64,000 nt of DNA. Origin: Tianweitania aestuarii. GTDB taxonomy: Bacteria > Pseudomonadota > Alphaproteobacteria > Rhizobiales > Rhizobiaceae. A model generated the notes under the pieces. It was not told the origin of the DNA, did no database searches, and was given only the letters and a program-made list of their open reading frames with translations. Each line of letters starts with the position of its first letter. The first letter of the stretch is position 1. The stretch lies in the NCBI RefSeq assembly GCF_018457165.1, contig NZ_JAFMNX010000004.1:186001-250000 (forward strand), written 5' to 3'. Positions 1 to 64,000 of this stretch are shown in pieces. A program made the translations under genes and the position numbers.

Positions 1-59
1 CGTCAGCATGATCTTCCCATGCGCTTGCCCGCCGGAGCGTACGTCATATCTTGCTTCCA

Positions 60-251
60 ATGCCCAAGATGCGCGCCAAAGCCGATCTGCCTGAAAAACC
101 CTGCCAGCACTGCGGCCGACCGATGGTCTGGCGCAAGGCATGGGCGCGCAGCTGGAACGACGTTCTTTACTGCTCCGACCGCTGCCGCACCCAGGCGGCT
201 CAAGCGCGCCGCACCGATCACGGCGCCGCCCCCATCAGGGATCACGCATGA
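60..251 (+). CDS. DUF2256 zinc-ribbon small protein
   Basis: A 63-residue protein with a CxxC...CxxxC arrangement (CQHCGRP near residue 15, then YCSDRCR near residue 37) and the W-R-K-x-W motif between them. This is the DUF2256 signature, probably a small zinc-binding fold. The stop overlaps the start of the photolyase by ATGA, so the two are translationally coupled. In my knowledge of the family, DUF2256 genes commonly neighbour photolyase/cryptochrome genes, but no biochemical role is established. The start could also be the TTG at 51 or the ATG at 69. The family call is firm and the function is unknown. Confidence 0.85.
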   Translation: MPKMRAKADLPEKPCQHCGRPMVWRKAWARSWNDVLYCSDRCRTQAAQARRTDHGAAPIRDHA

Positions 252-1678
252 CCATCGATCCGCGCCGCATCCGCGTTCTGAAAGACGCACCGGACAACGC
301 AAATGGCCGCTATGTCCTTTACCTGCTTCAGCAGGCGAACCGGGCCTACAACAATCCGGCGCTGGAACTCGCCATCGAAGAAGCCAATCATCGCGGTTTG
401 CCGGTGGTGGCGTGCTTCGGCCTGCTTGAAGGCTCGAATGGCTTTCCCGAAGCCAATGCGCGCCATTACGCCTTTCTGCTGGACGGCTTGTGCGACGCCG
501 CAAACGGGCTGGCCAAGCGCGATATCGGCTTTGTCATGCGCAAGTGCTCGCCCGCCGAAATCGCCATCGATCTGGCCGAAGACGCCGCGCTCCTTGTGCT
601 CGACCGTGGCTATCTCGGCATTCAGAAGACCTGGTATGCGGAGATCTGCAAGGCGGTCGAAACGAAGATCGTCCAGGTCGAAGGCGATGTCGCCGTTCCG
701 GTGGAGCTTGCCTCATCGCGCCATGAATTCGCCGCGCGCACCTTTCGCCCCAAGATTTCCCCGCACCTCGACGACTTTCTCAGCCCGCTCACCACGCGCA
801 AGGTCAAACATCCCGCGCGAGATCTCGATCTGAAAACCGAGATCGACATTTCCGATCCCGAAGCCGTTCTTGCGTCCATGACGCTCGATCGCTCGGTTCC
901 ACCCGTCAAGCGCTTCAAGGGCGGCGAAACGGAAGCAAGGCGGCGGCTCAAAGCGTTTCTGGCAGGTCCGTTCGAGGATTACGGCGATACGCGTGGCAAG
1001 CCGGAAGCAGGCTCCGCCTCGCATATGAGCCCTTACCTGCACTTCGGTCAGATCTCGCCAGTCGAGATCGTGCTTGCCGCGCGCGAAGCCAAGGCCAGCA
1101 AGGAAGACAAGTCAGCCTTCGTGGAAGAAGTCGTGGTGCGGCGCGAGCTCGCGATGAACCATGTCTTCTACACTGAAAACTACGGCTCCTATGATGAGGC
1201 CGTACCTGAATGGGCGCGCGAAACTTTGGCCGATAAAGCCGGAGACAAGCGCCCGCACCACTACACCGATCGCCAGCTCGCCAATGGCGAAACTCATGAT
1301 CATGGCTGGAACGTCGCCATGAAGGAGATGCGCGAAACGGGATACATGCACAATCACCTGCGCATGTATTGGGGCAAGAAGATCCTGGAATGGTCGAAAA
1401 CCCCCAAGGAAGGCTTCGAGCGAACCTTGCGGCTGAACAACCGGTTCTTCCTGGACGGCCGCGATCCGAACTCCTTCACCAACGTCGCCTGGATCTACGG
1501 TCTGCATGACCGTCCCTGGGTAAAGCGTCCCGTTTTCGGCACGGTGCGCTACCAGAACGAGAACTCGCTGCGCAAATTCAACTTCAAGGCCTATGAGGAG
1601 GACGTCGAGCGTCTTTGTGCCGCCGAGAACGGCCAAGCGGCAGCGGAAGAGGAAGACGAAGAACCGTCCCTGCTCTAG
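248..1678 (+). CDS. phr: Class II deoxyribodipyrimidine photolyase
   Basis: A 476-residue flavoprotein that would use blue light and reduced FAD to split cyclobutane pyrimidine dimers in DNA. The N-terminal Rossmann-like domain opens with GRYVLYLLQQ near residue 18. The C-terminal FAD domain carries class II hallmarks: LRMYWGKKILEW, LDGRDPNSF and FGTVRYQN. I start at the ATG that overlaps the DUF2256 stop rather than at an upstream in-frame ATG at 140, because family proteins begin at this point. It is convergent with dinB, the two ends overlapping by 4 bp. Class II enzymes are less usual in bacteria than class I, but occur in several lineages. Confidence 0.9.
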   Translation: MTIDPRRIRVLKDAPDNANGRYVLYLLQQANRAYNNPALELAIEEANHRGLPVVACFGLLEGSNGFPEANARHYAFLLDGLCDAANGLAKRDIGFVMRKCSPAEIAIDLAEDAALLVLDRGYLGIQKTWYAEICKAVETKIVQVEGDVAVPVELASSRHEFAARTFRPKISPHLDDFLSPLTTRKVKHPARDLDLKTEIDISDPEAVLASMTLDRSVPPVKRFKGGETEARRRLKAFLAGPFEDYGDTRGKPEAGSASHMSPYLHFGQISPVEIVLAAREAKASKEDKSAFVEEVVVRRELAMNHVFYTENYGSYDEAVPEWARETLADKAGDKRPHHYTDRQLANGETHDHGWNVAMKEMRETGYMHNHLRMYWGKKILEWSKTPKEGFERTLRLNNRFFLDGRDPNSFTNVAWIYGLHDRPWVKRPVFGTVRYQNENSLRKFNFKAYEEDVERLCAAENGQAAAEEEDEEPSLL

Positions 1679-2805
1679 AACAGCGCCAGCTGCTGTTGCG
1701 TTTTTTCCTCCTCGACGCCTTCCAGCGACGACAGGGTCACACCCAGCAGCCGGATGCCCTTCGTGACCGGAAACAAGGCGGCCAGCATCGAGCCCGCAAG
1801 ATCCGTCAGGTCGTTCGCCCCCCCAACGCAATCAGGCAAGGTGCGGCTGCGGGTAATTTGCTGAAAGTCGGCATATTTCACCTTCAGCGTCACCGTTCGT
1901 CCGCGCAGCTGCTTGGTCTCGGAATGCCGCCAGACCTTGTCCGCCAAGGGCACGAGCTCCTGGCGCGCCAGCGCGAGATCGAAGATGTCGGCGGAAAACG
2001 TATCTTCCGCGCCGATCGATTTGCGCTGTCGGTCGGGCTGCACGGCACGCTCGTCGATCCCGCGCGCGATCCGATAATACCAGTTTCCCGCCTTGCCGAA
2101 ATTCTGCTGCAGAAACGTCAGCGGCCGTTCGCGCAGATCCGCTCCCGTTTCGATGCCGAGCCGCTGCATCTTGGCAGCCGTGGCGGGACCGATGCCGTGG
2201 AACTTCTTGATCGGCAAGGACGCAACGAAGTCCGCGCCCGAGCGCGGCGTGATCACGGCCTGTCCATTGGGTTTGTTGAGGTCGCTGGCGATCTTTGCCA
2301 GGAACTTGCAGTAGGAAATGCCGGCCGAGGCGTTCAGCCCTGTTGCTTCCTTGATGCGGGCGCGGATCACCTTTGCGATCTCGGTCGCAACGGCGATGTT
2401 CTTCTTGTTCACGGTAACATCGAGATAGGCTTCGTCGAGCGACAGCGGTTCGATCAGATCCGTATGCTCGGCAAAGATCTCGTGGATCTGGTTGGACACG
2501 GAGCGATAGACTTCAAAACGCGGCTTCACGAACACCAGATCAGGACAAAGGCGCCTGGCCGTCACCGAAGGGAGTGCCGAGCGGACGCCGAACACGCGCG
2601 CTTCATAGCTGGCCGCAGCCACCACGCCCCGCGCTGCCGATCCACCCACCGCCACCGGCTTACCCCGCAACTCCGGATTGTCGCGCTGTTCCACGGAGGC
2701 ATAAAACGCATCCATGTCGACATGAATGATCTTGCGAACAGGCGCTTCTTCCACACGTGTTTCGCCAACCGCTTCAACAGCCCGGATCGCTCGATTGTCC
2801 ATCAT
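1675..2805 (-). CDS. dinB: DNA polymerase IV (Y family)
   Basis: A 376-residue error-prone translesion polymerase. It has the Y-family opening IHVDMDAFYASVE near residue 27, the catalytic SLDEAYLD motif, the steric-gate region, helix-hairpin-helix residues around KFHGIGPATAAK, and a C-terminal beta-clamp peptide ending QLALF. The length is slightly over the family norm because of about 25 extra N-terminal residues. The start is not backed by a strong ribosome site, so a slightly later start is possible. A LexA-type GTTC-N7-GTTC box lies 40 bp upstream, which indicates SOS control. Confidence 0.93.
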   Translation of the reverse strand: MMDNRAIRAVEAVGETRVEEAPVRKIIHVDMDAFYASVEQRDNPELRGKPVAVGGSAARGVVAAASYEARVFGVRSALPSVTARRLCPDLVFVKPRFEVYRSVSNQIHEIFAEHTDLIEPLSLDEAYLDVTVNKKNIAVATEIAKVIRARIKEATGLNASAGISYCKFLAKIASDLNKPNGQAVITPRSGADFVASLPIKKFHGIGPATAAKMQRLGIETGADLRERPLTFLQQNFGKAGNWYYRIARGIDERAVQPDRQRKSIGAEDTFSADIFDLALARQELVPLADKVWRHSETKQLRGRTVTLKVKYADFQQITRSRTLPDCVGGANDLTDLAGSMLAALFPVTKGIRLLGVTLSSLEGVEEEKTQQQLALF

Positions 2806-2844
2806 CGAAATCGTTCGTGTTGTTCAAACTGCGCGAAAAAAACG

Positions 2845-2859
2845 GAACATTCTGTGAAC
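2845..2859 (-). promoter_or_regulatory. SOS (LexA) box of dinB
   Basis: Read on the minus strand the site is GTTCACAGAATGTTC, a perfect GTTC-N7-GTTC, which is the alphaproteobacterial LexA operator. It sits 40 bp before the dinB start in the dinB/hypothetical divergent region. It is 129 bp from the rightward gene, so control of that gene is less certain. Confidence 0.75.
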
Positions 2860-2987
2860 ATAGCAGAGGCCGGCGATGTTGCAAAGCCGAATGCACGTGC
2901 TCTTCTGCCATTGTGGGCATGGATAACTGCGGCAGGATTGGCCGCGCCCGGTTGGAACTCGGTGCCCCCGCATCATATTTAAACCTC

Positions 2988-3617
2988 ATGGCAGCAAAAC
3001 CGAAGACCACCGCACGGCTCACCCTGGTGCGCGAATGGCCCCTCACCCCGGCAGCGACCCTCGGCTCTTCCGTGCGCACCAAGGGGATCCTGCTCGAAGC
3101 GCGCGCCCGAATGCCGTTTGCAGCCAGAAAGTCCCTCGATGTCGAGACCGGCGCGCTGGTTCTGCGCATGGCGGAAGGCGAAGAAGCCGCTTTCGAGGCC
3201 ATGGCTGCGATCATCTCCAAAACGCTCGACGGCATTGAAGCGCTGCCCGTGATCCCGCGTGAGGTGCAGGATATCCTGACCATCTCGCAGGCCGAGCGTC
3301 ATCGGTGGCTGAAGGATGGTCGCTTGAAAAGCGCCGGCACGCGAACCGTGAAGCTGCGGGGACGTGCCAAGGCCGTGACCTTCCACGTTTTCGATCCGCG
3401 CGACATCGAAGACGTTCTGGATCGTGACCTGCCGTCCTTGTGGCGCGAGGAAGACAAGCAGGCCGCTGCCGAAAACCGCCGCCGCGCCGCCGGAAAAGCC
3501 GCCCGAACCCGCGCCGGCAAGAACGGCGAGCCTGAGCAGAAATCTCCGCGCGGCGAAAAAACGAACCTGCCCCTCAAAGGCTGGGACGCGTTCGAGCTCG
3601 ACGGTCTGCTTCGCTGA
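2988..3617 (+). CDS. Conserved-looking hypothetical protein with possible helix-turn-helix segment
   Basis: A 209-residue protein I do not recognise. I start at the ATG of MAAKPK because the upstream in-frame stretch is divergent promoter DNA. Residues about 92-135 (ILTISQAERHRWLKDGRL followed by a basic stretch and FDPRDIEDVL) look like a small helix-turn-helix of the excisionase/MerR-like type. The following region is very basic and Ala/Arg/Lys-rich (about residues 160-190), and the tail ends WDAFELDGLLR. A nucleic-acid-binding role is an inference only. It lies divergent from dinB and 23 bp before the DUF72 gene. Confidence 0.65.
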   Translation: MAAKPKTTARLTLVREWPLTPAATLGSSVRTKGILLEARARMPFAARKSLDVETGALVLRMAEGEEAAFEAMAAIISKTLDGIEALPVIPREVQDILTISQAERHRWLKDGRLKSAGTRTVKLRGRAKAVTFHVFDPRDIEDVLDRDLPSLWREEDKQAAAENRRRAAGKAARTRAGKNGEPEQKSPRGEKTNLPLKGWDAFELDGLLR

Positions 3618-3640
3618 CCCCGGCTGCGAACACGCAAACC

Positions 3641-4417
3641 ATGGCCCCATCCAGCGTGTCCACCAGCAAAGCCGAAAAGCGGCCACCCGCGCGCCTGCGG
3701 ATCGGCACCGCCGGATGGTCCGTTCCCAAAGATATCTCCGACCAATTCCCCGCCGAAGGCACGCATCTCCAACGTTATGTGGCACGGTTCAATGCAGCAG
3801 AGATCAACTCGTCCTTCTACCGTCCTCACCGCCGAACCACCTACCAGCGATGGGCGGCCAGCGTGCCGGAGGATTTCCGTTTCTCGGTGAAACTGCCGAA
3901 AACGATCTCGCATGACCCATCGGCTGAGGATCAGGAAGCCCTGATCGCCCGCTTTGCAGACGAGGTGCAGGGCCTTGGAGAGAAGCTCGGCGTTCTGCTC
4001 GTCCAGTTCCCGCCAAAGCATGCGTTCAACAGCACGGCCGCCGACACGCTCTTCGGCAGGCTGAAAACCGCCTTGCCCTGTTTGATCGCCTGCGAACCGC
4101 GTCACGCCAGCTGGTTCACGCCAGCCGCGAACGATTGTCTGTTTCACCATCAAATTGCGCGCGTAGCCGCCGACCCGGCGCCGGTCGACGGGGCCGATCA
4201 ACCCGGCGGCTGGCCAGGCCTGCGCTATTATCGCCTGCATGGATCGCCCGTCATCTATCGCTCATCCTATCCTACCAAGCGGCTGGCAGGTTTGCTCGAA
4301 ACGCTTCTGGCTGAAACCAAGGCCGGCACTGAGGCCTGGTGCATCTTCGACAACACCGCCTCTTTTGCCGCCACGAGCAATGCGCTCACCCTCGCCGGTC
4401 TTGCCGAACAAGAATGA
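3641..4417 (+). CDS. DUF72 (YecE-like) family protein
   Basis: A 258-residue protein with the DUF72 opening LRIGTAGWS near residue 21, then EINSSFYRPHRRTTYQRWA and FRFSVKLPKTISHD, and a central GVLLVQFPPK strand. These match the YecE TIM-barrel family. The biochemical function is not established, although the fold resembles sugar-phosphate isomerase/nuclease barrels. It probably shares a transcript with the preceding hypothetical gene (23 bp gap). It is convergent with the RND gene. Confidence 0.88.
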   Translation: MAPSSVSTSKAEKRPPARLRIGTAGWSVPKDISDQFPAEGTHLQRYVARFNAAEINSSFYRPHRRTTYQRWAASVPEDFRFSVKLPKTISHDPSAEDQEALIARFADEVQGLGEKLGVLLVQFPPKHAFNSTAADTLFGRLKTALPCLIACEPRHASWFTPAANDCLFHHQIARVAADPAPVDGADQPGGWPGLRYYRLHGSPVIYRSSYPTKRLAGLLETLLAETKAGTEAWCIFDNTASFAATSNALTLAGLAEQE

Positions 4418-4439
4418 GCGCTGTTGCCGTGCGTGACCG

Positions 4440-7400
4440 TTACTCTGCCGGCACCAGCACGGGTTCCGGTTGCCCGGCATGCTGGCGCAGCGGCTTTGCG
4501 CCGCTCAGAAGGCGAGCCAGCATGTAGAACACCGGCGTCATGAAGATGCCGAAGAAGGTGACGCCGATCATGCCGGCAAACACCGCAACACCCATGGCCG
4601 AGCGCATCTCGGCACCGGGACCGGTTGAAACAACCAGCGGCACCACGCCCATGATAAAGGCCATGGAGGTCATCAGGATCGGGCGCAAACGCAAGCGACT
4701 GGCTTCAATCGCGGCTTCCAGCGGCTTCCGGCCTTCGAACTCGAGCTCGCGCGCAAACTCCACGATCAAAATGGCGTTCTTGGCCGACAATCCCACCAAC
4801 ACCATCAAGCCGATCTGCGTGAAGATGTTGTTGTCGCCCCCCGTCAGCCACACACCTGTCAGCGCCGCCAGCACGCCCATCGGCACGATCATGATGATCG
4901 CGATCGGCAGGGTCAGGCTTTCATATTGCGCGGCAAGCACGAGATAAACCAGCAGCAGTGCCAGCGGGAAAACGATCAGGCTCGAATTTCCGGCCAGGAT
5001 CTGCTGATAGGTCAGATCCGTCCATTCATAGTCCACGCCCGACGGCAGTGTCTCGTTCAGGATCTTTTCCATCGCCGCCTGCGCCTGCCCGGAAGAAAAG
5101 CCCGGTGCCGGTGCGCCGTTGATGTCAGCCGAAAGAAAGCCGTTGTACCGCGTGGTGCGTTCCGGACCGGCCGTTTCATCCACCTTCAGCAAGGCCGAAA
5201 GTGGGATCATCTGGCCGGATTGCGACCGCACCTTCAGGTTGCCGATGTCATCGGCCTGCGCACGAAACGCGGCATCCGCCTGAACCCGGACGCTATAGGT
5301 GCGGCCAAAGGCGTTGAAGTCGTTCACATAAAGCGATCCCAGATAGATTTGCAGCGTTTCGAACACATCCGTCACCGATACACCGAGCTGCTCGGCCTTG
5401 GCACGATCGAGATCGGCGTAAAGCTGCGGCACGTTGATCTGGTAGCTCGAAAAGATGCCGGCCAGTTCCGGCGTCTGATAGGCCTTGCCGATCACCGCCT
5501 TGGTGGCTTCGTCGAGCGTCTGATAGCCGAAGCCTGAGCGATCCTCGATCTGCAGCTTGAAGCCACCTGTGGTGCCGAGGCCGTTGACCGGCGGCGGCGA
5601 GAAGATCGCGATGAACGCATCCTGGATGCCGGCAAACTTGCCGTTCAGCGCCATGGCGATCCCGTCACCCGAGAGTTCCGGCGTTCTGCGGTTCTCGAAC
5701 TCGTCCAGCACGGCGAACACCACGCCGGCATTCGAGCCATTGGTGAAGCCGTTGATGTTGAGGCCGGGAAAAGCGATCGCGTGTTTGACGCCCGGCTGCT
5801 TGAGCGCGATGTCGCTCATCTGCTTGATGACGGCTTCGGTCCGATCGAGCGTCGCGCCGTCCGGCAGCTGGGCGAAGCCCACGAGATACTGCTTGTCCTG
5901 GCTCGGCACGAAGCCGCCCGGCACGGCGTTGAACATGCTGTAGGTCAAACCAACCAGCGCCACATAGATGATCATCACGAGGCTCTTGCGCGACAGCAAT
6001 CCACCAACCGTGCGGCTGTAGCCATTCGACGCCGCACCGAACACCCGGTTGAAGCCACGGAAGAACCAGCCGAACGCGAAGTCCATCGCCCGCGTCAGAC
6101 GATCCTTCGGGGCATGGTGATCCTTCAGAAGCAAGGCCGCGAGTGCCGGCGAAAGCGTCAGCGAATTGATCGCCGAGATCACCGTCGAGATCGCGATCGT
6201 CAGCGCGAACTGGCGATAAAACTGCCCCGACAGGCCGGAAATGAAGGCGAGCGGCACGAATACGGCAACCAGCACCAGCGCGATCGCGATGATCGGTCCC
6301 GACACTTCCTTCATCGCGCGATAGGTCGCCTCACGCGGCGCCAGCCCCATCTCTATGTTGCGCTCGACATTCTCGACCACCACGATCGCATCATCGACCA
6401 CGATGCCGATCGCCAGCACGAGGCCGAACAAGGTCAGCGCGTTGATGGAGAAGCCGAACATATACATCACGGCAAACGTGCCGACGATCGACACCGGAAC
6501 GGCCAGCAGCGGGATGATCGAGGCGCGCCAGGTCTGCAGGAAGACGATCACCACGAGCACGACGAGGGCGATGGCTTCGAGCAGGGTATCGACGACCTTC
6601 TCGATCGAGGCACGCACAAACTCGGTGGTGTCGTAGACGATCTCGTATTTCACGCCTTCCGGCATCGCCTTTTGCAACTCGTCCATGGTCGCGCGAACAT
6701 TGTCGGCAATCTCGATCGAGTTCGAACCCGGCGCCTGCAGAACCGGGATCGCGACCGCCGGCTTGCCGTCGAGCAGCGAGCGCAGCGTGTAATCGGCGGC
6801 ACCCAGCTCAATGCGCGCGACATCGCGCAGCCGCGTGATCGCGCCATCCTCGCTCGTCTTGACGATGATGTTGCCGAACTCTTCGGGCGTTTGCAGGCGG
6901 CCTTGCGCATTGACGTTCAGCTGCAGGCCCACCTCCGGCAAGCTCGGCGACGCGCCGATGATGCCTGCCGCAGCCTGGACGTTCTGGCCGCGGATCGCAT
7001 TGGTGATGTCGCTGGCCGCCAGCGAATGTTCCGCCGCCTTTTGTGGATCGATCCAGATGCGCATCGAATAATCGCCGGCGCCGAAAATCTGCACCTGTCC
7101 GACGCCTTCGATGCGCGCCAGACGATCCTTCACGTTCAACGTCGCGTAGTTGCGGAGATAGGTCAGGTCATAGCGATCGCCGGTGGAAACGAGGTTCACC
7201 ACCATGATGAAGTCGGGCGAGCTTTTCACCGTGGTGACGCCCAGCGCCCGCACTTCACCGGGGAGCCTCGGCTCCGCCTGCGACACCCGGTTCTGCACCA
7301 GCTGCTGCGCCTTGTCCGGGTCGGTGCCGAGCTTGAAGGTGACGGTCAGCGTCAGCACGCCGTCTGACGTCGCCTGGCTGGACATGTAAAGCATGTCCTC

Positions 7401-7622
7401 GACGCCGTTGATCTGCTCTTCGAGCGGAGTCGCCACCGTTTGCGCGATCACGGTCGGGTTGGCACCCGGATAGGTCGCGCGCACCACAACGGAGGGCGGC
7501 ACCACTTCGGGATATTCCGAAATGGGAAGCGCGCGCATGCCAAGCAGGCCGGCCACAACGATCAGAACCGACAACACGGCGGCAAACACCGGTCGATCAA
7601 CAAAAAACCGGGAAATGTTCAT
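4440..7622 (-). CDS. RND multidrug efflux permease (AcrB/HAE1 family)
   Basis: A 1060-residue inner-membrane proton-driven pump that exports hydrophobic or amphipathic compounds. It starts MNISRFFVDRPVFA, has two homologous halves of six membrane helices each, and a large periplasmic loop after each first helix. The paired proton-relay aspartates are in GIVVDDAIVVVENVERN (about residue 410). I start at the ATG of MNISRFF, since the 54 residues upstream are unlike the family and fall in the intercistronic gap. It is 115 bp downstream of its periplasmic adaptor. There is no TolC-type outer-membrane gene next to it, so it must borrow one from elsewhere. Confidence 0.95.
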   Translation of the reverse strand: MNISRFFVDRPVFAAVLSVLIVVAGLLGMRALPISEYPEVVPPSVVVRATYPGANPTVIAQTVATPLEEQINGVEDMLYMSSQATSDGVLTLTVTFKLGTDPDKAQQLVQNRVSQAEPRLPGEVRALGVTTVKSSPDFIMVVNLVSTGDRYDLTYLRNYATLNVKDRLARIEGVGQVQIFGAGDYSMRIWIDPQKAAEHSLAASDITNAIRGQNVQAAAGIIGASPSLPEVGLQLNVNAQGRLQTPEEFGNIIVKTSEDGAITRLRDVARIELGAADYTLRSLLDGKPAVAIPVLQAPGSNSIEIADNVRATMDELQKAMPEGVKYEIVYDTTEFVRASIEKVVDTLLEAIALVVLVVIVFLQTWRASIIPLLAVPVSIVGTFAVMYMFGFSINALTLFGLVLAIGIVVDDAIVVVENVERNIEMGLAPREATYRAMKEVSGPIIAIALVLVAVFVPLAFISGLSGQFYRQFALTIAISTVISAINSLTLSPALAALLLKDHHAPKDRLTRAMDFAFGWFFRGFNRVFGAASNGYSRTVGGLLSRKSLVMIIYVALVGLTYSMFNAVPGGFVPSQDKQYLVGFAQLPDGATLDRTEAVIKQMSDIALKQPGVKHAIAFPGLNINGFTNGSNAGVVFAVLDEFENRRTPELSGDGIAMALNGKFAGIQDAFIAIFSPPPVNGLGTTGGFKLQIEDRSGFGYQTLDEATKAVIGKAYQTPELAGIFSSYQINVPQLYADLDRAKAEQLGVSVTDVFETLQIYLGSLYVNDFNAFGRTYSVRVQADAAFRAQADDIGNLKVRSQSGQMIPLSALLKVDETAGPERTTRYNGFLSADINGAPAPGFSSGQAQAAMEKILNETLPSGVDYEWTDLTYQQILAGNSSLIVFPLALLLVYLVLAAQYESLTLPIAIIMIVPMGVLAALTGVWLTGGDNNIFTQIGLMVLVGLSAKNAILIVEFARELEFEGRKPLEAAIEASRLRLRPILMTSMAFIMGVVPLVVSTGPGAEMRSAMGVAVFAGMIGVTFFGIFMTPVFYMLARLLSGAKPLRQHAGQPEPVLVPAE

Positions 7623-7737
7623 CGTGAACCTACCACTCAAAGGTCGAACAGACATGCCGGTCCGTCGCCCGCAGTTCGGTGACTGCGCGCGAATCGGTCC
7701 AAGCTGAAAAGGAAACTGAGATCGGCGGCGGCGGCCG

Positions 7738-8919
7738 TTACTTGGCCGCCACCTGGCCTTCCGCTTCGGGCGCAACAACCGCACCGGGGCGAATATGCTG
7801 AAGCCCGCTCACCACGATCCGGTCACCGGAATGAAGCCCGTTTTCGACGATGCGCATGCCATCGACCGTCGTGCCCAGCTCCACCGGTCGATAATCAACC
7901 GTGTTGCCCTCGCCGACGGCAAAAACGAATTTCCGATCCTGATCCGTGCCGATCGCGCGCTCGCTGATCATCAGCCGGTCCTCGGCCTTAGGCTGGCCCA
8001 TTCGCACCCGCACGAACTGACCGGCGATCAAACGACCATCGGAATTGCCGAACTCGGCGCGAACCCGGATCGTCCCACTGGCCGCGTTCACCTGATTGTC
8101 CACGAACTGCAGCTTGCCGCGCACCGGCCGGGCATCCTTGGCCAAAGTGGTGACCTCAACGGGGATCTGGTCGATCGCCGTCACGCCGTTGGTGACTGGC
8201 AGCTTCGACAGAACGCTGGCCGCAAAGGCTTCGCTGACATCGAAGCTTGCATAGATCGGGTCGATCGACACGATCGTCGTCAGCGACGTGGATGCCGAGC
8301 CGCCCGCAACCAGATTGCCAGCCGAAACATCGATCTTGCCCGCCCGTCCGGAAATCGGCGCGCGGATCTGCGTATAATCGAGATCGAGCTGCGCCACCTT
8401 CAAACCGGCCTGTGCCGACTGAACGGCTGCGGCCGCGTCGCGCTGCGTGCTGAGGCGCTGGGCGAGATCGCTCTTGGAGATCGTCGTTTTAGCTGCAAGC
8501 GTGCGGCCGCGTTCCAACTCGGTGTTGGCGAGCTCAAGCTTGGCTTCAGCCGAGGCAACAAGGCCCTGCGCTTGCGCAACGGCTGCCTCGTAGGGTTCCG
8601 GGTCGATCGTGAACAGCAGATCACCCGCCTTCACCAGCCCGCCTTCGAGGAAGTGAACGGACTGGATTTCGCCAGCCACACGCGGCCGCAGCTGAACGCG
8701 ATCAACCGCTTCAAGACGGCCGGAAAACTCCTGCCAGGTGATCACGCTGTGTGCTTCCACCGTCGCAACCTTCACGGGCACGGCGGGTGCCGCAGCAACA
8801 GCCGCCGGCGCCGCAACGGCGCTTTTCGGCATATCGAGGTAGAAAGAAGCGCCTGCAATCAGCGCAGCAGCGCTCATTCCGGTGCCCCACAGGGCCCAGT
8901 TCTTGATCTTGGATGACAT
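7738..8919 (-). CDS. RND efflux periplasmic adaptor (membrane fusion protein)
   Basis: A 393-residue AcrA-type adaptor. It has an N-terminal membrane anchor or signal (residues about 8-30), a barrel-sandwich/lipoyl segment (RPRVAGEIQSVHF...GDLLFTIDPEPYEA), a central alpha-hairpin (about residues 100-170), then the second lipoyl half (DYTQIRAPISGRAG) and a beta-barrel. The ATG is preceded by AGGAG at a good spacing. It is the first gene of the leftward efflux operon and links the RND pump to an outer-membrane channel. Substrates cannot be read from the sequence. Confidence 0.94.
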   Translation of the reverse strand: MSSKIKNWALWGTGMSAAALIAGASFYLDMPKSAVAAPAAVAAAPAVPVKVATVEAHSVITWQEFSGRLEAVDRVQLRPRVAGEIQSVHFLEGGLVKAGDLLFTIDPEPYEAAVAQAQGLVASAEAKLELANTELERGRTLAAKTTISKSDLAQRLSTQRDAAAAVQSAQAGLKVAQLDLDYTQIRAPISGRAGKIDVSAGNLVAGGSASTSLTTIVSIDPIYASFDVSEAFAASVLSKLPVTNGVTAIDQIPVEVTTLAKDARPVRGKLQFVDNQVNAASGTIRVRAEFGNSDGRLIAGQFVRVRMGQPKAEDRLMISERAIGTDQDRKFVFAVGEGNTVDYRPVELGTTVDGMRIVENGLHSGDRIVVSGLQHIRPGAVVAPEAEGQVAAK

Positions 8920-9131
8920 CTCAAATCTCCTGGGCAACGCCAATTGCCCGCTTTTTCAATCCGCCGAAACGACGCCTATGCTGAAAGAAAGAATGGCCCT
9001 TAGGTCCCGCCTACGCCCTGCAAAGAAATGCAGCGCGTACGTATTCTCTGAACCTGGTATCCATCGAAATACATTGACCGGAAAATACTGTGACGCTTGA
9101 AAATGGATGATGCTTAAAGGGACTTAGGTAT

Positions 9132-9932
9132 TTAAACTGCTCGACTTGCGTTTTTCATGAACTGCGCAATTTCAGCCTGAAACGAAGGCACCCATCGGCC
9201 GGTCCCTTGCTTGTAAATACTAGTCCAGCCGCAATCGATCGCAAACACATGCTGGGTGACCGCGACCTGACAGGTCTTCAGTCGTGCTGCATAATCCAGC
9301 ACCTCGTCATGCAGCGGATCGTCCTGCGACGTGATGATCAGGGCCGGTGCCACATTGAACAAACGCGAACACAGGCATGGCGCGGCATAGGGATGCTGAA
9401 GAAAGGACCCGATGTAATGGCTCCAGCCATCCGACCACGCTTCGCGCATGCCCAAGCTGTCGGCCGCACGAAACGATGGCGTCGCCATCTGCGGATCGAC
9501 CATGGGCGAAAACAGCATCTGCCCCTTCAACTCGCCGGGAAGCAGGTCCCGCGCCTTCAAGGCGACACCCGCCGCGACATTGCCGCCGGCCTCGTCGCCG
9601 GCAACGAAAAGCGGCGACTTCACGCTGGCGCCGAACTCCTTGCGCCGACCGGCAATATCGGTCAGCGCCTGAAACGCGCATTCCATCGCCTGCGGAAAAA
9701 CATTGTGCGAGATGGTCCCGTAATCCGCCTCGAGAACCACCGCGCCCATTTCCGCCATGGCGCAGGCAATCGGCCGCTCGGCTTCGCCCCGGTCCCTGTC
9801 GAGAAAAGCCCGGCCACGCAGGTAAAGCACCACCGGCGGCACCTTGCTGCTCGTCGCTCCATCATAAAGCCGCACGGGCACAGGCGATGCGATCGCCTTG
9901 CTCGTGGGATTTTTGCTGGTTTGCGCCGACAT
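9132..9932 (-). CDS. Alpha/beta hydrolase-fold protein lacking the serine nucleophile
   Basis: A 266-residue member of the hormone-sensitive-lipase-like esterase group by overall layout. The oxyanion motif, normally HGGGF, reads LRGRAF (residues 38-43). The nucleophile elbow, normally GDSAGGN, reads GDEAGGN (residues 112-118), so the catalytic serine is Glu114. The acid motif SQDDPLHDE and a later histidine are still present. The reading frame is intact and well conserved in style, so it looks like a pseudoenzyme or an enzyme with altered chemistry, not a decayed gene. It lies between the efflux operon and a divergent LysR gene. Confidence 0.82.
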   Translation of the reverse strand: MSAQTSKNPTSKAIASPVPVRLYDGATSSKVPPVVLYLRGRAFLDRDRGEAERPIACAMAEMGAVVLEADYGTISHNVFPQAMECAFQALTDIAGRRKEFGASVKSPLFVAGDEAGGNVAAGVALKARDLLPGELKGQMLFSPMVDPQMATPSFRAADSLGMREAWSDGWSHYIGSFLQHPYAAPCLCSRLFNVAPALIITSQDDPLHDEVLDYAARLKTCQVAVTQHVFAIDCGWTSIYKQGTGRWVPSFQAEIAQFMKNASRAV

Positions 9933-9972
9933 GATTGTTCCATAGCCGTTGGGCTGAATGGGTTGCTTGTTG

Positions 9973-9994
9973 TGAGTTCAATATTATTATCTCA
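9973..9994. promoter_or_regulatory. Candidate LysR operator
   Basis: An A+T-rich stretch bounded by TGAG and CTCA in the 128 bp between the divergent hydrolase and LysR genes, 67 bp before the LysR start. LysR regulators typically bind such dyads between themselves and a divergent target. The match is short, so this is a weak candidate. Confidence 0.3.
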
Positions 9995-10060
9995 GGCCAT
10001 AGGCACAAGCCGCCTTGTTTTGGCTTCACTATTCGAATTTCTTGGATAATCGAGGGAAGC

Positions 10061-11005
10061 ATGGACCAGCTATCAGCAATGCGGGTGTTTGTGCGGGTGG
10101 TTGAGACCGGCAATTTCACGCGCGCCGCCGCCGCTTTGGACATGCCGAAGACCACCGTCACCAACATGGTCCAAGGCCTTGAAGCACATCTGCATACGAC
10201 GCTTCTCAACCGCACCACGCGCCGCGTGATGGTGACCACAGACGGCGCCTTGTATTACGAGCGCGCGTTGCAGATCCTGGCAGAGATCGACGAACTCGAC
10301 GGGTCGATGTCGCATTCCCAGGCGCGGCCATCTGGACGCCTACGCGTCGAAATGGCCGGTGCCTTTGCCGATCTCGTGGTGATCCCCAACCTCTGCGACT
10401 TCTACACCAGCTATCCGCAGATCCAGCTCGATATCGGCGTGGGCGACCGGCTGGTGGACTACATCGCGGAGAATGTCGATTGTGCGATACGCGGCGGCAC
10501 GCCGACCGACCAATCGCTGGTTGCGCGCAAGGTAGGCGAGTTGACAATCCGCACCTATGCGTCGCCGATCTATCTGGAGCGACACGGCACCCCGCAGCAT
10601 CCCAACGACCTCATCGAAGGCCATCTCGCCGTCGGCTATCTCAACGCCACCTCCGGCAAGGTGTTCGCCATGGATTTCTGCCGCGGCGACGAGAACATCG
10701 AAATCCCACCGCGTTATGCGGTTTCCGTCAACGACGCGCGCTCTTATGCAAACGCTATCCTTGCCGGCATCGGCATCGGCCAGACGGCGAGCTTCATGGT
10801 GAAAGACGCCGTTGCACGCGGAGAGCTGGTGGAAATCCTGCCGGAATGGGATTGCGAGGTCCTGCCTATCTACATTGTTTATCCGCAGACCCGACACCTC
10901 AGCAACAAGGTGCGCGTGTTCGTGGATTGGGTGGCGAAGCGTTTGCAGGCGCTGAAGGATCCTGAACGCCAAACGCGCAGGCCACAGCTGGAAGCCGCGG
11001 AATGA
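10061..11005 (+). CDS. LysR-family transcriptional regulator
   Basis: A 314-residue regulator with an N-terminal winged helix (MRVFVRVVETGNFTRAAAAL onward, residues about 6-65) and a periplasmic-binding-like effector domain (about 90-295). It is preceded by GAGGGAAG, which supports this start over an ORF beginning 126 bp upstream. It is divergent from the degenerate hydrolase and efflux genes and overlaps the next gene, glycerate kinase, by ATGA. It could therefore control the leftward genes, the kinase, or both. The CrgA/AaeR-like subgroup has a similar opening. The effector is unknown. Confidence 0.92.
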   Translation: MDQLSAMRVFVRVVETGNFTRAAAALDMPKTTVTNMVQGLEAHLHTTLLNRTTRRVMVTTDGALYYERALQILAEIDELDGSMSHSQARPSGRLRVEMAGAFADLVVIPNLCDFYTSYPQIQLDIGVGDRLVDYIAENVDCAIRGGTPTDQSLVARKVGELTIRTYASPIYLERHGTPQHPNDLIEGHLAVGYLNATSGKVFAMDFCRGDENIEIPPRYAVSVNDARSYANAILAGIGIGQTASFMVKDAVARGELVEILPEWDCEVLPIYIVYPQTRHLSNKVRVFVDWVAKRLQALKDPERQTRRPQLEAAE

Positions 11006-12279
11006 CCTCGACCATGTGGAACGACCAGACGGTCCGCGCCCTGCTGCGGGACATGTTCGATGCCGCGATCGCCAGCGCCGATCCTCGCAGGACGGTTGCC
11101 AGCAATCTGCCTGCAAAGCCGAACGGTCGCTGTGTGGTGATCGGCGCAGGCAAAGCGTCGGCCGCCATGGCCGCCGCCGTTGATGAAGCCTGGCCGGACG
11201 TCGATCTCTCCGGTGTGATCGTCACCCGCTACGGACATGCCGTGCCGGCTGGCCGCATCCGCATCCTCGAAGCCGCCCATCCGGTTCCCGACGAAATGAG
11301 CCTCCAAGCCGGGCGGGCTTTGGAAGACGCCGTTCAGGGGCTCACCGAAAACGACCTCGTGCTTGCGCTGTTTTCCGGCGGCGGATCCTCGCTCCTCGTT
11401 TCCCCGGCGGGCGCCATGTCGCTCGCCGACAAGCAGGCGGTTAACAAGGCCCTGCTCCACAGTGGCGCGACCATTCGCGAAATGAACGCTGTGCGAAAGC
11501 ACCTGTCGCGCGTCAAGGGCGGCCGCCTCGCATTGGCTGCGCAACCGGCAAAGGTCGTGACGCTGGTGATCTCCGATGTGCCCGGCGACGATCCCTCCGA
11601 TATCGCCTCCGGTCCGACCGTTCCCGATCTTTCCACGCTCGAGACCGTGCGCGAAATCGTGGCGCGCCGCCAGATCGACCTGCCCCAAAGCGCGCGAGAC
11701 GTTCTCGCACAGAATGGCGAAACACCGAAGCCCGGCGAGGTCGCAAGCGATGTTCGTATCATCGCCGCACCCGCGCTTGCCCTCGATGCCGCAGCGGCGG
11801 TCGCGCGCGCAGCAGGCGTGCAAACACTGATCCTGGGCGATGCGCTGGAAGGCGAAGCGCGGGAAATGGGCACCGTGCTGGCCGGCATCGCGCGTTCAAC
11901 AAAGGAGAAAGGCCAGCCCGTCAGCGGTCCGGCCGTCATCCTGTCCGGTGGCGAAGCAACCGTCACCATCGGCTCCCGTTCTCCTGGCAGAGGCGGGCGC
12001 AACACAGAATTTCTGCTCGGGCTTGCGGTCGCGCTCGACGGTCGACCCGGCATCTGGGCGATCGCCGGCGACACGGACGGTATCGACGGCACCGAAGATG
12101 CCGCCGGCGCCATTATCGGCCCCGATACGCTTGCCCGCGCAGCAAAAGCCGGCCTCGATCCAAAAGCCTGTCTCGCCGCGCATGACAGCTACAGCTTGTT
12201 CCACCACCTGGGTGATCTCGTCAAAACCGGCCCGACGCTCACAAACGTCAACGATTTCCGCGCCATCATCGTTGTGTGA
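11002..12279 (+). CDS. ttuD: Glycerate 2-kinase (MOFRL family; older name hydroxypyruvate reductase TtuD)
   Basis: A 425-residue enzyme that phosphorylates D-glycerate, feeding glycolysis from tartrate, glyoxylate or serine breakdown. It has the N-terminal DUF4147 domain (VIGAGKASAAMA near residue 46, LFSGGGSSLL near residue 123, the SDVPGDDPSDIASGP motif) and a C-terminal MOFRL domain (GGRNTEFLLGLA, AGDTDGIDG). The family is often annotated as hydroxypyruvate reductase for historical reasons. The start overlaps the LysR stop, implying co-transcription. No other tartrate or glyoxylate gene is seen nearby. Confidence 0.9.
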   Translation: MTSTMWNDQTVRALLRDMFDAAIASADPRRTVASNLPAKPNGRCVVIGAGKASAAMAAAVDEAWPDVDLSGVIVTRYGHAVPAGRIRILEAAHPVPDEMSLQAGRALEDAVQGLTENDLVLALFSGGGSSLLVSPAGAMSLADKQAVNKALLHSGATIREMNAVRKHLSRVKGGRLALAAQPAKVVTLVISDVPGDDPSDIASGPTVPDLSTLETVREIVARRQIDLPQSARDVLAQNGETPKPGEVASDVRIIAAPALALDAAAAVARAAGVQTLILGDALEGEAREMGTVLAGIARSTKEKGQPVSGPAVILSGGEATVTIGSRSPGRGGRNTEFLLGLAVALDGRPGIWAIAGDTDGIDGTEDAAGAIIGPDTLARAAKAGLDPKACLAAHDSYSLFHHLGDLVKTGPTLTNVNDFRAIIVV

Positions 12280-12510
12280 TCGCGCCCGGTGGGTGCCGGC
12301 GCTGGAAAACTTGCTTGGCCATCATCGCGCCGTTAATGCACGGCACGGAGCGCTTGCCGCTTACCAGCAAACAGGTCCAAACCCTGTTCGTCTGGTCAGG
12401 CGCGCTACACTTGTCTGCGACACGCAAACAAGCAGACCATTAAAATTCCTGGTTTCTCCGGAACCTGAACTTAATCTCATTGCGCGAGGATCGACCCGGC
12501 AGGAGGCCTG

Positions 12511-14904
12511 ATGCAGACCGTCATTTCATGTATTCAGCAGGCTCATAACGGTTACGCGCTCCTGATCGCCGCACTGGTCTGCACGATCGGCGTTTACGGT
12601 TCCTTCTCGGTCGCCAATCATGCCGCTCGCTCCGAGGGCAATCGGCGCGCCATCCTCGCCTTGGTCGCCATCGTTTCGGCCGGCTGCACCGCCTGGTCCA
12701 CCCATATGATCGCGCTGCTGGCGTTCCAGCCGGGCATGCAAGCGGGCTTCGAGCTGATCGTCACCACCGTGTCGCTGATGGCCGCCATTCTCGGCATCGG
12801 CGCAGGCATGCTCGTGGCCATCGGCCAGCACAAGCGAAGGCGGCGTCTCGCCGGTGGGCTCGTTCTGGGCGTCGGCATCGTCGCGCTGCATTATCTCGGC
12901 CAGTCCGCCTATGTCGTGCGCGGTTATGTTTCCTATGATCACAACCTGGTCACGGCCTCCATCATCGGCAGTCTGCCGATCTTCGCCGTTTCGCTGATGA
13001 TCTCGGGCGAGCGCAGCAAGCGCGTCCGGCTTCTTGGCGCGCCGCTGCTTCTGCTGGCAATCGCCGTTCTGCACCTGACCGGCATGGCGGCTCTCAGCTT
13101 CACCTTCGATCCATCGGTGAACTTCCCGCCGCTCACCGCCCATGCCGATGTTCTGGCGCCGATCGTGGCTGCCGTCAGCCTCTGCATCCTTGGCGTTGCC
13201 CTGGTCGGACTGCGCTTGAGCCTGCACGCTCAGGCCACTCTGCGGCGCGAACGGCAGCGCCTCGGCGAACTGGCCAACCTCGCTCTGGAAGGCCTTGCGA
13301 TCTGCGACGGCGACACGATCGTTTCCGCCAACGAAACGCTTCTGCGCTTGAGCGGCTATCCGCAGAAAAGCCTCGCCGGTTCCAGCCTGCGGACCCTTGT
13401 TCCGGCTCTTGATCTGTCGCACTCGCCCGAGGGCGAAGAGGTCGACGCCACGCTTGTCACGATCAACGGCGATTTCGTGCCCGTCCTCACCATCCGCCGG
13501 GAAGTCGGTCTCGGCGCACGAAAGCAGACGGTGCTGGCATTCCGCGATCAGCGCGAAAGATTGCGCAGCGAAAGCCAGATCCGCACCCTGGCCTTTACCG
13601 ATCACCTCACCGGCCTGGCGAACCGAACCCGCTTCCTTGATCTGCTTGCGGTGTGCATCCAGGAAGAAGCCTCCGGAAGCACCAAGGATTTCGCGATCCT
13701 GCTGCTCGATCTCGATGGCTTCAAGAGCGTTAACGACTCGCTCGGTCATCACGGCGGCGACGTCGTTCTCAAGGTCGTTGCCGATCGCCTGATCGAAGCG
13801 GTCGAGCCCAGCATGACCGTCGCGCGGTTGGGCGGCGATGAATTTGCCATTCTGGTTCGTGACGACATCGATGCGGCGGGCGCTGAAAGCCTCGGTTTGA
13901 AGCTGATCAGGGCGGTGGAAGAACCCATCCCCGTTGGCGAGCAGGTTGTTTATCTATCAGCCAGCGTCGGCGCCAAGCGCTCCCAGCATCGCGGATCGAG
14001 CTCGATCCAGATCCTCGAAAATGCCGACCTCGCGCTCTACGATGCCAAAGCCAGGGGCAAGGGCCGCGTCCGCCTGTTTTCCGCTGAACTCCGATCCGCG
14101 GCCGATGAACGGGGCCGGCTGAGCAATGCGATGCGCACGGCCTGGGAAGAAGGCTATTTCGAGCTTTATTATCAGCCACAGGTCCGTTTGAGCGACCAGT
14201 CGCTCGTGGGTGCGGAAGCTCTGATCCGCTATAATGATCCGCAAGCCGGCGTCGTATCGCCCGCCGCTTTCCTTCCCATCCTGGAAACAAGCGCACTGGC
14301 CGTTCCCGTTGGCGACTGGATCCTGCAGACCGCCAGCCGGCAGGCTGCGGCCTGGCGCGGTGCCGGGCTGTGCGACTTCGGCATGGGCGTGAACCTCTTC
14401 CCGGCACAGCTTCGCTCTGCCGATTTCGTTTCACGCGTGCGTCGTGTCTTGGCAGAAACCGGCCTGCCGGCGCATGCGCTCGAACTGGAAATCACCGAAA
14501 ACATCGTGTTGCAGAACGAGGTCCTGACGCTCGAGCATCTCGCTCAGTTGCGCAAGCTGGGCGTCGGCGTCGCCTTCGACGACTTCGGCACCGGCTTCGC
14601 TTCCTTGACCATGCTCAAGCGCATCGAGATCGACCGTCTGAAGATCGACCAATCCTTCGTGCGCAATGTCGAGCACGATCCCAAGGATCAGGCCATCGTC
14701 GAAGCCATCGCAAGCATCGCGGAAGGCTGCGGCCTCAATGTCATTGCGGAAGGCATCGAAACGGAAGCACAGGCGCGCTTCATGCAGGCCTCTGCTGTGG
14801 AAGGACAGGGATATCTCTTCGGAGCCCCGATGCCGGCCGCCGAGTTCGAGCAGCACTTCATCAAGAACCGGCACGCCCAACTGCCGACGTTTGCGGCAGC
14901 CTAG
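12511..14904 (+). CDS. MHYT-PAS-GGDEF-EAL membrane signalling protein
   Basis: A 797-residue protein. Residues 1-240 hold seven predicted helices with three degenerate MHYT repeats (STHMIALL near 63, LHYLGQ near 126, LHLTGM near 187), a sensor thought to bind a metal, CO, NO or O2. A PAS-like segment follows (about 255-345). The GGDEF domain has an intact GGDEF at 441-445 but no RxxD inhibitory site just before it. The EAL domain (about 535-790) keeps Glu569, Asn628, Glu660, Asp690-Asp691, Lys711 and Glu747. It may therefore make or degrade cyclic di-GMP. It is a stand-alone gene followed by a clear terminator. Confidence 0.93.
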   Translation: MQTVISCIQQAHNGYALLIAALVCTIGVYGSFSVANHAARSEGNRRAILALVAIVSAGCTAWSTHMIALLAFQPGMQAGFELIVTTVSLMAAILGIGAGMLVAIGQHKRRRRLAGGLVLGVGIVALHYLGQSAYVVRGYVSYDHNLVTASIIGSLPIFAVSLMISGERSKRVRLLGAPLLLLAIAVLHLTGMAALSFTFDPSVNFPPLTAHADVLAPIVAAVSLCILGVALVGLRLSLHAQATLRRERQRLGELANLALEGLAICDGDTIVSANETLLRLSGYPQKSLAGSSLRTLVPALDLSHSPEGEEVDATLVTINGDFVPVLTIRREVGLGARKQTVLAFRDQRERLRSESQIRTLAFTDHLTGLANRTRFLDLLAVCIQEEASGSTKDFAILLLDLDGFKSVNDSLGHHGGDVVLKVVADRLIEAVEPSMTVARLGGDEFAILVRDDIDAAGAESLGLKLIRAVEEPIPVGEQVVYLSASVGAKRSQHRGSSSIQILENADLALYDAKARGKGRVRLFSAELRSAADERGRLSNAMRTAWEEGYFELYYQPQVRLSDQSLVGAEALIRYNDPQAGVVSPAAFLPILETSALAVPVGDWILQTASRQAAAWRGAGLCDFGMGVNLFPAQLRSADFVSRVRRVLAETGLPAHALELEITENIVLQNEVLTLEHLAQLRKLGVGVAFDDFGTGFASLTMLKRIEIDRLKIDQSFVRNVEHDPKDQAIVEAIASIAEGCGLNVIAEGIETEAQARFMQASAVEGQGYLFGAPMPAAEFEQHFIKNRHAQLPTFAAA

Positions 14905-14943
14905 CTGTCCGGCGCAGTCGTGTTTGGGGAAGTCGAGAGTAAG

Positions 14944-14976
14944 CCTCGCTGTTCATCATCGACAGCGAGGTTTTTT
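14944..14976 (+). terminator. Rho-independent terminator of the GGDEF-EAL gene
   Basis: A perfect 9-bp stem, CCTCGCTGT / ACAGCGAGG, with a 9-nt loop, followed by six T on the plus strand. It starts 40 bp after the GGDEF-EAL stop and ends one base before the convergent aminotransferase stop codon. Confidence 0.88.
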
Positions 14977-14977
14977 G

Positions 14978-16213
14978 TCAGGCGCTCAGCGCCTCGCAGG
15001 CCCGCGCAATCCGCGACAAGGCTTCGGTGAGTTCCGCTTCCGACGTCGCATAGGAAATCCGGAAAAACGGCGACAAGCCGAAGGCCGAGCCCGGCACCAC
15101 CGCCACATGCGCATTCGTCAGCAGATAGTTGCAGAAGTCGGAGTCAGTCTCGATGATCCGTTCATCCGCCGTCTTGCGGCCAAGCAAACCGGCACAGCTG
15201 GCAAAGGTGTAGAACGCACCTTCCGGCACCCGGCAAGTGATACCCTCGATCGCGTTCAACCCGGCCACAACCAGATCGCGCCGCCGCTGGAAGCTGGCCT
15301 TGCGCTCGGCCAAGAAGGACTGGTCACCGTTCAAAGCGGCCACCGAGGCAGCCTGGCTCACCGATGACGGGCACGACGTCGCCTGGCTCTGCACCACCGA
15401 CATCGCCTTGATCAGCGCCTTCGGTCCGCCGGCATAGCCGATGCGCCAGCCGGTCATGGCATAAGCCTTGGACACGCCGTTGACCGTCAGCGTCCGCTCC
15501 TTCAAGCGCGGCTCGATCGCGGCCGGCGTCACAAAGCGGAAGTCGTCATAGGTGATGTGCTCATACATGTCATCGACGAGCAGCATGACCTGCGGATGGC
15601 GCAGAAGAACGTCCAGCAACGGGCGATAATCGGCCTCGCTGTAAGCCGCACCCGACGGGTTCGATGGCGAGTTGAGGAGTACCCACTTGGTTTTCGGCGT
15701 GATCGCCTGTTCCAGCTGTTCGGCCGTCAGGCGGAACCCTGCTTCGGCCGTACAGGTGACGAGCACCGGCACACCTTCGGCGATCTGCACGATATCGGAA
15801 TACGAGGTCCAATACGGCGTCGGGATCACCACCTCATCGCCCGCGTTGAGCGACGCCATCATGGCGTTGAACAGGATCTGCTTGGCGCCGGTTGCGACCG
15901 TAATCTCGTCCAGCGCGTAATCGACGTTGTTTTCGCGCGAAAACTTGGCCTGGATCGCCTGCTTGAGCGCAGGCGTGCCGTCGAGCGCGGTGTATTTGGT
16001 GTCGCCAGCCTGGATCGCGTCGATCGCGCCCTGCTTGACGAAGTCCGGCGTGTCGAAGTCGGGCTCGCCGGCCCCCAGGATGATGATTGGCTTGCCTTCG
16101 CGCTTCAGGCCAAGCGCGCGCGCACCGATCCGCACGATTTCGGACACGTCGATGCGGGCGATACGCGAGGCCGGCGCAAAGCCGACCTCTTCAGCGGAAA
16201 TGGGAGCGTTCAT
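14978..16213 (-). CDS. PLP-dependent class I/II aminotransferase, likely 2-aminoadipate transaminase
   Basis: A 411-residue fold-type I aminotransferase of the aspartate-aminotransferase Ib kind. It has GEPDFDTP near residue 49, the NSPSNPSG motif at 181-188, the PLP lysine Lys249 in GVSKAYAMTGWRIG, and a C-terminal FFRISYA arginine for the substrate carboxylate. By sequence alone it would be called aspartate/tyrosine aminotransferase. It is the last gene of an operon whose other members catalyse the steps around 2-aminoadipate and 2-oxoadipate, so I infer that it converts 2-aminoadipate to 2-oxoadipate. The start is the ATG of MNAPISAEE, 13 bp after the dehydrogenase stop. Confidence 0.9.
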   Translation of the reverse strand: MNAPISAEEVGFAPASRIARIDVSEIVRIGARALGLKREGKPIIILGAGEPDFDTPDFVKQGAIDAIQAGDTKYTALDGTPALKQAIQAKFSRENNVDYALDEITVATGAKQILFNAMMASLNAGDEVVIPTPYWTSYSDIVQIAEGVPVLVTCTAEAGFRLTAEQLEQAITPKTKWVLLNSPSNPSGAAYSEADYRPLLDVLLRHPQVMLLVDDMYEHITYDDFRFVTPAAIEPRLKERTLTVNGVSKAYAMTGWRIGYAGGPKALIKAMSVVQSQATSCPSSVSQAASVAALNGDQSFLAERKASFQRRRDLVVAGLNAIEGITCRVPEGAFYTFASCAGLLGRKTADERIIETDSDFCNYLLTNAHVAVVPGSAFGLSPFFRISYATSEAELTEALSRIARACEALSA

Positions 16214-16226
16214 CGAAGCAGCCCGC

Positions 16227-17759
16227 TTACTCGATATCGAAGGAAACGCCCTGCGCAAGCGGCAGAGCCTTCGAATAGTTCACGGTGTTGGTGGCGCGGC
16301 GCATATAGGCCTTCCAGGCATCCGAACCGCTTTCGCGACCACCGCCGGTTTCCTTCTCACCGCCGAACGCGCCGCCGATTTCCGCACCGGACGTGCCGAT
16401 ATTGACGTTGGCGATGCCGCAATCGGAGCCATCCGCACTCAGGAAGCGCTCGGCTTCCTGCAGGTTCAGCGTGAAGATCGAGGACGACAAACCGGCGCCG
16501 ACATCGTTGTGCATCCGCAACGCTTCGTCGAAGTCGGTGTACTTCACGACGTAAAGGATCGGCGCAAAGGTTTCTTCGAGCATCGGACCGTCATGATCCG
16601 GCATCTCGATCAAGGCCGGCTTGACGTAATAGGCGTCAGCAGCACCCATATCCACACGAGCACCACCGGTCACCTGGCCGCCGATCGCCTTTGACGCTTC
16701 GATCGCCTTCTGCATGCCGTCAAATGCGGCCTTGTCGATCAACGGACCAACAAGTGCGCTGGTTTCGAGCGGGCTGCCGACCGACACGCTTTCATACGCC
16801 TTCTTCAAGCGCGGAACGAGGTTGTCATAGACATCAGCGTGAACGAACAAGCGGCGCAACGTGGTGCAGCGCTGGCCGGCCGTGCCCATGGCACCGAAGG
16901 CGATGGCGCGCAGCGCCATGTCGAGATCGGCCGAAGGGCAAACGATGCCGGCATTGTTGCCGCCGAGTTCGAGGATCGAGCGGGCGAAGCGCTTCGCCAG
17001 ACGCGGACCGACTTCGCGGCCCATGCGGGTCGAACCGGTCGCCGAAACGAGTGCCACCTTCGGATGATCAACCAGCACTTCGCCGATGGTGCGGTCGCCA
17101 ACCAGAACCTGGCTGAGATCGGCCGGTGCATCGCCGAAACGCTTGATGGCGCGGTCGAAGATCGCCTGGCAGGCGAGTGCCGTCAGCGGCGTCTTTTCGG
17201 ATGGCTTCCAGACAACCGTGTTGCCGGCAACGATCGCAAGTGCGGTATTCCACGACCACACCGCCACCGGGAAGTTGAAGGCCGAGATCACGCCGACCAC
17301 GCCGAGCGGATGCCACGTTTCCATCATGCGATGGCCGGGACGCTCGGTTGCGATCGTCAAACCGTAGAGCTGGCGCGAAAGGCCGACAGCGAAGTCGCAG
17401 ATGTCGATCATTTCCTGGACCTCGCCGAGGCCTTCAGAAGTGATCTTGCCGGCTTCGATCGAAACCAGACGACCGAGATCGGCCTTGGATGCGCGCAGTT
17501 CCTCGCCCAGCAGACGGATCAGCTCGCCGCGCTTGGGCGCCGGCACCAGACGCCAGTCGCGAAAGGCGGTGGCAGCGCGTTCGATGATCGCGCCGGCGTC
17601 GTCTGCGCTATGCACGGGCAGATCCGCGATCTTCTCGCCGGTCACGGGCGTGAAGGAGGCCATCGTGCCACCCGTGACGGCCGTCTCAGCAACGCCAAGC
17701 TTGGCGAGCAGCGCCTTGGTTTCGGCTGCAACGCTCTTGTTCGTCGATTGCGTGTCCAT
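16227..17759 (-). CDS. amaB: L-piperidine-6-carboxylate / 2-aminoadipate semialdehyde dehydrogenase (ALDH7, antiquitin-like)
   Basis: A 510-residue NAD-dependent aldehyde dehydrogenase. The catalytic Cys298 lies in GTAGQRCTTLRR and the general base Glu264 in LELGGNNAG. The C-terminal motifs NIGTSGAEIGGAFGGEKETGG and GSDAWKAYMRR are characteristic of the ALDH7/antiquitin subfamily, which oxidises 2-aminoadipate semialdehyde to 2-aminoadipate in lysine breakdown. It sits in an operon with a D-2-hydroxyglutarate dehydrogenase, an HglS homologue and an aminotransferase, which supports this substrate. The family identification is strong. Confidence 0.92.
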   Translation of the reverse strand: MDTQSTNKSVAAETKALLAKLGVAETAVTGGTMASFTPVTGEKIADLPVHSADDAGAIIERAATAFRDWRLVPAPKRGELIRLLGEELRASKADLGRLVSIEAGKITSEGLGEVQEMIDICDFAVGLSRQLYGLTIATERPGHRMMETWHPLGVVGVISAFNFPVAVWSWNTALAIVAGNTVVWKPSEKTPLTALACQAIFDRAIKRFGDAPADLSQVLVGDRTIGEVLVDHPKVALVSATGSTRMGREVGPRLAKRFARSILELGGNNAGIVCPSADLDMALRAIAFGAMGTAGQRCTTLRRLFVHADVYDNLVPRLKKAYESVSVGSPLETSALVGPLIDKAAFDGMQKAIEASKAIGGQVTGGARVDMGAADAYYVKPALIEMPDHDGPMLEETFAPILYVVKYTDFDEALRMHNDVGAGLSSSIFTLNLQEAERFLSADGSDCGIANVNIGTSGAEIGGAFGGEKETGGGRESGSDAWKAYMRRATNTVNYSKALPLAQGVSFDIE

Positions 17760-17786
17760 GAAAAACTCCTGCGTCGTGATGGATGA

Positions 17787-19208
17787 TCAGGCCGATCCGA
17801 AGCGGACCGTGCCCAGTTTCGCGGGTGAGGTCAGCGCTTTCAGCCCATTGGCCAGCTCGCGCCGCGTCTCATCCGTGTAGTGGTCGTAGAAACTCTGGTT
17901 CTTGCGGCCGATGCCGTGTTCGGCCGAATAACTGCCGCCGAACTCTTCCACCGCAGCGCCGTAAACGAAGGCGCGCAGCTCCGTCTCGATCTCGGGACCG
18001 GTCGGCGCATCCGGGGCAAGAACGAGATTGAAGTGAACGCCGCCATCACCGACATGGCCGAAGTCGCAAACGGTGATGCCGGGATAGCGCGCAGGCAGAA
18101 CCTGCTTCATGTGATCGCAAAAGCGGATCACGTCCTGGCGGCGAAAGCTCAGATCGAACGCCGCCAGCCGGCCGCTGGCCCTCACCCCTTCGGACAAGGC
18201 ATGGCGCAGTGTCCAGATCTCGGCGGCGGGACCAACAAAAGCATCCGCCAAAGGTGCGTCGGCACTTTCCCACACTTCGGCCAGCACATTTTCCAGAACC
18301 TGGTCGAGCGTTTCCTCGCCCTCGCGCCATTCCCAATCGCGGCTGACTTCCGTCAGGATCGTGTAATCGGGCACCGCGCCATTGGCGAACGGGTTGCGCA
18401 AGGACGGCACATGCCCGAGGGCTGCCTTGATCGCATTGCCGGACATGCCCTCGAAGGCGCTGAGATAAGAACCGAGCCGTCGTTCCATGGCAGCCAGCAG
18501 CGGCATCACGGCCGCACCATCGCGCGGCACGAGAAGTGCGGTTGCGACCTGAAGCGGCAAGGGCTCCAGGTTCAGCTCGCATTCCGTGATGATGCCGAAC
18601 GCACCGACCGTCCCGATGAAGATGTGCTTCCAGTCCACTCCGGTGTTGTTCTTGCGCAGGCCCGACATGAGGTCGAGCACCGTTCCATGCTCGTCGGCCA
18701 GTACGACCTTGATCCCCAGCACATTGCGCCGAACATCGCCGAACTTGAGAAAGCGCGACCCGCCGGTGTTGGTGGACAACATGCCGCCAAGCCGGGGATC
18801 GGCCCCAAGGTCGATCGGGAACTGCAATCCGTGATCGGCAAGCCGCGTATTGACCTCCGACAGCCGAAAGCCCGCATCAACGCGAAGCGAGCGGTTTTCG
18901 ATATCGAGCTCGAACTGTCTGGCAAGCCTATCGAGGCTGATCACCACCTGCTCGCCGGAAGCATCCGGTGTCGAGCCCGAAACGACGCCCGTATTGCCGG
19001 ACTGCGGGATGATGGCGATCCCGTTGCGCACACAATAGGCCACGGCCTTCGACACCTGCTCGGTATCACGCGGCCGCACAACGAGCGCTGCTCGACCCCG
19101 ATCATAGCGCGCACCGGCTTCGTAGCCGGCAAGATCGCCGGCTTCGGTCAGAATGTTGTCCGGACCGATCAGATCGGCCAGTGCGGTATGGTGGGTGGCA
19201 GCAATCAT
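17787..19208 (-). CDS. FAD-linked D-2-hydroxyglutarate dehydrogenase
   Basis: A 473-residue flavoenzyme of the FAD-binding type 4 plus FAD-oxidase C-terminal architecture. The FAD domain has IPQSGNTGVVSGSTP near residue 71 and GGMLSTNTGGSRFLKFG near residue 146. The C-terminal domain has the metal/substrate motif FGHVGDGGVHFN and the terminal SYSAEHGIGRKN typical of D-2-hydroxyglutarate and D-lactate dehydrogenases. HglS, encoded just upstream, makes D-2-hydroxyglutarate, so conversion of that product to 2-oxoglutarate is the expected reaction. It is smaller than the iron-sulfur YdiJ enzyme that does this job in Pseudomonas putida. Confidence 0.88.
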   Translation of the reverse strand: MIAATHHTALADLIGPDNILTEAGDLAGYEAGARYDRGRAALVVRPRDTEQVSKAVAYCVRNGIAIIPQSGNTGVVSGSTPDASGEQVVISLDRLARQFELDIENRSLRVDAGFRLSEVNTRLADHGLQFPIDLGADPRLGGMLSTNTGGSRFLKFGDVRRNVLGIKVVLADEHGTVLDLMSGLRKNNTGVDWKHIFIGTVGAFGIITECELNLEPLPLQVATALLVPRDGAAVMPLLAAMERRLGSYLSAFEGMSGNAIKAALGHVPSLRNPFANGAVPDYTILTEVSRDWEWREGEETLDQVLENVLAEVWESADAPLADAFVGPAAEIWTLRHALSEGVRASGRLAAFDLSFRRQDVIRFCDHMKQVLPARYPGITVCDFGHVGDGGVHFNLVLAPDAPTGPEIETELRAFVYGAAVEEFGGSYSAEHGIGRKNQSFYDHYTDETRRELANGLKALTSPAKLGTVRFGSA

Positions 19209-19217
19209 GCGTCCGGC

Positions 19218-20612
19218 TTATTCCGCCGCCTGCAACTTGCCAAGGGCTGCCAGGCAGCTGTTGATCGAAGCCTGCTCGATTGCCGCGTAATGATCGAACT
19301 CGTTCAACACGGATGCACCGAGATCGGCTTCGAAGCGCATTTGGTTCGGGCTTGCCTGAAATTCCTGCGCCGCATCGTCCCCCAGATTGGACTGGAAGAT
19401 GCCGGCAGCACTCACCGGCAGGAAGTCTTCATAAGTGATCGGATCGAACCGCACCAAACCATCGGCAACCAGCGCCTCGATGCTCTGATCGGCCTGGGGT
19501 GCCGCCTTTTCACCGGCTTGCGTCAGCGAATAGGTGAAATATCCGAGCCCCGCCGCGCGGATGCCGGCCCAGTCATCGGGGAACTGCTTGAAGGTCTCGC
19601 CCAGAGCCGAAACATAGGCGTCCGCATTCGAGCCATCGGCGGCAGGACGCACCTTGCCGCGCGTTTCGGTCAGAAGCTGGTCGTAAAGCGCCCTGCCCTT
19701 CGGCGTCAGGGCAATGCCGCGCTGTTCGATCTCACCGAACCGCGCCGTATGCGAACCGGATTTCCACGACCCGTTTTCGGCGCGAAACGACACCGGCTCT
19801 TCCAGCGCCTTGAACGAGGTCTGCCGCAACAGGATCGGGCAGGCGCGCGTCGGCGGACCTTCCACGATCGCCTTGGGGGAGATTTCGCGCGACGGCATCA
19901 GATCCTGCACCGCATCGATATCCAGCGTACGCGGTGTCAGATGGTTGATATGCGGGCCCTTGAACGACACCACATCGGCGATCAAGCGATGCGCGTCATG
20001 CAGGCGGTGATACATATCAGGCGAAACACTGGCCTGATCATGCCAGCGGAAAGTTTCCAGAACTTCAGCCACGAAACGATCGGCATCCGCTTTGTCGAGC
20101 CCGCCGTTCTTTTCCGCCTTTTCCACCAGCGCAATCGCTTCGTCCGTGAAGATCTGGCGCTTGTTCAGAACGACCTCGGCCTCGGCGCGCAACGCTTCGT
20201 CGGCGATCAGATCGAGCCGCAGCAGCGAGGTGAACACGCGAAACGGATTGATCGACAGCGCGTCCTCGCCTACCGGACGAAACGCCGTGGAATGAACCGG
20301 CACGCCGGCTTCCGACAGATCGTAATAGCCGACGGGGAACATGCCCATGACAGCAAACACACGGCGCATCATCGCAAGCTCCGCCGGCGTGCCCAGCCGG
20401 ATCGCGCCGTGGCGCTCTTCGGAGATGCGGTCGAGCGAGTTTGTCGCGTCCAGACTGTCGCGCAAGGCCGGATCACCCGCGAGCACCTTCGCGTTCACGT
20501 CCGCCACCAGTTCCATCAACGTGCCATAGGCCGGAACTTCCGTGCGATACATCGCCGACATCGCGGCGGAAAAGGCAGCGCGGATCTCGCTGGCTTCAAC
20601 GTGTTGGCGCAT
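19218..20612 (-). CDS. hglS: 2-oxoadipate dioxygenase/decarboxylase (HglS, DUF1338)
   Basis: A 464-residue Fe(II)-dependent VOC-fold enzyme that turns 2-oxoadipate plus O2 into D-2-hydroxyglutarate and CO2. The DUF1338 hallmarks are visible: VPAYGTLMELV near residue 27, RHGAIRLG with His68 and Arg72, GPHINHLTPR with His224, and ARFGEIEQRG with Glu294. These line up with the reported metal and substrate residues of the Pseudomonas enzyme as I recall them (His70, Arg74, His226, Glu294). It is the first gene of the leftward lysine-catabolism operon, 108 bp from the divergent LysR gene and 9 bp before the dehydrogenase. Confidence 0.92.
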   Translation of the reverse strand: MRQHVEASEIRAAFSAAMSAMYRTEVPAYGTLMELVADVNAKVLAGDPALRDSLDATNSLDRISEERHGAIRLGTPAELAMMRRVFAVMGMFPVGYYDLSEAGVPVHSTAFRPVGEDALSINPFRVFTSLLRLDLIADEALRAEAEVVLNKRQIFTDEAIALVEKAEKNGGLDKADADRFVAEVLETFRWHDQASVSPDMYHRLHDAHRLIADVVSFKGPHINHLTPRTLDIDAVQDLMPSREISPKAIVEGPPTRACPILLRQTSFKALEEPVSFRAENGSWKSGSHTARFGEIEQRGIALTPKGRALYDQLLTETRGKVRPAADGSNADAYVSALGETFKQFPDDWAGIRAAGLGYFTYSLTQAGEKAAPQADQSIEALVADGLVRFDPITYEDFLPVSAAGIFQSNLGDDAAQEFQASPNQMRFEADLGASVLNEFDHYAAIEQASINSCLAALGKLQAAE

Positions 20613-20694
20613 CTGGCTTCCTCATCCAACAAGACTGTGGTTGATACAGAATGCGAAGACTAACAGGCGATCACCCGCCCCGCTCACGATGAAT

Positions 20695-20707
20695 TCAACT
20701 GACTTGA
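20695..20707. promoter_or_regulatory. Candidate LysR operator for the lysine-catabolism operon
   Basis: The dyad TCAA-N5-TTGA lies 12 bp before the LysR start in the 107-bp divergent region with hglS. Position and symmetry fit an autoregulatory LysR site. The motif is short, so the call is tentative. Confidence 0.3.
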
Positions 20708-20719
20708 TGCGAAACGCGC

Positions 20720-21643
20720 ATGAACCTCGCTAGACGCTATCTGCCGGACCTCGGCGCGTTGCAGGCATTCGAATGCGCCGCGCGCCATGGCAGCTTCACG
20801 CGCGCGGCCGAAGAACTCAGCCTGACGCAAAGCGCCGTCAGCCGTCAGGTCAAGGATCTCGAACGCCACCTCAACACGCTGCTTTTCGAGCGCGTGCGCC
20901 AGCGCGTGGTTCTGTCCGAAGACGGCAAACGCTTTCTGCCCGAAGCCCGCAAGCTTCTCCAGCAAAGCGAAACCACGATGCTGCGCGCCATGGCGTCCGC
21001 CGATGCCAGGCAGACGCTGAGCGTCGCGACGCTGCCAACTTTCGGCAGTCGCTGGCTGAGCCCGCGTCTCGCCCACTTCGTATCCGCGCATCCCGGCGTC
21101 GTGCTCAACATCGGCTCGCGCTCGGCGCCGTTCGATTTCGAGGACGAGGAATTCGATCTCGCCATTCACTACGGCCAGCCGGTCTGGGCGCGCGCCAACT
21201 CGATCTATCTGTGCGGCGAAACGATCATCCCCGTCGCCAGCCACAGCCTCCTCCAAGCATCGCCGCAGCCGGCGAATGTGATGACGGCAACCCTTCTTGC
21301 CGAACAGCCGCTCCTGCAGCTGGCCACCCGCCCGAAGCTCTGGTCGCAATGGTTCACCATGGCCGGCGTCGATGCCCCCACGGCCTTTCGCGGCCACCGC
21401 CTCGACCAGTTTTCCATGATCATCGAGGCCGCGATCGCCGGCATGGGTTACGCCCTCCTGCCGCGTTATCTCATCGAAACGGAACTGCGCACCGGCGTGC
21501 TTCAGGTCGTGGTCGATCTGCCGCTGCAAACCGAAAACAGCTATTACGTCGTCACGCCCGAAACCAAGCAGACCTTGCCGCTGGCGCAGCAATTCACCGA
21601 CTGGTTGCTGGGTCAGGTCGGCTCCAGCCCATCGGTGAGCTGA
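20720..21643 (+). CDS. LysR-family regulator (GcvA-like), probable regulator of the lysine-catabolism operon
   Basis: A 307-residue regulator. The winged helix spans residues about 7-65 (LQAFECAARHGSFTRAAEELSLTQSAVSRQVKDLE). An effector domain follows with the GcvA-type segment FDFEDEEFDLAIHYG near residue 138 and a C-terminal WLLGQ. It is transcribed divergently from hglS, the usual layout for a LysR protein and its target. Control of the operon by 2-aminoadipate, 2-oxoadipate or 2-hydroxyglutarate is an inference from position. Confidence 0.9.
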   Translation: MNLARRYLPDLGALQAFECAARHGSFTRAAEELSLTQSAVSRQVKDLERHLNTLLFERVRQRVVLSEDGKRFLPEARKLLQQSETTMLRAMASADARQTLSVATLPTFGSRWLSPRLAHFVSAHPGVVLNIGSRSAPFDFEDEEFDLAIHYGQPVWARANSIYLCGETIIPVASHSLLQASPQPANVMTATLLAEQPLLQLATRPKLWSQWFTMAGVDAPTAFRGHRLDQFSMIIEAAIAGMGYALLPRYLIETELRTGVLQVVVDLPLQTENSYYVVTPETKQTLPLAQQFTDWLLGQVGSSPSVS

Positions 21644-21741
21644 CAGGCCCGGCCCACCCATCACGCGGCTGAATCGATCCGGCCGAACCGATTCATAACT
21701 GTCGTTGGACGCCCGCTCGCTCCCGCGCGATTCTGTCGCTC

Positions 21742-22008
21742 ATGACAGAGCAAACCCCATCCCAGCTGCACCTCCACCGCATCGATCCCTCGCGCAACAT
21801 GCGCCGCTTCTACATGCTGACGATCCAGCCGACCTTGTTCGGCGACGTTTCGCTGCTGCGCCATTGGGGTCGGATCGGCACCAATGGCCAATCCATGATG
21901 CAGACCTTTGCCGATCCTGAAGCCGCGCGCGCCGCCTTTCATCGTTTGGAGCGCATCAAGCGCAATCGGGGTTATGGCCGGGGTCATGCCCAGGGTGATG
22001 CAAAGTAG
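21742..22008 (+). CDS. Stand-alone WGR-domain protein
   Basis: An 88-residue protein that is almost entirely a WGR domain: YMLTIQPTLFG near residue 24, then HWGRIGTNGQ with the W-G-R motif at residues 42-44, and a C-terminal helix AARAAFHRLERIKRNRGYG. WGR domains occur in PARPs and in MolR-type proteins and can bind DNA or nucleic-acid ends. The small bacterial stand-alone form has no established role. It is 98 bp downstream of the LysR gene and upstream of the LLM oxidoreductase and DNA-repair pair. Confidence 0.85.
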   Translation: MTEQTPSQLHLHRIDPSRNMRRFYMLTIQPTLFGDVSLLRHWGRIGTNGQSMMQTFADPEAARAAFHRLERIKRNRGYGRGHAQGDAK

Positions 22009-22093
22009 CGACACACTGTTGCGCAAAGGCCGGGATGCAAAACCGGGGCGTAACGCATAGCTAGGAGCCAATGATCATCGGAGTTTTCCGCCC

Positions 22094-23116
22094 ATGAAAA
22101 AGCTCGGCTTCCTGTCTTTCGGCCATTGGTCGGCCTCGCCCCATTCCCAGACCCGCTCCGCCAGCGATGTCTTGTTGCAGAGCATCGATCTGGCCGTCGC
22201 CGCCGAAGAGCTCGGTCTGGATGGCGCTTATTTCCGCGTCCACCATTTCGCGCGTCAGCTTTCCGCGCCGTTTCCGCTTTTGTCAGCCGTTGGTGCCCGC
22301 ACCAGCCGCATCGAGATTGGCACCGGCGTCATCGACATGCGCTACGAGAACCCGCTTTACATGGCCGAAGATGCCGGCGTCGCCGACCTCATCGCCGGTG
22401 GCCGCCTGCAGCTTGGCATCAGCCGGGGTTCGCCCGAACAGGTGATCGAGGGCTGGCGCTATTTCGGTTACGCACCGCCCGAAGGCAAAAGCGATAGCGA
22501 CATGGCCCGCAATGCCGCCGAGATCTTTCTCGAAGTGCTCAAAGGCCAGGGCTTCGCCCAGCCGAACCCGCGTCCGATGTTCCCCAACCCGCCCGGCCTT
22601 CTCAGGCTGGAACCGCATTCACCGGGTTTGCGCGAGCGAATCTGGTGGGGTGCCGGCTCCGATGCGACGGCGAAGTGGGCCGCAAAGATGGGCATGAACC
22701 TGCAAAGCTCGACCTTGAAGGATGATGAAACCGGCGAACCGTTCCACATCCAGCAGGCCAAGCAGATCCGTGCCTATCGCGAAGCCTGGAAGGAAGCCGG
22801 CCACGAAAGAACGCCGCGCGTATCCGTCAGCCGCAGCATCTTCGCGCTCGTGGATGATCGCGACCGGGCTTATTTCGGTCACGACGGCAAGAGCAAGGAC
22901 CAGATCGGCATGATCGACGAGAACACCCGCGCCATCTTCGGCCGCTCCTTTGCCGCCGAGCCGGACGTGCTCGTCAAGCAATTGGCTGAGGATGAAGCGA
23001 TCCAGGAAGCCGATACGCTGCTTCTGACGGTGCCGAACCAGCTTGGCGTCGACTATAATGTCCATGCGATCGAGTCGATTCTGACCCATGTCGCTCCAGC
23101 GCTCGGGTGGCGCTGA
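22094..23116 (+). CDS. LLM-class (luciferase-like) flavin-dependent oxidoreductase
   Basis: A 340-residue TIM-barrel FMN/F420-type oxidoreductase. It opens MKKLGFLSFGHW, has ELGLDGAYFRVHHFARQ near residue 37, the TSRIEIGTGVIDMRYENPLYMAEDAG stretch that binds the flavin phosphate, and LQLGISRGSPEQ near residue 114. Family members carry out monooxygenation or dehydrogenation of diverse substrates, and nothing here fixes the substrate. The gene is probably monocistronic and is followed by an inverted repeat. Confidence 0.88.
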   Translation: MKKLGFLSFGHWSASPHSQTRSASDVLLQSIDLAVAAEELGLDGAYFRVHHFARQLSAPFPLLSAVGARTSRIEIGTGVIDMRYENPLYMAEDAGVADLIAGGRLQLGISRGSPEQVIEGWRYFGYAPPEGKSDSDMARNAAEIFLEVLKGQGFAQPNPRPMFPNPPGLLRLEPHSPGLRERIWWGAGSDATAKWAAKMGMNLQSSTLKDDETGEPFHIQQAKQIRAYREAWKEAGHERTPRVSVSRSIFALVDDRDRAYFGHDGKSKDQIGMIDENTRAIFGRSFAAEPDVLVKQLAEDEAIQEADTLLLTVPNQLGVDYNVHAIESILTHVAPALGWR

Positions 23117-23130
23117 GCCGCGCTTCCTGC

Positions 23131-23166
23131 TTGCAGCGGCCAGCTAATCCCAAGCGGCCGCTGCAA
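23131..23166. repeat. 11-bp perfect inverted repeat in the gap before the nuclease gene
   Basis: TTGCAGCGGCC and GGCCGCTGCAA flank a 14-nt loop, between the LLM oxidoreductase stop and the YhaO-like start. The stem is strong but no T-run follows on either side, so it may be an mRNA-end hairpin without intrinsic termination. It ends 14 bp before the next start codon. Confidence 0.55.
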
Positions 23167-23180
23167 CAGATCGAGTGCTC

Positions 23181-24452
23181 ATGCCCTTCCGCTTCGTTCA
23201 CACAGCCGACATTCATCTGGACTCGCCGCTGCGCTCATTGAGCCTGCGCAATCCGGATCTGGCAGCCCTGATCGGCGATGCGACCCGCCAGGCGCTCGTG
23301 GCCATCGTCGATCTTTGTCTGCACGAACAGGTCGATGCCCTCATCATCGCCGGCGATCTCTACGACGGCGATCAGACCTCCATGAAGACCGCCCGCTTTC
23401 TCGCCGGCCAGATGGAGCGGCTGCATCAGGCCGGCATCGCCGTTTACAAGATCCGCGGCAATCACGACGCGCTGTCGAAGATCACCGCCGAACTGATCCT
23501 GCCGCCCTCGCTCAAAGTGTTCAACGGCCGCGGCGAAACCGTCGAGATCAACCGCGATGGCCTCGACATCGTTCTGCATGGCCTGAGCTTCACCAAGCCG
23601 CACGCTCCGGAAAGCCTGCTGCCCAAATACAAGCGCCCTGCCCCCGACACGGTCAATATCGGCATCATGCACACCAGCCTGGCCGGCGCGCCGGGCCATG
23701 ATCTCTACGCCCCCTGCTCGGTTGCCGACCTGCATGACTGGGGCTTCGATTACTGGGCGCTCGGCCATATCCACACGCGCAGCCATCATGCGGGCGAGCG
23801 CACCGTCATCATGCCCGGCATGCCGCAAGGGCGCGACATCAACGAAGCCGGCGAAAAGACCGTGACCCTCGTCACCGTCAACGACGACAAGAGCATCACG
23901 GTGGAAGAACGTCCCACCAGCATCGCCCAGTTCGAGCGCATTCCCGTGGATCTGTCATCCGCAACGAACTGGCGCGAAGCGATCGAGCAGATCGAGCAGG
24001 CGGTCGCGGTGATCCGCGACCAGACCCGCGCCGATCATCTCGTCGGCCGCCTGATGCTGTCGGGTCAGACCGAACTGTCCTGGACGCTTCGCCGCGACCG
24101 CGATCTCCTGCTCACCGAAATGGAGCAGCGCTTGGAAGGCATGAACAAGACCTGGATCGAGAAGATCGAGCTGTCGACCTCCGCGCCCTCGCCCAATGCT
24201 CCCGTCACCGGCACGGCCGATCCCGTGGCCGAGCTCGGCGCCCTGATGAAAACCGACATCATCAATCAGGACGCGGTGCGCGAAGACATCCGCAATCTCG
24301 TGACGGAACTGCGCGACGATCTTCCAGCCGAAGCCCGCGGCTTCAGCGGCAAGACCGAACAGGAGTTCGAAACGCTGATCGACCGTCTTCTGGCCGACGG
24401 CAGCGAGGACATCCTCGCACGCCTTCGCCTAGCCGGTGCGGGAGCCGACTGA
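23181..24452 (+). CDS. yhaO: Metallophosphoesterase of DNA repair (YhaO/SbcD-like nuclease subunit)
   Basis: A 423-residue calcineurin-like phosphoesterase. The metal-binding motifs are in order: HTADIHLDSPL near residue 6, GDLYDGD near 57, RGNHD near 94, MHTSL, and LGHIHTR. The C-terminal region is a helical tail as in Mre11/SbcD partners. It overlaps the ATP-binding gene by one base (TGATG), so the two should form a Rad50/Mre11-like complex acting on DNA ends. The start is the ATG of MPFRFVHTAD, six bases after an in-frame GTG. Confidence 0.9.
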   Translation: MPFRFVHTADIHLDSPLRSLSLRNPDLAALIGDATRQALVAIVDLCLHEQVDALIIAGDLYDGDQTSMKTARFLAGQMERLHQAGIAVYKIRGNHDALSKITAELILPPSLKVFNGRGETVEINRDGLDIVLHGLSFTKPHAPESLLPKYKRPAPDTVNIGIMHTSLAGAPGHDLYAPCSVADLHDWGFDYWALGHIHTRSHHAGERTVIMPGMPQGRDINEAGEKTVTLVTVNDDKSITVEERPTSIAQFERIPVDLSSATNWREAIEQIEQAVAVIRDQTRADHLVGRLMLSGQTELSWTLRRDRDLLLTEMEQRLEGMNKTWIEKIELSTSAPSPNAPVTGTADPVAELGALMKTDIINQDAVREDIRNLVTELRDDLPAEARGFSGKTEQEFETLIDRLLADGSEDILARLRLAGAGAD

Positions 24453-27400
24453 TGCGCCTTCGCCGCCTCGATCTCACCCGCTACGGCAAGTTCACCGATT
24501 ATTCCATCGACTTCGGCCCGCATGAACCGGGTACGCCCGACCTGCACATCATCTATGGCCTGAACGAAGCCGGCAAATCCACGTCGCTGTCGGGCTTCCT
24601 CGATCTTCTGTTCGGCATCGAGGAGCGCACCCGCTATGGCTTCCTGCATCAGAACAAGGCGATGGAACTCGGCGGCTGCCTTGAGTTCGACGGCAAGAGC
24701 CATGAGCTCAAGCGCCTCAAGCAGCGCACCAATTCGCTGATCAATGCGCAGAACCAGCCGGTCAACGAAGCGCTTCTGAGCGTCCCTCTCGCAGGCCTCA
24801 ACCGCGACGCCTATCGCACCATGTTCTCGCTCGACGACGAAACGCTGGAAAGCGGCGGCAACGCGATCCTCGAAAGCAAGGGCGACCTCGGAGAACTGCT
24901 GTTTTCCGCCAGCGCCGGCCTCGCCGGCATCAGTGCGGCACTTGAGAAAACCGCGCAGGAAGCGGATGCCATCTTCCGCAAGCGCGCCAGCACGACCGAC
25001 ATCGCGGTGTTGAAGCGCCGCATCGCCGATCTCAAGACGCGTCGCGACGAGATCGACGTCCAGGCCTCCACCTTCACCGCCTTGGTTGCCGCCCTCAAAC
25101 AGGCCGAAGCCGCCTATGATGAGGCCATGCGCGACAAGGGTGCGGCCCGTGCCCGCCACGAAGACATCGCCCGCCTCCTGCGCGCCGTGCCGCTCGGCGC
25201 CGAACACGCCCGTTTAACGGAAGCCTTGGCAGATTTCCGTGACCTGCCGCAGCCGCCCGCCCATTGGAGCGCCGAGCTTCCTTCCCTGATGAAGGAAGAA
25301 GCCACGCTGCAAACCCGCCTCAACGGTCTCGATACCCGCGCGGACTTAGCACGACAGGAGCTCGAAGACCTCGCCGTCGACGAGCAACTCCTGGCGCTTG
25401 CCGACCAACTCAACCAGCTCGCCGACGCCGCCGCCCGCTACAGCACGGCCGAAGAAGATCTGCCCAAACGCCGCAAGGAGCTGGCCGATCGCGATCTGCA
25501 GATCACCCTCATCACGAGAACGCTGGGTGCTGCCGTCGATACCGATCCCCAGACGCTGCTCGTTCCCGCAGCCACCATCGGCATCCTGCGCGAACTGATC
25601 GCGTCCCGCTCCGGCATCGACGTTGCGCTCGAAACCGCAACCCGCGAGCAGGAAGCCGCAAAAGCTGCGCTGGAAGACGCGCGCCAGTTTCCCGACGAAG
25701 AAGCGACCGCCCGAACGCCGTTTTCGCCATCGCTTGCCGCGCAACTGCAAGCGGCGCTTGCCCGCCTTCGCCAAAGCGATCTTCTCGCGCAACTCCGCCT
25801 CGCCGAGCGCAACCTGCCGGCAGCACAAGCGAGCTTCAACACCGCGCTCGCTTTGCTCAGCCCCTGGAGCGGCCATGGTCAAAGCCTACGTGCCCTCGAC
25901 CTGCCGGACGGATCGCAGATCGAAGGATGGCGCACAAAACTATCCACCCTCGAAAAACGTCAGACAGACCATGCCGACAAGATTCGCGACCTCACCACGC
26001 GCCGCGCAGATCACCTCACCCGCATCGAGGTCATCCGGTCGGCCACCGGTGCGATCACCGATGAGGATCTGGCCGCCAGCCTGACCCAACGTGAGGAAGC
26101 CTGGCAGGACCATCTCGGCGCCTTGGATCAAGCATCGGCGGCATCGTTCGAAAAGCACATGCGCGGCGTCGACCAATTCGCGCAGAAGCGCCTCGAACAT
26201 GCCGCTGATCTTGCCGATCTGCGCTCCCATACCGCTGAAATAGCAGTTGCCGACACCGCTTTGTCGCGCAATTCAGACCTTCTGAACGAGGCCGAAAGAG
26301 CTCTCGAAGCGCTGCGAAACGAGGTTGGCGCCGCCGTTTCCTGGCTAGATCTTCCCCCAAAACAGCCCCTCGCCGCCTGGCTGTCCCAGCTCGAACGCTG
26401 GTCGAAAAACCGCATTGATGCCCTGTCGGCCTTCGACGATCTGCAGGACGTTGAAGCCGCGCTTTCAGCCGCAAAAAGCGAGATAAAACAAGAAGAAACG
26501 AACCTCCGCGCCCTTCTCGCCTCAGCAATCGACACCGATGATCTGCCGCTTCCGGCCCTCATCCAGCTCGCCGAAACCACGCTCGCAGACAACGCCGCCG
26601 AGCAAACCCGCCGCGCTTCGGCAGGCAAGAGGATGAAGGAACTTGAAGCCGAATTGGCTTTGCGCAACAAAGGCTTGGACAAAGCGCGGCTCGCTGCCGA
26701 AAGCTGGAACGAGCACTGGCAGTCGGCCCTGCAAGCCACCTGGTTCGCTGACCGCCGTGAAAGTCCCGGCGCCGTCCGCGAGATCCTCGATGCCCTCACA
26801 GACCTGCCCGCGACGCTGAAAAGCCGAGCCGACATCCATCACCGCATCGCCGCCATGGAAGCCGATCGCACCGCCTTCGCAAGACGTGTCGCCGCGATCG
26901 GTGAAGCCCTCGACGAAACCCTCGACGCTGGGTCTCCGTTGAAAACAGCCCGGCAGCTCGCGCAGCGTTTCGAGGAAGCCAAAACGCTTCTCGCCCGTCA
27001 CCGCGAAAAACAACGCGATCTTAACCGCTTGGAAGATGAACGCGCCGCCCTTAACGAAGACCTCGCGCTGCACCGCGCGCGAAAAAGCGAGCTCACCGCC
27101 TTCTTCGAGGTGGAAACCCTGCAGGACGTTTCGACCGCACTCGATCAAAGCGCGGAGCGCAGCCGCCGGCTGGATCAGCAGCGCAAGCTCGAAAGCCAGA
27201 TCCTCGCCGAACTGCAGGCAACCACGCTCGACGCAGCCCTCGACACGCTCGCCGATCTCGACCTCGCCGAGCTTCAGCGCGAGCAGGCCGAGCTCACGGC
27301 GCGACTGGACGACCTCGACGAACGCGGCAAGATCCTGTTTGCCGAGAAGACGCGCGCGTCCGACAGATTGTCAGCGGTGGGCGGTGACGACGCGGTTGCC

Positions 27401-27928
27401 CGCATTGAAAGCGAGCGCAGAACCGTTCTCCTGCAGATCGAGGACCTTGCCTTGCATTTCCTGCGGCTGCGAACCGGCGGCCTGCTCGCAGATCACGCCA
27501 TCCGCGCTTATCGCGACAAGCATCGCAGCGCCATGATGAACCGCGCTTCCGAAGCCTTCCGCATCATGACGCGCGACGAATATAGCGGCCTCGCGACCCG
27601 TCCCGAGAAGAGCGGCGAGGTGCTGATCGGCCTGTCTCGCAATGGCGGCTCCAAGCTCGCGACCGACATGTCCAAGGGCACGCGCTTCCAGCTCTATCTT
27701 GCTCTCCGTTTGGCCGGCTACGAAGAGTTCGCCAGCGCCCGCCCCGCCGTGCCCTTCGTTGCAGACGACATCATGGAAACCTTCGACGAGCCGCGCTCGG
27801 AAGAAGTCTTCCGCTTGTTCGGCGAAATGGCGGCCAAGGGCCAAGTGATCTACCTCACCCACCACCGCCACCTCTGCGACATCGCCGCCGAAATGGTGCC
27901 AAGCGTGCGGGTTCACGAGCTCGGCTAA
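24452..27928 (+). CDS. yhaN: SMC/Rad50-like ATPase (YhaN/SbcC-like)
   Basis: A 1158-residue ABC-type ATPase with a long coiled coil. Walker A is GLNEAGKST at residues 36-44. Heptad-rich helices fill about residues 160-1000 with very high Ala, Glu, Leu and Arg content. The signature region MSKGTRFQLYLALRLA and Walker B VPFVADDIMETFDEP, then the LTHHRHL switch, lie in the last 120 residues. The layout matches YhaN, the ATPase partner of the YhaO nuclease. No CxxC zinc hook is seen in the middle, which fits YhaN better than true SbcC/Rad50. Confidence 0.9.
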   Translation: MRLRRLDLTRYGKFTDYSIDFGPHEPGTPDLHIIYGLNEAGKSTSLSGFLDLLFGIEERTRYGFLHQNKAMELGGCLEFDGKSHELKRLKQRTNSLINAQNQPVNEALLSVPLAGLNRDAYRTMFSLDDETLESGGNAILESKGDLGELLFSASAGLAGISAALEKTAQEADAIFRKRASTTDIAVLKRRIADLKTRRDEIDVQASTFTALVAALKQAEAAYDEAMRDKGAARARHEDIARLLRAVPLGAEHARLTEALADFRDLPQPPAHWSAELPSLMKEEATLQTRLNGLDTRADLARQELEDLAVDEQLLALADQLNQLADAAARYSTAEEDLPKRRKELADRDLQITLITRTLGAAVDTDPQTLLVPAATIGILRELIASRSGIDVALETATREQEAAKAALEDARQFPDEEATARTPFSPSLAAQLQAALARLRQSDLLAQLRLAERNLPAAQASFNTALALLSPWSGHGQSLRALDLPDGSQIEGWRTKLSTLEKRQTDHADKIRDLTTRRADHLTRIEVIRSATGAITDEDLAASLTQREEAWQDHLGALDQASAASFEKHMRGVDQFAQKRLEHAADLADLRSHTAEIAVADTALSRNSDLLNEAERALEALRNEVGAAVSWLDLPPKQPLAAWLSQLERWSKNRIDALSAFDDLQDVEAALSAAKSEIKQEETNLRALLASAIDTDDLPLPALIQLAETTLADNAAEQTRRASAGKRMKELEAELALRNKGLDKARLAAESWNEHWQSALQATWFADRRESPGAVREILDALTDLPATLKSRADIHHRIAAMEADRTAFARRVAAIGEALDETLDAGSPLKTARQLAQRFEEAKTLLARHREKQRDLNRLEDERAALNEDLALHRARKSELTAFFEVETLQDVSTALDQSAERSRRLDQQRKLESQILAELQATTLDAALDTLADLDLAELQREQAELTARLDDLDERGKILFAEKTRASDRLSAVGGDDAVARIESERRTVLLQIEDLALHFLRLRTGGLLADHAIRAYRDKHRSAMMNRASEAFRIMTRDEYSGLATRPEKSGEVLIGLSRNGGSKLATDMSKGTRFQLYLALRLAGYEEFASARPAVPFVADDIMETFDEPRSEEVFRLFGEMAAKGQVIYLTHHRHLCDIAAEMVPSVRVHELG

Positions 27929-27953
27929 GACAGGGTATCGCCGTCTTCAACCT

Positions 27954-29687
27954 TCAGGAAACGGCAGAGATTTCCTGCCACGCATCATAGGCCGACAGAA
28001 CCGTCTGCGTTTGCGCTTCGTGGCCGAGACGGAAGGCGTCGTTGTAGATCGTTTCGTCCGGGTACTCGGTGATCAGTGTCACCGGCACTTTGTGGCGGGC
28101 ATCTTCCGAGACCGTGACGGGGAAGCCGTGCATGACCTCGAAGCCAAGCTCGCCGGCATGGATGCGGTAAAGCTCGATCTGTTTTTCGTTGAAGGCAACA
28201 AGCCCCGGCACCTCCGCCAGTTTCGCGGTCACGGCGCGAACAAGACGCCAGGACTGCTCGGCAAAGCCGGGCTGATGGCGGATCACCAGGAAGAAGCCTT
28301 TCGGCAACGTCCACAGCGCAAAGTTGCGCGGGATGTAGCCGGTCATCGGCCGCGTCCATTCATGGGCGGGATAGCCGTGTAGATTAACATGCAGACCGGG
28401 CTGCGTACGGGCAACGAAGGCCTCGCGCGCAGAACGCTCGTAAAGCGGTTCGGCTTCACGATATTCCAGATCGTCGCCGAGCGCCGTGTAGCGTGCGGCA
28501 TGGAGCATGTGGCGCGGCTGCGTTTCGCGCAGTTCGGCACATAACGCGTAGCCGTCCGGATTTTCGAGCGGCAGCACGCCGAAATGCGCAGTGCTGCGGC
28601 GTGCAAGGACATCCGCTGCCCGCAACGCACCGACCACACCCGTCGGCTCGTTGGCATGCTGGCCGCCGGAGATCAGAACAAGCGCGTCCGATCCCGCATG
28701 GAAGCGACCCGTGATCGAGCGGCCGCAAACGGATCCGCCATTCAGCGGCTCGCCGCCGATCGCCTCCAGCGCCGTCTCGATATCAGATGAAGACAGCGGC
28801 TCCCCGGCAGTGTCGAGCGGAAGCGCGGAGAAGCTGCGCTCGTCCCGGATCAGATGCGTGCGTGTTGCGATCGAAAGGGTCAGCGGCCCGTCGGCAAAGC
28901 GGACATCCGGCACGATGCGACCGGGTTGAAGCCCCCGATCGCCCGATGGCCGGCCGGATGCCGCCTGGAAGATCTCGAGCCCGGAGAAATACAGATCCTC
29001 GTGCAGAGCTTCCGTCAGGCTGATCGCTTCTTCACCGAAGGACAGCGCCTCATCGGGAAAGGGCAGGCTTGCCTCGATCCGCAACTCCTCGAAGAACGGC
29101 TCGCTCTTGTTCCAGCCATGCCCGGCGATCTCTTGGATCGCCGTTGCAAACAGGATCTCGAAGTCCGTTTCGAGCCGGCCGTCTTCCAGCACGTTTCCAT
29201 CCCGGCTGACGCACAGCCAACCGGTGGGAGACAAGACGCGGGCACCGGTATGATCGACATGAACACGGTTGGGCGCATCCACGATGACGGTGCGTTCCGA
29301 CCCATCAGCAGCGGTCAGCGTGACCGCGTAATGCAGCGTGTGGTCTTCGCGCGCTGTAAAGGTGATCGGCACCTGGACGAGACCGGCGAGCGGATAGGCT
29401 TCCAGAAGAAAGCGTCGCTCTTCTGCGTCGGCATGAACGGGATAGGTGACGTCGATGCTTTTGACGCCATCGAGATCGATCTCTTCCCCGAAAGCTTGAA
29501 CCAGCGGCTTGTAGGCCGAGCGGATGCGCGCTTTCACGCCTGCCGCAGCGAGCTTGTCCTCGGCCGCACGACGGGCTGCGCGCCCCTCGAACAGCCAAGC
29601 CTCGATCTCGGTTCCCGCGGCAGTCTCGAAGCGGGATAGCAGCGCATCAATGGAGCGGGGAAAGCTTTGCTGGAAGGAAAGCGTCAT
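27954..29687 (-). CDS. M14-family zinc carboxypeptidase-like protein
   Basis: A 577-residue protein. The C-terminal half carries an M14 peptidase domain: zinc ligands in GGQHANEPTG (HxxE), the VNLHGYPAHEW histidine, and a candidate catalytic Glu in TLITEYPDE. The N-terminal 300 residues match nothing I know and may set specificity. No signal peptide is visible, so it is probably cytoplasmic. The start overlaps the stop of a peptide-transporter permease by ATGA, so its likely job is trimming imported peptides or amidated substrates. The exact activity (carboxypeptidase or deacylase-type amidohydrolase) is uncertain. Confidence 0.8.
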   Translation of the reverse strand: MTLSFQQSFPRSIDALLSRFETAAGTEIEAWLFEGRAARRAAEDKLAAAGVKARIRSAYKPLVQAFGEEIDLDGVKSIDVTYPVHADAEERRFLLEAYPLAGLVQVPITFTAREDHTLHYAVTLTAADGSERTVIVDAPNRVHVDHTGARVLSPTGWLCVSRDGNVLEDGRLETDFEILFATAIQEIAGHGWNKSEPFFEELRIEASLPFPDEALSFGEEAISLTEALHEDLYFSGLEIFQAASGRPSGDRGLQPGRIVPDVRFADGPLTLSIATRTHLIRDERSFSALPLDTAGEPLSSSDIETALEAIGGEPLNGGSVCGRSITGRFHAGSDALVLISGGQHANEPTGVVGALRAADVLARRSTAHFGVLPLENPDGYALCAELRETQPRHMLHAARYTALGDDLEYREAEPLYERSAREAFVARTQPGLHVNLHGYPAHEWTRPMTGYIPRNFALWTLPKGFFLVIRHQPGFAEQSWRLVRAVTAKLAEVPGLVAFNEKQIELYRIHAGELGFEVMHGFPVTVSEDARHKVPVTLITEYPDETIYNDAFRLGHEAQTQTVLSAYDAWQEISAVS

Positions 29688-30544
29688 TGCCGTGTGCGTC
29701 CGGTTGGATCGAGGCGGTCGCGCAGCCAATCGCCGAGCAGGTTCAAACCGAGCACGGTCAACAGGATCGCAAGGCCAGGGAAAACACTGACCCACCACGC
29801 CGTTTGCAGATAGGTACGGCCATCGGCCAGCATGCCGCCCCAGGATGGAGTCGATGGATCGACGCCCAAACCAAGGAAGGTCAGGCTGGATTCGAGCAGG
29901 ATGTTGGTCGCGACGTTCAGCGTGATCAATACGATCACCGGCCCAAGCAGGTTCGGCAGAAGGTGGTGCCAGATCAGGTTGAAGTTCGACACACCGAACG
30001 AGCGCGCCGAAAGCACGAATTCGCGCTCACGCAGAGCGAGCACCTGTCCGCGCACCAGACGCGCATATTGCACCCATTGCGACACGATCATCAGCATGAT
30101 GATGTTGAACAAACCGCCGCCCAGGATCGCAATGAAGGTGATGGCCAGAAGAATGAAGGGCAGCGCCAGCTGAACATCGGCAAAGCGCATCACGATCATG
30201 TCCCACACGCCGCGGTAAAAGCCTGAAACCAGGCCCATGAAGACGCCGATGGCGGCACCACCGGCAACCGACGCCACGCCAACCAGAAGCGAGATGCGAC
30301 CGCCCGCAACCACGCGGCCGAGCACGTCACGACCCAGCGGATCGGTGCCCAGAATATGGCTCCAGTCGCTGAACGGCGCGCGCAGACGGGCAAGGAGGTT
30401 CACGCCCATGCCGTTGTCGGGAAACAGCCACGGCGACAGGATCACGGCGAGCCCGATGCCGCCGACGAGAACGAGGCCGGCCACGAGTTCGAACGATCGG
30501 AACACGGCCCAACGGGAGTGAGGACGGTCTGCAATAAGGCTCAC
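29684..30544 (-). CDS. Peptide ABC transporter permease (DppC type)
   Basis: A 286-residue inner-membrane permease with an N-terminal helix (about residues 18-40), the periplasmic HILGTDPLGRDVLGRV motif near residue 63, and a BPD transmembrane domain with the coupling EAA-like loop near LSARSFGVSNFNLIWHHLLPN. It pairs with the DppB-type gene just upstream (5-bp gap). The substrate class is oligopeptides/nickel by family, and the M14 and 5-oxoprolinase neighbours suggest peptides. Confidence 0.92.
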   Translation of the reverse strand: MSLIADRPHSRWAVFRSFELVAGLVLVGGIGLAVILSPWLFPDNGMGVNLLARLRAPFSDWSHILGTDPLGRDVLGRVVAGGRISLLVGVASVAGGAAIGVFMGLVSGFYRGVWDMIVMRFADVQLALPFILLAITFIAILGGGLFNIIMLMIVSQWVQYARLVRGQVLALREREFVLSARSFGVSNFNLIWHHLLPNLLGPVIVLITLNVATNILLESSLTFLGLGVDPSTPSWGGMLADGRTYLQTAWWVSVFPGLAILLTVLGLNLLGDWLRDRLDPTGRTRQ

Positions 30545-30549
30545 TGGAC

Positions 30550-31473
30550 CTACTCCGTGCGAATGCGGGGATCGACCAGCCCGTAGGCGATGTCGACGAT
30601 CAGGTTCACGAGGACGATCAACATGGACAAAACCACGATCACGCCCTGAAGCACGGGATAATCGCGGTCAGCCACGGCTTGGAAAGCCAGCGTGCCCAGA
30701 CCCGGCCAGTTGAACACACGCTCAACCACCACGATGCCGCCCAGCAGACCGCCGAACTGGATGCCGAGATAGGTGATCAGCGGGATCGCGCAGTTGCGCA
30801 GCGCGTGCTTGTAAAGAACGACACGCTCGGACAGGCCCTTGGCGCGGGCAACCGTCACATATTGCTGCTTGAGCGTTTCCAGCATCGCCGTGCGCACGAG
30901 GCGAACATTGGTGGCCGTCAGGATAATGCCCATGGTGAGCGCCGGCATCAGGAAACTTTGCCAGCCTTCCATGCCGCTTGGCGGCAGCCATTGCAGGCTG
31001 ATGGAGAAAACCAGCACCAGCATGATCGCCAGCCAGAAGTTCGGGAAGGACAGGCCAACGAGCGACAGAACGCGGATGACTTGGCCGGGCCAGCGACCCT
31101 GCCGGGTTGCCGAAGCAATGCCCAAGGGGATCGAGATCACGATCGAAACCACCAGCGAGGCCAGCGCCAGCGCCAGCGTTGCCGGCAAGGCGCGGCCGAT
31201 CAGCTGGTTCACCGGCGTTCCGCCCAAAAAGGAGCGACCGAAATCGAGGGTGAAAAGGCCGCCGAGAAATTCGAGATATTGCACGTAGAACGGCCGGTCG
31301 AGGCCAAGCCCGGTGCGAATGCGCGCCAGATCGTCTTCCGTGACGCTGCCCGCGCCCTGGCTCAGCATCAGGGCCGGATCGCCCGTCAGGCGGATGGCGT
31401 AAGCAACAAGCAGCGTGACGCAGAGCACCACGAAGATCGCTTGCAGAAAGCGTTTGATCAGAAAACCGGCCAT
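30550..31473 (-). CDS. Peptide ABC transporter permease (DppB type)
   Basis: A 307-residue permease. It begins MAGFLIKRFLQAIFVVLCVTLL, followed by the typical DppB periplasmic segment ARIRTGLGLDRPFYVQYLEFL. The EAA loop VARAKGLSERVVLYKHALRN is near residue 200, with six membrane helices overall. I start 33 bp inside the longest frame because AGGTGA precedes this ATG and family members begin here. It lies between the binding protein and the DppC partner in one leftward operon. Confidence 0.92.
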   Translation of the reverse strand: MAGFLIKRFLQAIFVVLCVTLLVAYAIRLTGDPALMLSQGAGSVTEDDLARIRTGLGLDRPFYVQYLEFLGGLFTLDFGRSFLGGTPVNQLIGRALPATLALALASLVVSIVISIPLGIASATRQGRWPGQVIRVLSLVGLSFPNFWLAIMLVLVFSISLQWLPPSGMEGWQSFLMPALTMGIILTATNVRLVRTAMLETLKQQYVTVARAKGLSERVVLYKHALRNCAIPLITYLGIQFGGLLGGIVVVERVFNWPGLGTLAFQAVADRDYPVLQGVIVVLSMLIVLVNLIVDIAYGLVDPRIRTE

Positions 31474-31530
31474 CAATTCACCTGGGGAGAGAGGTCTGCC
31501 CCGCATGAAGCGGGGCAGATGCGTCGATCA

Positions 31531-33060
31531 TTATTCGACTGTGACGTCCGTCAGCCGCAGGCGGCTGTCCGGCGGTGCGATGAAGTTCTTCACCCGCTTG
31601 TTGATCGCGTAGATCTGGTTGAGATTGTAAAGCGGCATCTCAAGCGCCTGATCCGCGACATACCTGGCGATCTCCTGCAGCACCTTCTCGCGTTCTTGCG
31701 CGTTGGTCATGCCGCGCTGCGACTCCAGCAAAGCGTCGAGCTTCGGATCGTCGCCATACGGGTTCCAGCGCTCACCCTTGTGGTACATGAGGTAGGCGGT
31801 GTTGTCGTAATCGAACGTCCACGCGCCCCACGCCTGCTGCCACATCGCACCGGTGCGACCAGCGGGAATGATGTCGTTCAGGAGGACGTTGGTTTCGTAG
31901 GGCTTGATCGTGGCGGTGATGCCGACCGTCGACAGATAGCTCGCAACGGCCTGCGCCACTTCGTTGAAGGTCGAGTCGTTGCCGCGCACGTCGATCTGAA
32001 GCGTCGTGCCCGGCTTCACGCCGGCTTCGTCCAGAAGCTTCTGCGCGCCGGCCGTGTCGAACGGAATGGCTTCAAGCGAAGGATCGTTGCCAAAGGTCTG
32101 TTCGGACTGGAACGACACGATCGGCTTGGCCTGGCCGGCAAGGATCGCGTCGTTGATGGTGGCGCGGTCCACCGCCATGATCAGCGCCTTGCGCACGCGT
32201 GGGTCAGCCGTGATGCCGTCGCGCGTGTTGAAGCGCAGCGAATAAACGGTAGCACCTGGCGTGCTGACGATCTCGAGCTTGGAATCGGCCTCGATGGTCG
32301 GGATCGAGCCGATCGGCACGGATGGCGGGATCACCATGTCGACGCGGCCGGACTGCAGTTCGGCAAGCGCAGTGGACGGCTCGGTGATGAAGCGGAAGGT
32401 CACGTTTTCCAGCTTCGCCTTGTCGCCCCAGAACTTGTCATAGGCCTTCAGCTCCACGGCATCACGCGCCGTGTAGGAGGTCATGGTGAAGGGGCCGGTG
32501 CCGACCGGATGGGTGTTGAAATACTCGTCGCCCTTTTCGGCGATATAGGCCGGGGGCACGATCATCGCGCCATAGCCGGCGAGCTTGGTGAGCAGCACCG
32601 GATCGGGGCGCGACAGCTTCAGCTCGACCGTCTTTTCGTCGACCACATTGACGCTGTCGATCGCGTTGTAGTTGGACTGCTGCGGACCCTTGGCACCTTC
32701 TTCGCCGAGCAGGCGGTCGAACGTGTACTTCACCGCGTCCGCATTGAACGGCTCGCCATTGTGGAAGGTCACGCCTTCACGCAGCTTGAAAGTGTAGGTG
32801 AGGCCATCATCGCTGATGGTCCACTCCGTTGCGAGGCCGGGAATGATCTTCAGGTCCGGCGTACGGGCGACCAGGCCGTCGAAGATGTTGTTGGCAACGG
32901 CCGACCAGTTCACCAGGAACGTGTCGATCGGATCCCAGCTGCCTGGGTCCTGCGGCGAAGAAATGGTCAGCGTGCCAGCCGGTTGGGCTTGCGCGGCGGT
33001 CACAAGTGCGAGCGCACTGGTTAGAAGTGCCCCTCTCAGGGCGCGGTTCCAGCGGGTCAT
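31531..33060 (-). CDS. Peptide ABC transporter substrate-binding protein (SBP family 5)
   Basis: A 509-residue periplasmic binding protein. The signal peptide is MTRWNRALRGALLTSALALV with a likely cleavage after AQA near residue 25. The SBP_bac_5 body includes PGLATEWTISDDGLTYTFKL near residue 75, VTFHNGEPFNADAVKYTFDR near 97, and PVGTGPFTMTSY near 163. GAGGAG precedes the ATG. It delivers peptides or related ligands to the DppB/C permeases encoded downstream. Confidence 0.93.
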   Translation of the reverse strand: MTRWNRALRGALLTSALALVTAAQAQPAGTLTISSPQDPGSWDPIDTFLVNWSAVANNIFDGLVARTPDLKIIPGLATEWTISDDGLTYTFKLREGVTFHNGEPFNADAVKYTFDRLLGEEGAKGPQQSNYNAIDSVNVVDEKTVELKLSRPDPVLLTKLAGYGAMIVPPAYIAEKGDEYFNTHPVGTGPFTMTSYTARDAVELKAYDKFWGDKAKLENVTFRFITEPSTALAELQSGRVDMVIPPSVPIGSIPTIEADSKLEIVSTPGATVYSLRFNTRDGITADPRVRKALIMAVDRATINDAILAGQAKPIVSFQSEQTFGNDPSLEAIPFDTAGAQKLLDEAGVKPGTTLQIDVRGNDSTFNEVAQAVASYLSTVGITATIKPYETNVLLNDIIPAGRTGAMWQQAWGAWTFDYDNTAYLMYHKGERWNPYGDDPKLDALLESQRGMTNAQEREKVLQEIARYVADQALEMPLYNLNQIYAINKRVKNFIAPPDSRLRLTDVTVE

Positions 33061-33087
33061 GCCATTCTCCTCATAGATTGTTGTGGT

Positions 33088-34914
<1,827 letters not shown>

Positions 34915-34935
34915 GGTGGATAGTTCCGTCATCAA

Positions 34936-35466
34936 TCAGACCGTCGCTGCGGCGCGGGAGGCTTGGTCATAGGAGCCCGACAGGAAGCGCAGCACCGAAG
35001 CGATGCGCGACATTTCTTCCTGGGAGGGACCGGCATCCGACATGCCGCGCACCAGAAGTTCGTTGCGGATTTCCGCATAGCGGTCGCACAAGGCGAGACC
35101 CGTGTCGGAAATGCGCACCGTCTTTTCCTTGCCGGCGCGGCCGGTATGGATCAGCCCGGCCTTTTCCAGCTTGCGGATGGCGTAGTTCGCGACATGCGTG
35201 TCGCCGATATCGAGTGCAAGGCAGACATCGGCCAGGGTTTTCGGCCGGCTGCGATGGCGCACAGAATGAAGGATCAGAATTTCGATCGGGGAAAGGCCGG
35301 GTTGCCCCGCGGCCGTCATGCAGCGCACCATCCAGCGGGAAAAGGCGTGCGAGATCAGGATCACGCCATATTCCATTTCCGACAATCCAGGATGCGTGCC
35401 TGCCGCGAGATGCTGCGACGACACGATCGGGCCGAGCGAGCGCCCGCTCGACCGGCTTTCGCGCAT
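34936..35466 (-). CDS. Winged-helix (MarR-type) regulator
   Basis: A 176-residue DNA-binding protein with a winged helix at about residues 55-125 ([52 protein letters not shown]). I start at MRESRSSG because GGAAGG lies 10 bases upstream. A frame opening 72 bp earlier would begin inside a likely promoter. It is the first gene of the leftward transporter operon and divergent from the 5-oxoprolinase gene, so it probably controls both. Confidence 0.8.
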
Positions 35467-35557
35467 CGTGTCTGCGCCTTCCACTGGATTATCGCCTGCC
35501 TTCAAACGCAACCGCCTCGTTCCTGTTGACGCGACCATGCCATCATCTTAACGATAC

Positions 35558-35569
35558 TTTGTCAACAAA
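35558..35569. promoter_or_regulatory. Candidate operator between the MarR-type gene and the 5-oxoprolinase gene
   Basis: TTTGT-CA-ACAAA is a perfect short dyad overlapping a minus-strand TTGACA (-35-like). It lies in the divergent region about 90 bp from each chosen start. This is a plausible site for the divergent regulator. No clear -10 was found. Confidence 0.35.
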
Positions 35570-35649
35570 ATGCGCGCGTTATGAACAAGCATGACGCATG
35601 CAACAAGGATGCCTGCTTTTTAAGCGGGTGCTGATGAGGCGGGAATTCG

Positions 35650-39285
<3,636 letters not shown>

Positions 39286-39293
39286 CAACAGCC

Positions 39294-39320
39294 GGAGGGC
39301 GCCTGACGCAGGTGCCCTCC
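39294..39320 (+). terminator. Hairpin after the 5-oxoprolinase gene
   Basis: A 12-bp stem, GGAGGGCGCCTG / CAGGTGCCCTCC with one G-T pair and a 3-nt loop, starts 9 bp after the stop. Only a C/T-rich tail (CCTTCTC) follows, so it may be a weak intrinsic terminator or an mRNA 3-prime end. Confidence 0.6.
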
Positions 39321-39402
39321 CCTTCTCGCATCCCAAAACCTCTTCTCGCGGGAACAGGATCGGGATAATCGTGCTTTCATCTCCATCGGAGGACTGCACG
39401 CC

Positions 39403-40467
39403 ATGCTGAAATCCTTTTTTGCATCAACGGCGCTGGTGGCCGCATTTACCGCGCCTCAGGTCTCGCTCGCAGCCGATGCGACACCAAGCTATGACACCTA
39501 CAAGTCCTGGTTCACGGCTTGCGACAATGGTCTCGCCTGCCAGGCACGCGGTTTCAGCGACGATAGCGGTCCCGATAGCCCGGATCTCACCATCTCCAGG
39601 GATGCCGGCCCGCAGGCCAAGACCCTCGTCACCTTGAAACTGCCTTTCGCTGTTGAAGCGGCCGACCTCAAGGTCGATGGACAACCCCTCACGCTTGCCA
39701 GCGGTGCCTGGGAAATCGAGCGCGAAGAAGGGATGACGACCTTGTCGCTGTCGGAGGACGCCGACATCCAGACCCTGATCACCCAGCTTCGTGATGCGTC
39801 CGCGCTGCAAACCAGCAAACCGGAGGCTTCGGTTCCGCTTGATGGCTTTGTCGCCGCCCTGCTGCGCATGGATGATCGGCAAGGCCGCATCGACGGCGTG
39901 ACAGCGCTTATTCGCAGGGGCAAGGCACCCGCATCCGCCGTGCCCCCGGCTCCCGATCTTCCCACGACACCCACCTACAAGCCCACCGCGCCGCTCGAAG
40001 CGGCAGAAAAGACAGCCCTGCTGTCAAAGGCCCGCAAGGATCTTGCCTCGACCTTCCAGAGCGAAGATTGCAGCACTGACTCACCGTCCGGCATCGACAA
40101 CTCGGACGCTTTCGCAGTGGATCAAACCAGCGCTCTCGTTTTTCTGGGGTGTTTTGTCGGCGCCTATCAGGGATCGTCCCTGGTCGCCCTTGTGCCGCGT
40201 TCGGGAAACGGTGCGGCTGAGCTTGTGCGTCCTTCCCTCCCGATCTCGGACGGCGATACCGACACCGCCCTTTTGACCGAACCGGGCTTTGATCCCGACA
40301 CCGGCACTTTGTCGATGAGCGCGCGTGGCCGAGGCCTGGGGGATTGTGGATTGAGCGCGGAATGGGTCTGGAACGGCACGCAGTTTCAGCTCACCGGCGG
40401 CAGCTATCAGATGAGCTGCGGCGGCAGCCAGCCGGGTGATTGGCCGACGGTTTATCGCTCCAAATAG
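39403..40467 (+). CDS. DUF1176 secreted protein
   Basis: A 354-residue exported protein. The signal peptide is MLKSFFASTALVAAFTAPQ with cleavage likely after SLA near residue 23. The body has the DUF1176 hallmarks: WFTACDNGLACQARGF near residue 36, LPFAVEAADLKVDG, a Pro-rich linker near residue 185, and the C-terminal GDCGLSAEWVWNGTQFQLT. Paired cysteines suggest disulfides in the periplasm. The function of the family is unknown. It is a single gene immediately before the repABC control region, and a short GGGGC-TGAA-GCCCC hairpin lies at its end. Confidence 0.85.
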   Translation: MLKSFFASTALVAAFTAPQVSLAADATPSYDTYKSWFTACDNGLACQARGFSDDSGPDSPDLTISRDAGPQAKTLVTLKLPFAVEAADLKVDGQPLTLASGAWEIEREEGMTTLSLSEDADIQTLITQLRDASALQTSKPEASVPLDGFVAALLRMDDRQGRIDGVTALIRRGKAPASAVPPAPDLPTTPTYKPTAPLEAAEKTALLSKARKDLASTFQSEDCSTDSPSGIDNSDAFAVDQTSALVFLGCFVGAYQGSSLVALVPRSGNGAAELVRPSLPISDGDTDTALLTEPGFDPDTGTLSMSARGRGLGDCGLSAEWVWNGTQFQLTGGSYQMSCGGSQPGDWPTVYRSK

Positions 40468-40862
40468 GGGGCTGAAGCCCCTCCCCTGCCTAACCAACGG
40501 CCGCATTGCCGCCGGTTTCCGGCGCTGTAATCGTCAGGAAGGAATGTCGCTCCGATTCGACGCGACTCGTGGTCTTCTTAGCGAAGTGGCTCCATTGGAG
40601 ACGCGACCTTAATATTTGGACTGCCGAAGAGCGGCTGAAAAGATGCCGTTATGCGGATGAGCCGCAGCATGCGGTTTACTGTAACCTATTGCTTTTCCGT
40701 GGTTTTCTTCCCTTCGGCAACCTCCAGACCATGCCGACGTCGACCGCGTTAGAACTTCGTTAACCTTAAAGCTCTGGACCGCCGCCCGGAATCATGCGCT
40801 AAGCTTGACGGGAGAAGGGCATTAAAGCGGCCGTTGGCCGTCAAAGGGGTACGACAGCGACA
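40468..40862. other. 395-bp repABC upstream control region
   Basis: No gene is seen here. The region holds a CtrA-like box (40749-40764), three GANTC sites (40554-40558, 40564-40568, 40789-40793), and a short dyad CGGCC-GTT-GGCCG (40828-40840) just before repA. The last could be an operator for RepA/RepB autoregulation. It is A+T-richer than the surrounding genes. No confident -35/-10 pair could be chosen. Confidence 0.6.
40749..40764 (+). promoter_or_regulatory. CtrA-like box upstream of repA
   Basis: TTAG-AACTTCG-TTAAC matches the CtrA consensus TTAA-N7-TTAAC with one mismatch. It lies 99 bp before the repA start. CtrA is the master cell-cycle response regulator of Alphaproteobacteria. Confidence 0.55.
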
Positions 40863-42074
40863 ATGTCGAAACAGGCACCAATTGCAGCGACGGAAGATCC
40901 CGGCGACAAGATCACGCGTCATGCGCGGATGCTGTCTGGTGAGCTTCAAGCGCGCCGCGAGCAGATGTATCCCCCAAATGCCGAGAAGCAGCTCCGTTAC
41001 TTCCTGACGAACGAGGTTTCCAAGCTTACCACGATCCCGGAATCGACGTTGCGCACAATGTCGATCGAAGGAAAGGGCCCGACCCCTGCCCGGCTGGAAA
41101 ACAATCACCGCGCTTACACGCTCGCCCAGATCAATGAGTTGCGCGAGATGTTCGCCGAGATGCGGCCATCCGATCTGCGCCGCTATCTGCCAAGGAGGCA
41201 GGAAGGCGAGCACGTCCAGATCTTGGCCATCGCCAATTTCAAGGGTGGAAGCGCGAAAACCACCACCAGCGCCCACCTCGCTCATTACCTCGCCCTGCAC
41301 GGTTACCGTGTTCTGGCGATCGACCTTGATCCTCAGGCATCGCTGTCAGCCATGTTCGGCGCGCAGCCGGAGCTCGATGTCGCCGAGAACGAAACGATCT
41401 ATGGCGCACTGCGCTATGACGAAGATCGTCGGCCGATGAAAGAGATCATCCGCAAGACCTACTTTTCCGGCGTCGATCTCATTCCTGGCAATATCGAAGT
41501 CATGGAATATGAGCACGAAACGCCGCGCGCGCTGGCCGATCGGCGGACCGGCTCGCAGGAAATCTTCTTCGAGCGGTTGCGGATCGCAATTGGCGAAGTC
41601 GAGGATGATTACGACATCGTCCTTCTGGATACCCCGCCTTCGCTCGGCTTCCTGACGCTCGGCGCAATTTATGCTGCAACCGGCCTGATCATCACGGTTC
41701 ATCCCGCGATGCTCGACGTCATGTCGATGAGCCAGTTTCTTCTCATGATGGGCGACCTGATCGCCGTGATCCGCGATGCAGGCGCGACCATGCAGCAGGA
41801 CTTCCTGCGTTATCTTATTACACGTCACGATCCCAACGATCAGTCGCAGGTCCATGTCGTCGGCATGCTGCGCAGCCTTTTCGGCGAGGATGTTCTGACC
41901 CCCACCGCGGTGGAAAGCAGTGCCGTCGAAACGGCCGGCCTGGCCAAGCGGACGCTGTACGAACTGGAGTCCGGCAATATCGGCGCTGGCACCGTGCGCC
42001 GTGCGCGGGAATCCATCGACGCCGTCAACGGCCGTATCGTCGATCTCGTTGAACGAAGCTGGAACCGTACATGA
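40863..42074 (+). CDS. repA: Plasmid/chromid partition ATPase RepA (ParA family)
   Basis: A 403-residue Walker-type ATPase that partitions the replicon with RepB and represses its own operon. An N-terminal DNA-binding region (about residues 15-110) has the RepA-type segment RYFLTNEVSKLTTIPESTLR. The deviant Walker A KGGSAKTT is at 127-134, followed by AIDLDPQASLSAMFG and the Walker B-like DIVLLDTPPSLGFL. The stop overlaps the repB start by ATGA. This, together with repB and repC, defines a repABC replicon, which is restricted to Alphaproteobacteria. Confidence 0.95.
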   Translation: MSKQAPIAATEDPGDKITRHARMLSGELQARREQMYPPNAEKQLRYFLTNEVSKLTTIPESTLRTMSIEGKGPTPARLENNHRAYTLAQINELREMFAEMRPSDLRRYLPRRQEGEHVQILAIANFKGGSAKTTTSAHLAHYLALHGYRVLAIDLDPQASLSAMFGAQPELDVAENETIYGALRYDEDRRPMKEIIRKTYFSGVDLIPGNIEVMEYEHETPRALADRRTGSQEIFFERLRIAIGEVEDDYDIVLLDTPPSLGFLTLGAIYAATGLIITVHPAMLDVMSMSQFLLMMGDLIAVIRDAGATMQQDFLRYLITRHDPNDQSQVHVVGMLRSLFGEDVLTPTAVESSAVETAGLAKRTLYELESGNIGAGTVRRARESIDAVNGRIVDLVERSWNRT

Positions 42075-43075
42075 GCAAGGCACCCGGCAAAAAGTCCATT
42101 CTCGCAAGCTTCGCCGCCTACACGGCACCTCCAGGCCCGGCGCCGGAAAAAGAACAGCCGCGCGAACCGTCAGCCCCGCTGGCCCGTGTTGGTGCCGGCG
42201 TTGTTGGCGCGACGCAGCGTTCGATTGCCGAATTGCGCGCCGAGCGTGACGAGCTGAAAGCTTTGGTGGAAGCTGGCACCGGTCGCGAACTCGACCCGGC
42301 GGTCATCGACCCCTCGCCTTTTCCTGATCGCTTGCCGGATGACGATCAGACCTCGTTCGAGTCCTTCAAGGCGCTGATCGCGAGCGAAGGCCAGATCGTT
42401 CCCATCCTCGTTCGTCCAAGCCCCGGCAACCCGGATCGCTATCAGGTCATCTATGGCCATCGCCGGCTTCGTGCCGCGCGCGAGCTTGGGCTGAACGTCA
42501 AGGCGACCGTGACCGAGTTCGACGACCGCGAACTCGCTATCGCGCAAGGCATCGAGAATGCCGCGCGTCAGGATCTGAGCTGGATCGAAAAAGCCTTGTT
42601 TGCGGCGCGCATGGATGCAGCAGGCGTCAAGGCGCGCGATATTCGGTCGGCCCTGTCGATCGACGATCCTGAACTCGCCCGTTACCGTGCGGTTTGCCGC
42701 GCTATTCCAGAAGACATTATCCAGACGATCGGCCGCGCACCAAAGGCTGGCCGTACTCGCTGGGCGTCCTTCGCGAAAGCTTGCGCAGATGATGCAGCGC
42801 TCGACCGAACACGCGAAACCTTGGCAGCTGCCAAGGTTCAAGATTCCGACCGACGCTTTGTTCTGGCTCTTGAGGCTGCGACTGCAAAGGAAAAGCCCGA
42901 ACAAACCGATCTCGCTTTGAGGAACAGTGCCGGACGAACGCTTGGCCGCGCGCAATTCTCTCGCCGGGAAATCAAGCTCACGATCGAGACCAAAGAAGCT
43001 GCATCCTTCTCGGACTTCCTGCAGAACGAGCTCCCGAGCCTGGTTGAGCGCTACTACGCAGAGAAAGATGCCTGA
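42071..43075 (+). CDS. repB: Partition protein RepB (ParB family)
   Basis: A 334-residue centromere-binding protein. ParB/Sulfiredoxin-like boxes are seen as IASEGQIVPILVR near residue 108, GHRRLRAARELG near residue 133, and QGIENAARQDLSWIEKALF near residue 160, followed by a helix-turn-helix region (about 185-225). It binds parS and recruits RepA. A 22-bp parS-like palindrome lies inside its own 3-prime coding region, with a second copy just after the stop. Confidence 0.94.
   Translation: MSKAPGKKSILASFAAYTAPPGPAPEKEQPREPSAPLARVGAGVVGATQRSIAELRAERDELKALVEAGTGRELDPAVIDPSPFPDRLPDDDQTSFESFKALIASEGQIVPILVRPSPGNPDRYQVIYGHRRLRAARELGLNVKATVTEFDDRELAIAQGIENAARQDLSWIEKALFAARMDAAGVKARDIRSALSIDDPELARYRAVCRAIPEDIIQTIGRAPKAGRTRWASFAKACADDAALDRTRETLAAAKVQDSDRRFVLALEAATAKEKPEQTDLALRNSAGRTLGRAQFSRREIKLTIETKEAASFSDFLQNELPSLVERYYAEKDA
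42817..42838. promoter_or_regulatory. parS: parS-like centromere palindrome, copy 1 (inside repB)
   Basis: A perfect 22-bp palindrome with core TTGGCAGCTGCCAA. It follows the repABC parS pattern GTTNNCNGCNGNNAAC except at the two outer bases, which are C and G. It encodes the residues TLAAAKV within RepB. Confidence 0.7.
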
Positions 43076-43081
43076 TCGAAC

Positions 43082-43101
43082 ACCTTGGCAGCTGCCAAGG
43101 T
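43082..43101. promoter_or_regulatory. parS: parS-like centromere palindrome, copy 2 (repB-repC gap)
   Basis: A perfect 20-bp palindrome with the same core as the copy inside repB (TTGGCAGCTGCCAA). It begins 6 bp after the repB stop codon. The 20-base identity of two palindromes within 270 bp supports a shared RepB-binding role. Confidence 0.75.
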
Positions 43102-43165
43102 TCTGACGCGTTGCCGGTCCGCATGATCGGTATGAGGGAAAAGGAAAGGAGAGCGAAGCCCGGCA

Positions 43166-43220
43166 AAAAGAAAAGGCCCCCAAGCGGCGAACCAACCTGA
43201 GAGCCTTGTTCTCTTGTAGC
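43166..43220 (-). ncRNA. incA: repABC antisense counter-transcribed RNA (ctRNA, incA)
   Basis: A minus-strand RNA of about 55 nt in the repB-repC gap, the usual size and place of the repABC ctRNA that limits repC expression and sets incompatibility. Its 3-prime end is a 12-bp stem (43173-43207, with several G-U pairs; loop TTGGTTCGCCG) followed by a T-rich run on the minus strand. A strong promoter lies just upstream. The 5-prime end is inferred from the -10 position. Confidence 0.8.
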
Positions 43221-43226
43221 AAAGAA

Positions 43227-43255
43227 ACAATAGCCCTCTCCGATTCGGCTGTCAA
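43227..43255 (-). promoter_or_regulatory. Promoter of the ctRNA
   Basis: On the minus strand: TTGACA (43250-43255), a 17-bp spacer, then TATTGT (43227-43232). This is the best sigma-70-type promoter in the region. The spacer contains a GANTC site (43242-43246), a potential CcrM methylation target. Confidence 0.78.
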
Positions 43256-43275
43256 ACCCGAAGACCGCTCTTGGC

Positions 43276-43306
43276 GGCACATTCGCTTTGCCCAAAGCTT
43301 TGTGGC
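43276..43306 (+). promoter_or_regulatory. repC leader hairpin covering the ribosome-binding region
   Basis: GGCACA-ttc-GCTTTG-cc-CAAAGC-tt-TGTGGC can fold as a 12-pair stem with one mismatch and a small internal loop. It ends 6 bp before the repC start, so it would hide the ribosome-binding site. It matches the short (S) structure of the attenuation model for repABC, in which ctRNA binding favours a closed repC leader. Confidence 0.55.
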
Positions 43307-43312
43307 GATGAC

Positions 43313-44665
43313 ATGCGAGAGACTGTTGTATCGACGCCCTTTGGGCGGCGGCCAATGACGCTTGCCTTGCTGGTAAGTCAGGTCGCAAACAAAGACATTC
43401 CCGACAAACCCATCTCCAAGTGGCAGGTGTTCCAGCACGTCCGGGAAGCGCGTGAGCATCTCGGAGCAAGCGATCGTGCGCTCGCCATTCTGAATGCGCT
43501 TCTGTCCTTCTATCCCGAGCCCGCCTTGAGCGCGAAGACGGGCACAATCGTCTGGCCGTCAAACGAGCAGCTCTGCGCGCGCGCCAATGGCATGTCGCTT
43601 GCAACCTTGCGTCGTCACATCGCAATCCTGCTCGATTGCGGTCTGATCCTTCGCCGCGATAGTCCCAACGGCAAACGTTTCGCACGCAAAGGCGAGGGCG
43701 GATCCGTCGTGCAAGCCTATGGCTTCGATCTCGCGCCGCTCCTGACGCGCGCAGATGAGTTCCGCCGCATGGCTGAAACCATCATCGCCGAACGCCAGGC
43801 GCTCAAGATCTTGCGCGAACGCATGACACTTTGCCGGCGTGATATCGTCAAGCTGATCGAAAGCGGCCGCGAAAACAGCATCCCGCATGACTGGAACGAG
43901 GCCGAAGAAAGCTATCGTACCATCATCGCCGAGCTTCCACGCAAGGCGACGAAGCCGATCCTCGAGCAGATCGAGGCGCAGCTCGAGACATTGCGCCGTC
44001 AGATCATCAACGCGCTGGACTCATTCATTAATGCAGCCGAGTTGAGCCGCAACGAGTCGCAATCTGAGACTCACAAACAAGAGTCAAAACCAGAATCCCA
44101 ATCTGAATCAGTTTCGGTTTTGGAAAAGAGAAATGAAGCTGCGCTTTCCCTAAGCACGAGCCTCTTCACAAAGACCGCTCAAAAGCCGGCTCTGCCGCTA
44201 CCCCTGGTTCTTGAAGCCTGCTCCAGCTTGAACGGCCTGGCGCAAGGTGGCGAAATCCGAAACTGGCGCGACTTCTCGGCCGCAACCACCGTCGTCCGCT
44301 CGATGCTCCAGATCACCCCGAGCACTTGGCAGGAGGCATGCGGCAGTCTTGGCGAACAACAGGCCGCGATTACACTCGGGGCGATCTACCAGCGATCCGG
44401 AGCGATCGTGAATCCCGGCGGATATCTGCGTGTGTTGAGCCGAAGAGCCCAGTCGGGCCGCTTTTCAGCCACACCGATGATTATGGCTCTGCGGCGAACC
44501 AGCGACAAACCGGAGTCACCGAGCGCGCCTTGTGTCGAACCAGCCATTCAATCCGGGGAGGAAAACCCGGCTGACGATATTCCGATCAGCGCCGCACTGC
44601 TGCGCAGTCTTGCCCAGTCGAACACGCTGCAAGCCAAGATGCGCCGCAACCTGATCCAACCTTGA
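43313..44665 (+). CDS. repC: Replication initiator RepC
   Basis: A 450-residue initiator essential for replication of repABC replicons. It starts MRETVVSTPFGRRPMTLALL, as in the family. A winged-helix N-terminal domain runs to about residue 170 (WPSNEQLCARANGMSLATLRRHIAILLDCGLI). A low-complexity Glu/Ser/Gln/Lys linker lies at about residues 235-275. A C-terminal domain (about 300-400) has WQEACGSLGEQQAAITLGAIYQR and NPGGYLRVL. The origin of repABC replicons is known to lie inside repC, and here the A+T-richer linker carries a GANTC array. The start is chosen at the family-like ATG, not an upstream TTG. Confidence 0.94.
   Translation: MRETVVSTPFGRRPMTLALLVSQVANKDIPDKPISKWQVFQHVREAREHLGASDRALAILNALLSFYPEPALSAKTGTIVWPSNEQLCARANGMSLATLRRHIAILLDCGLILRRDSPNGKRFARKGEGGSVVQAYGFDLAPLLTRADEFRRMAETIIAERQALKILRERMTLCRRDIVKLIESGRENSIPHDWNEAEESYRTIIAELPRKATKPILEQIEAQLETLRRQIINALDSFINAAELSRNESQSETHKQESKPESQSESVSVLEKRNEAALSLSTSLFTKTAQKPALPLPLVLEACSSLNGLAQGGEIRNWRDFSAATTVVRSMLQITPSTWQEACGSLGEQQAAITLGAIYQRSGAIVNPGGYLRVLSRRAQSGRFSATPMIMALRRTSDKPESPSAPCVEPAIQSGEENPADDIPISAALLRSLAQSNTLQAKMRRNLIQP
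44018..44109. other. oriV: GANTC (CcrM-site) array in repC, putative oriV
   Basis: Six GANTC sites in 92 bp, at 44018, 44054, 44068, 44081, 44093 and 44105. The last five are spaced 14, 13, 12 and 12 bp apart. The segment is A+T-richer than the rest of repC and encodes the Glu-Ser-rich linker. In characterised repABC plasmids the origin lies in an A+T-rich part of repC. Assignment as the origin is an inference. Confidence 0.55.
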
Positions 44666-44710
44666 AGAAGACCGCGCCGATGCACTCCATCCTCCTGCAA
44701 GCTTCGCCTG

Positions 44711-44726
44711 CTAACCAGTGGTTAAC
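44711..44726 (+). promoter_or_regulatory. CtrA-like box upstream of minC
   Basis: CTAA-CCAGTGG-TTAAC matches TTAA-N7-TTAAC with one mismatch, 38 bp before the minC start in the 99-bp repC-minC gap. CtrA binding at min promoters has been reported, as I recall, in Brucella and Sinorhizobium. Confidence 0.6.
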
Positions 44727-44764
44727 CATGCTCGTGGCAGCCGCCAGCAACGGAACTGTTGAAA

Positions 44765-45514
44765 ATGTCTGACGTAGTGAGTGAGTCCAAGGCGATCCGG
44801 CTGAAGGGACGGTCCTTCCTGGCCCTTGTTCTGACGCCCGAGCTGCCCTTCGACGAATGGCTGGCCCGCCTTGATGACCTTGCTGCGCGCTCTGCGGGTT
44901 TCTTTCTGCGCCGCCCGATCGTGCTCGACGTTCAGAACCTCGATGTCGACCGTACTCAACTGCGCACGATGATCGAACAGCTGACTGAGCGCAATGTCCG
45001 CATCATGGGCTTGGAAAATGCGCGCGCCTCCATGCTGGCAGCCGATCTCCCGCCCGCCTTGACCGACGGCCGCGCAGCCTCCGACTTCGAGCCGCCTGCA
45101 GAACGCGCGCCCGGTGAAGCACCGCAGACAAACCCGTCGCCCGCTGCTTACGAGCGCGAGCCGGTGCAAGGCCAGTTCACGGCCATGCCATCGCTGACGG
45201 TCACCGAGCCGGTCCGCTCCGGGCAGTCGCTCGTGTTTCCCGATGGTGACGTCACCGTAGTGGGATCGGTTGCATCGGGCGCGGAAATCATCGCCGGTGG
45301 CTCGATCCACGTTTACGGCGCGCTGCGGGGGAGGGCGCTTGCAGGAACGATGGGCAATTCGTCGGCACGCATTTTTTGCCGCAAACTCGAAGCAGAACTG
45401 ATTGCGATCGACGGCTTCTACAAGACGGCGGAAGACATGGAGCACGAACTGCGCGGCCAGGCCGTTCAGATCTGGCTCGAAGGCGAGGCGATCGTCGCGG
45501 AAACCTTAAGCTGA
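44765..45514 (+). CDS. minC: Septum-site inhibitor MinC
   Basis: A 249-residue inhibitor of FtsZ assembly. An N-terminal MinC_N domain (about residues 8-95) is followed by a Pro/Glu-rich linker and a C-terminal beta-helix domain (about 145-249) with VRSGQSLVFPDGDVTVVGSVASGAEI, GSIHVYGALRGRALAG and the ARIFCRKLEAELIAI segment that contacts MinD. I start at the ATG, six bases inside a TTG-opened frame. It is the first gene of minCDE, downstream of repC, and is regulated at least in part by the nearby CtrA-like box if that is real. Confidence 0.94.
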   Translation: MSDVVSESKAIRLKGRSFLALVLTPELPFDEWLARLDDLAARSAGFFLRRPIVLDVQNLDVDRTQLRTMIEQLTERNVRIMGLENARASMLAADLPPALTDGRAASDFEPPAERAPGEAPQTNPSPAAYEREPVQGQFTAMPSLTVTEPVRSGQSLVFPDGDVTVVGSVASGAEIIAGGSIHVYGALRGRALAGTMGNSSARIFCRKLEAELIAIDGFYKTAEDMEHELRGQAVQIWLEGEAIVAETLS

Positions 45515-45549
45515 CGCGAAAGCGGGCAAACGGAACACAGGAGATAACG

Positions 45550-46365
45550 ATGGGCAAAGTTATTGTAGTCACATCGGGCAAGGGCGGCGTTGGCAAGACG
45601 ACGTCGAGCGCCGCACTCGGTGCTGCCCTGGCGCAGAATGGCGACAAGGTCGTCGTCGTCGATTTCGACGTCGGTCTGCGCAACCTCGACCTCGTCATGG
45701 GCGCCGAGCGCCGCGTGGTTTATGACCTCGTCAACGTCATCCAGGGCGAAGCCAAGCTGGCGCAGGCGCTGATCCGCGATAAGCGCCTCGAAACGCTGTA
45801 CCTGCTCCCGGCCTCACAGACCCGCGACAAGGACAATCTCACGCCGGAAGGCGTCGAGAAGGTCATCACCGCTCTGCGCAAGGCGTTCGACTGGGTGATC
45901 TGCGACAGCCCGGCCGGCATCGAACGCGGCGCGACGCTCGCCATGCGTCATGCCGATGTGGCGATCGTCGTCACCAATCCGGAAGTTTCGTCCGTTCGCG
46001 ATTCCGATCGCATCATCGGTCTGCTCGATTCCAAGACCATGAAGGCGGAGCAGGGCGAGCGGATGGAAAAGCATCTGCTTCTGACCCGCTTTGACCCCGC
46101 ACGTGCCGAGCGCGGCGATATGCTGAAGGTCGAAGACGTGCTCGAAATCCTGTCCATTCCGCTGCTCGGCATCATCCCCGAGAGCATGGACGTCCTGCGC
46201 GCTTCCAATGTCGGCGCACCCGTGACCATTGCCGACAACAAGAGCGCGCCGGCACTGGCTTATTTCAACGCCGCGCGTCGATTGAAAGGCGAGACTGTTC
46301 CGCTCACCACGCCCGGCGAGAAGCGTGGTTTCTTTGGCAAGATCTTCGGAAGGAAAGCGGCATGA
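45550..46365 (+). CDS. minD: Septum-site ATPase MinD
   Basis: A 271-residue ParA/MinD ATPase. It starts MGKVIVVTSGKGGVGKTT with the deviant Walker A at residues 10-17, then DFDVGLRNLDLVMG, DWVICDSPAGIE, and a C-terminal amphipathic membrane-targeting helix (RGFFGKIFGRK). It recruits MinC to the membrane and is cycled by MinE. GGAG lies upstream of the ATG, 35 bp after minC, and the stop overlaps minE by ATGA. Confidence 0.97.
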   Translation: MGKVIVVTSGKGGVGKTTSSAALGAALAQNGDKVVVVDFDVGLRNLDLVMGAERRVVYDLVNVIQGEAKLAQALIRDKRLETLYLLPASQTRDKDNLTPEGVEKVITALRKAFDWVICDSPAGIERGATLAMRHADVAIVVTNPEVSSVRDSDRIIGLLDSKTMKAEQGERMEKHLLLTRFDPARAERGDMLKVEDVLEILSIPLLGIIPESMDVLRASNVGAPVTIADNKSAPALAYFNAARRLKGETVPLTTPGEKRGFFGKIFGRKAA

Positions 46366-46625
46366 ACCTGAAGCGTTTCTTCTCCCGTTCGGCTTCCGCG
46401 CCCGCGGCGCGCGAGCGCCTGCAGGTGTTGCTGGCGCATGAGCGCGCGTCGAGCGGGGATTCCGATCTCCTCAAAACGCTGCGCGACGAAATCATGGCCG
46501 TGATCGCCAAGCATATGCAGGTCGATGGCGACAAGGTCAGCGTGAAGATGGAACGTGGCGCGTCGGTCTCGACGCTCGCCGTGGACATCGAAGTGCCGTT
46601 TGATGGTGGCAAAAAGGCAGCCTGA
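46362..46625 (+). CDS. minE: Cell-division topological specificity factor MinE
   Basis: An 87-residue protein with the N-terminal anti-MinCD helix (KRFFSRSASAPAARERLQVLLAHER, residues 4-28) and the C-terminal dimer domain (LLKTLRDEIMAVIAKHMQVD onward). It stimulates MinD ATPase and sets the mid-cell division site. It is the last gene of the rightward block and is convergent with the sugar operon. No clear terminator lies in the 45-bp gap. Confidence 0.96.
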   Translation: MNLKRFFSRSASAPAARERLQVLLAHERASSGDSDLLKTLRDEIMAVIAKHMQVDGDKVSVKMERGASVSTLAVDIEVPFDGGKKAA

Positions 46626-46670
46626 CCGCTGCCTCTTCGTTCCATCTCCGTCTAAAGCGCGTTTGAACGC

Positions 46671-47534
46671 CTACAAGATCACACGATGCGCAGCCTGGCC
46701 GCGAATGCCGAGGTCTGCCTTGAAAGCCGAGCCTGCTAGGGGTTGGCTAGCCAAGGCTTCGGCATCGAGATTGTCGCGCGCGCTGGTGATGAAGAGCGTC
46801 GACAGGTCCGCGCCACCGAAGGCTGGACACGAAGACTGTGTCGCTGGCGTTGACACGATCTCGATCAGCGTTCCGGCATCGTCGTAGCAGGCGACTCTGC
46901 CTGCGCCCCATTGCGCCACCCAAAGGCGACCTTCGGCATCAACGGCGGCTCCATCCGGGTTGAGGCTTTCTGAGCTCAGGTCCAGAAAAACCGACGGTTC
47001 CCCTTTCGGCCATCCCTCACCGTCGAGCGCCTGTTTCCACACAAGCCGCTGCCGCGTATCGGCAAAAAAGGCAAAGCTTCCATCCGGCTTGAAGGAAATG
47101 GCGTTGGTGATCGTCACGTCGGGGACGAGCTGCCGGACCTCACCGCGATAATAGCGATAGATCGAGCCGGCCTTGTGTTCGCCTTTGCGTCCCATCGTCC
47201 CGATCCAGAACCCACCCCACGGATCGGTGCCGCCATCGTTCGAGCGATTGTCCAGCTGTTCGCCTTCCAGCTCGATGATCGGTTCAGAGCGACCGCTCAC
47301 GAGATTGAAACGAAGCAAAGCGCCGGCACCGGCCACCAGCAGCGTGTCGCGATCGATCCAGCCGGCCGCCGAAACCGCTCGATCGAACTGCCATTCGCGC
47401 TGTTCATCGCCTTCGCGCGTTAACATCTTGTGGTTGAGAATATCAAACCAGAACAGCTGCTTACGCTCCGGGTGCCAGAGCGGACCTTCGCCAAGGCGGC
47501 AGGGGCGATCGTCGTAAAGCTCGGCCTGGATCAT
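46671..47534 (-). CDS. SMP-30/gluconolactonase-family sugar lactonase
   Basis: A 287-residue beta-propeller enzyme. It has the metal ligands and loops of the SMP-30 family: CRLGEGPLWHPE near residue 12, DNRSNDGGTDPWGGFWIGTM near 93, TNAISFKPDG near 143, and LNPDGAAVDAEGRLWVAQWG near 194. In this operon it should hydrolyse galactono- or arabinono-lactone made by the galactose dehydrogenase. It is the last gene of the leftward cluster, and its start overlaps the dgoA stop by 4 bp. Confidence 0.9.
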   Translation of the reverse strand: MIQAELYDDRPCRLGEGPLWHPERKQLFWFDILNHKMLTREGDEQREWQFDRAVSAAGWIDRDTLLVAGAGALLRFNLVSGRSEPIIELEGEQLDNRSNDGGTDPWGGFWIGTMGRKGEHKAGSIYRYYRGEVRQLVPDVTITNAISFKPDGSFAFFADTRQRLVWKQALDGEGWPKGEPSVFLDLSSESLNPDGAAVDAEGRLWVAQWGAGRVACYDDAGTLIEIVSTPATQSSCPAFGGADLSTLFITSARDNLDAEALASQPLAGSAFKADLGIRGQAAHRVIL

Positions 47535-48139
47535 GCTTTTCCTCCGGCTTCCCAGGTCGATACGCTGCGCCTGGCTTCCTGTGCGATGCGGTCAACGGAC
47601 CAATCCGGCTTGAACAGCGAGGAGCCCAAACCAAAGCCGTTTGCGCCGGCTGCGCGCCATGTCGCAAAGTCGTCGGGTCCAACGCCGCCCACAGGGTAAA
47701 TCTGTGTTTGCGGGGGAAGAACGGCGCGTAAGGCCTTGAGTGCGTCCGGGCCCATCAGGCTTGCCGGAAAGATCTTCAGCGCATCCGCACCGGCGGCCAG
47801 TGCGGCGAAACATTCGGTCGCCGTAAACACGCCGGGAAAAGAGCCGAGGCCGCGATCCTTGGTGTAGGTGATGACGTCCGGGTTGCAGTTCGGCGAAACG
47901 ATGAACGTCGCTCCGGCTTCAGAAACGGCGTCGACTTCATCTCGCGTCAACACAGTGCCGGCCCCGATCTCCGCGACGTCTTTGAAGGCGCGGCTCATGG
48001 TGGTGATACTTGTGAGAACATCGGGCGAGTTCAAGGGCACCTCGATGCGCGTAATGCCGGCATCGATCAAGGCGCGGCCCACGGCTTCCGCCTTGTCAGG
48101 TGTCAGTCCGCGCAGGATCGCGATCAAGGGCAGGGTCAT
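47531..48139 (-). CDS. dgoA: 2-dehydro-3-deoxy-6-phosphogalactonate aldolase
   Basis: A 202-residue class I aldolase of the KDPG/KDPGal family. It has the catalytic Glu in ITRIEVPLNSP near residue 33 and the Schiff-base lysine in ALKIFPAS near residue 125, with PVGGVGPDDFATWRAAGANGFGLGSSL at the phosphate site. It cleaves KDPGal to pyruvate and glyceraldehyde 3-phosphate. It starts at MTLPLIAILRG, overlapping the kinase stop by 4 bp. DgoA and DgoK together complete the galactonate branch. Confidence 0.94.
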   Translation of the reverse strand: MTLPLIAILRGLTPDKAEAVGRALIDAGITRIEVPLNSPDVLTSITTMSRAFKDVAEIGAGTVLTRDEVDAVSEAGATFIVSPNCNPDVITYTKDRGLGSFPGVFTATECFAALAAGADALKIFPASLMGPDALKALRAVLPPQTQIYPVGGVGPDDFATWRAAGANGFGLGSSLFKPDWSVDRIAQEARRSVSTWEAGGKA

Positions 48140-49065
48140 CGTGCCTCCAGAAGTTGGTGCCGCGCTGCAACGAGGCCGGCAAGCGTACAAGCCTGCGCAT
48201 CCACCATGCGCGCCGTTCCGCCAAGCGCATGTAAAGCGCGCAAATAGCGTTCGGCAAGCTGATCGGCGCCGATCAGAACCACATCGCCACCCGACCATTC
48301 CTGCTGCATCGCTGCCAGTTCAGCACCGATCAGGAGGCCCGATAGCCGGGAGCGTGCATCTTCATTGTCGGCATCCGCAACAAGCCCGCTTGCGCGAATG
48401 CCAAACAGAAGCGCGGTCAAATCGGCAGGGGTCTCGGCCGCAACACGCACGGCATTATCGAAGACGGTGTCATGAAGCGTTCCATCCTCGCCCATCGAGT
48501 GCCTGAGCACCGACTGCTTCGCCAGCAAGGCGAACAGTTCGCCCGTCATGAAGGTGCGGAAGCTCTGGACCTCGCCCGCTTCGACCCGCGCCCACTTGGA
48601 ATGGGTGCCCGGCAAGCAGACCATGCCGGTAAAGCCTTGTTCCAGGCCAAGAAGGCCGGCGATTTGCGTTTCCTCGCCACGCATCACGTCGGCGGGATCC
48701 ATTTGGCTCAGTCCATGAACGATGCGGACGGTCAAACGCGGGTCGGATGTCGAAACCTGCTGCATCGCGGATGCAACCACGGGCTGGGTCGGCACGGCGA
48801 GATAAGGCACTTCCTGCCATCCCTGCCGCGCGCCAACCATGCCGCAGGCAACCACGTCGATCGGGCGCTCAGCGGAAAGCCATGGCTCTGTCGCCGCAAG
48901 CAAAGCGGGCTCGAACTGGTGCCGCTCGAGGCCACCCATTCCGGTCGGCGCAGAAACCGTTGCCACGGCGCGATCGTCCGCCATGGCCCAGGCGCGCAGA
49001 TTGCTCGTTCCCCAATCGACGGCAATCCAGTCGACGCGCTCAGCGCTGCTTGCAGTCTCCGGCAT
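48136..49065 (-). CDS. dgoK: 2-dehydro-3-deoxygalactonokinase
   Basis: A 309-residue kinase of the DgoK family. It has the ATP phosphate motif DWGTSNLRAWAM near residue 17, MVGARQGWQEVPYL near residue 76, and MVCLPGTHSKWARVE near residue 142. It phosphorylates KDGal to the 6-phosphate for DgoA. The ATG overlaps the dehydrogenase stop as TGATG. A GTG three bases earlier is possible. Confidence 0.93.
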   Translation of the reverse strand: MPETASSAERVDWIAVDWGTSNLRAWAMADDRAVATVSAPTGMGGLERHQFEPALLAATEPWLSAERPIDVVACGMVGARQGWQEVPYLAVPTQPVVASAMQQVSTSDPRLTVRIVHGLSQMDPADVMRGEETQIAGLLGLEQGFTGMVCLPGTHSKWARVEAGEVQSFRTFMTGELFALLAKQSVLRHSMGEDGTLHDTVFDNAVRVAAETPADLTALLFGIRASGLVADADNEDARSRLSGLLIGAELAAMQQEWSGGDVVLIGADQLAERYLRALHALGGTARMVDAQACTLAGLVAARHQLLEAR

Positions 49066-50582
49066 CACGCCAGATCTTGCGGCAAAAGGTCGGCTGGCAG
49101 GTTCTGATAGGCAACGGGACGCAGGAAGCGCCGGATCGCCAGCGTTCCGACCGACGTCGTCGAAACATTGGTGCTGGCAGGGTAGGGGCCGCCATGCATC
49201 ATCGCATCGGCCACTTCCACGCCGGTGGGATAACCGTTTGCCAGAATACGACCGGACTTGCGCTCCAGAACCGGCATCAGCTGCTTGGCGAAAGCGGTGT
49301 CACCGTCGTCCAGCTGAAGCGTTGTGGTGAGCTGACCGCGAAGGCCATGCGCGATGGCCAGCATCTGCTCAGGACCGGCAGCGCGCACCATGATACCGAG
49401 CGGCCCGAAAACCTCCTCGCCGAGTTCGGGATTGGCCAGGAACGTGTTTCCATCCGTCACGAAGAGGGCAGGGGCCCCTTCGCGGCCATTGCCTTCCGCG
49501 GCATGCGCCTGGCGCACCGCATTGCTGCCGGCGATCCGCGCCGAGCCACGACGAAACGCGTCGGCTATTCCGGTCGACAACATCGGCTGCGCTTGAACGG
49601 CACTCAGAGCCTGCGCGGCATTTGTTTCGAAGTTTTCGGCCACGGCGTCGGGCACGACGATGATGCCGGGGTTGGTGCAGAACTGGCCGACACCCATGGT
49701 GAGCGACGCGGCCCAGTCCCTGGCGATCGTTTCGCCGCGCGCCTTGGCCGCTTCGGGTAACACGAAGACCGGATTGACCGAGCCGAGTTCGCCGAAGAAC
49801 GGGATCGGCTCTTCGCGCGCATTGGCGATGTCGAACAAGGCGCGTCCGCCGCGCAGCGACCCGGTGAAGCCGATCGCCTTGATGAGCGGATGGCGCACCA
49901 GCGCTTCGCCCGCTTCGTTGGTGTTGGATTGCACGAGCGAAAACGTGCCGGGGTGCTGGCCGGTCTTCTCGATGGCTTCCAGAATGGCTTCGGCAACGAT
50001 TTCGGCCGTGCCGGGATGGCCGGGATGACCTTTCACCACAACCGGGCATCCGGCCGCCAATGCGGATGCCGTGTCGCCGCCGGCGGTCGAGAAGGCGAGG
50101 GGGAAGTTCGACGCGCCGAATACGCCCACAGGGCCGATCGGCCGCTGGATCAGCTTGATCTCAGGGCGCGCCGCAGGCTTGCGGTCGGGCATTGCCAGAT
50201 CATGACGCTTGTCGAGATAGCTTCCGTCGCGAATATGGCTGGCGAACAAGCGAAGCTGACCGGTCGTGCGACCGCGTTCACCTTCCAAACGTCCGGCAGG
50301 CAGACCGCTTTCGCGCGTACCGATCGCGGTGATCGCCGCACCGCGCGCTTCGATCGCGTCGGCAATGGCGTCGAGAAACGCTGCGCGGTTTTCACGACTG
50401 GACGATCCGAACACCCAGAACGCATCCTCGGCAGCCTGAGCGGCGCGGTCGATATCATCCGCCGTGCCCAGCGCGAAACGCTGCGGTTCGCCGGAAACGG
50501 GGTCGGACTGGAAGCTTTGCGATCCTTCCACCCATTTTCCGGCAATCAGATGAGCGCCGCGCGGCTTGAAGCTGTCAGACAT
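49065..50582 (-). CDS. NADP-dependent 2-oxoglutarate semialdehyde (2,5-dioxovalerate) dehydrogenase
   Basis: A 505-residue aldehyde dehydrogenase of the KGSADH type. The catalytic Cys is in MGVGQFCTNPGII near residue 300 and the Glu in FFGELGSVNPVFVLP near residue 265. It has the IGPVGVFGASNFPLAFS NAD(P) segment and the GHPGHPGT motif typical of this subfamily. It would oxidise 2-oxoglutarate semialdehyde to 2-oxoglutarate, ending the non-phosphorylated arabinose (Weimberg-type) branch. Confidence 0.9.
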   Translation of the reverse strand: MSDSFKPRGAHLIAGKWVEGSQSFQSDPVSGEPQRFALGTADDIDRAAQAAEDAFWVFGSSSRENRAAFLDAIADAIEARGAAITAIGTRESGLPAGRLEGERGRTTGQLRLFASHIRDGSYLDKRHDLAMPDRKPAARPEIKLIQRPIGPVGVFGASNFPLAFSTAGGDTASALAAGCPVVVKGHPGHPGTAEIVAEAILEAIEKTGQHPGTFSLVQSNTNEAGEALVRHPLIKAIGFTGSLRGGRALFDIANAREEPIPFFGELGSVNPVFVLPEAAKARGETIARDWAASLTMGVGQFCTNPGIIVVPDAVAENFETNAAQALSAVQAQPMLSTGIADAFRRGSARIAGSNAVRQAHAAEGNGREGAPALFVTDGNTFLANPELGEEVFGPLGIMVRAAGPEQMLAIAHGLRGQLTTTLQLDDGDTAFAKQLMPVLERKSGRILANGYPTGVEVADAMMHGGPYPASTNVSTTSVGTLAIRRFLRPVAYQNLPADLLPQDLA

Positions 50583-50617
50583 GGTCAGGTCCTTTTCGAC
50601 CTCAGAAGTTTGCTGGA

Positions 50618-51544
50618 TTACATCTCGAAAGCATCAACAACGATCCGGCGGCCCAGCATGAAGGCGTCGGCGACATGCACAAGAGGCGCGAGATCGACGT
50701 CGATCGACGTCTCAGCGACAAGCTGCGCGAAGCGGGCATAGATCCCGTCATATTCGCTGTCGGCTTCCTGCATCATCACCTTGCCGTCGATCGTCATCTC
50801 GGCACCGCCGGATGACAGCTTGAGCTGGCCGTCGTTCGTTTCGATTTCGATATTCCAGGTTTGCGGCCCGGTCTGGCGCCAGTCGAAATCGGCCGACACG
50901 GTTTCACCGCTCGCGCCTGCAAATTGCAGCTGCGCGGCGATCGGCGCATCGCGTCCGTCGGGGAACTGGAGCTCCGCCGCCGTCACGCGAACCGGCTGCG
51001 GCAGGATTTCGGTGAGGATCGACAAGGCGTTAATGCCGGGATCGAACACGCCGAGCCCACCCGGCTGCCAGATCCATTCCTGGCCGGGATGCCAGCGCCG
51101 CACATCTTCCTTCCAGGTGATCCGAGCCGATTGCACCTGCCGCTTAGCCAGCCAGGCCTTTGCCGCCGGAACGGACGCGGCATAGCGCGAGTGCCAGGTG
51201 GCAAACAGGGCAACGCCTTCGTCGCGCGCAGCAGCAATCAGCGCTTCGACTTCGGCCACCGTCGCACCCGGCGGCTTCTCTAGCAGCACATGGCGCCCGG
51301 CCTTGATCGCCGTCCACGCCGCATCGAAGCGGGCCTGCGGCGGCATGCACAGCGCAACCGCCCCCACGTCCGGCCGACCGGCAAGCAGCTCTTCGATCGT
51401 GGCAAAATTCTCGACCCCATCCACCCCGGAATGCCGGCTGACGGTTGCGCTCAGCTCAAAGGCGCCGTTGCGGGTGATCGACGGGATATGCTGGTCCCGC
51501 GCGATCTTGCCGACACCGACGATTGCAATCTTAGTGGCTGTCAC
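50618..51544 (-). CDS. D-galactose 1-dehydrogenase (Gfo/Idh/MocA family)
   Basis: A 308-residue NAD(P)-dependent sugar dehydrogenase. The Rossmann opening is IAIVGVGKIARDQHIPSI near residue 6, with VLLEKPPGAT near residue 89 and the substrate segment WIWQPGGLGVFDPGINALSIL near residue 159. This group oxidises D-galactose and L-arabinose to their lactones. The start is a GTG 14 bases inside the end of the dehydratase gene. GGAAGG lies about 11 bases upstream and the next ATG is too far in. The overlap suggests coupled translation. Confidence 0.88.
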   Translation of the reverse strand: MTATKIAIVGVGKIARDQHIPSITRNGAFELSATVSRHSGVDGVENFATIEELLAGRPDVGAVALCMPPQARFDAAWTAIKAGRHVLLEKPPGATVAEVEALIAAARDEGVALFATWHSRYAASVPAAKAWLAKRQVQSARITWKEDVRRWHPGQEWIWQPGGLGVFDPGINALSILTEILPQPVRVTAAELQFPDGRDAPIAAQLQFAGASGETVSADFDWRQTGPQTWNIEIETNDGQLKLSSGGAEMTIDGKVMMQEADSEYDGIYARFAQLVAETSIDVDLAPLVHVADAFMLGRRIVVDAFEM

Positions 51545-53273
51545 GACCAACGGCCCTTCCGCGATTGCCCTTGAGGAAGTCGAGATCGGCCCCGGTATCG
51601 GCTCCCTGCACATGCTGCTGGTGCAGCCAGGCATAGCCGGATTGATATTGCTCGTGCTTGGGCTGCCAGGCAGCCAGACGGCTTGCAAGCTCCTCCGCGG
51701 AAATGTCGAGATGCAAACGGCGGTTCGGCACGTCGAGCTCGATGAAGTCGCCGTTCTGCACCACGGCCAGCGGTCCACCCGCAGCGGCCTCCGGCGAGGT
51801 GTGGAGCACAACGGTGCCGTAAGCGGTGCCCGACATGCGCGCATCCGAAATGCGCACCATGTCGGTGATGCCCTTGCGCAGCACCTTGGGCGGCAGACCC
51901 ATATTGCCGACCTCGGCCATGCCCGGATAACCCTTCGGGCCGCAATTCTTCATCACCATGACGCAGGTCTCGTCGATGTCGAGCGCCTCGTCGTTGATCT
52001 TGGCCTTGTAGTCGTCGATGTCCTCGAACACCACGGCGCGGCCGCGATGGGTCAAGAGATGCGCCGACGACGCCGACGGCTTCAAAACGGCACCCTTGGG
52101 CGCCAGATTGCCCGTGAGCACGACGATGCCGCCGGACTGCGTCAGCGCCTTTTCGGCCGGGCGGATGACGTCCTCGTCGTGATTGGTGACGTCCTTGACC
52201 TGGTCCCACATCGTTTCGCCCGAAACTGTGAGCGCGTCTTTGTGGAGCAGACCTGCTTCGCCGAGCCGCTTGATGACGACGGGCAGACCGCCGGCATAGA
52301 AGAACTCTTCCATCAGATATTTGCCCGATGGCATCAGGTTGACGATCGTCGGCACGTCGCGGCCGCAACGATCCCAGTCTTCCAGCGTCAGGTCGATACC
52401 GACGCGGCCGGCAATCGCCAGAAGGTGGATCACCGCATTGGTGGAGCCGCCGATCGCCGCATTGGTGCGGATGGCGTTCTCGAAGGCTTCCTTGGTGAGA
52501 ACGTCGGACGGCTTGAGATCGTCTTTCACCATGTCGACGATGCGCCGGCCAGACATCTGCGCCATCACGCGGCGGCGGCTGTCGACGGCGGGAATGGCGG
52601 CATTGCCGGACAGCGCCATGCCCAGCGCTTCGGCCATCGACGCCATAGTCGAAGCGGTGCCCATCGTGTTGCAGGATCCGGCCGAACGCGACATCGAGGC
52701 TTCGGCTTCGGCGAATTCTTCCTGCGTCATCTCGCCCGCCTTCACCGCTTCGGAGAAGCGCCAGAGATGCGTGCCTGAGCCGACGCGCTCGCCCTTGTAA
52801 TAGCCGTTGAGCATCGGCCCGCCGGTCACCACGATCGAGGGCATGTCGGTGGACGCCGCTGCCATCAGCAAGCTCGGCGTGGTCTTGTCGCAACCCACCA
52901 GAAGCACGCAGCCATCCATCGGCTGGCCACGGATCTGTTCTTCCACCGACATCGCCGCCAGATTGCGGAACATCATGGCCGTGGGGCGGAAACCGGATTC
53001 GCTGGCCGAAAAGGCCGGCACTTCAACGGGGAAGCCGCCGGCTTCAAACACGCCGCGCTTCACCGATTCCGCGAGCACATTGAGATGTGCGTTGCAGGGC
53101 GTCAGCTCGGACCATGTGTTCATGATGCCGATCACGGGGCGGCCATCGAACAGGTCGTGCGGGAAACCCTGGTTCTTCATCCAGCCGCGATGATAGATCT
53201 GGTCGCGGCCGGTGCCGCCGAACCATTCCTGCGAGCGAAGCTTACGCGGCCATTCGGCCTTGGTGAACGCCAT
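51531..53273 (-). CDS. IlvD/Edd-family sugar-acid dehydratase (L-arabinonate/D-galactonate)
   Basis: A 580-residue [2Fe-2S] dehydratase. The cluster cysteines are Cys60 (LTPCNAH), Cys128 (VGCDKTTPS) and Cys201 (AGSCNTMGTA), offset by one from the reported ligands of the Rhizobium L-arabinonate dehydratase (59, 127, 200). The catalytic serine is in DARMSGTAYG. That enzyme also accepts D-galactonate and D-fuconate, so one protein could serve both branches of this operon. The start is MAFTKAEW with GGAG upstream. No separate galactonate dehydratase is seen. Confidence 0.92.
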   Translation of the reverse strand: MAFTKAEWPRKLRSQEWFGGTGRDQIYHRGWMKNQGFPHDLFDGRPVIGIMNTWSELTPCNAHLNVLAESVKRGVFEAGGFPVEVPAFSASESGFRPTAMMFRNLAAMSVEEQIRGQPMDGCVLLVGCDKTTPSLLMAAASTDMPSIVVTGGPMLNGYYKGERVGSGTHLWRFSEAVKAGEMTQEEFAEAEASMSRSAGSCNTMGTASTMASMAEALGMALSGNAAIPAVDSRRRVMAQMSGRRIVDMVKDDLKPSDVLTKEAFENAIRTNAAIGGSTNAVIHLLAIAGRVGIDLTLEDWDRCGRDVPTIVNLMPSGKYLMEEFFYAGGLPVVIKRLGEAGLLHKDALTVSGETMWDQVKDVTNHDEDVIRPAEKALTQSGGIVVLTGNLAPKGAVLKPSASSAHLLTHRGRAVVFEDIDDYKAKINDEALDIDETCVMVMKNCGPKGYPGMAEVGNMGLPPKVLRKGITDMVRISDARMSGTAYGTVVLHTSPEAAAGGPLAVVQNGDFIELDVPNRRLHLDISAEELASRLAAWQPKHEQYQSGYAWLHQQHVQGADTGADLDFLKGNRGRAVGRDSH

Positions 53274-53296
53274 GGGAGACGCTCCTTTCCCTGCAA

Positions 53297-54298
53297 TCAA
53301 AGTGTCTGGACGGCAACGCGCGTGGCGGCCGGCGTTGAGCCGTCGATCGCCAAACCGTTGCGCAATGGCAGGCCGAACGCGGCCGCCTCGATTTCGAACT
53401 GGTCGCCGGCTTCTGTGCGGATGCCGTCGGCGAACGACAAAGTCGCCGTGCCGAACATATGCACATGCACGTCGCCCGGCTGGCGGAACACGCGATACTT
53501 GAAGTGGTGATGTTCCAGATTGGCGATGGAATGCGACATGTTCGCTTCGCCCGACAGGAACGGCTTTTCGAAGATCACCTCGCCGCCCCGGCGAATGCGC
53601 GAAACGCCACGCACGTCTTCCGGCAGGGCGCCGATGCGGATTTCCGGCCCGAACGATGCGGGACGCAGCTTGGAATGCGCGAGATAGAGATAGTTCACCC
53701 GCTCCATCACATGATCGGAGAACTCGTTCGACAAGGCAAAGCCCAGCCGGAACGGCGTGCCGTCATCGCCGATCACATAGATGCCCGCCAGTTCCGGTTC
53801 TTCGCCGGCATCATCGGCAAAAACAGGGGAGGGAAGGTCGGCACCCGGTGCAACGAGGCTGGCGCCATTGCCCTTGTAGAACCATTCCGGCTGCACGCCG
53901 ACGCCATCGCCCGCCGGCTTGCCGTTCTCGATCCCCATGCGGAACATCTTCATGGAATCGGTCAGCACCTCTTCCGCACCGGCCGCCTTCGCATGCATGG
54001 CGTTGCGGGTGGACGCCGAACCGAGATGCGTCAAGCCGGTGCCGGTCAGATGCAGATGCGCCGGGTCCGGATGATGGATCGGCGACAGGAGCCGGTTTTC
54101 CTCATAGGCCTGCTGCAGGTCGACAGCTGCACCGAAGCCCAGGCTGCCGATCGTGGCGGCGAGGCTCTTGCCATTGCGGGCGCAGTCGAGGGCCAGCGCA
54201 TAAACGCTCTGCGCGCCCCTGACTTCATAGGCTTCCTTGCCTTCACGCGCGACCACTGCGAGCGCGCCATCCGGTTTTTTGATCTGCGACAGCAGCAT
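53297..54298 (-). CDS. gguC: GguC / AraD1 family (FAH-fold) protein, likely 2-keto-3-deoxy-arabinonate dehydratase
   Basis: A 333-residue fumarylacetoacetate-hydrolase-fold protein with the GguC/AraD1 hallmarks: HHPDPAHLHLTGTGLTHLGSA near residue 75, GVQPEWFYKGNG near residue 133, ELAGIYVIGDDG near residue 163, and HHHFKYRVFRQPGDVHVHMFGT near residue 269. It follows gguAB, as in Agrobacterium, where its function was long unknown. AraD1-type proteins have been proposed to dehydrate L-2-keto-3-deoxyarabinonate to 2-oxoglutarate semialdehyde. The operon, which supplies the enzymes before and after that step, supports this. Confidence 0.88.
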   Translation of the reverse strand: MLLSQIKKPDGALAVVAREGKEAYEVRGAQSVYALALDCARNGKSLAATIGSLGFGAAVDLQQAYEENRLLSPIHHPDPAHLHLTGTGLTHLGSASTRNAMHAKAAGAEEVLTDSMKMFRMGIENGKPAGDGVGVQPEWFYKGNGASLVAPGADLPSPVFADDAGEEPELAGIYVIGDDGTPFRLGFALSNEFSDHVMERVNYLYLAHSKLRPASFGPEIRIGALPEDVRGVSRIRRGGEVIFEKPFLSGEANMSHSIANLEHHHFKYRVFRQPGDVHVHMFGTATLSFADGIRTEAGDQFEIEAAAFGLPLRNGLAIDGSTPAATRVAVQTL

Positions 54299-54309
54299 CG
54301 GCGCGCTCC

Positions 54310-55542
54310 TCAAGCCTTGTTGCGGTTGTAAACGTCGAAGGAAACGGCAGCGAGCAGAACGAGACCCTTCACCAGCTGCTGGTAGTCGATGCTGAGCTGC
54401 ATGGCGCTTTGCATGCCCATGTTCAGCGCACCCATGATGAAGGCGCCGATCACCGCGCCCGTCACCTTGCCGACACCGCCATAAGCGGAAGCGCCGCCGA
54501 TAAAGCAGGCTGCGATCACGTCGAGTTCGAGGCCGGTGCCGTTCTTGGCGGTAGCACTGCCGACACGGGCAAAGAACACGAGACCGGCAACGGCTGCCAA
54601 CACGCCCATGTTGACGAACGCCAGGAACACGATGCGCTCGGTCTTCACGCCCGAAAGCTTGGCCGCCTTTTCATTGCCGCCCACGGCATAAACGCGGCGG
54701 CCGATTGTGGTGCGGGTCGTCACGAAGGCATAGATCGCGATCAACAGCGCCATCAGGATCAGGACGTTCGGCAAACCGCGATTGGTCGACATGAGGTAAC
54801 CCATGTAGAGGATCGCGAGCGCAACGATGGCCATGCGGCCGAAGAAGAAGGCGGAAGGCTCATGCACGTTGCCGAGCCCGGCCTTGCGGCCGCGCTTGCC
54901 GATCCCGAACACGAGAAAGGCGAGAGCAACAACGGCCGCCAGGATCAGCGTCGTGGAATTCGCCAGATCGAAGGCGGGAAGGAAATCCGGGATCGTACCG
55001 GTGGACAGTGCCCGCAACGATGGTGGGATCGGCGAGATCGAGGATGATGAGCCGAGCGCCATGAAGGTGAGGCCGCGAAACACCAGCATTCCCGCTAGCG
55101 TCACGATAAAGGAGGGGATGCGCAGATAAGCCACGAAATAGCCCTGCACCGCCCCGATCGCTGCACCCACGCAAAGGCAGATCAGCACCGCCAGCGGAAC
55201 CGGCAGATCATAGAGCACCATCAAAACAGCGCCGAACGCCCCGACGAAGCCCACCACCGAGCCGACCGACAGATCGATGTTGCCGGTGATGATGATCATC
55301 AGCATGCCGATGGCCATGATGATCACATAGCTGTTCTGCAGGAACAGGTTGGTCAGGTTGGAGGCCGACACGAAGGTCGGGCGTCCGGTCAAAGCGGAAT
55401 AGATCGCGAAGAACAGGACGATGGCGACCAGCGCCACCAGCATGCCGTATTCGCGCAGATGGTTCTTGAAGTAACCGAGGCTCGAGCCGCTGTCTTCCTC
55501 GCGCGAAGCATCGCTCTTCGCGTCAAACGTCTTGATGCTCAT
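54310..55542 (-). CDS. gguB: Multiple-sugar ABC transporter permease GguB
   Basis: A 410-residue permease of the XylH/MmsB type. A hydrophilic N-terminus (about 25 residues) precedes eight or more helices. The sugar-permease signature [20 protein letters not shown] is near residue 78, and [23 protein letters not shown] with [19 protein letters not shown] is near the end. It works with ChvE and GguA in high-affinity uptake of galactose, arabinose and related sugars. The start overlaps the gguA stop by ATGA. Confidence 0.93.
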
Positions 55543-57074
55543 GCAGCGTCTCTCCCTGCGGTGCGGATGATGGCGCGCATGATGCTTTCCTGCGTTGCCT
55601 CTCCCCGCGCCAGTTCGGCCACGAAGCGGCCTTCGTTCATGACGTAGATACGGTCGCACATCCCCAGCAATTCCGGCATTTCCGATGAGATCATCAGGAT
55701 GCCTTTGCCTTCGGATGCGAGCCGCTCGATGATGGAATAGATCTCGAACTTGGCGCCCACGTCGATGCCGCGCGTCGGCTCGTCGAGGATCAGCAGTTCG
55801 GGATCCGAAAACAGCCACTTCGACAGCACGACCTTCTGCTGGTTGCCGCCAGACAGGTTGAGTGTCTTGTGGAAGATGTCGGACGAACGGATGCGCAGGC
55901 TGGTGCGGTAATCCTCCGCCACCGTGCGCTCGCGTTCGGTATCGATCACGCCATTCTTGGCGATCTCGGGCAGATTGGCGAGCGACACGTTCTGGCGAAT
56001 GTCGTCTTCAAGCAGCAGGCCATATTGCTTGCGGTCTTCGGTCACGTAAGCCAGCCCGGCATCGATCGCCCGCGTAATGGTCGAAACATCCACCGGCTTG
56101 CCATGGATGAACGCTTCGCCGGACACGTTGCGCCCATAGGACCGGCCGAAGATGCTCATCGCAAGCTCGGTGCGGCCAGCGCCCATCAGACCGGCAATGC
56201 CGACGATTTCGCCCTTTCGGACGTTGAAGGACACGTCTTTGACGATGCGGCGCTGCGTGTTGAGGTGATGATAGGCGTTCCAGTCCTTCACCTCAAACAG
56301 CGTCTCGCCGATATTGGGGTGGCGCGGCGGATAGCGGTCGTCGAGCTGGCGACCGACCATGTCGCTGATGATGCGATCTTCGCTGACGCCGTTGGTGGCA
56401 TCGAGGGTGGACACGGTGGAGCCGTCGCGCAGAACGGTGATGCTGTCGGCCACGCGCGAAATCTCGTTCAGCTTGTGGCTGATCATGATCGAGGTCATGC
56501 CCTCGGCCTTGAAGGCCAGCAGAAGATCGAGCAGCGCCTGGCTGTCGCGCTCGTTCAAACTGGCGGTCGGCTCGTCGAGGATGAGCAGCCGGACCTTTTT
56601 CGAAAGCGCCTTGGCGATTTCCACCAGCTGCTGCTTGCCGACGCCAAGATCCTTGATCAGCGTTGCCGGGCTTTCCGAAAGGCCGACCTGCGCGAGCAGC
56701 TTTTCGGTGCGCGCAAAGACCTGATCCCAGTCGATCACGCCGAAGCGCGAGATTTCGTTGCCGAGAAAGATGTTCTCGGCAATCGACAGAAGTGGCACGA
56801 GCGCCAGTTCCTGATGGATGATGATGATGCCGGCATGTTCGCTGTCGCGAATGCCGCGAAAGGCTTTCACCTTTCCGTCGAAGATGATGTCGCCCTGGTA
56901 GGAGCCATGCGGGTAAACGCCCGACAGGACCTTCATCAGCGTCGATTTGCCGGCGCCGTTTTCGCCGCAGATGGCGTGAATTTCGCCGTGTTGAACCGTG
57001 AGGTTGACGTCGTCCAAGGCTTTAACGCCGGGAAACGTCTTGGTGATGCCGCGCATCTCGAGGATCGGTGCCAA
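55539..57074 (-). CDS. gguA: Multiple-sugar ABC transporter ATP-binding protein GguA
   Basis: A 511-residue protein with two ABC cassettes. The first has Walker [17 protein letters not shown] near residue 37, signature [15 protein letters not shown] and Walker [13 protein letters not shown]. The second half has a degenerate Walker A ([16 protein letters not shown]), signature [15 protein letters not shown] and Walker [15 protein letters not shown]. This asymmetry is normal for the sugar (XylG/MglA-like) class. It is the second gene of the chvE operon. Confidence 0.94.
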
Positions 57075-57144
57075 AAAACGCGCTCCCGCAGGCGTGAGGG
57101 ATCGTGGACGGCCGCAAGCGACCGTCCGGCAAGAAGAGGAATGG

Positions 57145-57166
57145 GCGGAACGGCGAGCCGTCCCGC
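57145..57166 (-). promoter_or_regulatory. Intercistronic hairpin between chvE and gguA
   Basis: GCGGGACGGC-TC-GCCGTTCCGC on the minus strand forms a 10-bp stem with one G-T pair, starting 13 nt after the chvE stop. No T-run follows in the transcript direction. Such hairpins often protect the upstream mRNA and give more binding protein than ATPase. Confidence 0.6.
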
Positions 57167-57178
57167 TTTTTAGAAGGA

Positions 57179-58246
57179 TCAGGGCTTGATCTGGTCGGCC
57201 GTGTAATAGCCGCTATCAACCAGAACCGGCGTGATGTTTTCCTTCGTCACCAGAACTGGCTTCAGAAGATAAGCCGGCACGACCTTTTCACCGTTGTCAT
57301 AGGTCTTGGTGTCGTTGACCTCGGGCTCCTTGCCCTGTCCAACGGCGTCGATCATGTTGACCGTGACCTTGGCGAGTTCGCGCGTGTCCTTGAAGATCGT
57401 GGAATACTGCATGTCGTTCTGGATCGACTTCACCGAAGGCACTTCGGCGTCCTGACCGGACACGATCGGCATTTTCATGTCGCCCTGGCCATAGCCGACG
57501 GCGGTCAAAGCCGAGATGATGCCGATCGACAGACCGTCATACGGCGACAGCACGGCATCGACCTTCTTGTCGCCGTAGTAGGACGACAGGAGGTTGTCCA
57601 TGCGGGCCTGCGCAACGGCTGGATCCCAGCGCAGCGTGCCGACCTTTTCCATGCCCGTTTCGCCCGAAACCACCACCAGCTTGCCGCTGTCGATGTAAGG
57701 CTGCAGCACGCTCATGGCGCCGTTGTAGAAGAAGAAGGCGTTGTTGTCGTCCGGCGAGCCGCCGAACAGTTCGATGTTGAACGGGCCTTCTTCCGTTTCG
57801 AGCTTCAAACCGTCGACGATCGACTGCGCCTGCAGCACGCCGACCTGTTCGTTGTCGAACGTGGTGTAGTAGTCGACATTCGGCGAATTGCGGATCAGGC
57901 GGTCATAGGCGATGACCTTGATGCCCTTGTTATGCGCCTGTTCCAGAACGTCCGTCAGCGTGGTGCCGTCGATGGAGGCGATCACCAGCGTCTGAACGCC
58001 GGCTGCCACCATGTTTTCCAGCTGGCTGATCTGCGTCGGGATATCGTCCTCGGCATATTGCAGATCGGTCTTGTAGCCGCGGTCCTGCAGCTGCTTGACC
58101 ATGTTGTCGCCATCGGCGATCCAGCGGGCCGAAGCCTTGGTCGGCATCAAAACGCCGACGGTGCCCTTTTCCTGCGCAAAAGCAGGCGCGCCCAGAATGG
58201 TGGCGGTGAAAAGGGTTGCCGCGAGCGCGGTCTTCAAAAATCGCAT
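57179..58246 (-). CDS. chvE: Multiple sugar-binding periplasmic protein ChvE
   Basis: A 355-residue periplasmic binding protein for galactose, arabinose, glucose and other monosaccharides. In Agrobacterium it also signals to VirA, but no vir genes are in this window. The signal peptide is [20 protein letters not shown], with cleavage after AFA near residue 25. The body shows [59 protein letters not shown] and [21 protein letters not shown] precedes the ATG. It heads the leftward ten-gene operon and is divergent from gbpR. Confidence 0.94.
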
Positions 58247-58391
58247 GTGGTCCTCCCAGGGATCCGTTTGACGCAGACCAGACGATGCCGCCGAAACAAG
58301 CGCGCGAACGTCTCCATCCGATCTCCCAATCGGGTGTGGCCTCATCGGTATTCTCCTGCCGGTATGTCGGTCAAATCAGAATGATGCTGTG

Positions 58392-58415
58392 CGATATAGC
58401 ATTTCCGGTATATCG
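58392..58415. promoter_or_regulatory. Candidate GbpR operator
   Basis: CGATATA-N10-TATATCG is a perfect 7-bp dyad, 7 bp before the gbpR start and 145 bp from chvE. A second half-site-like copy (CCGGTATGTCG, 58359-58369) lies 46 bp upstream of the matching CCGGTATATCG arm. This fits LysR autoregulation plus activation of chvE. Confidence 0.6.
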
Positions 58416-58422
58416 TTGAGCC

Positions 58423-59430
58423 ATGAACACCTCCGCCACATCCACCAGCCCCGGTTCCATGCGCGATCGATTGATCCGCCGCGGCCTGAAACTGACCCAT
58501 CTGCGCCTGCTCGCGGTGCTCAGCGAAACCGGCCAGATCCGCGCTGCGGCGACCCAGCTCGCCATGACGCAACCCGCCGCCTCGCGCCTTCTTGCCGAAC
58601 TCGACACGATCACCGGCGCCAAGCTTTATGATCGCCACCCCCGCGGGGTGGTGCTGACGCCTTTCGGCCTGAAGCTCGCGGATTGGGCCGGCAAGATCAT
58701 GCGCGATCTCGATGCGGCCGATCGCGAAATCGGCGAAATGGAAGCCGGCCGCAGCGGCTTCGTGTCGATCGGTTCGGTGACGGGTCCGGCACTCGATCTC
58801 GTTCTGCCGGTGCTGCGCCAGACCCGCGTCACGCATCCCAACATCGCCACCAATATCTTTGTGGATACCAGCGACAAGCTCGCCGATCTGCTTCTGAGCG
58901 AGCGCCTCGATTTCTTGGTCGGCCGCATTCCCTCCGATGTCGATCACGGCCGTTTCGCCGCGCGTCAGATCGGTCCGGAACCGATGAGCCTGATCGTGCG
59001 CCAAGATCATCCGTTGATCCGCACCGGCAGCACTGCGCTGGCCGATTACGTGGATTATGACTGGGTGCTTCAGGCGCCCGGCGGCCTGCTGCGCACGACG
59101 GTGGAAACCTACATCCTGAGCAAGGGTCTTCCCCTCCCGCAGCGCGTGTTCAGCACCTCGTCGACCCTGATGACGCTGGCGATCATCTCGCAGTCGAACG
59201 CGATTGCGGCCTTGTCGGAAGCGGTGGCGGATTTCTTTGCCAAGCCCGACGGGCTGAACGCGCGCATCGCCACGCTTCCGGCCGCGCCCGATCTCGCGGT
59301 CTCGCCCTATTCCCTTCTTCGCTCCAGGGATCGTCCCCTGTCACCGGCGTCACAGACGATCTGGGACCTCGTTGAAGATCGGCTGCAAGCAAGCGAAGAT
59401 GAGGCCAAGCTCAGCGGTTTACAAAAATAA
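58423..59430 (+). CDS. gbpR: LysR-family regulator GbpR
   Basis: A 335-residue LysR regulator. The winged helix (about residues 23-85) reads LKLTHLRLLAVLSETGQIRAAA and MTQPAASRLLAELD. The effector domain has the GbpR-like SIGSVTGPALDLVLPVLRQ near residue 114. It is divergent from chvE, the arrangement known in Agrobacterium, where GbpR activates chvE in response to arabinose, fucose or galactose. It may also affect the rightward ytfQ genes, which begin only 53 bp after its stop. Confidence 0.9.
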   Translation: MNTSATSTSPGSMRDRLIRRGLKLTHLRLLAVLSETGQIRAAATQLAMTQPAASRLLAELDTITGAKLYDRHPRGVVLTPFGLKLADWAGKIMRDLDAADREIGEMEAGRSGFVSIGSVTGPALDLVLPVLRQTRVTHPNIATNIFVDTSDKLADLLLSERLDFLVGRIPSDVDHGRFAARQIGPEPMSLIVRQDHPLIRTGSTALADYVDYDWVLQAPGGLLRTTVETYILSKGLPLPQRVFSTSSTLMTLAIISQSNAIAALSEAVADFFAKPDGLNARIATLPAAPDLAVSPYSLLRSRDRPLSPASQTIWDLVEDRLQASEDEAKLSGLQK

Positions 59431-59483
59431 TATAGTATGATTTTTTCTTCTCAGGGCAGCAGCCCTTCTCGTGGAGGAGAAAC

Positions 59484-60443
59484 ATGATCAGCAAAATTGT
59501 ATTCGGCGCGAGCCTTCTCGCGTCGGTGAGCCTGTTGTCGTCTGCAGCGATGGCACAAACCGTCGGCTTCTCACAGATCGGCTCGGAATCGGGCTGGCGC
59601 GCCGCCGAAACCACGCTCACCAAGCAGGAAGCCGAAAAGCGCGGCATCGACCTGAAATTCGCCGATGCCCAGCAGAAGCAGGAAAACCAGATCAAGGCGT
59701 TGCGCTCCTTTATCGCGCAGGGCGTCGACGCGATCCTGATCGCACCGGTTGTGGAAACCGGCTGGGATGCCGTGCTCGAGGAAGCCAAGGATGCCGAGAT
59801 CCCGGTGATCCTGCTCGACCGCACCGTTGATTCCAGCAAGGATCTCTACCTCACCGCCGTCGGCTCGGATCTCGAGCATGAAGGCAAGGTTGCCGGCGAC
59901 TGGCTGGTGAAGGATGTCGGCGACAAGCAGTGCAACGTGGTCGAGCTTCAGGGCACCACGGGTTCATCGCCGGCCATCAAGCGCAAGGCCGGCTTCGAGG
60001 CCGCCATTGCCGGCCACGACAACATCAAGATCACCCGCAGCCAGACCGGCGACTTCACCCGCGCCAAGGGCAAGGAAGTCATGGAAAGCTTCCTCAAGGC
60101 GGAAAATGGCGGCAAGGATATCTGCGCGCTTTACGCCCATAACGACGACATGGCGGTGGGCGCCATCCAGGCCATCAAGGAAGCCGGCTTGAAGCCGGGC
60201 ACCGACATCAAGGTCGTGTCGATCGACGCCGTGCCGGACATCTTCCAGGCCTTGGCGGCAGGAGAAGCCAATGCAACGGTTGAGCTGACCCCGAACATGG
60301 CCGGCCCAGCCTTTGATGCGCTCAAGGCCTATATGGATGACAAGAAAGAACCGCCGAAGTTCATCCAGACCGAGTCCAAGCTCTACACCCAGGCCGACGA
60401 CCCGAAGGCCGTTTACGAGGAAAAGAAGGGCCTCGGCTACTAA
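59484..60443 (+). CDS. ytfQ: Galactofuranose-type ABC transporter substrate-binding protein
   Basis: A 319-residue periplasmic binding protein. The signal peptide is MISKIVFGASLLASVSLLSS, with cleavage after AMA near residue 24. The mature start TVGFSQIGSESGWRAAETTL, then KFADAQQKQENQIKALRSF, YAHNDDMAVGAIQAIKEAG and TPNMAGPAFDALK, closely follow E. coli YtfQ, which binds galactofuranose and galactopyranose. GGAGGAG lies before the ATG. It may share the gbpR transcript or have its own promoter in the A+T-rich 53-bp gap. Confidence 0.92.
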   Translation: MISKIVFGASLLASVSLLSSAAMAQTVGFSQIGSESGWRAAETTLTKQEAEKRGIDLKFADAQQKQENQIKALRSFIAQGVDAILIAPVVETGWDAVLEEAKDAEIPVILLDRTVDSSKDLYLTAVGSDLEHEGKVAGDWLVKDVGDKQCNVVELQGTTGSSPAIKRKAGFEAAIAGHDNIKITRSQTGDFTRAKGKEVMESFLKAENGGKDICALYAHNDDMAVGAIQAIKEAGLKPGTDIKVVSIDAVPDIFQALAAGEANATVELTPNMAGPAFDALKAYMDDKKEPPKFIQTESKLYTQADDPKAVYEEKKGLGY

Positions 60444-60460
60444 GCCGACGCTCACTTGGC

Positions 60461-60522
60461 CTGCCCGATCTGTGATCGGGCAGCGCGCTCGACCCTGTCC
60501 GCCGCACTTTGCTTGCGGCGGA
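60461..60522 (+). promoter_or_regulatory. Tandem hairpins between ytfQ and ytfR
   Basis: Two perfect stems: CTGCCCGATC-TGT-GATCGGGCAG (60461-60483) and TCCGCCGCA-7nt-TGCGGCGGA (60498-60522). Neither has a T-run. They sit between the binding-protein gene and the ATPase gene, where they likely stabilise the ytfQ mRNA or reduce read-through. Confidence 0.62.
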
Positions 60523-60556
60523 TCTCGGCTTTGCATTGATCTGAGGAACGACCTGA

Positions 60557-62107
60557 ATGCTCGACCCGACCCCTGGTCGCGTCCCGCTTTTGCGCGCGGC
60601 GGCCGTGTCAAAGAGTTTTCCCGGCACCAAAGCGCTTGATGCCGTTGATTTCACCTTGGGCGCCGGTGAAGTGCATGCGTTGCTCGGCGAAAACGGTGCC
60701 GGCAAGTCCACGCTGGTGAAATGCCTGACCGGCGCTTACCGCCGGGACGGGGGCGAGATCAGGCTGAACGGCACTTCCATTGATCCGCGCGACACGCTGC
60801 ATGCGCAGCGGCTTGGCATCGGAACCGTTTATCAGGAGGTCAATCTCCTTTCCAATCTGACGATCGCCGAAAACCTCTTTCTCGGCCATCAACCCACCTG
60901 GCTCGGCTTCGTGTCCACCCGCCGCATGAACCGGGATGCCCGCGCGCTGACGGCGCAATATGGTCTCGACATCGATGTGACGCGCAGCCTCGGCAGTTAT
61001 TCGGTTGCCGTTCAGCAGATCGTCGCCATCGCACGTGCCGTGCGCCTATCGGGCAAGGTGTTGATCCTCGACGAACCCACCGCCAGCCTCGATGCGCATG
61101 AGGTCGATGTGTTGTTTGAAGCAATACGCGGCTTGAAGGAACGCGGCCTGGGGATCGTCTTCATCTCGCATTTTCTCGATCAGGTCTTCCGCATTTCCGA
61201 CCGCATCACGGTGCTTCGCAACGGCCGGCTGGTCGGCGCGGAAGACACCGCCTCGCTCGACCGCCTGCGCCTCGTCAACATGATGCTTGGCCGCCAGCTT
61301 GAAGAAGAAACCCGCCAAACCGGCAAGACGGGCATGAGATATGATGCCGAGCCGCGTCTGCGCTTTACCGGCTTTGGCCGGCGCGGGCGCATCGCGCCCT
61401 TTGATCTTCCGATCCAGCGCGGCGAAGTGGTGGGCGTTGCCGGCCTGCTCGGCTCCGGCCGTACCGAAACGGCGGAAGTCCTGTTCGGCGTTTATCCCCA
61501 TGACAGCGGCACGGCGACCAAGGAGAACAGGGCGCTTTCGCTTGGCTCGACCCGCGCTGCCGTTGCCGCCGGCTTCGGCTTCCTGCCCGAAGACCGCAAA
61601 ACCGACGGCATCATTGGCGAGCTGTCGATCCGCGAAAACATCGCCTTGGCGCTGCAGGCCCGCATCGGCTGGGCGCGGCCTTTGTCGATTAAGCGGCAGC
61701 GCATCATGGCCGACGACTTCATCCGCCGCCTCGACATTCGGACCTCCGATGCCGAAAAGCCGGTCGGTCAGCTGTCCGGCGGCAACCAGCAGAAGGTCAT
61801 GCTCGCGCGCTGGCTCGCCACCAATCCCGAATTCCTCATCCTCGACGAACCGACGCGCGGCATCGATGTCGGCGCGCATGCCGAGATCATCCGTTTGATC
61901 GAGGAACTCTGCGAAGACGGCATGTCGCTGCTCGTCATTTCCTCGGAACTGGAAGAGCTCGTGGTCTACAGCCATCGTGTCATCGTGGTGCGCGACCGCG
62001 CCCATGTCGCCGAACTGGTTGGCGAGGACATCACAACCGAGACCATCGTCAACGCCATCGCCAGAACACCTGTCAGAACATCCGAAGCTGCGGAGGCCAC
62101 GATATGA
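60557..62107 (+). CDS. ytfR: Galactofuranose-type ABC transporter ATP-binding protein
   Basis: A 516-residue double ABC ATPase. The first cassette has Walker [17 protein letters not shown] near residue 47, signature LGSYSVAVQQIVAIARA and Walker [16 protein letters not shown]. The second half has GLLGSGRTETAEVLFG, signature [15 protein letters not shown] and [13 protein letters not shown]. It follows ytfQ by 113 bp containing two hairpins and overlaps ytfT by ATGA. Confidence 0.93.
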   Translation: MLDPTPGRVPLLRAAAVSKSFPGTKALDAVDFTLGAGEVHALLGENGAGKSTLVKCLTGAYRRDGGEIRLNGTSIDPRDTLHAQRLGIGTVYQEVNLLSNLTIAENLFLGHQPTWLGFVSTRRMNRDARALTAQYGLDIDVTRSLGSYSVAVQQIVAIARAVRLSGKVLILDEPTASLDAHEVDVLFEAIRGLKERGLGIVFISHFLDQVFRISDRITVLRNGRLVGAEDTASLDRLRLVNMMLGRQLEEETRQTGKTGMRYDAEPRLRFTGFGRRGRIAPFDLPIQRGEVVGVAGLLGSGRTETAEVLFGVYPHDSGTATKENRALSLGSTRAAVAAGFGFLPEDRKTDGIIGELSIRENIALALQARIGWARPLSIKRQRIMADDFIRRLDIRTSDAEKPVGQLSGGNQQKVMLARWLATNPEFLILDEPTRGIDVGAHAEIIRLIEELCEDGMSLLVISSELEELVVYSHRVIVVRDRAHVAELVGEDITTETIVNAIARTPVRTSEAAEATI

Positions 62108-63102
62108 CGACGGCCACTCGCCTGGCGCAGCGCCTGCTGCCGCAGATCATCGCGCTTGCCGCCGTTCTCGGTCTCATCGCGGTGGTGTTTCCCGGCTTCT
62201 TCGACATCAGCTTCGCCAATGGCCGCCTTTACGGCAGCCCGATCGACATTCTCAATCGCGGCGCACCCGTCGCCTTGCTGGCCATCGGCATGACCCTGGT
62301 GATCGCCACCGGCGGCATCGATCTGTCGGTGGGCGCTGTCATGGCGATCTCCGGTGCGCTGGCCGCATCCTGCATCACGCAGGGCTATGGATTGCCGGCG
62401 ACACTCGCCATCAGCCTTGCCGCCGGTCTCGTTTGCGGTTTGTGGAACGGCATCCTCGTATCCGTTCTGCGCATCCAGCCGATCGTCGCGACCCTGATCC
62501 TGATGGTGGCCGGGCGCGGCATCGCTCAGCTCGTCACACAGGGCGCGATCCTCACCTTCAACAATGAGGGCCTGATCTTCCTCGGTTCCGGCAGTCTGTT
62601 CGGAATGCCGATGCCCGTGATCCTCTGGCTCGCCATGGGGGCACTCGTCACCCTGCTCATCCGCCGTAGTGCGCTCGGCCTGTTGATTGAAGCTGTCGGC
62701 ATCAACCAGCGCGCATCGATGCTGTCCGGCATCAATGCGCGCGTGCTGCTGATCGCCGTTTACATGACCTCCGGCCTGTGTGCGGCACTCGCCGGCATCA
62801 TCGTTGCCGCCGACATTCGCGGTGCGGATGCCAACAATGCCGGTCTATGGCTGGAACTCGACGCTATCCTCGCAGTGGTGATCGGCGGCACATCGCTGCT
62901 TGGCGGACGCTTCTCGCTGATCGCCTCCCTGATCGGTGCGATGATCATCCAGGCCGTGAATACCGGCATTCTGCTTTCCGGCTTCCCGCCCGAGTTCAAC
63001 CTCGTGATCAAGGCGGTGATCATCCTGATCATCCTCGTGGTGCAGTCGCCTGCCATCCAGATCATGATGACCTTCTTCACCACAAGGACGCCGGCACGAT
63101 GA
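62104..63102 (+). CDS. ytfT: Galactofuranose-type ABC transporter permease
   Basis: A 332-residue permease of the ribose/XylH class, with about eight to ten helices. It has the signature ATGGIDLSVGAVMAISGALA near residue 76, EAVGINQRASMLSGINAR near residue 200, and GGTSLLGGRFSLIASLIGAMII near residue 261. It overlaps both neighbours by ATGA. It pairs with the second permease, YjfF, in a heterodimeric channel as in E. coli YtfT-YjfF. Confidence 0.92.
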   Translation: MTTATRLAQRLLPQIIALAAVLGLIAVVFPGFFDISFANGRLYGSPIDILNRGAPVALLAIGMTLVIATGGIDLSVGAVMAISGALAASCITQGYGLPATLAISLAAGLVCGLWNGILVSVLRIQPIVATLILMVAGRGIAQLVTQGAILTFNNEGLIFLGSGSLFGMPMPVILWLAMGALVTLLIRRSALGLLIEAVGINQRASMLSGINARVLLIAVYMTSGLCAALAGIIVAADIRGADANNAGLWLELDAILAVVIGGTSLLGGRFSLIASLIGAMIIQAVNTGILLSGFPPEFNLVIKAVIILIILVVQSPAIQIMMTFFTTRTPAR

Positions 63103-64000
63103 ATGCCCGCACGCTGCCCCTCCTAGCAACGGTGCTGATCTTCATCATCGCCTATGCGCTTTGCTACCTCCAGTTCCCGGCGATCCTCTCGACCCGCGTG
63201 GTCGGCAATCTCCTGACCGACAATGCCTTTCTCGGCATCGTCGCCGTCGGCATGACCTTCGTGATCATATCCGGTGGCATCGACCTGTCCGTCGGGTCGG
63301 TGATCGCCTTTTCCGGCGTGTTCATCGCAGTCATGCTGCGCGACACCGGTCTCGGGCCGTGGCCGGTCTTTGCGCTGCTCCTCGTCATCACTACTTTGTT
63401 CGGCGCGGCGATGGGTGCCACCATCCACTTTCTGCAGATGCCCCCCTTTATCGTTACTTTGGCCGGCATGTTTCTGGCGCGCGGCATGGCTTACGTCCTG
63501 TCGATCGACAGCGTGCCGATCAACGACGAAACGATCAGCGTCCTGCAGCGCCTTTACTGGCTGATGCCGGGCAAGGGACGCCTCACGCTCATCGGCGGGT
63601 TGATGCTGGTTGTGGTCGTGGTCGGCATCATCGTTGCCCAACGAACCCGCTTCGGCACGAATGTCTATGCGCTGGGCGGCGGCGCACAGACTGCCCGGCT
63701 GATGGGCGTACCGGTCGCCCGAACCACGATGCAGGTTTATGCCGTGTCCGGCTTTCTTGCGGGTCTTTCGGGCATCGTCTTTGCCATCTATACCTCCGCC
63801 GGTTATTCGCTGGCCACGGTCGGCGTGGAGCTCGATGCGATCGCTGCGGTGGTGATCGGCGGCACGCTTCTGACCGGCGGCAGCGGTTTCGTGGCCGGCA
63901 CGCTGATCGGCGTGCTGATCATGGGTCTGATCCAGACCTACATCATCTTCGACGGCACGCTGTCGAGCTGGTGGACCAAGATCGCCATCGGCATGTTGCT
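63099..64000 (+). CDS. yjfF: Second galactofuranose-type ABC transporter permease (partial)
   Basis: At least 300 residues, open to the window end. It begins MNARTLPLLATVLIF and shows the permease signature [19 protein letters not shown] near residue 66, GGGAQTARLMGVPVAR near residue 191, and VVIGGTLLTGGSGFVAGTLIG near residue 250. The C-terminus is cut off by the window; E. coli YjfF is about 330 residues, so only a small part is missing. It is the fourth gene of the ytfQRT-yjfF set. Confidence 0.9.
   Translation, partial: MNARTLPLLATVLIFIIAYALCYLQFPAILSTRVVGNLLTDNAFLGIVAVGMTFVIISGGIDLSVGSVIAFSGVFIAVMLRDTGLGPWPVFALLLVITTLFGAAMGATIHFLQMPPFIVTLAGMFLARGMAYVLSIDSVPINDETISVLQRLYWLMPGKGRLTLIGGLMLVVVVVGIIVAQRTRFGTNVYALGGGAQTARLMGVPVARTTMQVYAVSGFLAGLSGIVFAIYTSAGYSLATVGVELDAIAAVVIGGTLLTGGSGFVAGTLIGVLIMGLIQTYIIFDGTLSSWWTKIAIGML

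Follow-up and report, generated by a model that had tools for sequence, protein, structure and literature searches.

A dense GANTC array in the probable replication origin within repC of a Tianweitania repABC replicon

Introduction

In gammaproteobacteria, clusters of GATC sites at oriC act together with SeqA, and a refractory state of the hemimethylated origin has been proposed. The locus described here bears on how each repABC replicon of a split genome comes to be copied once per cycle. It shares with the GATC/SeqA oriC a high density of methylation sites at a probable origin, while the site, the enzyme and the initiator differ; the same analogy has been drawn for repABC origins (PMC11514494), and alphaproteobacteria are reported to be without a SeqA homologue (PMC6090056).

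The repABC-Ch2 replicon of Agrobacterium tumefaciens is one of the closest described systems. There, ori2 fires late when CcrM is depleted and over-initiates when CcrM is in excess, the latter with no measurable rise in repABC expression, and hemimethylation has been proposed to block refiring, the three GANTC sites of ori2 being invoked (PMC11514494). Because the repA and repE promoters of A. tumefaciens carry GANTC as well (PMC11514494), the over-initiation cannot be attributed to the ori2 sites alone. In vitro, binding by RepC is reported to be independent of methylation (PMC6090056, citing Pinto 2011). The Tianweitania locus resembles repABC-Ch2 in two respects: GANTC sites overlap the putative origin in repC and recur at the repA promoter and in the repB–repC gap, and CcrM and GcrA are present (here known as homologues). 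It differs in having six GANTC in 92 bp where ori2 has three, and one in the repB–repC gap where A. tumefaciens has three (PMC11514494). Both GANTC in repABC origins and the hemimethylation model are already published (PMC6090056, PMC11514494), and the Tianweitania array is thus a dense further case of a known kind. For the repABC origin itself, the published model draws its support from a single species, in which CcrM was overproduced and the sites occur.

In plasmid p42d of Rhizobium etli the minimal replicon consists of repC transcribed from a constitutive promoter, and silent mutations in nt 658–822 of repC abolish replication; an A+T-rich stretch homologous to the one described below is essential for p42d replication (PMC3155836). 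The main text of that study contains neither of the terms GANTC and methyl. Plasmid pAMI4 of Paracoccus aminophilus resembles the present locus in its uneven distribution of GANTC around repABC, against a background of one per 1132 bp (PMC9040568).

Materials and methods

Coordinates refer to the window, the whole 64-kb stretch of Tianweitania DNA that was analysed, which sits in a 299-kb contig. Genome-wide GANTC rates were taken from a 446.5-kb sample (12% of the 3.83-Mb assembly, window included). Comparative sequences comprised 63 repC reading frames from the family, with one locus left out for a truncated start (L015) and one for an ambiguous base (L066), after a fragment (L016) and a record of the window's own gene again (L017) had been dropped before reading frames were found. 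Of 117 further loci, 102 gave a RepC match and 89 passed a filter on score and coverage. The final set held 151 repC genes including the window's own, and 111 of these were retained at <85% identity; nine plasmid records, pTi_CFBP2413 and p42d among them, lie outside the 111. Loci L117–L144 contribute none to the 111, and the pooled statistics accordingly speak for the order Hyphomicrobiales. The RepC tree was built with FastTree after the columns of the probable origin block had been removed, and gain and loss of a site are indistinguishable on it. Codon analyses started repC at 43355, a choice that leaves the block untouched, and the module-wide GANTC profile used 34 loci with long flanks, the window's locus included. 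For DnaA, CtrA and parS we used what we take to be the consensus sequences, allowing C or G at the ends of parS, and YGAKTCG was presumed to represent the GcrA-type motif.

Results

The window holds repA (40863..42074), encoding a ParA-type partition ATPase, repB (42071..43075), encoding a ParB-type partition protein, and repC (43313..44665), encoding the replication initiator, all on the forward strand and in the order of a repABC operon. RepC matches Pfam RP-C and RP-C_C and scores 466 bits against NCBIfam RepABC_RepC (cut-off 150); the ATG at 43313, giving 450 aa, fits an alignment with annotated repC genes better than a start at 43355 (436 aa). The assembly yielded a single RepC gene. Another genome of the genus (G133) carries an identical repC, and among named relatives Tianweitania populi has the most similar RepC (74% identical). 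A 16-bp palindrome, CTTGGCAGCTGCCAAG, occurs twice without a difference, at 42820–42835 in repB and at 43084–43099 in the repB–repC gap; both copies are present in T. populi, and they are probable parS sites. The same gap carries on its minus strand (43163..43210) a candidate antisense RNA of RepE/ctRNA_p42d type, the place and strand of which are as expected; the match to Rfam RF00489 scores weakly (22 bits against a gathering threshold of 50, E 0.24). Downstream of repC follow minC (from about 44765) and minD (from about 45550).

Six GANTC sites fall in 92 bp of repC (44018–44109), as stated in a preliminary description of the locus. Five are in frame and encode Glu-Ser or Asp-Ser, namely GACTC at 44018..44022 (GAC TCA), GAGTC at 44054..44058 (GAG TCG), GAGTC at 44081..44085 (GAG TCA), GAATC at 44093..44097 (GAA TCC) and GAATC at 44105..44109 (GAA TCA), and the remaining GACTC at 44068..44072 lies in a different phase (gaG ACT Cac), again as first described. 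The window as a whole has 52 GANTC where 100 dinucleotide shuffles average 337, a depletion of about 6.5-fold, and the genome sample has 389, or one per 1148 bp; the baseline of one per 256 bp used in the preliminary description hence understates a density contrast that is otherwise upheld. At the sampled rate, six sites in 92 bp have a Poisson probability of 2.6e-10 per position, with about 0.001 such stretches expected across the whole assembly. The array is the densest 100-bp stretch of the sample, in which the runner-up holds three GANTC, and it is real and far above chance.

Start-to-start spacing of the six sites is 36, 14, 13, 12 and 12 bp. The array had been called phased, which holds in the sense of a near-even spacing of 12–14 bp but not in the sense of helical phasing, which was rejected on the grounds that the offsets (0, 36, 50, 63, 75 and 87 bp) are not multiples of ∼10.5 bp. 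Among the 111 repC genes the commonest distances between neighbouring sites are 12 (40 cases), 39 (24), 16 (17) and 36 bp (13), and these are set by reading frame and slot; sites sharing a frame can only be spaced in multiples of 3.

The array lies within a probable origin block (44015..44164) marked by a peak of synonymous-codon constraint. Across the 111 repC genes the excess of identical synonymous codons in the block is 0.19–0.34 per 10-codon window, reaching 0.30–0.34 at 44030–44134, against a repC median of 0.043. Because the block is A+T-rich the calculation was repeated with local codon usage as the expectation, and the 40-codon block then scored 0.256 against 0.011–0.074 in 15 other stretches. 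In comparison with T. populi, codons for the same residue are identical in 24 of 30 cases across the block and in 147 of 282 outside it, and in 17 of 18 cases in the middle of the block (codons 231–252), which, taken with the constraint peak, argues for constraint on the DNA beyond that on the protein. A+T content is 54–60% at 44050–44149 and 34–50% in the other 50-bp bins of repC; the 92-bp array itself has 54% against 38% for the window, in keeping with the A+T-richer linker of the preliminary description. In a protein-guided alignment, nt 658–822 of p42d repC correspond to 43970–44138 here, with the array inside. The array thus sits, as had been claimed, in the expected origin region of repC, homologous to the p42d stretch that silent mutations inactivate (PMC3155836), and on this homology the block is very probably the replication origin of a secondary replicon.

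Two DnaA-like matches occur in repC, each with two mismatches, and one of them (44119) is 10 bp beyond the array. No full CtrA motif (TTAAN7TTAA) was found in the 64-kb window. As to a dyad or hairpin as the basis of the array, the 66 bp that begin at codon 232 of the window's repC lack any exact 6-bp inverted repeat; the commonest inverted-repeat arm among the 111 repC genes is TTCAAA, counted 31 times. A second, smaller peak of synonymous constraint covers the first ten codons from 43355 (43355–43384; 0.214 against the median of 0.043 in the 111 genes).

The GANTC sites recur at the same positions in the 63 repC genes of the family although the proteins are mostly only ∼50% identical, and four of the six array sites occupy slots that recur across repC at about that level of identity. 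Among the 111 genes, slot 44054 is filled in 63, slot 44093 in 62 and slot 44105 in 57, with slot 44018 filled in 26, slot 44081 in 17 and slot 44068 in three (the window's gene, T. populi and L059). Slots turn over readily on the RepC tree, with at least 24 changes at 44093 and at least 22 at 44105. Genes with a GANTC at 44093 have A as its middle base in 24 cases, C in 31, G in one and T in six, and on the tree this base switches at least 17 times among sequences with the site intact; the use of all four bases fits selection for GANTC as such and not for a fixed sequence. At 44054, where G is the middle base in 57 of 63 genes, GANTC may be joined by a second constraint. Two out-of-frame slots are vacant in the window's gene: one at 44038, occupied in 21 of the 111 genes, and a GATTC slot at 43933, 5′ of the block, occupied in ten.

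The number of GANTC per block ranges from zero to six in the 111 genes, with none in five and one in 25, from which it follows that many repC origins manage with few sites or none. The window's gene has the highest count of the 111; among all 151, L042 also has six GANTC in 92 bp. Only the window's genome and T. populi pack five sites into 56 bp; in the 151 genes the tightest five after theirs span 80 bp, and the Tianweitania array is in this sense the tightest of those examined. The combination of 39- and 12-bp spacings between three sites also occurs in L095, L096 and L099, from three other families of the order, and one Paracoccus plasmid has a single GANTC in its repC, located in the block. 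Plasmid p42d shares the sites at slots 44093 and 44105, and its block holds these two only. The Ti plasmid pTi_CFBP2413, presumably of octopine type, has five GANTC in the homologous 92 bp of its repC (nt 709, 729, 745, 784 and 796) and encodes a RepC of similar length (439 aa against 450 aa here); it differs in that the slot equivalent to 44038 is filled while the sites at 44068 and 44081 are absent, AATTCA being kept at the latter.

A serine codon of the form TCN following Glu or Asp completes a GANTC, and a serine codon of the form AGY does not. A Glu/Ser-rich linker in RepC, in which Glu-Ser and Asp-Ser pairs ([ED]S) are written with TCN, would therefore yield GANTC sites that have no role as DNA, and five of the six array sites are of this kind. 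The codon-shuffle test suggested for this point gives a mixed answer when it is confined to the window's repC: six sites compare with an expectation of 3.07 under shuffling of codons across all of repC (P 0.008), and of 5.02 under shuffling restricted to the block (P 0.25), which is equivocal. The pooled test is positive. Block sequence from the 111 repC genes totals 13,443 bp and has 279 GANTC (20.75 per kb), and the remaining 121,854 bp have 88 (0.72 per kb), a 28.7-fold excess in the block where seven control palindromic pentamers range from 0.36 to 4.05-fold. The 279 sites exceed every one of 1000 codon shuffles, whether these are made over whole genes (mean 194.1, sd 8.5, max 219) or locally (mean 246.4, sd 5.8, max 263), and GANTC is avoided in repC outside the block, where the 88 sites compare with 316.9 after shuffling (min 276 of 100 shuffles).

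What decides against an origin of the sites in the protein is the choice of serine codon. Of 259 serines that follow Glu or Asp in the block, 243 are written TCN; of 225 such serines in the rest of the 111 genes, 27 are. For serines in other contexts the counts are 276 of 383 in the block and 1362 of 2139 outside it. The contrast persists when the identity threshold is lowered to 70% (73 genes; 142 of 155 in the block, 16 of 142 elsewhere), 60% (39 genes; 78 of 84 and 11 of 76) and 50% (16 genes; 30 of 32 and 4 of 31). In the other predicted genes of this genome serine is TCN in 185 of 459 cases after Glu or Asp and in 4512 of 6477 otherwise; avoidance of the GANTC-making serine is thus general in this genome and milder than in repC. 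The dipeptides are themselves enriched in the block, with 259 [ED]S against 117 expected from composition (2.2-fold) and 145 of the reverse S[ED] (1.2-fold), and the out-of-frame slot at 44038 is filled in the presence of varied residues. Since TCN is used so differently in the block and elsewhere, GANTC must be selected at the level of DNA and not only via the protein, and the evidence for such selection is clear across the order. The codon contrast largely refutes the protein-level account, which we consider very unlikely, and together with the pooled shuffles it bears out the claim of the preliminary description that protein sequence alone is insufficient. The particular argument made there, that one out-of-frame site reveals selection on DNA, is not supported: the local shuffle of the window's gene already yields about five sites, and 243 of the 279 block sites are in frame, with 33 in the next commonest phase against 26–27 in shuffles. 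Out-of-frame sites in the block therefore add little and exceed the shuffles only mildly.

The sites at 44068 and 44081 are particular to the Tianweitania replicon. The middle of the block usually reads CAC ATA CAG AAT TCA, codons found in 95, 72, 71, 88 and 107 of the 111 genes, respectively; in the window it reads CAC AAA CAA GAG TCA, with a GACTC that overlaps the first base of CAC and, 13 bp on, a GAGTC at the end that stands in place of the near-invariant AATTC. Both slots are filled in the Tianweitania orthologue pair, while elsewhere among the 111 they are filled in one and 15 genes, respectively. T. populi keeps five of the six array positions, lacking 44018, so that the spacing is conserved in a close relative as had been asked of it, and the slots recur far beyond. 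In three further repC genes from this genus group (L053, L054 and L064) the block has two to four GANTC, with slots 44068 and 44081 empty, and the change consequently belongs to the lineage of this replicon and not to the genus at large. A distant repC (L059, 49% identical) also has GANTC at both slots with the same 14- and 13-bp spacing (repC nt 702–733, 0-based offsets in the reading frame). Slot 44068 needs two changes on the tree, and an independent gain in L059 is possible.

Three further GANTC lie upstream of repA (40554, 40564 and 40789) and a single one between repB and repC (43242..43246), and relatives show peaks at both places. In the 34-locus profile GANTC reaches 5.3–7.5 per kb in three 200-bp bins upstream, where repA begins, 11.9 per kb in the 200 bp before the start of the RepC match, and 18.2 per kb in the 200-bp bin that holds the origin block, the flanking bins of which have 0.74 and 0.29. 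These three peaks agree with the statement, in the introduction of PMC11514494, that repABC loci are richer in GANTC than expected at these places. Within 4 kb upstream of the start of the RepC match, seven of the ten GANTC sites have a T. populi counterpart within 3 bp.

The genome encodes a CcrM homologue with N6_N4_Mtase and RAMA domains, the best NCBIfam match of which is a CcrM model (647 bits, below the cut-off of 830 for that model), and a GcrA homologue that scores above its cut-off (195 bits). The presence of these homologues supports the CcrM setting assumed in the preliminary description. Four of the ten YGAKTCG matches in the window are at 40553 and 40563 (upstream of repA), 43241 (between repB and repC) and 44053 (in the block).

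Discussion

There is good reason to regard the array as a set of CcrM target sites in a RepC-dependent origin that is embedded in repC, the sites being kept by selection on DNA, and an origin block with selected GANTC is a reading that we hold with high confidence. In newborn cells all six sites would be fully methylated. Firing of the origin would leave the six hemimethylated together until CcrM acts late in the cycle, and the hemimethylated state may lower the chance of a second firing, such that the replicon would be copied once per cycle. Methylated adenine may ease the opening of A+T-rich DNA. The state of the sites would more likely be read out through melting of the A+T-rich stretch, or by a reader of hemimethylated DNA, than through recognition by RepC, given the report that RepC binds in vitro irrespective of methylation (PMC6090056). 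The position and density of the sites, the selection on GANTC and the existence of CcrM and GcrA homologues are established by the present analysis. Methylation at this locus, the refractory period and its physical basis are inferred here; that the stretch is an origin, and that the level of CcrM changes initiation, are taken from relatives. Granted an origin block with selected GANTC, a methylation-timed block to refiring, of the kind proposed for A. tumefaciens but with more sites, is reasonably probable, and limitation of origin refiring by the CcrM-site array is also, overall, the best explanation available and a fairly likely one. Several observations weigh against it: in the window's gene alone the local shuffle lacks significance, the number of sites per block varies down to none, slots change often on the tree, three repC genes of the genus group have fewer sites, RepC binding is reported methylation-independent, and the promoter sites of A. 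tumefaciens may contribute to its over-initiation.

It is conceivable, though unlikely, that the sites belong instead to a sequence recognised by RepC or another initiator, or to an unwinding element, with methylation incidental. Bases outside GANTC are constrained in the block, as in AAT TCA at 44081–44086 and the CAC at 44072, and such conservation makes an initiator-binding role likely for the rest of the block. In pTiR10 the stretch bound by RepC, independently of methylation, is 150 nt long and includes an imperfect dyad close to an A+T-rich region (PMC6090056), and the Tianweitania block contains a direct repeat (GANTCNCANTCTGA), in which GAGTCGCAATCTGA and GAATCCCAATCTGA stand 39 bp apart and are alike at 12 of 14 bases, a similarity that is partly owed to GANTC itself. 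Across the 111 repC genes the two 14-mers are alike at a mean of 6.8 of 14 bases, against 4.0 for other in-frame pairs in the block. A fixed recognition sequence is nevertheless hard to reconcile with the free middle base at 44093, which fits a reader of GANTC, with the lack of comparable enrichment in the control motifs and with the avoidance of GANTC elsewhere in repC; the preference for G at 44054 qualifies this argument, as both constraints may act at that site. An effect of the array on transcription, through a GcrA-responsive or antisense promoter in repC and not on the origin, is in our view highly improbable. A GcrA homologue is encoded, the site at 44054 reads CGAGTCG and so fits YGAKTCG, and GANTC acts at the repA and repE promoters of A. 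tumefaciens (PMC11514494). However, the peaks that relatives show upstream of repA and repC are separate from the origin peak, and only two of the 63 genes with GANTC at slot 44054 carry the final G of the motif. A scan of 43900–44250 on both strands found no promoter-like site of sigma-70 type, although alphaproteobacterial promoters may differ.

Within the preferred account, in which CcrM sites limit refiring, the Tianweitania replicon may have taken a further step. The conserved middle of its block has acquired GANTC sites, and if that middle is recognised or opened by RepC, the initiator itself could read the CcrM marks, with methylation gating it directly. This would set Tianweitania apart from the Ti plasmid, for which RepC binding is reported to be methylation-independent, and we regard the idea as speculative and rather improbable.

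The codon contrast constitutes independent evidence, across Hyphomicrobiales, for selection on GANTC at this place. Neither the contrast nor the conservation of slots is reported in the passages covered of PMC11514494, PMC6090056, PMC9040568, PMC3155836, PMC3925955, PMC11711589, PMC9025767 and PMC8725594, a search that covered little of the subscription literature; as far as it extends, the serine-codon evidence is new, as are the extra Tianweitania sites, one of which replaces the near-invariant AATTCA. Exchange of TCN for AGY serine codons removes in-frame GANTC without change to the protein.

Of the 63 loci searched, with 1.5–4 kb of flanking sequence, two records of T. populi that are identical to each other, L002 and L018, are the sole ones with minC and a close minD next to repC. 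Between T. populi and the window's genome RepC is 74% identical (repC 43313–44665), and the adjacent MinC and MinD are 90% and 97–99% identical (minCD 44765–46365); either repC evolves much faster than its minC and minD neighbours, or it was exchanged. In the window, 22 of the 52 GANTC fall in 40.5–46.9 kb, around repABC and minCD.
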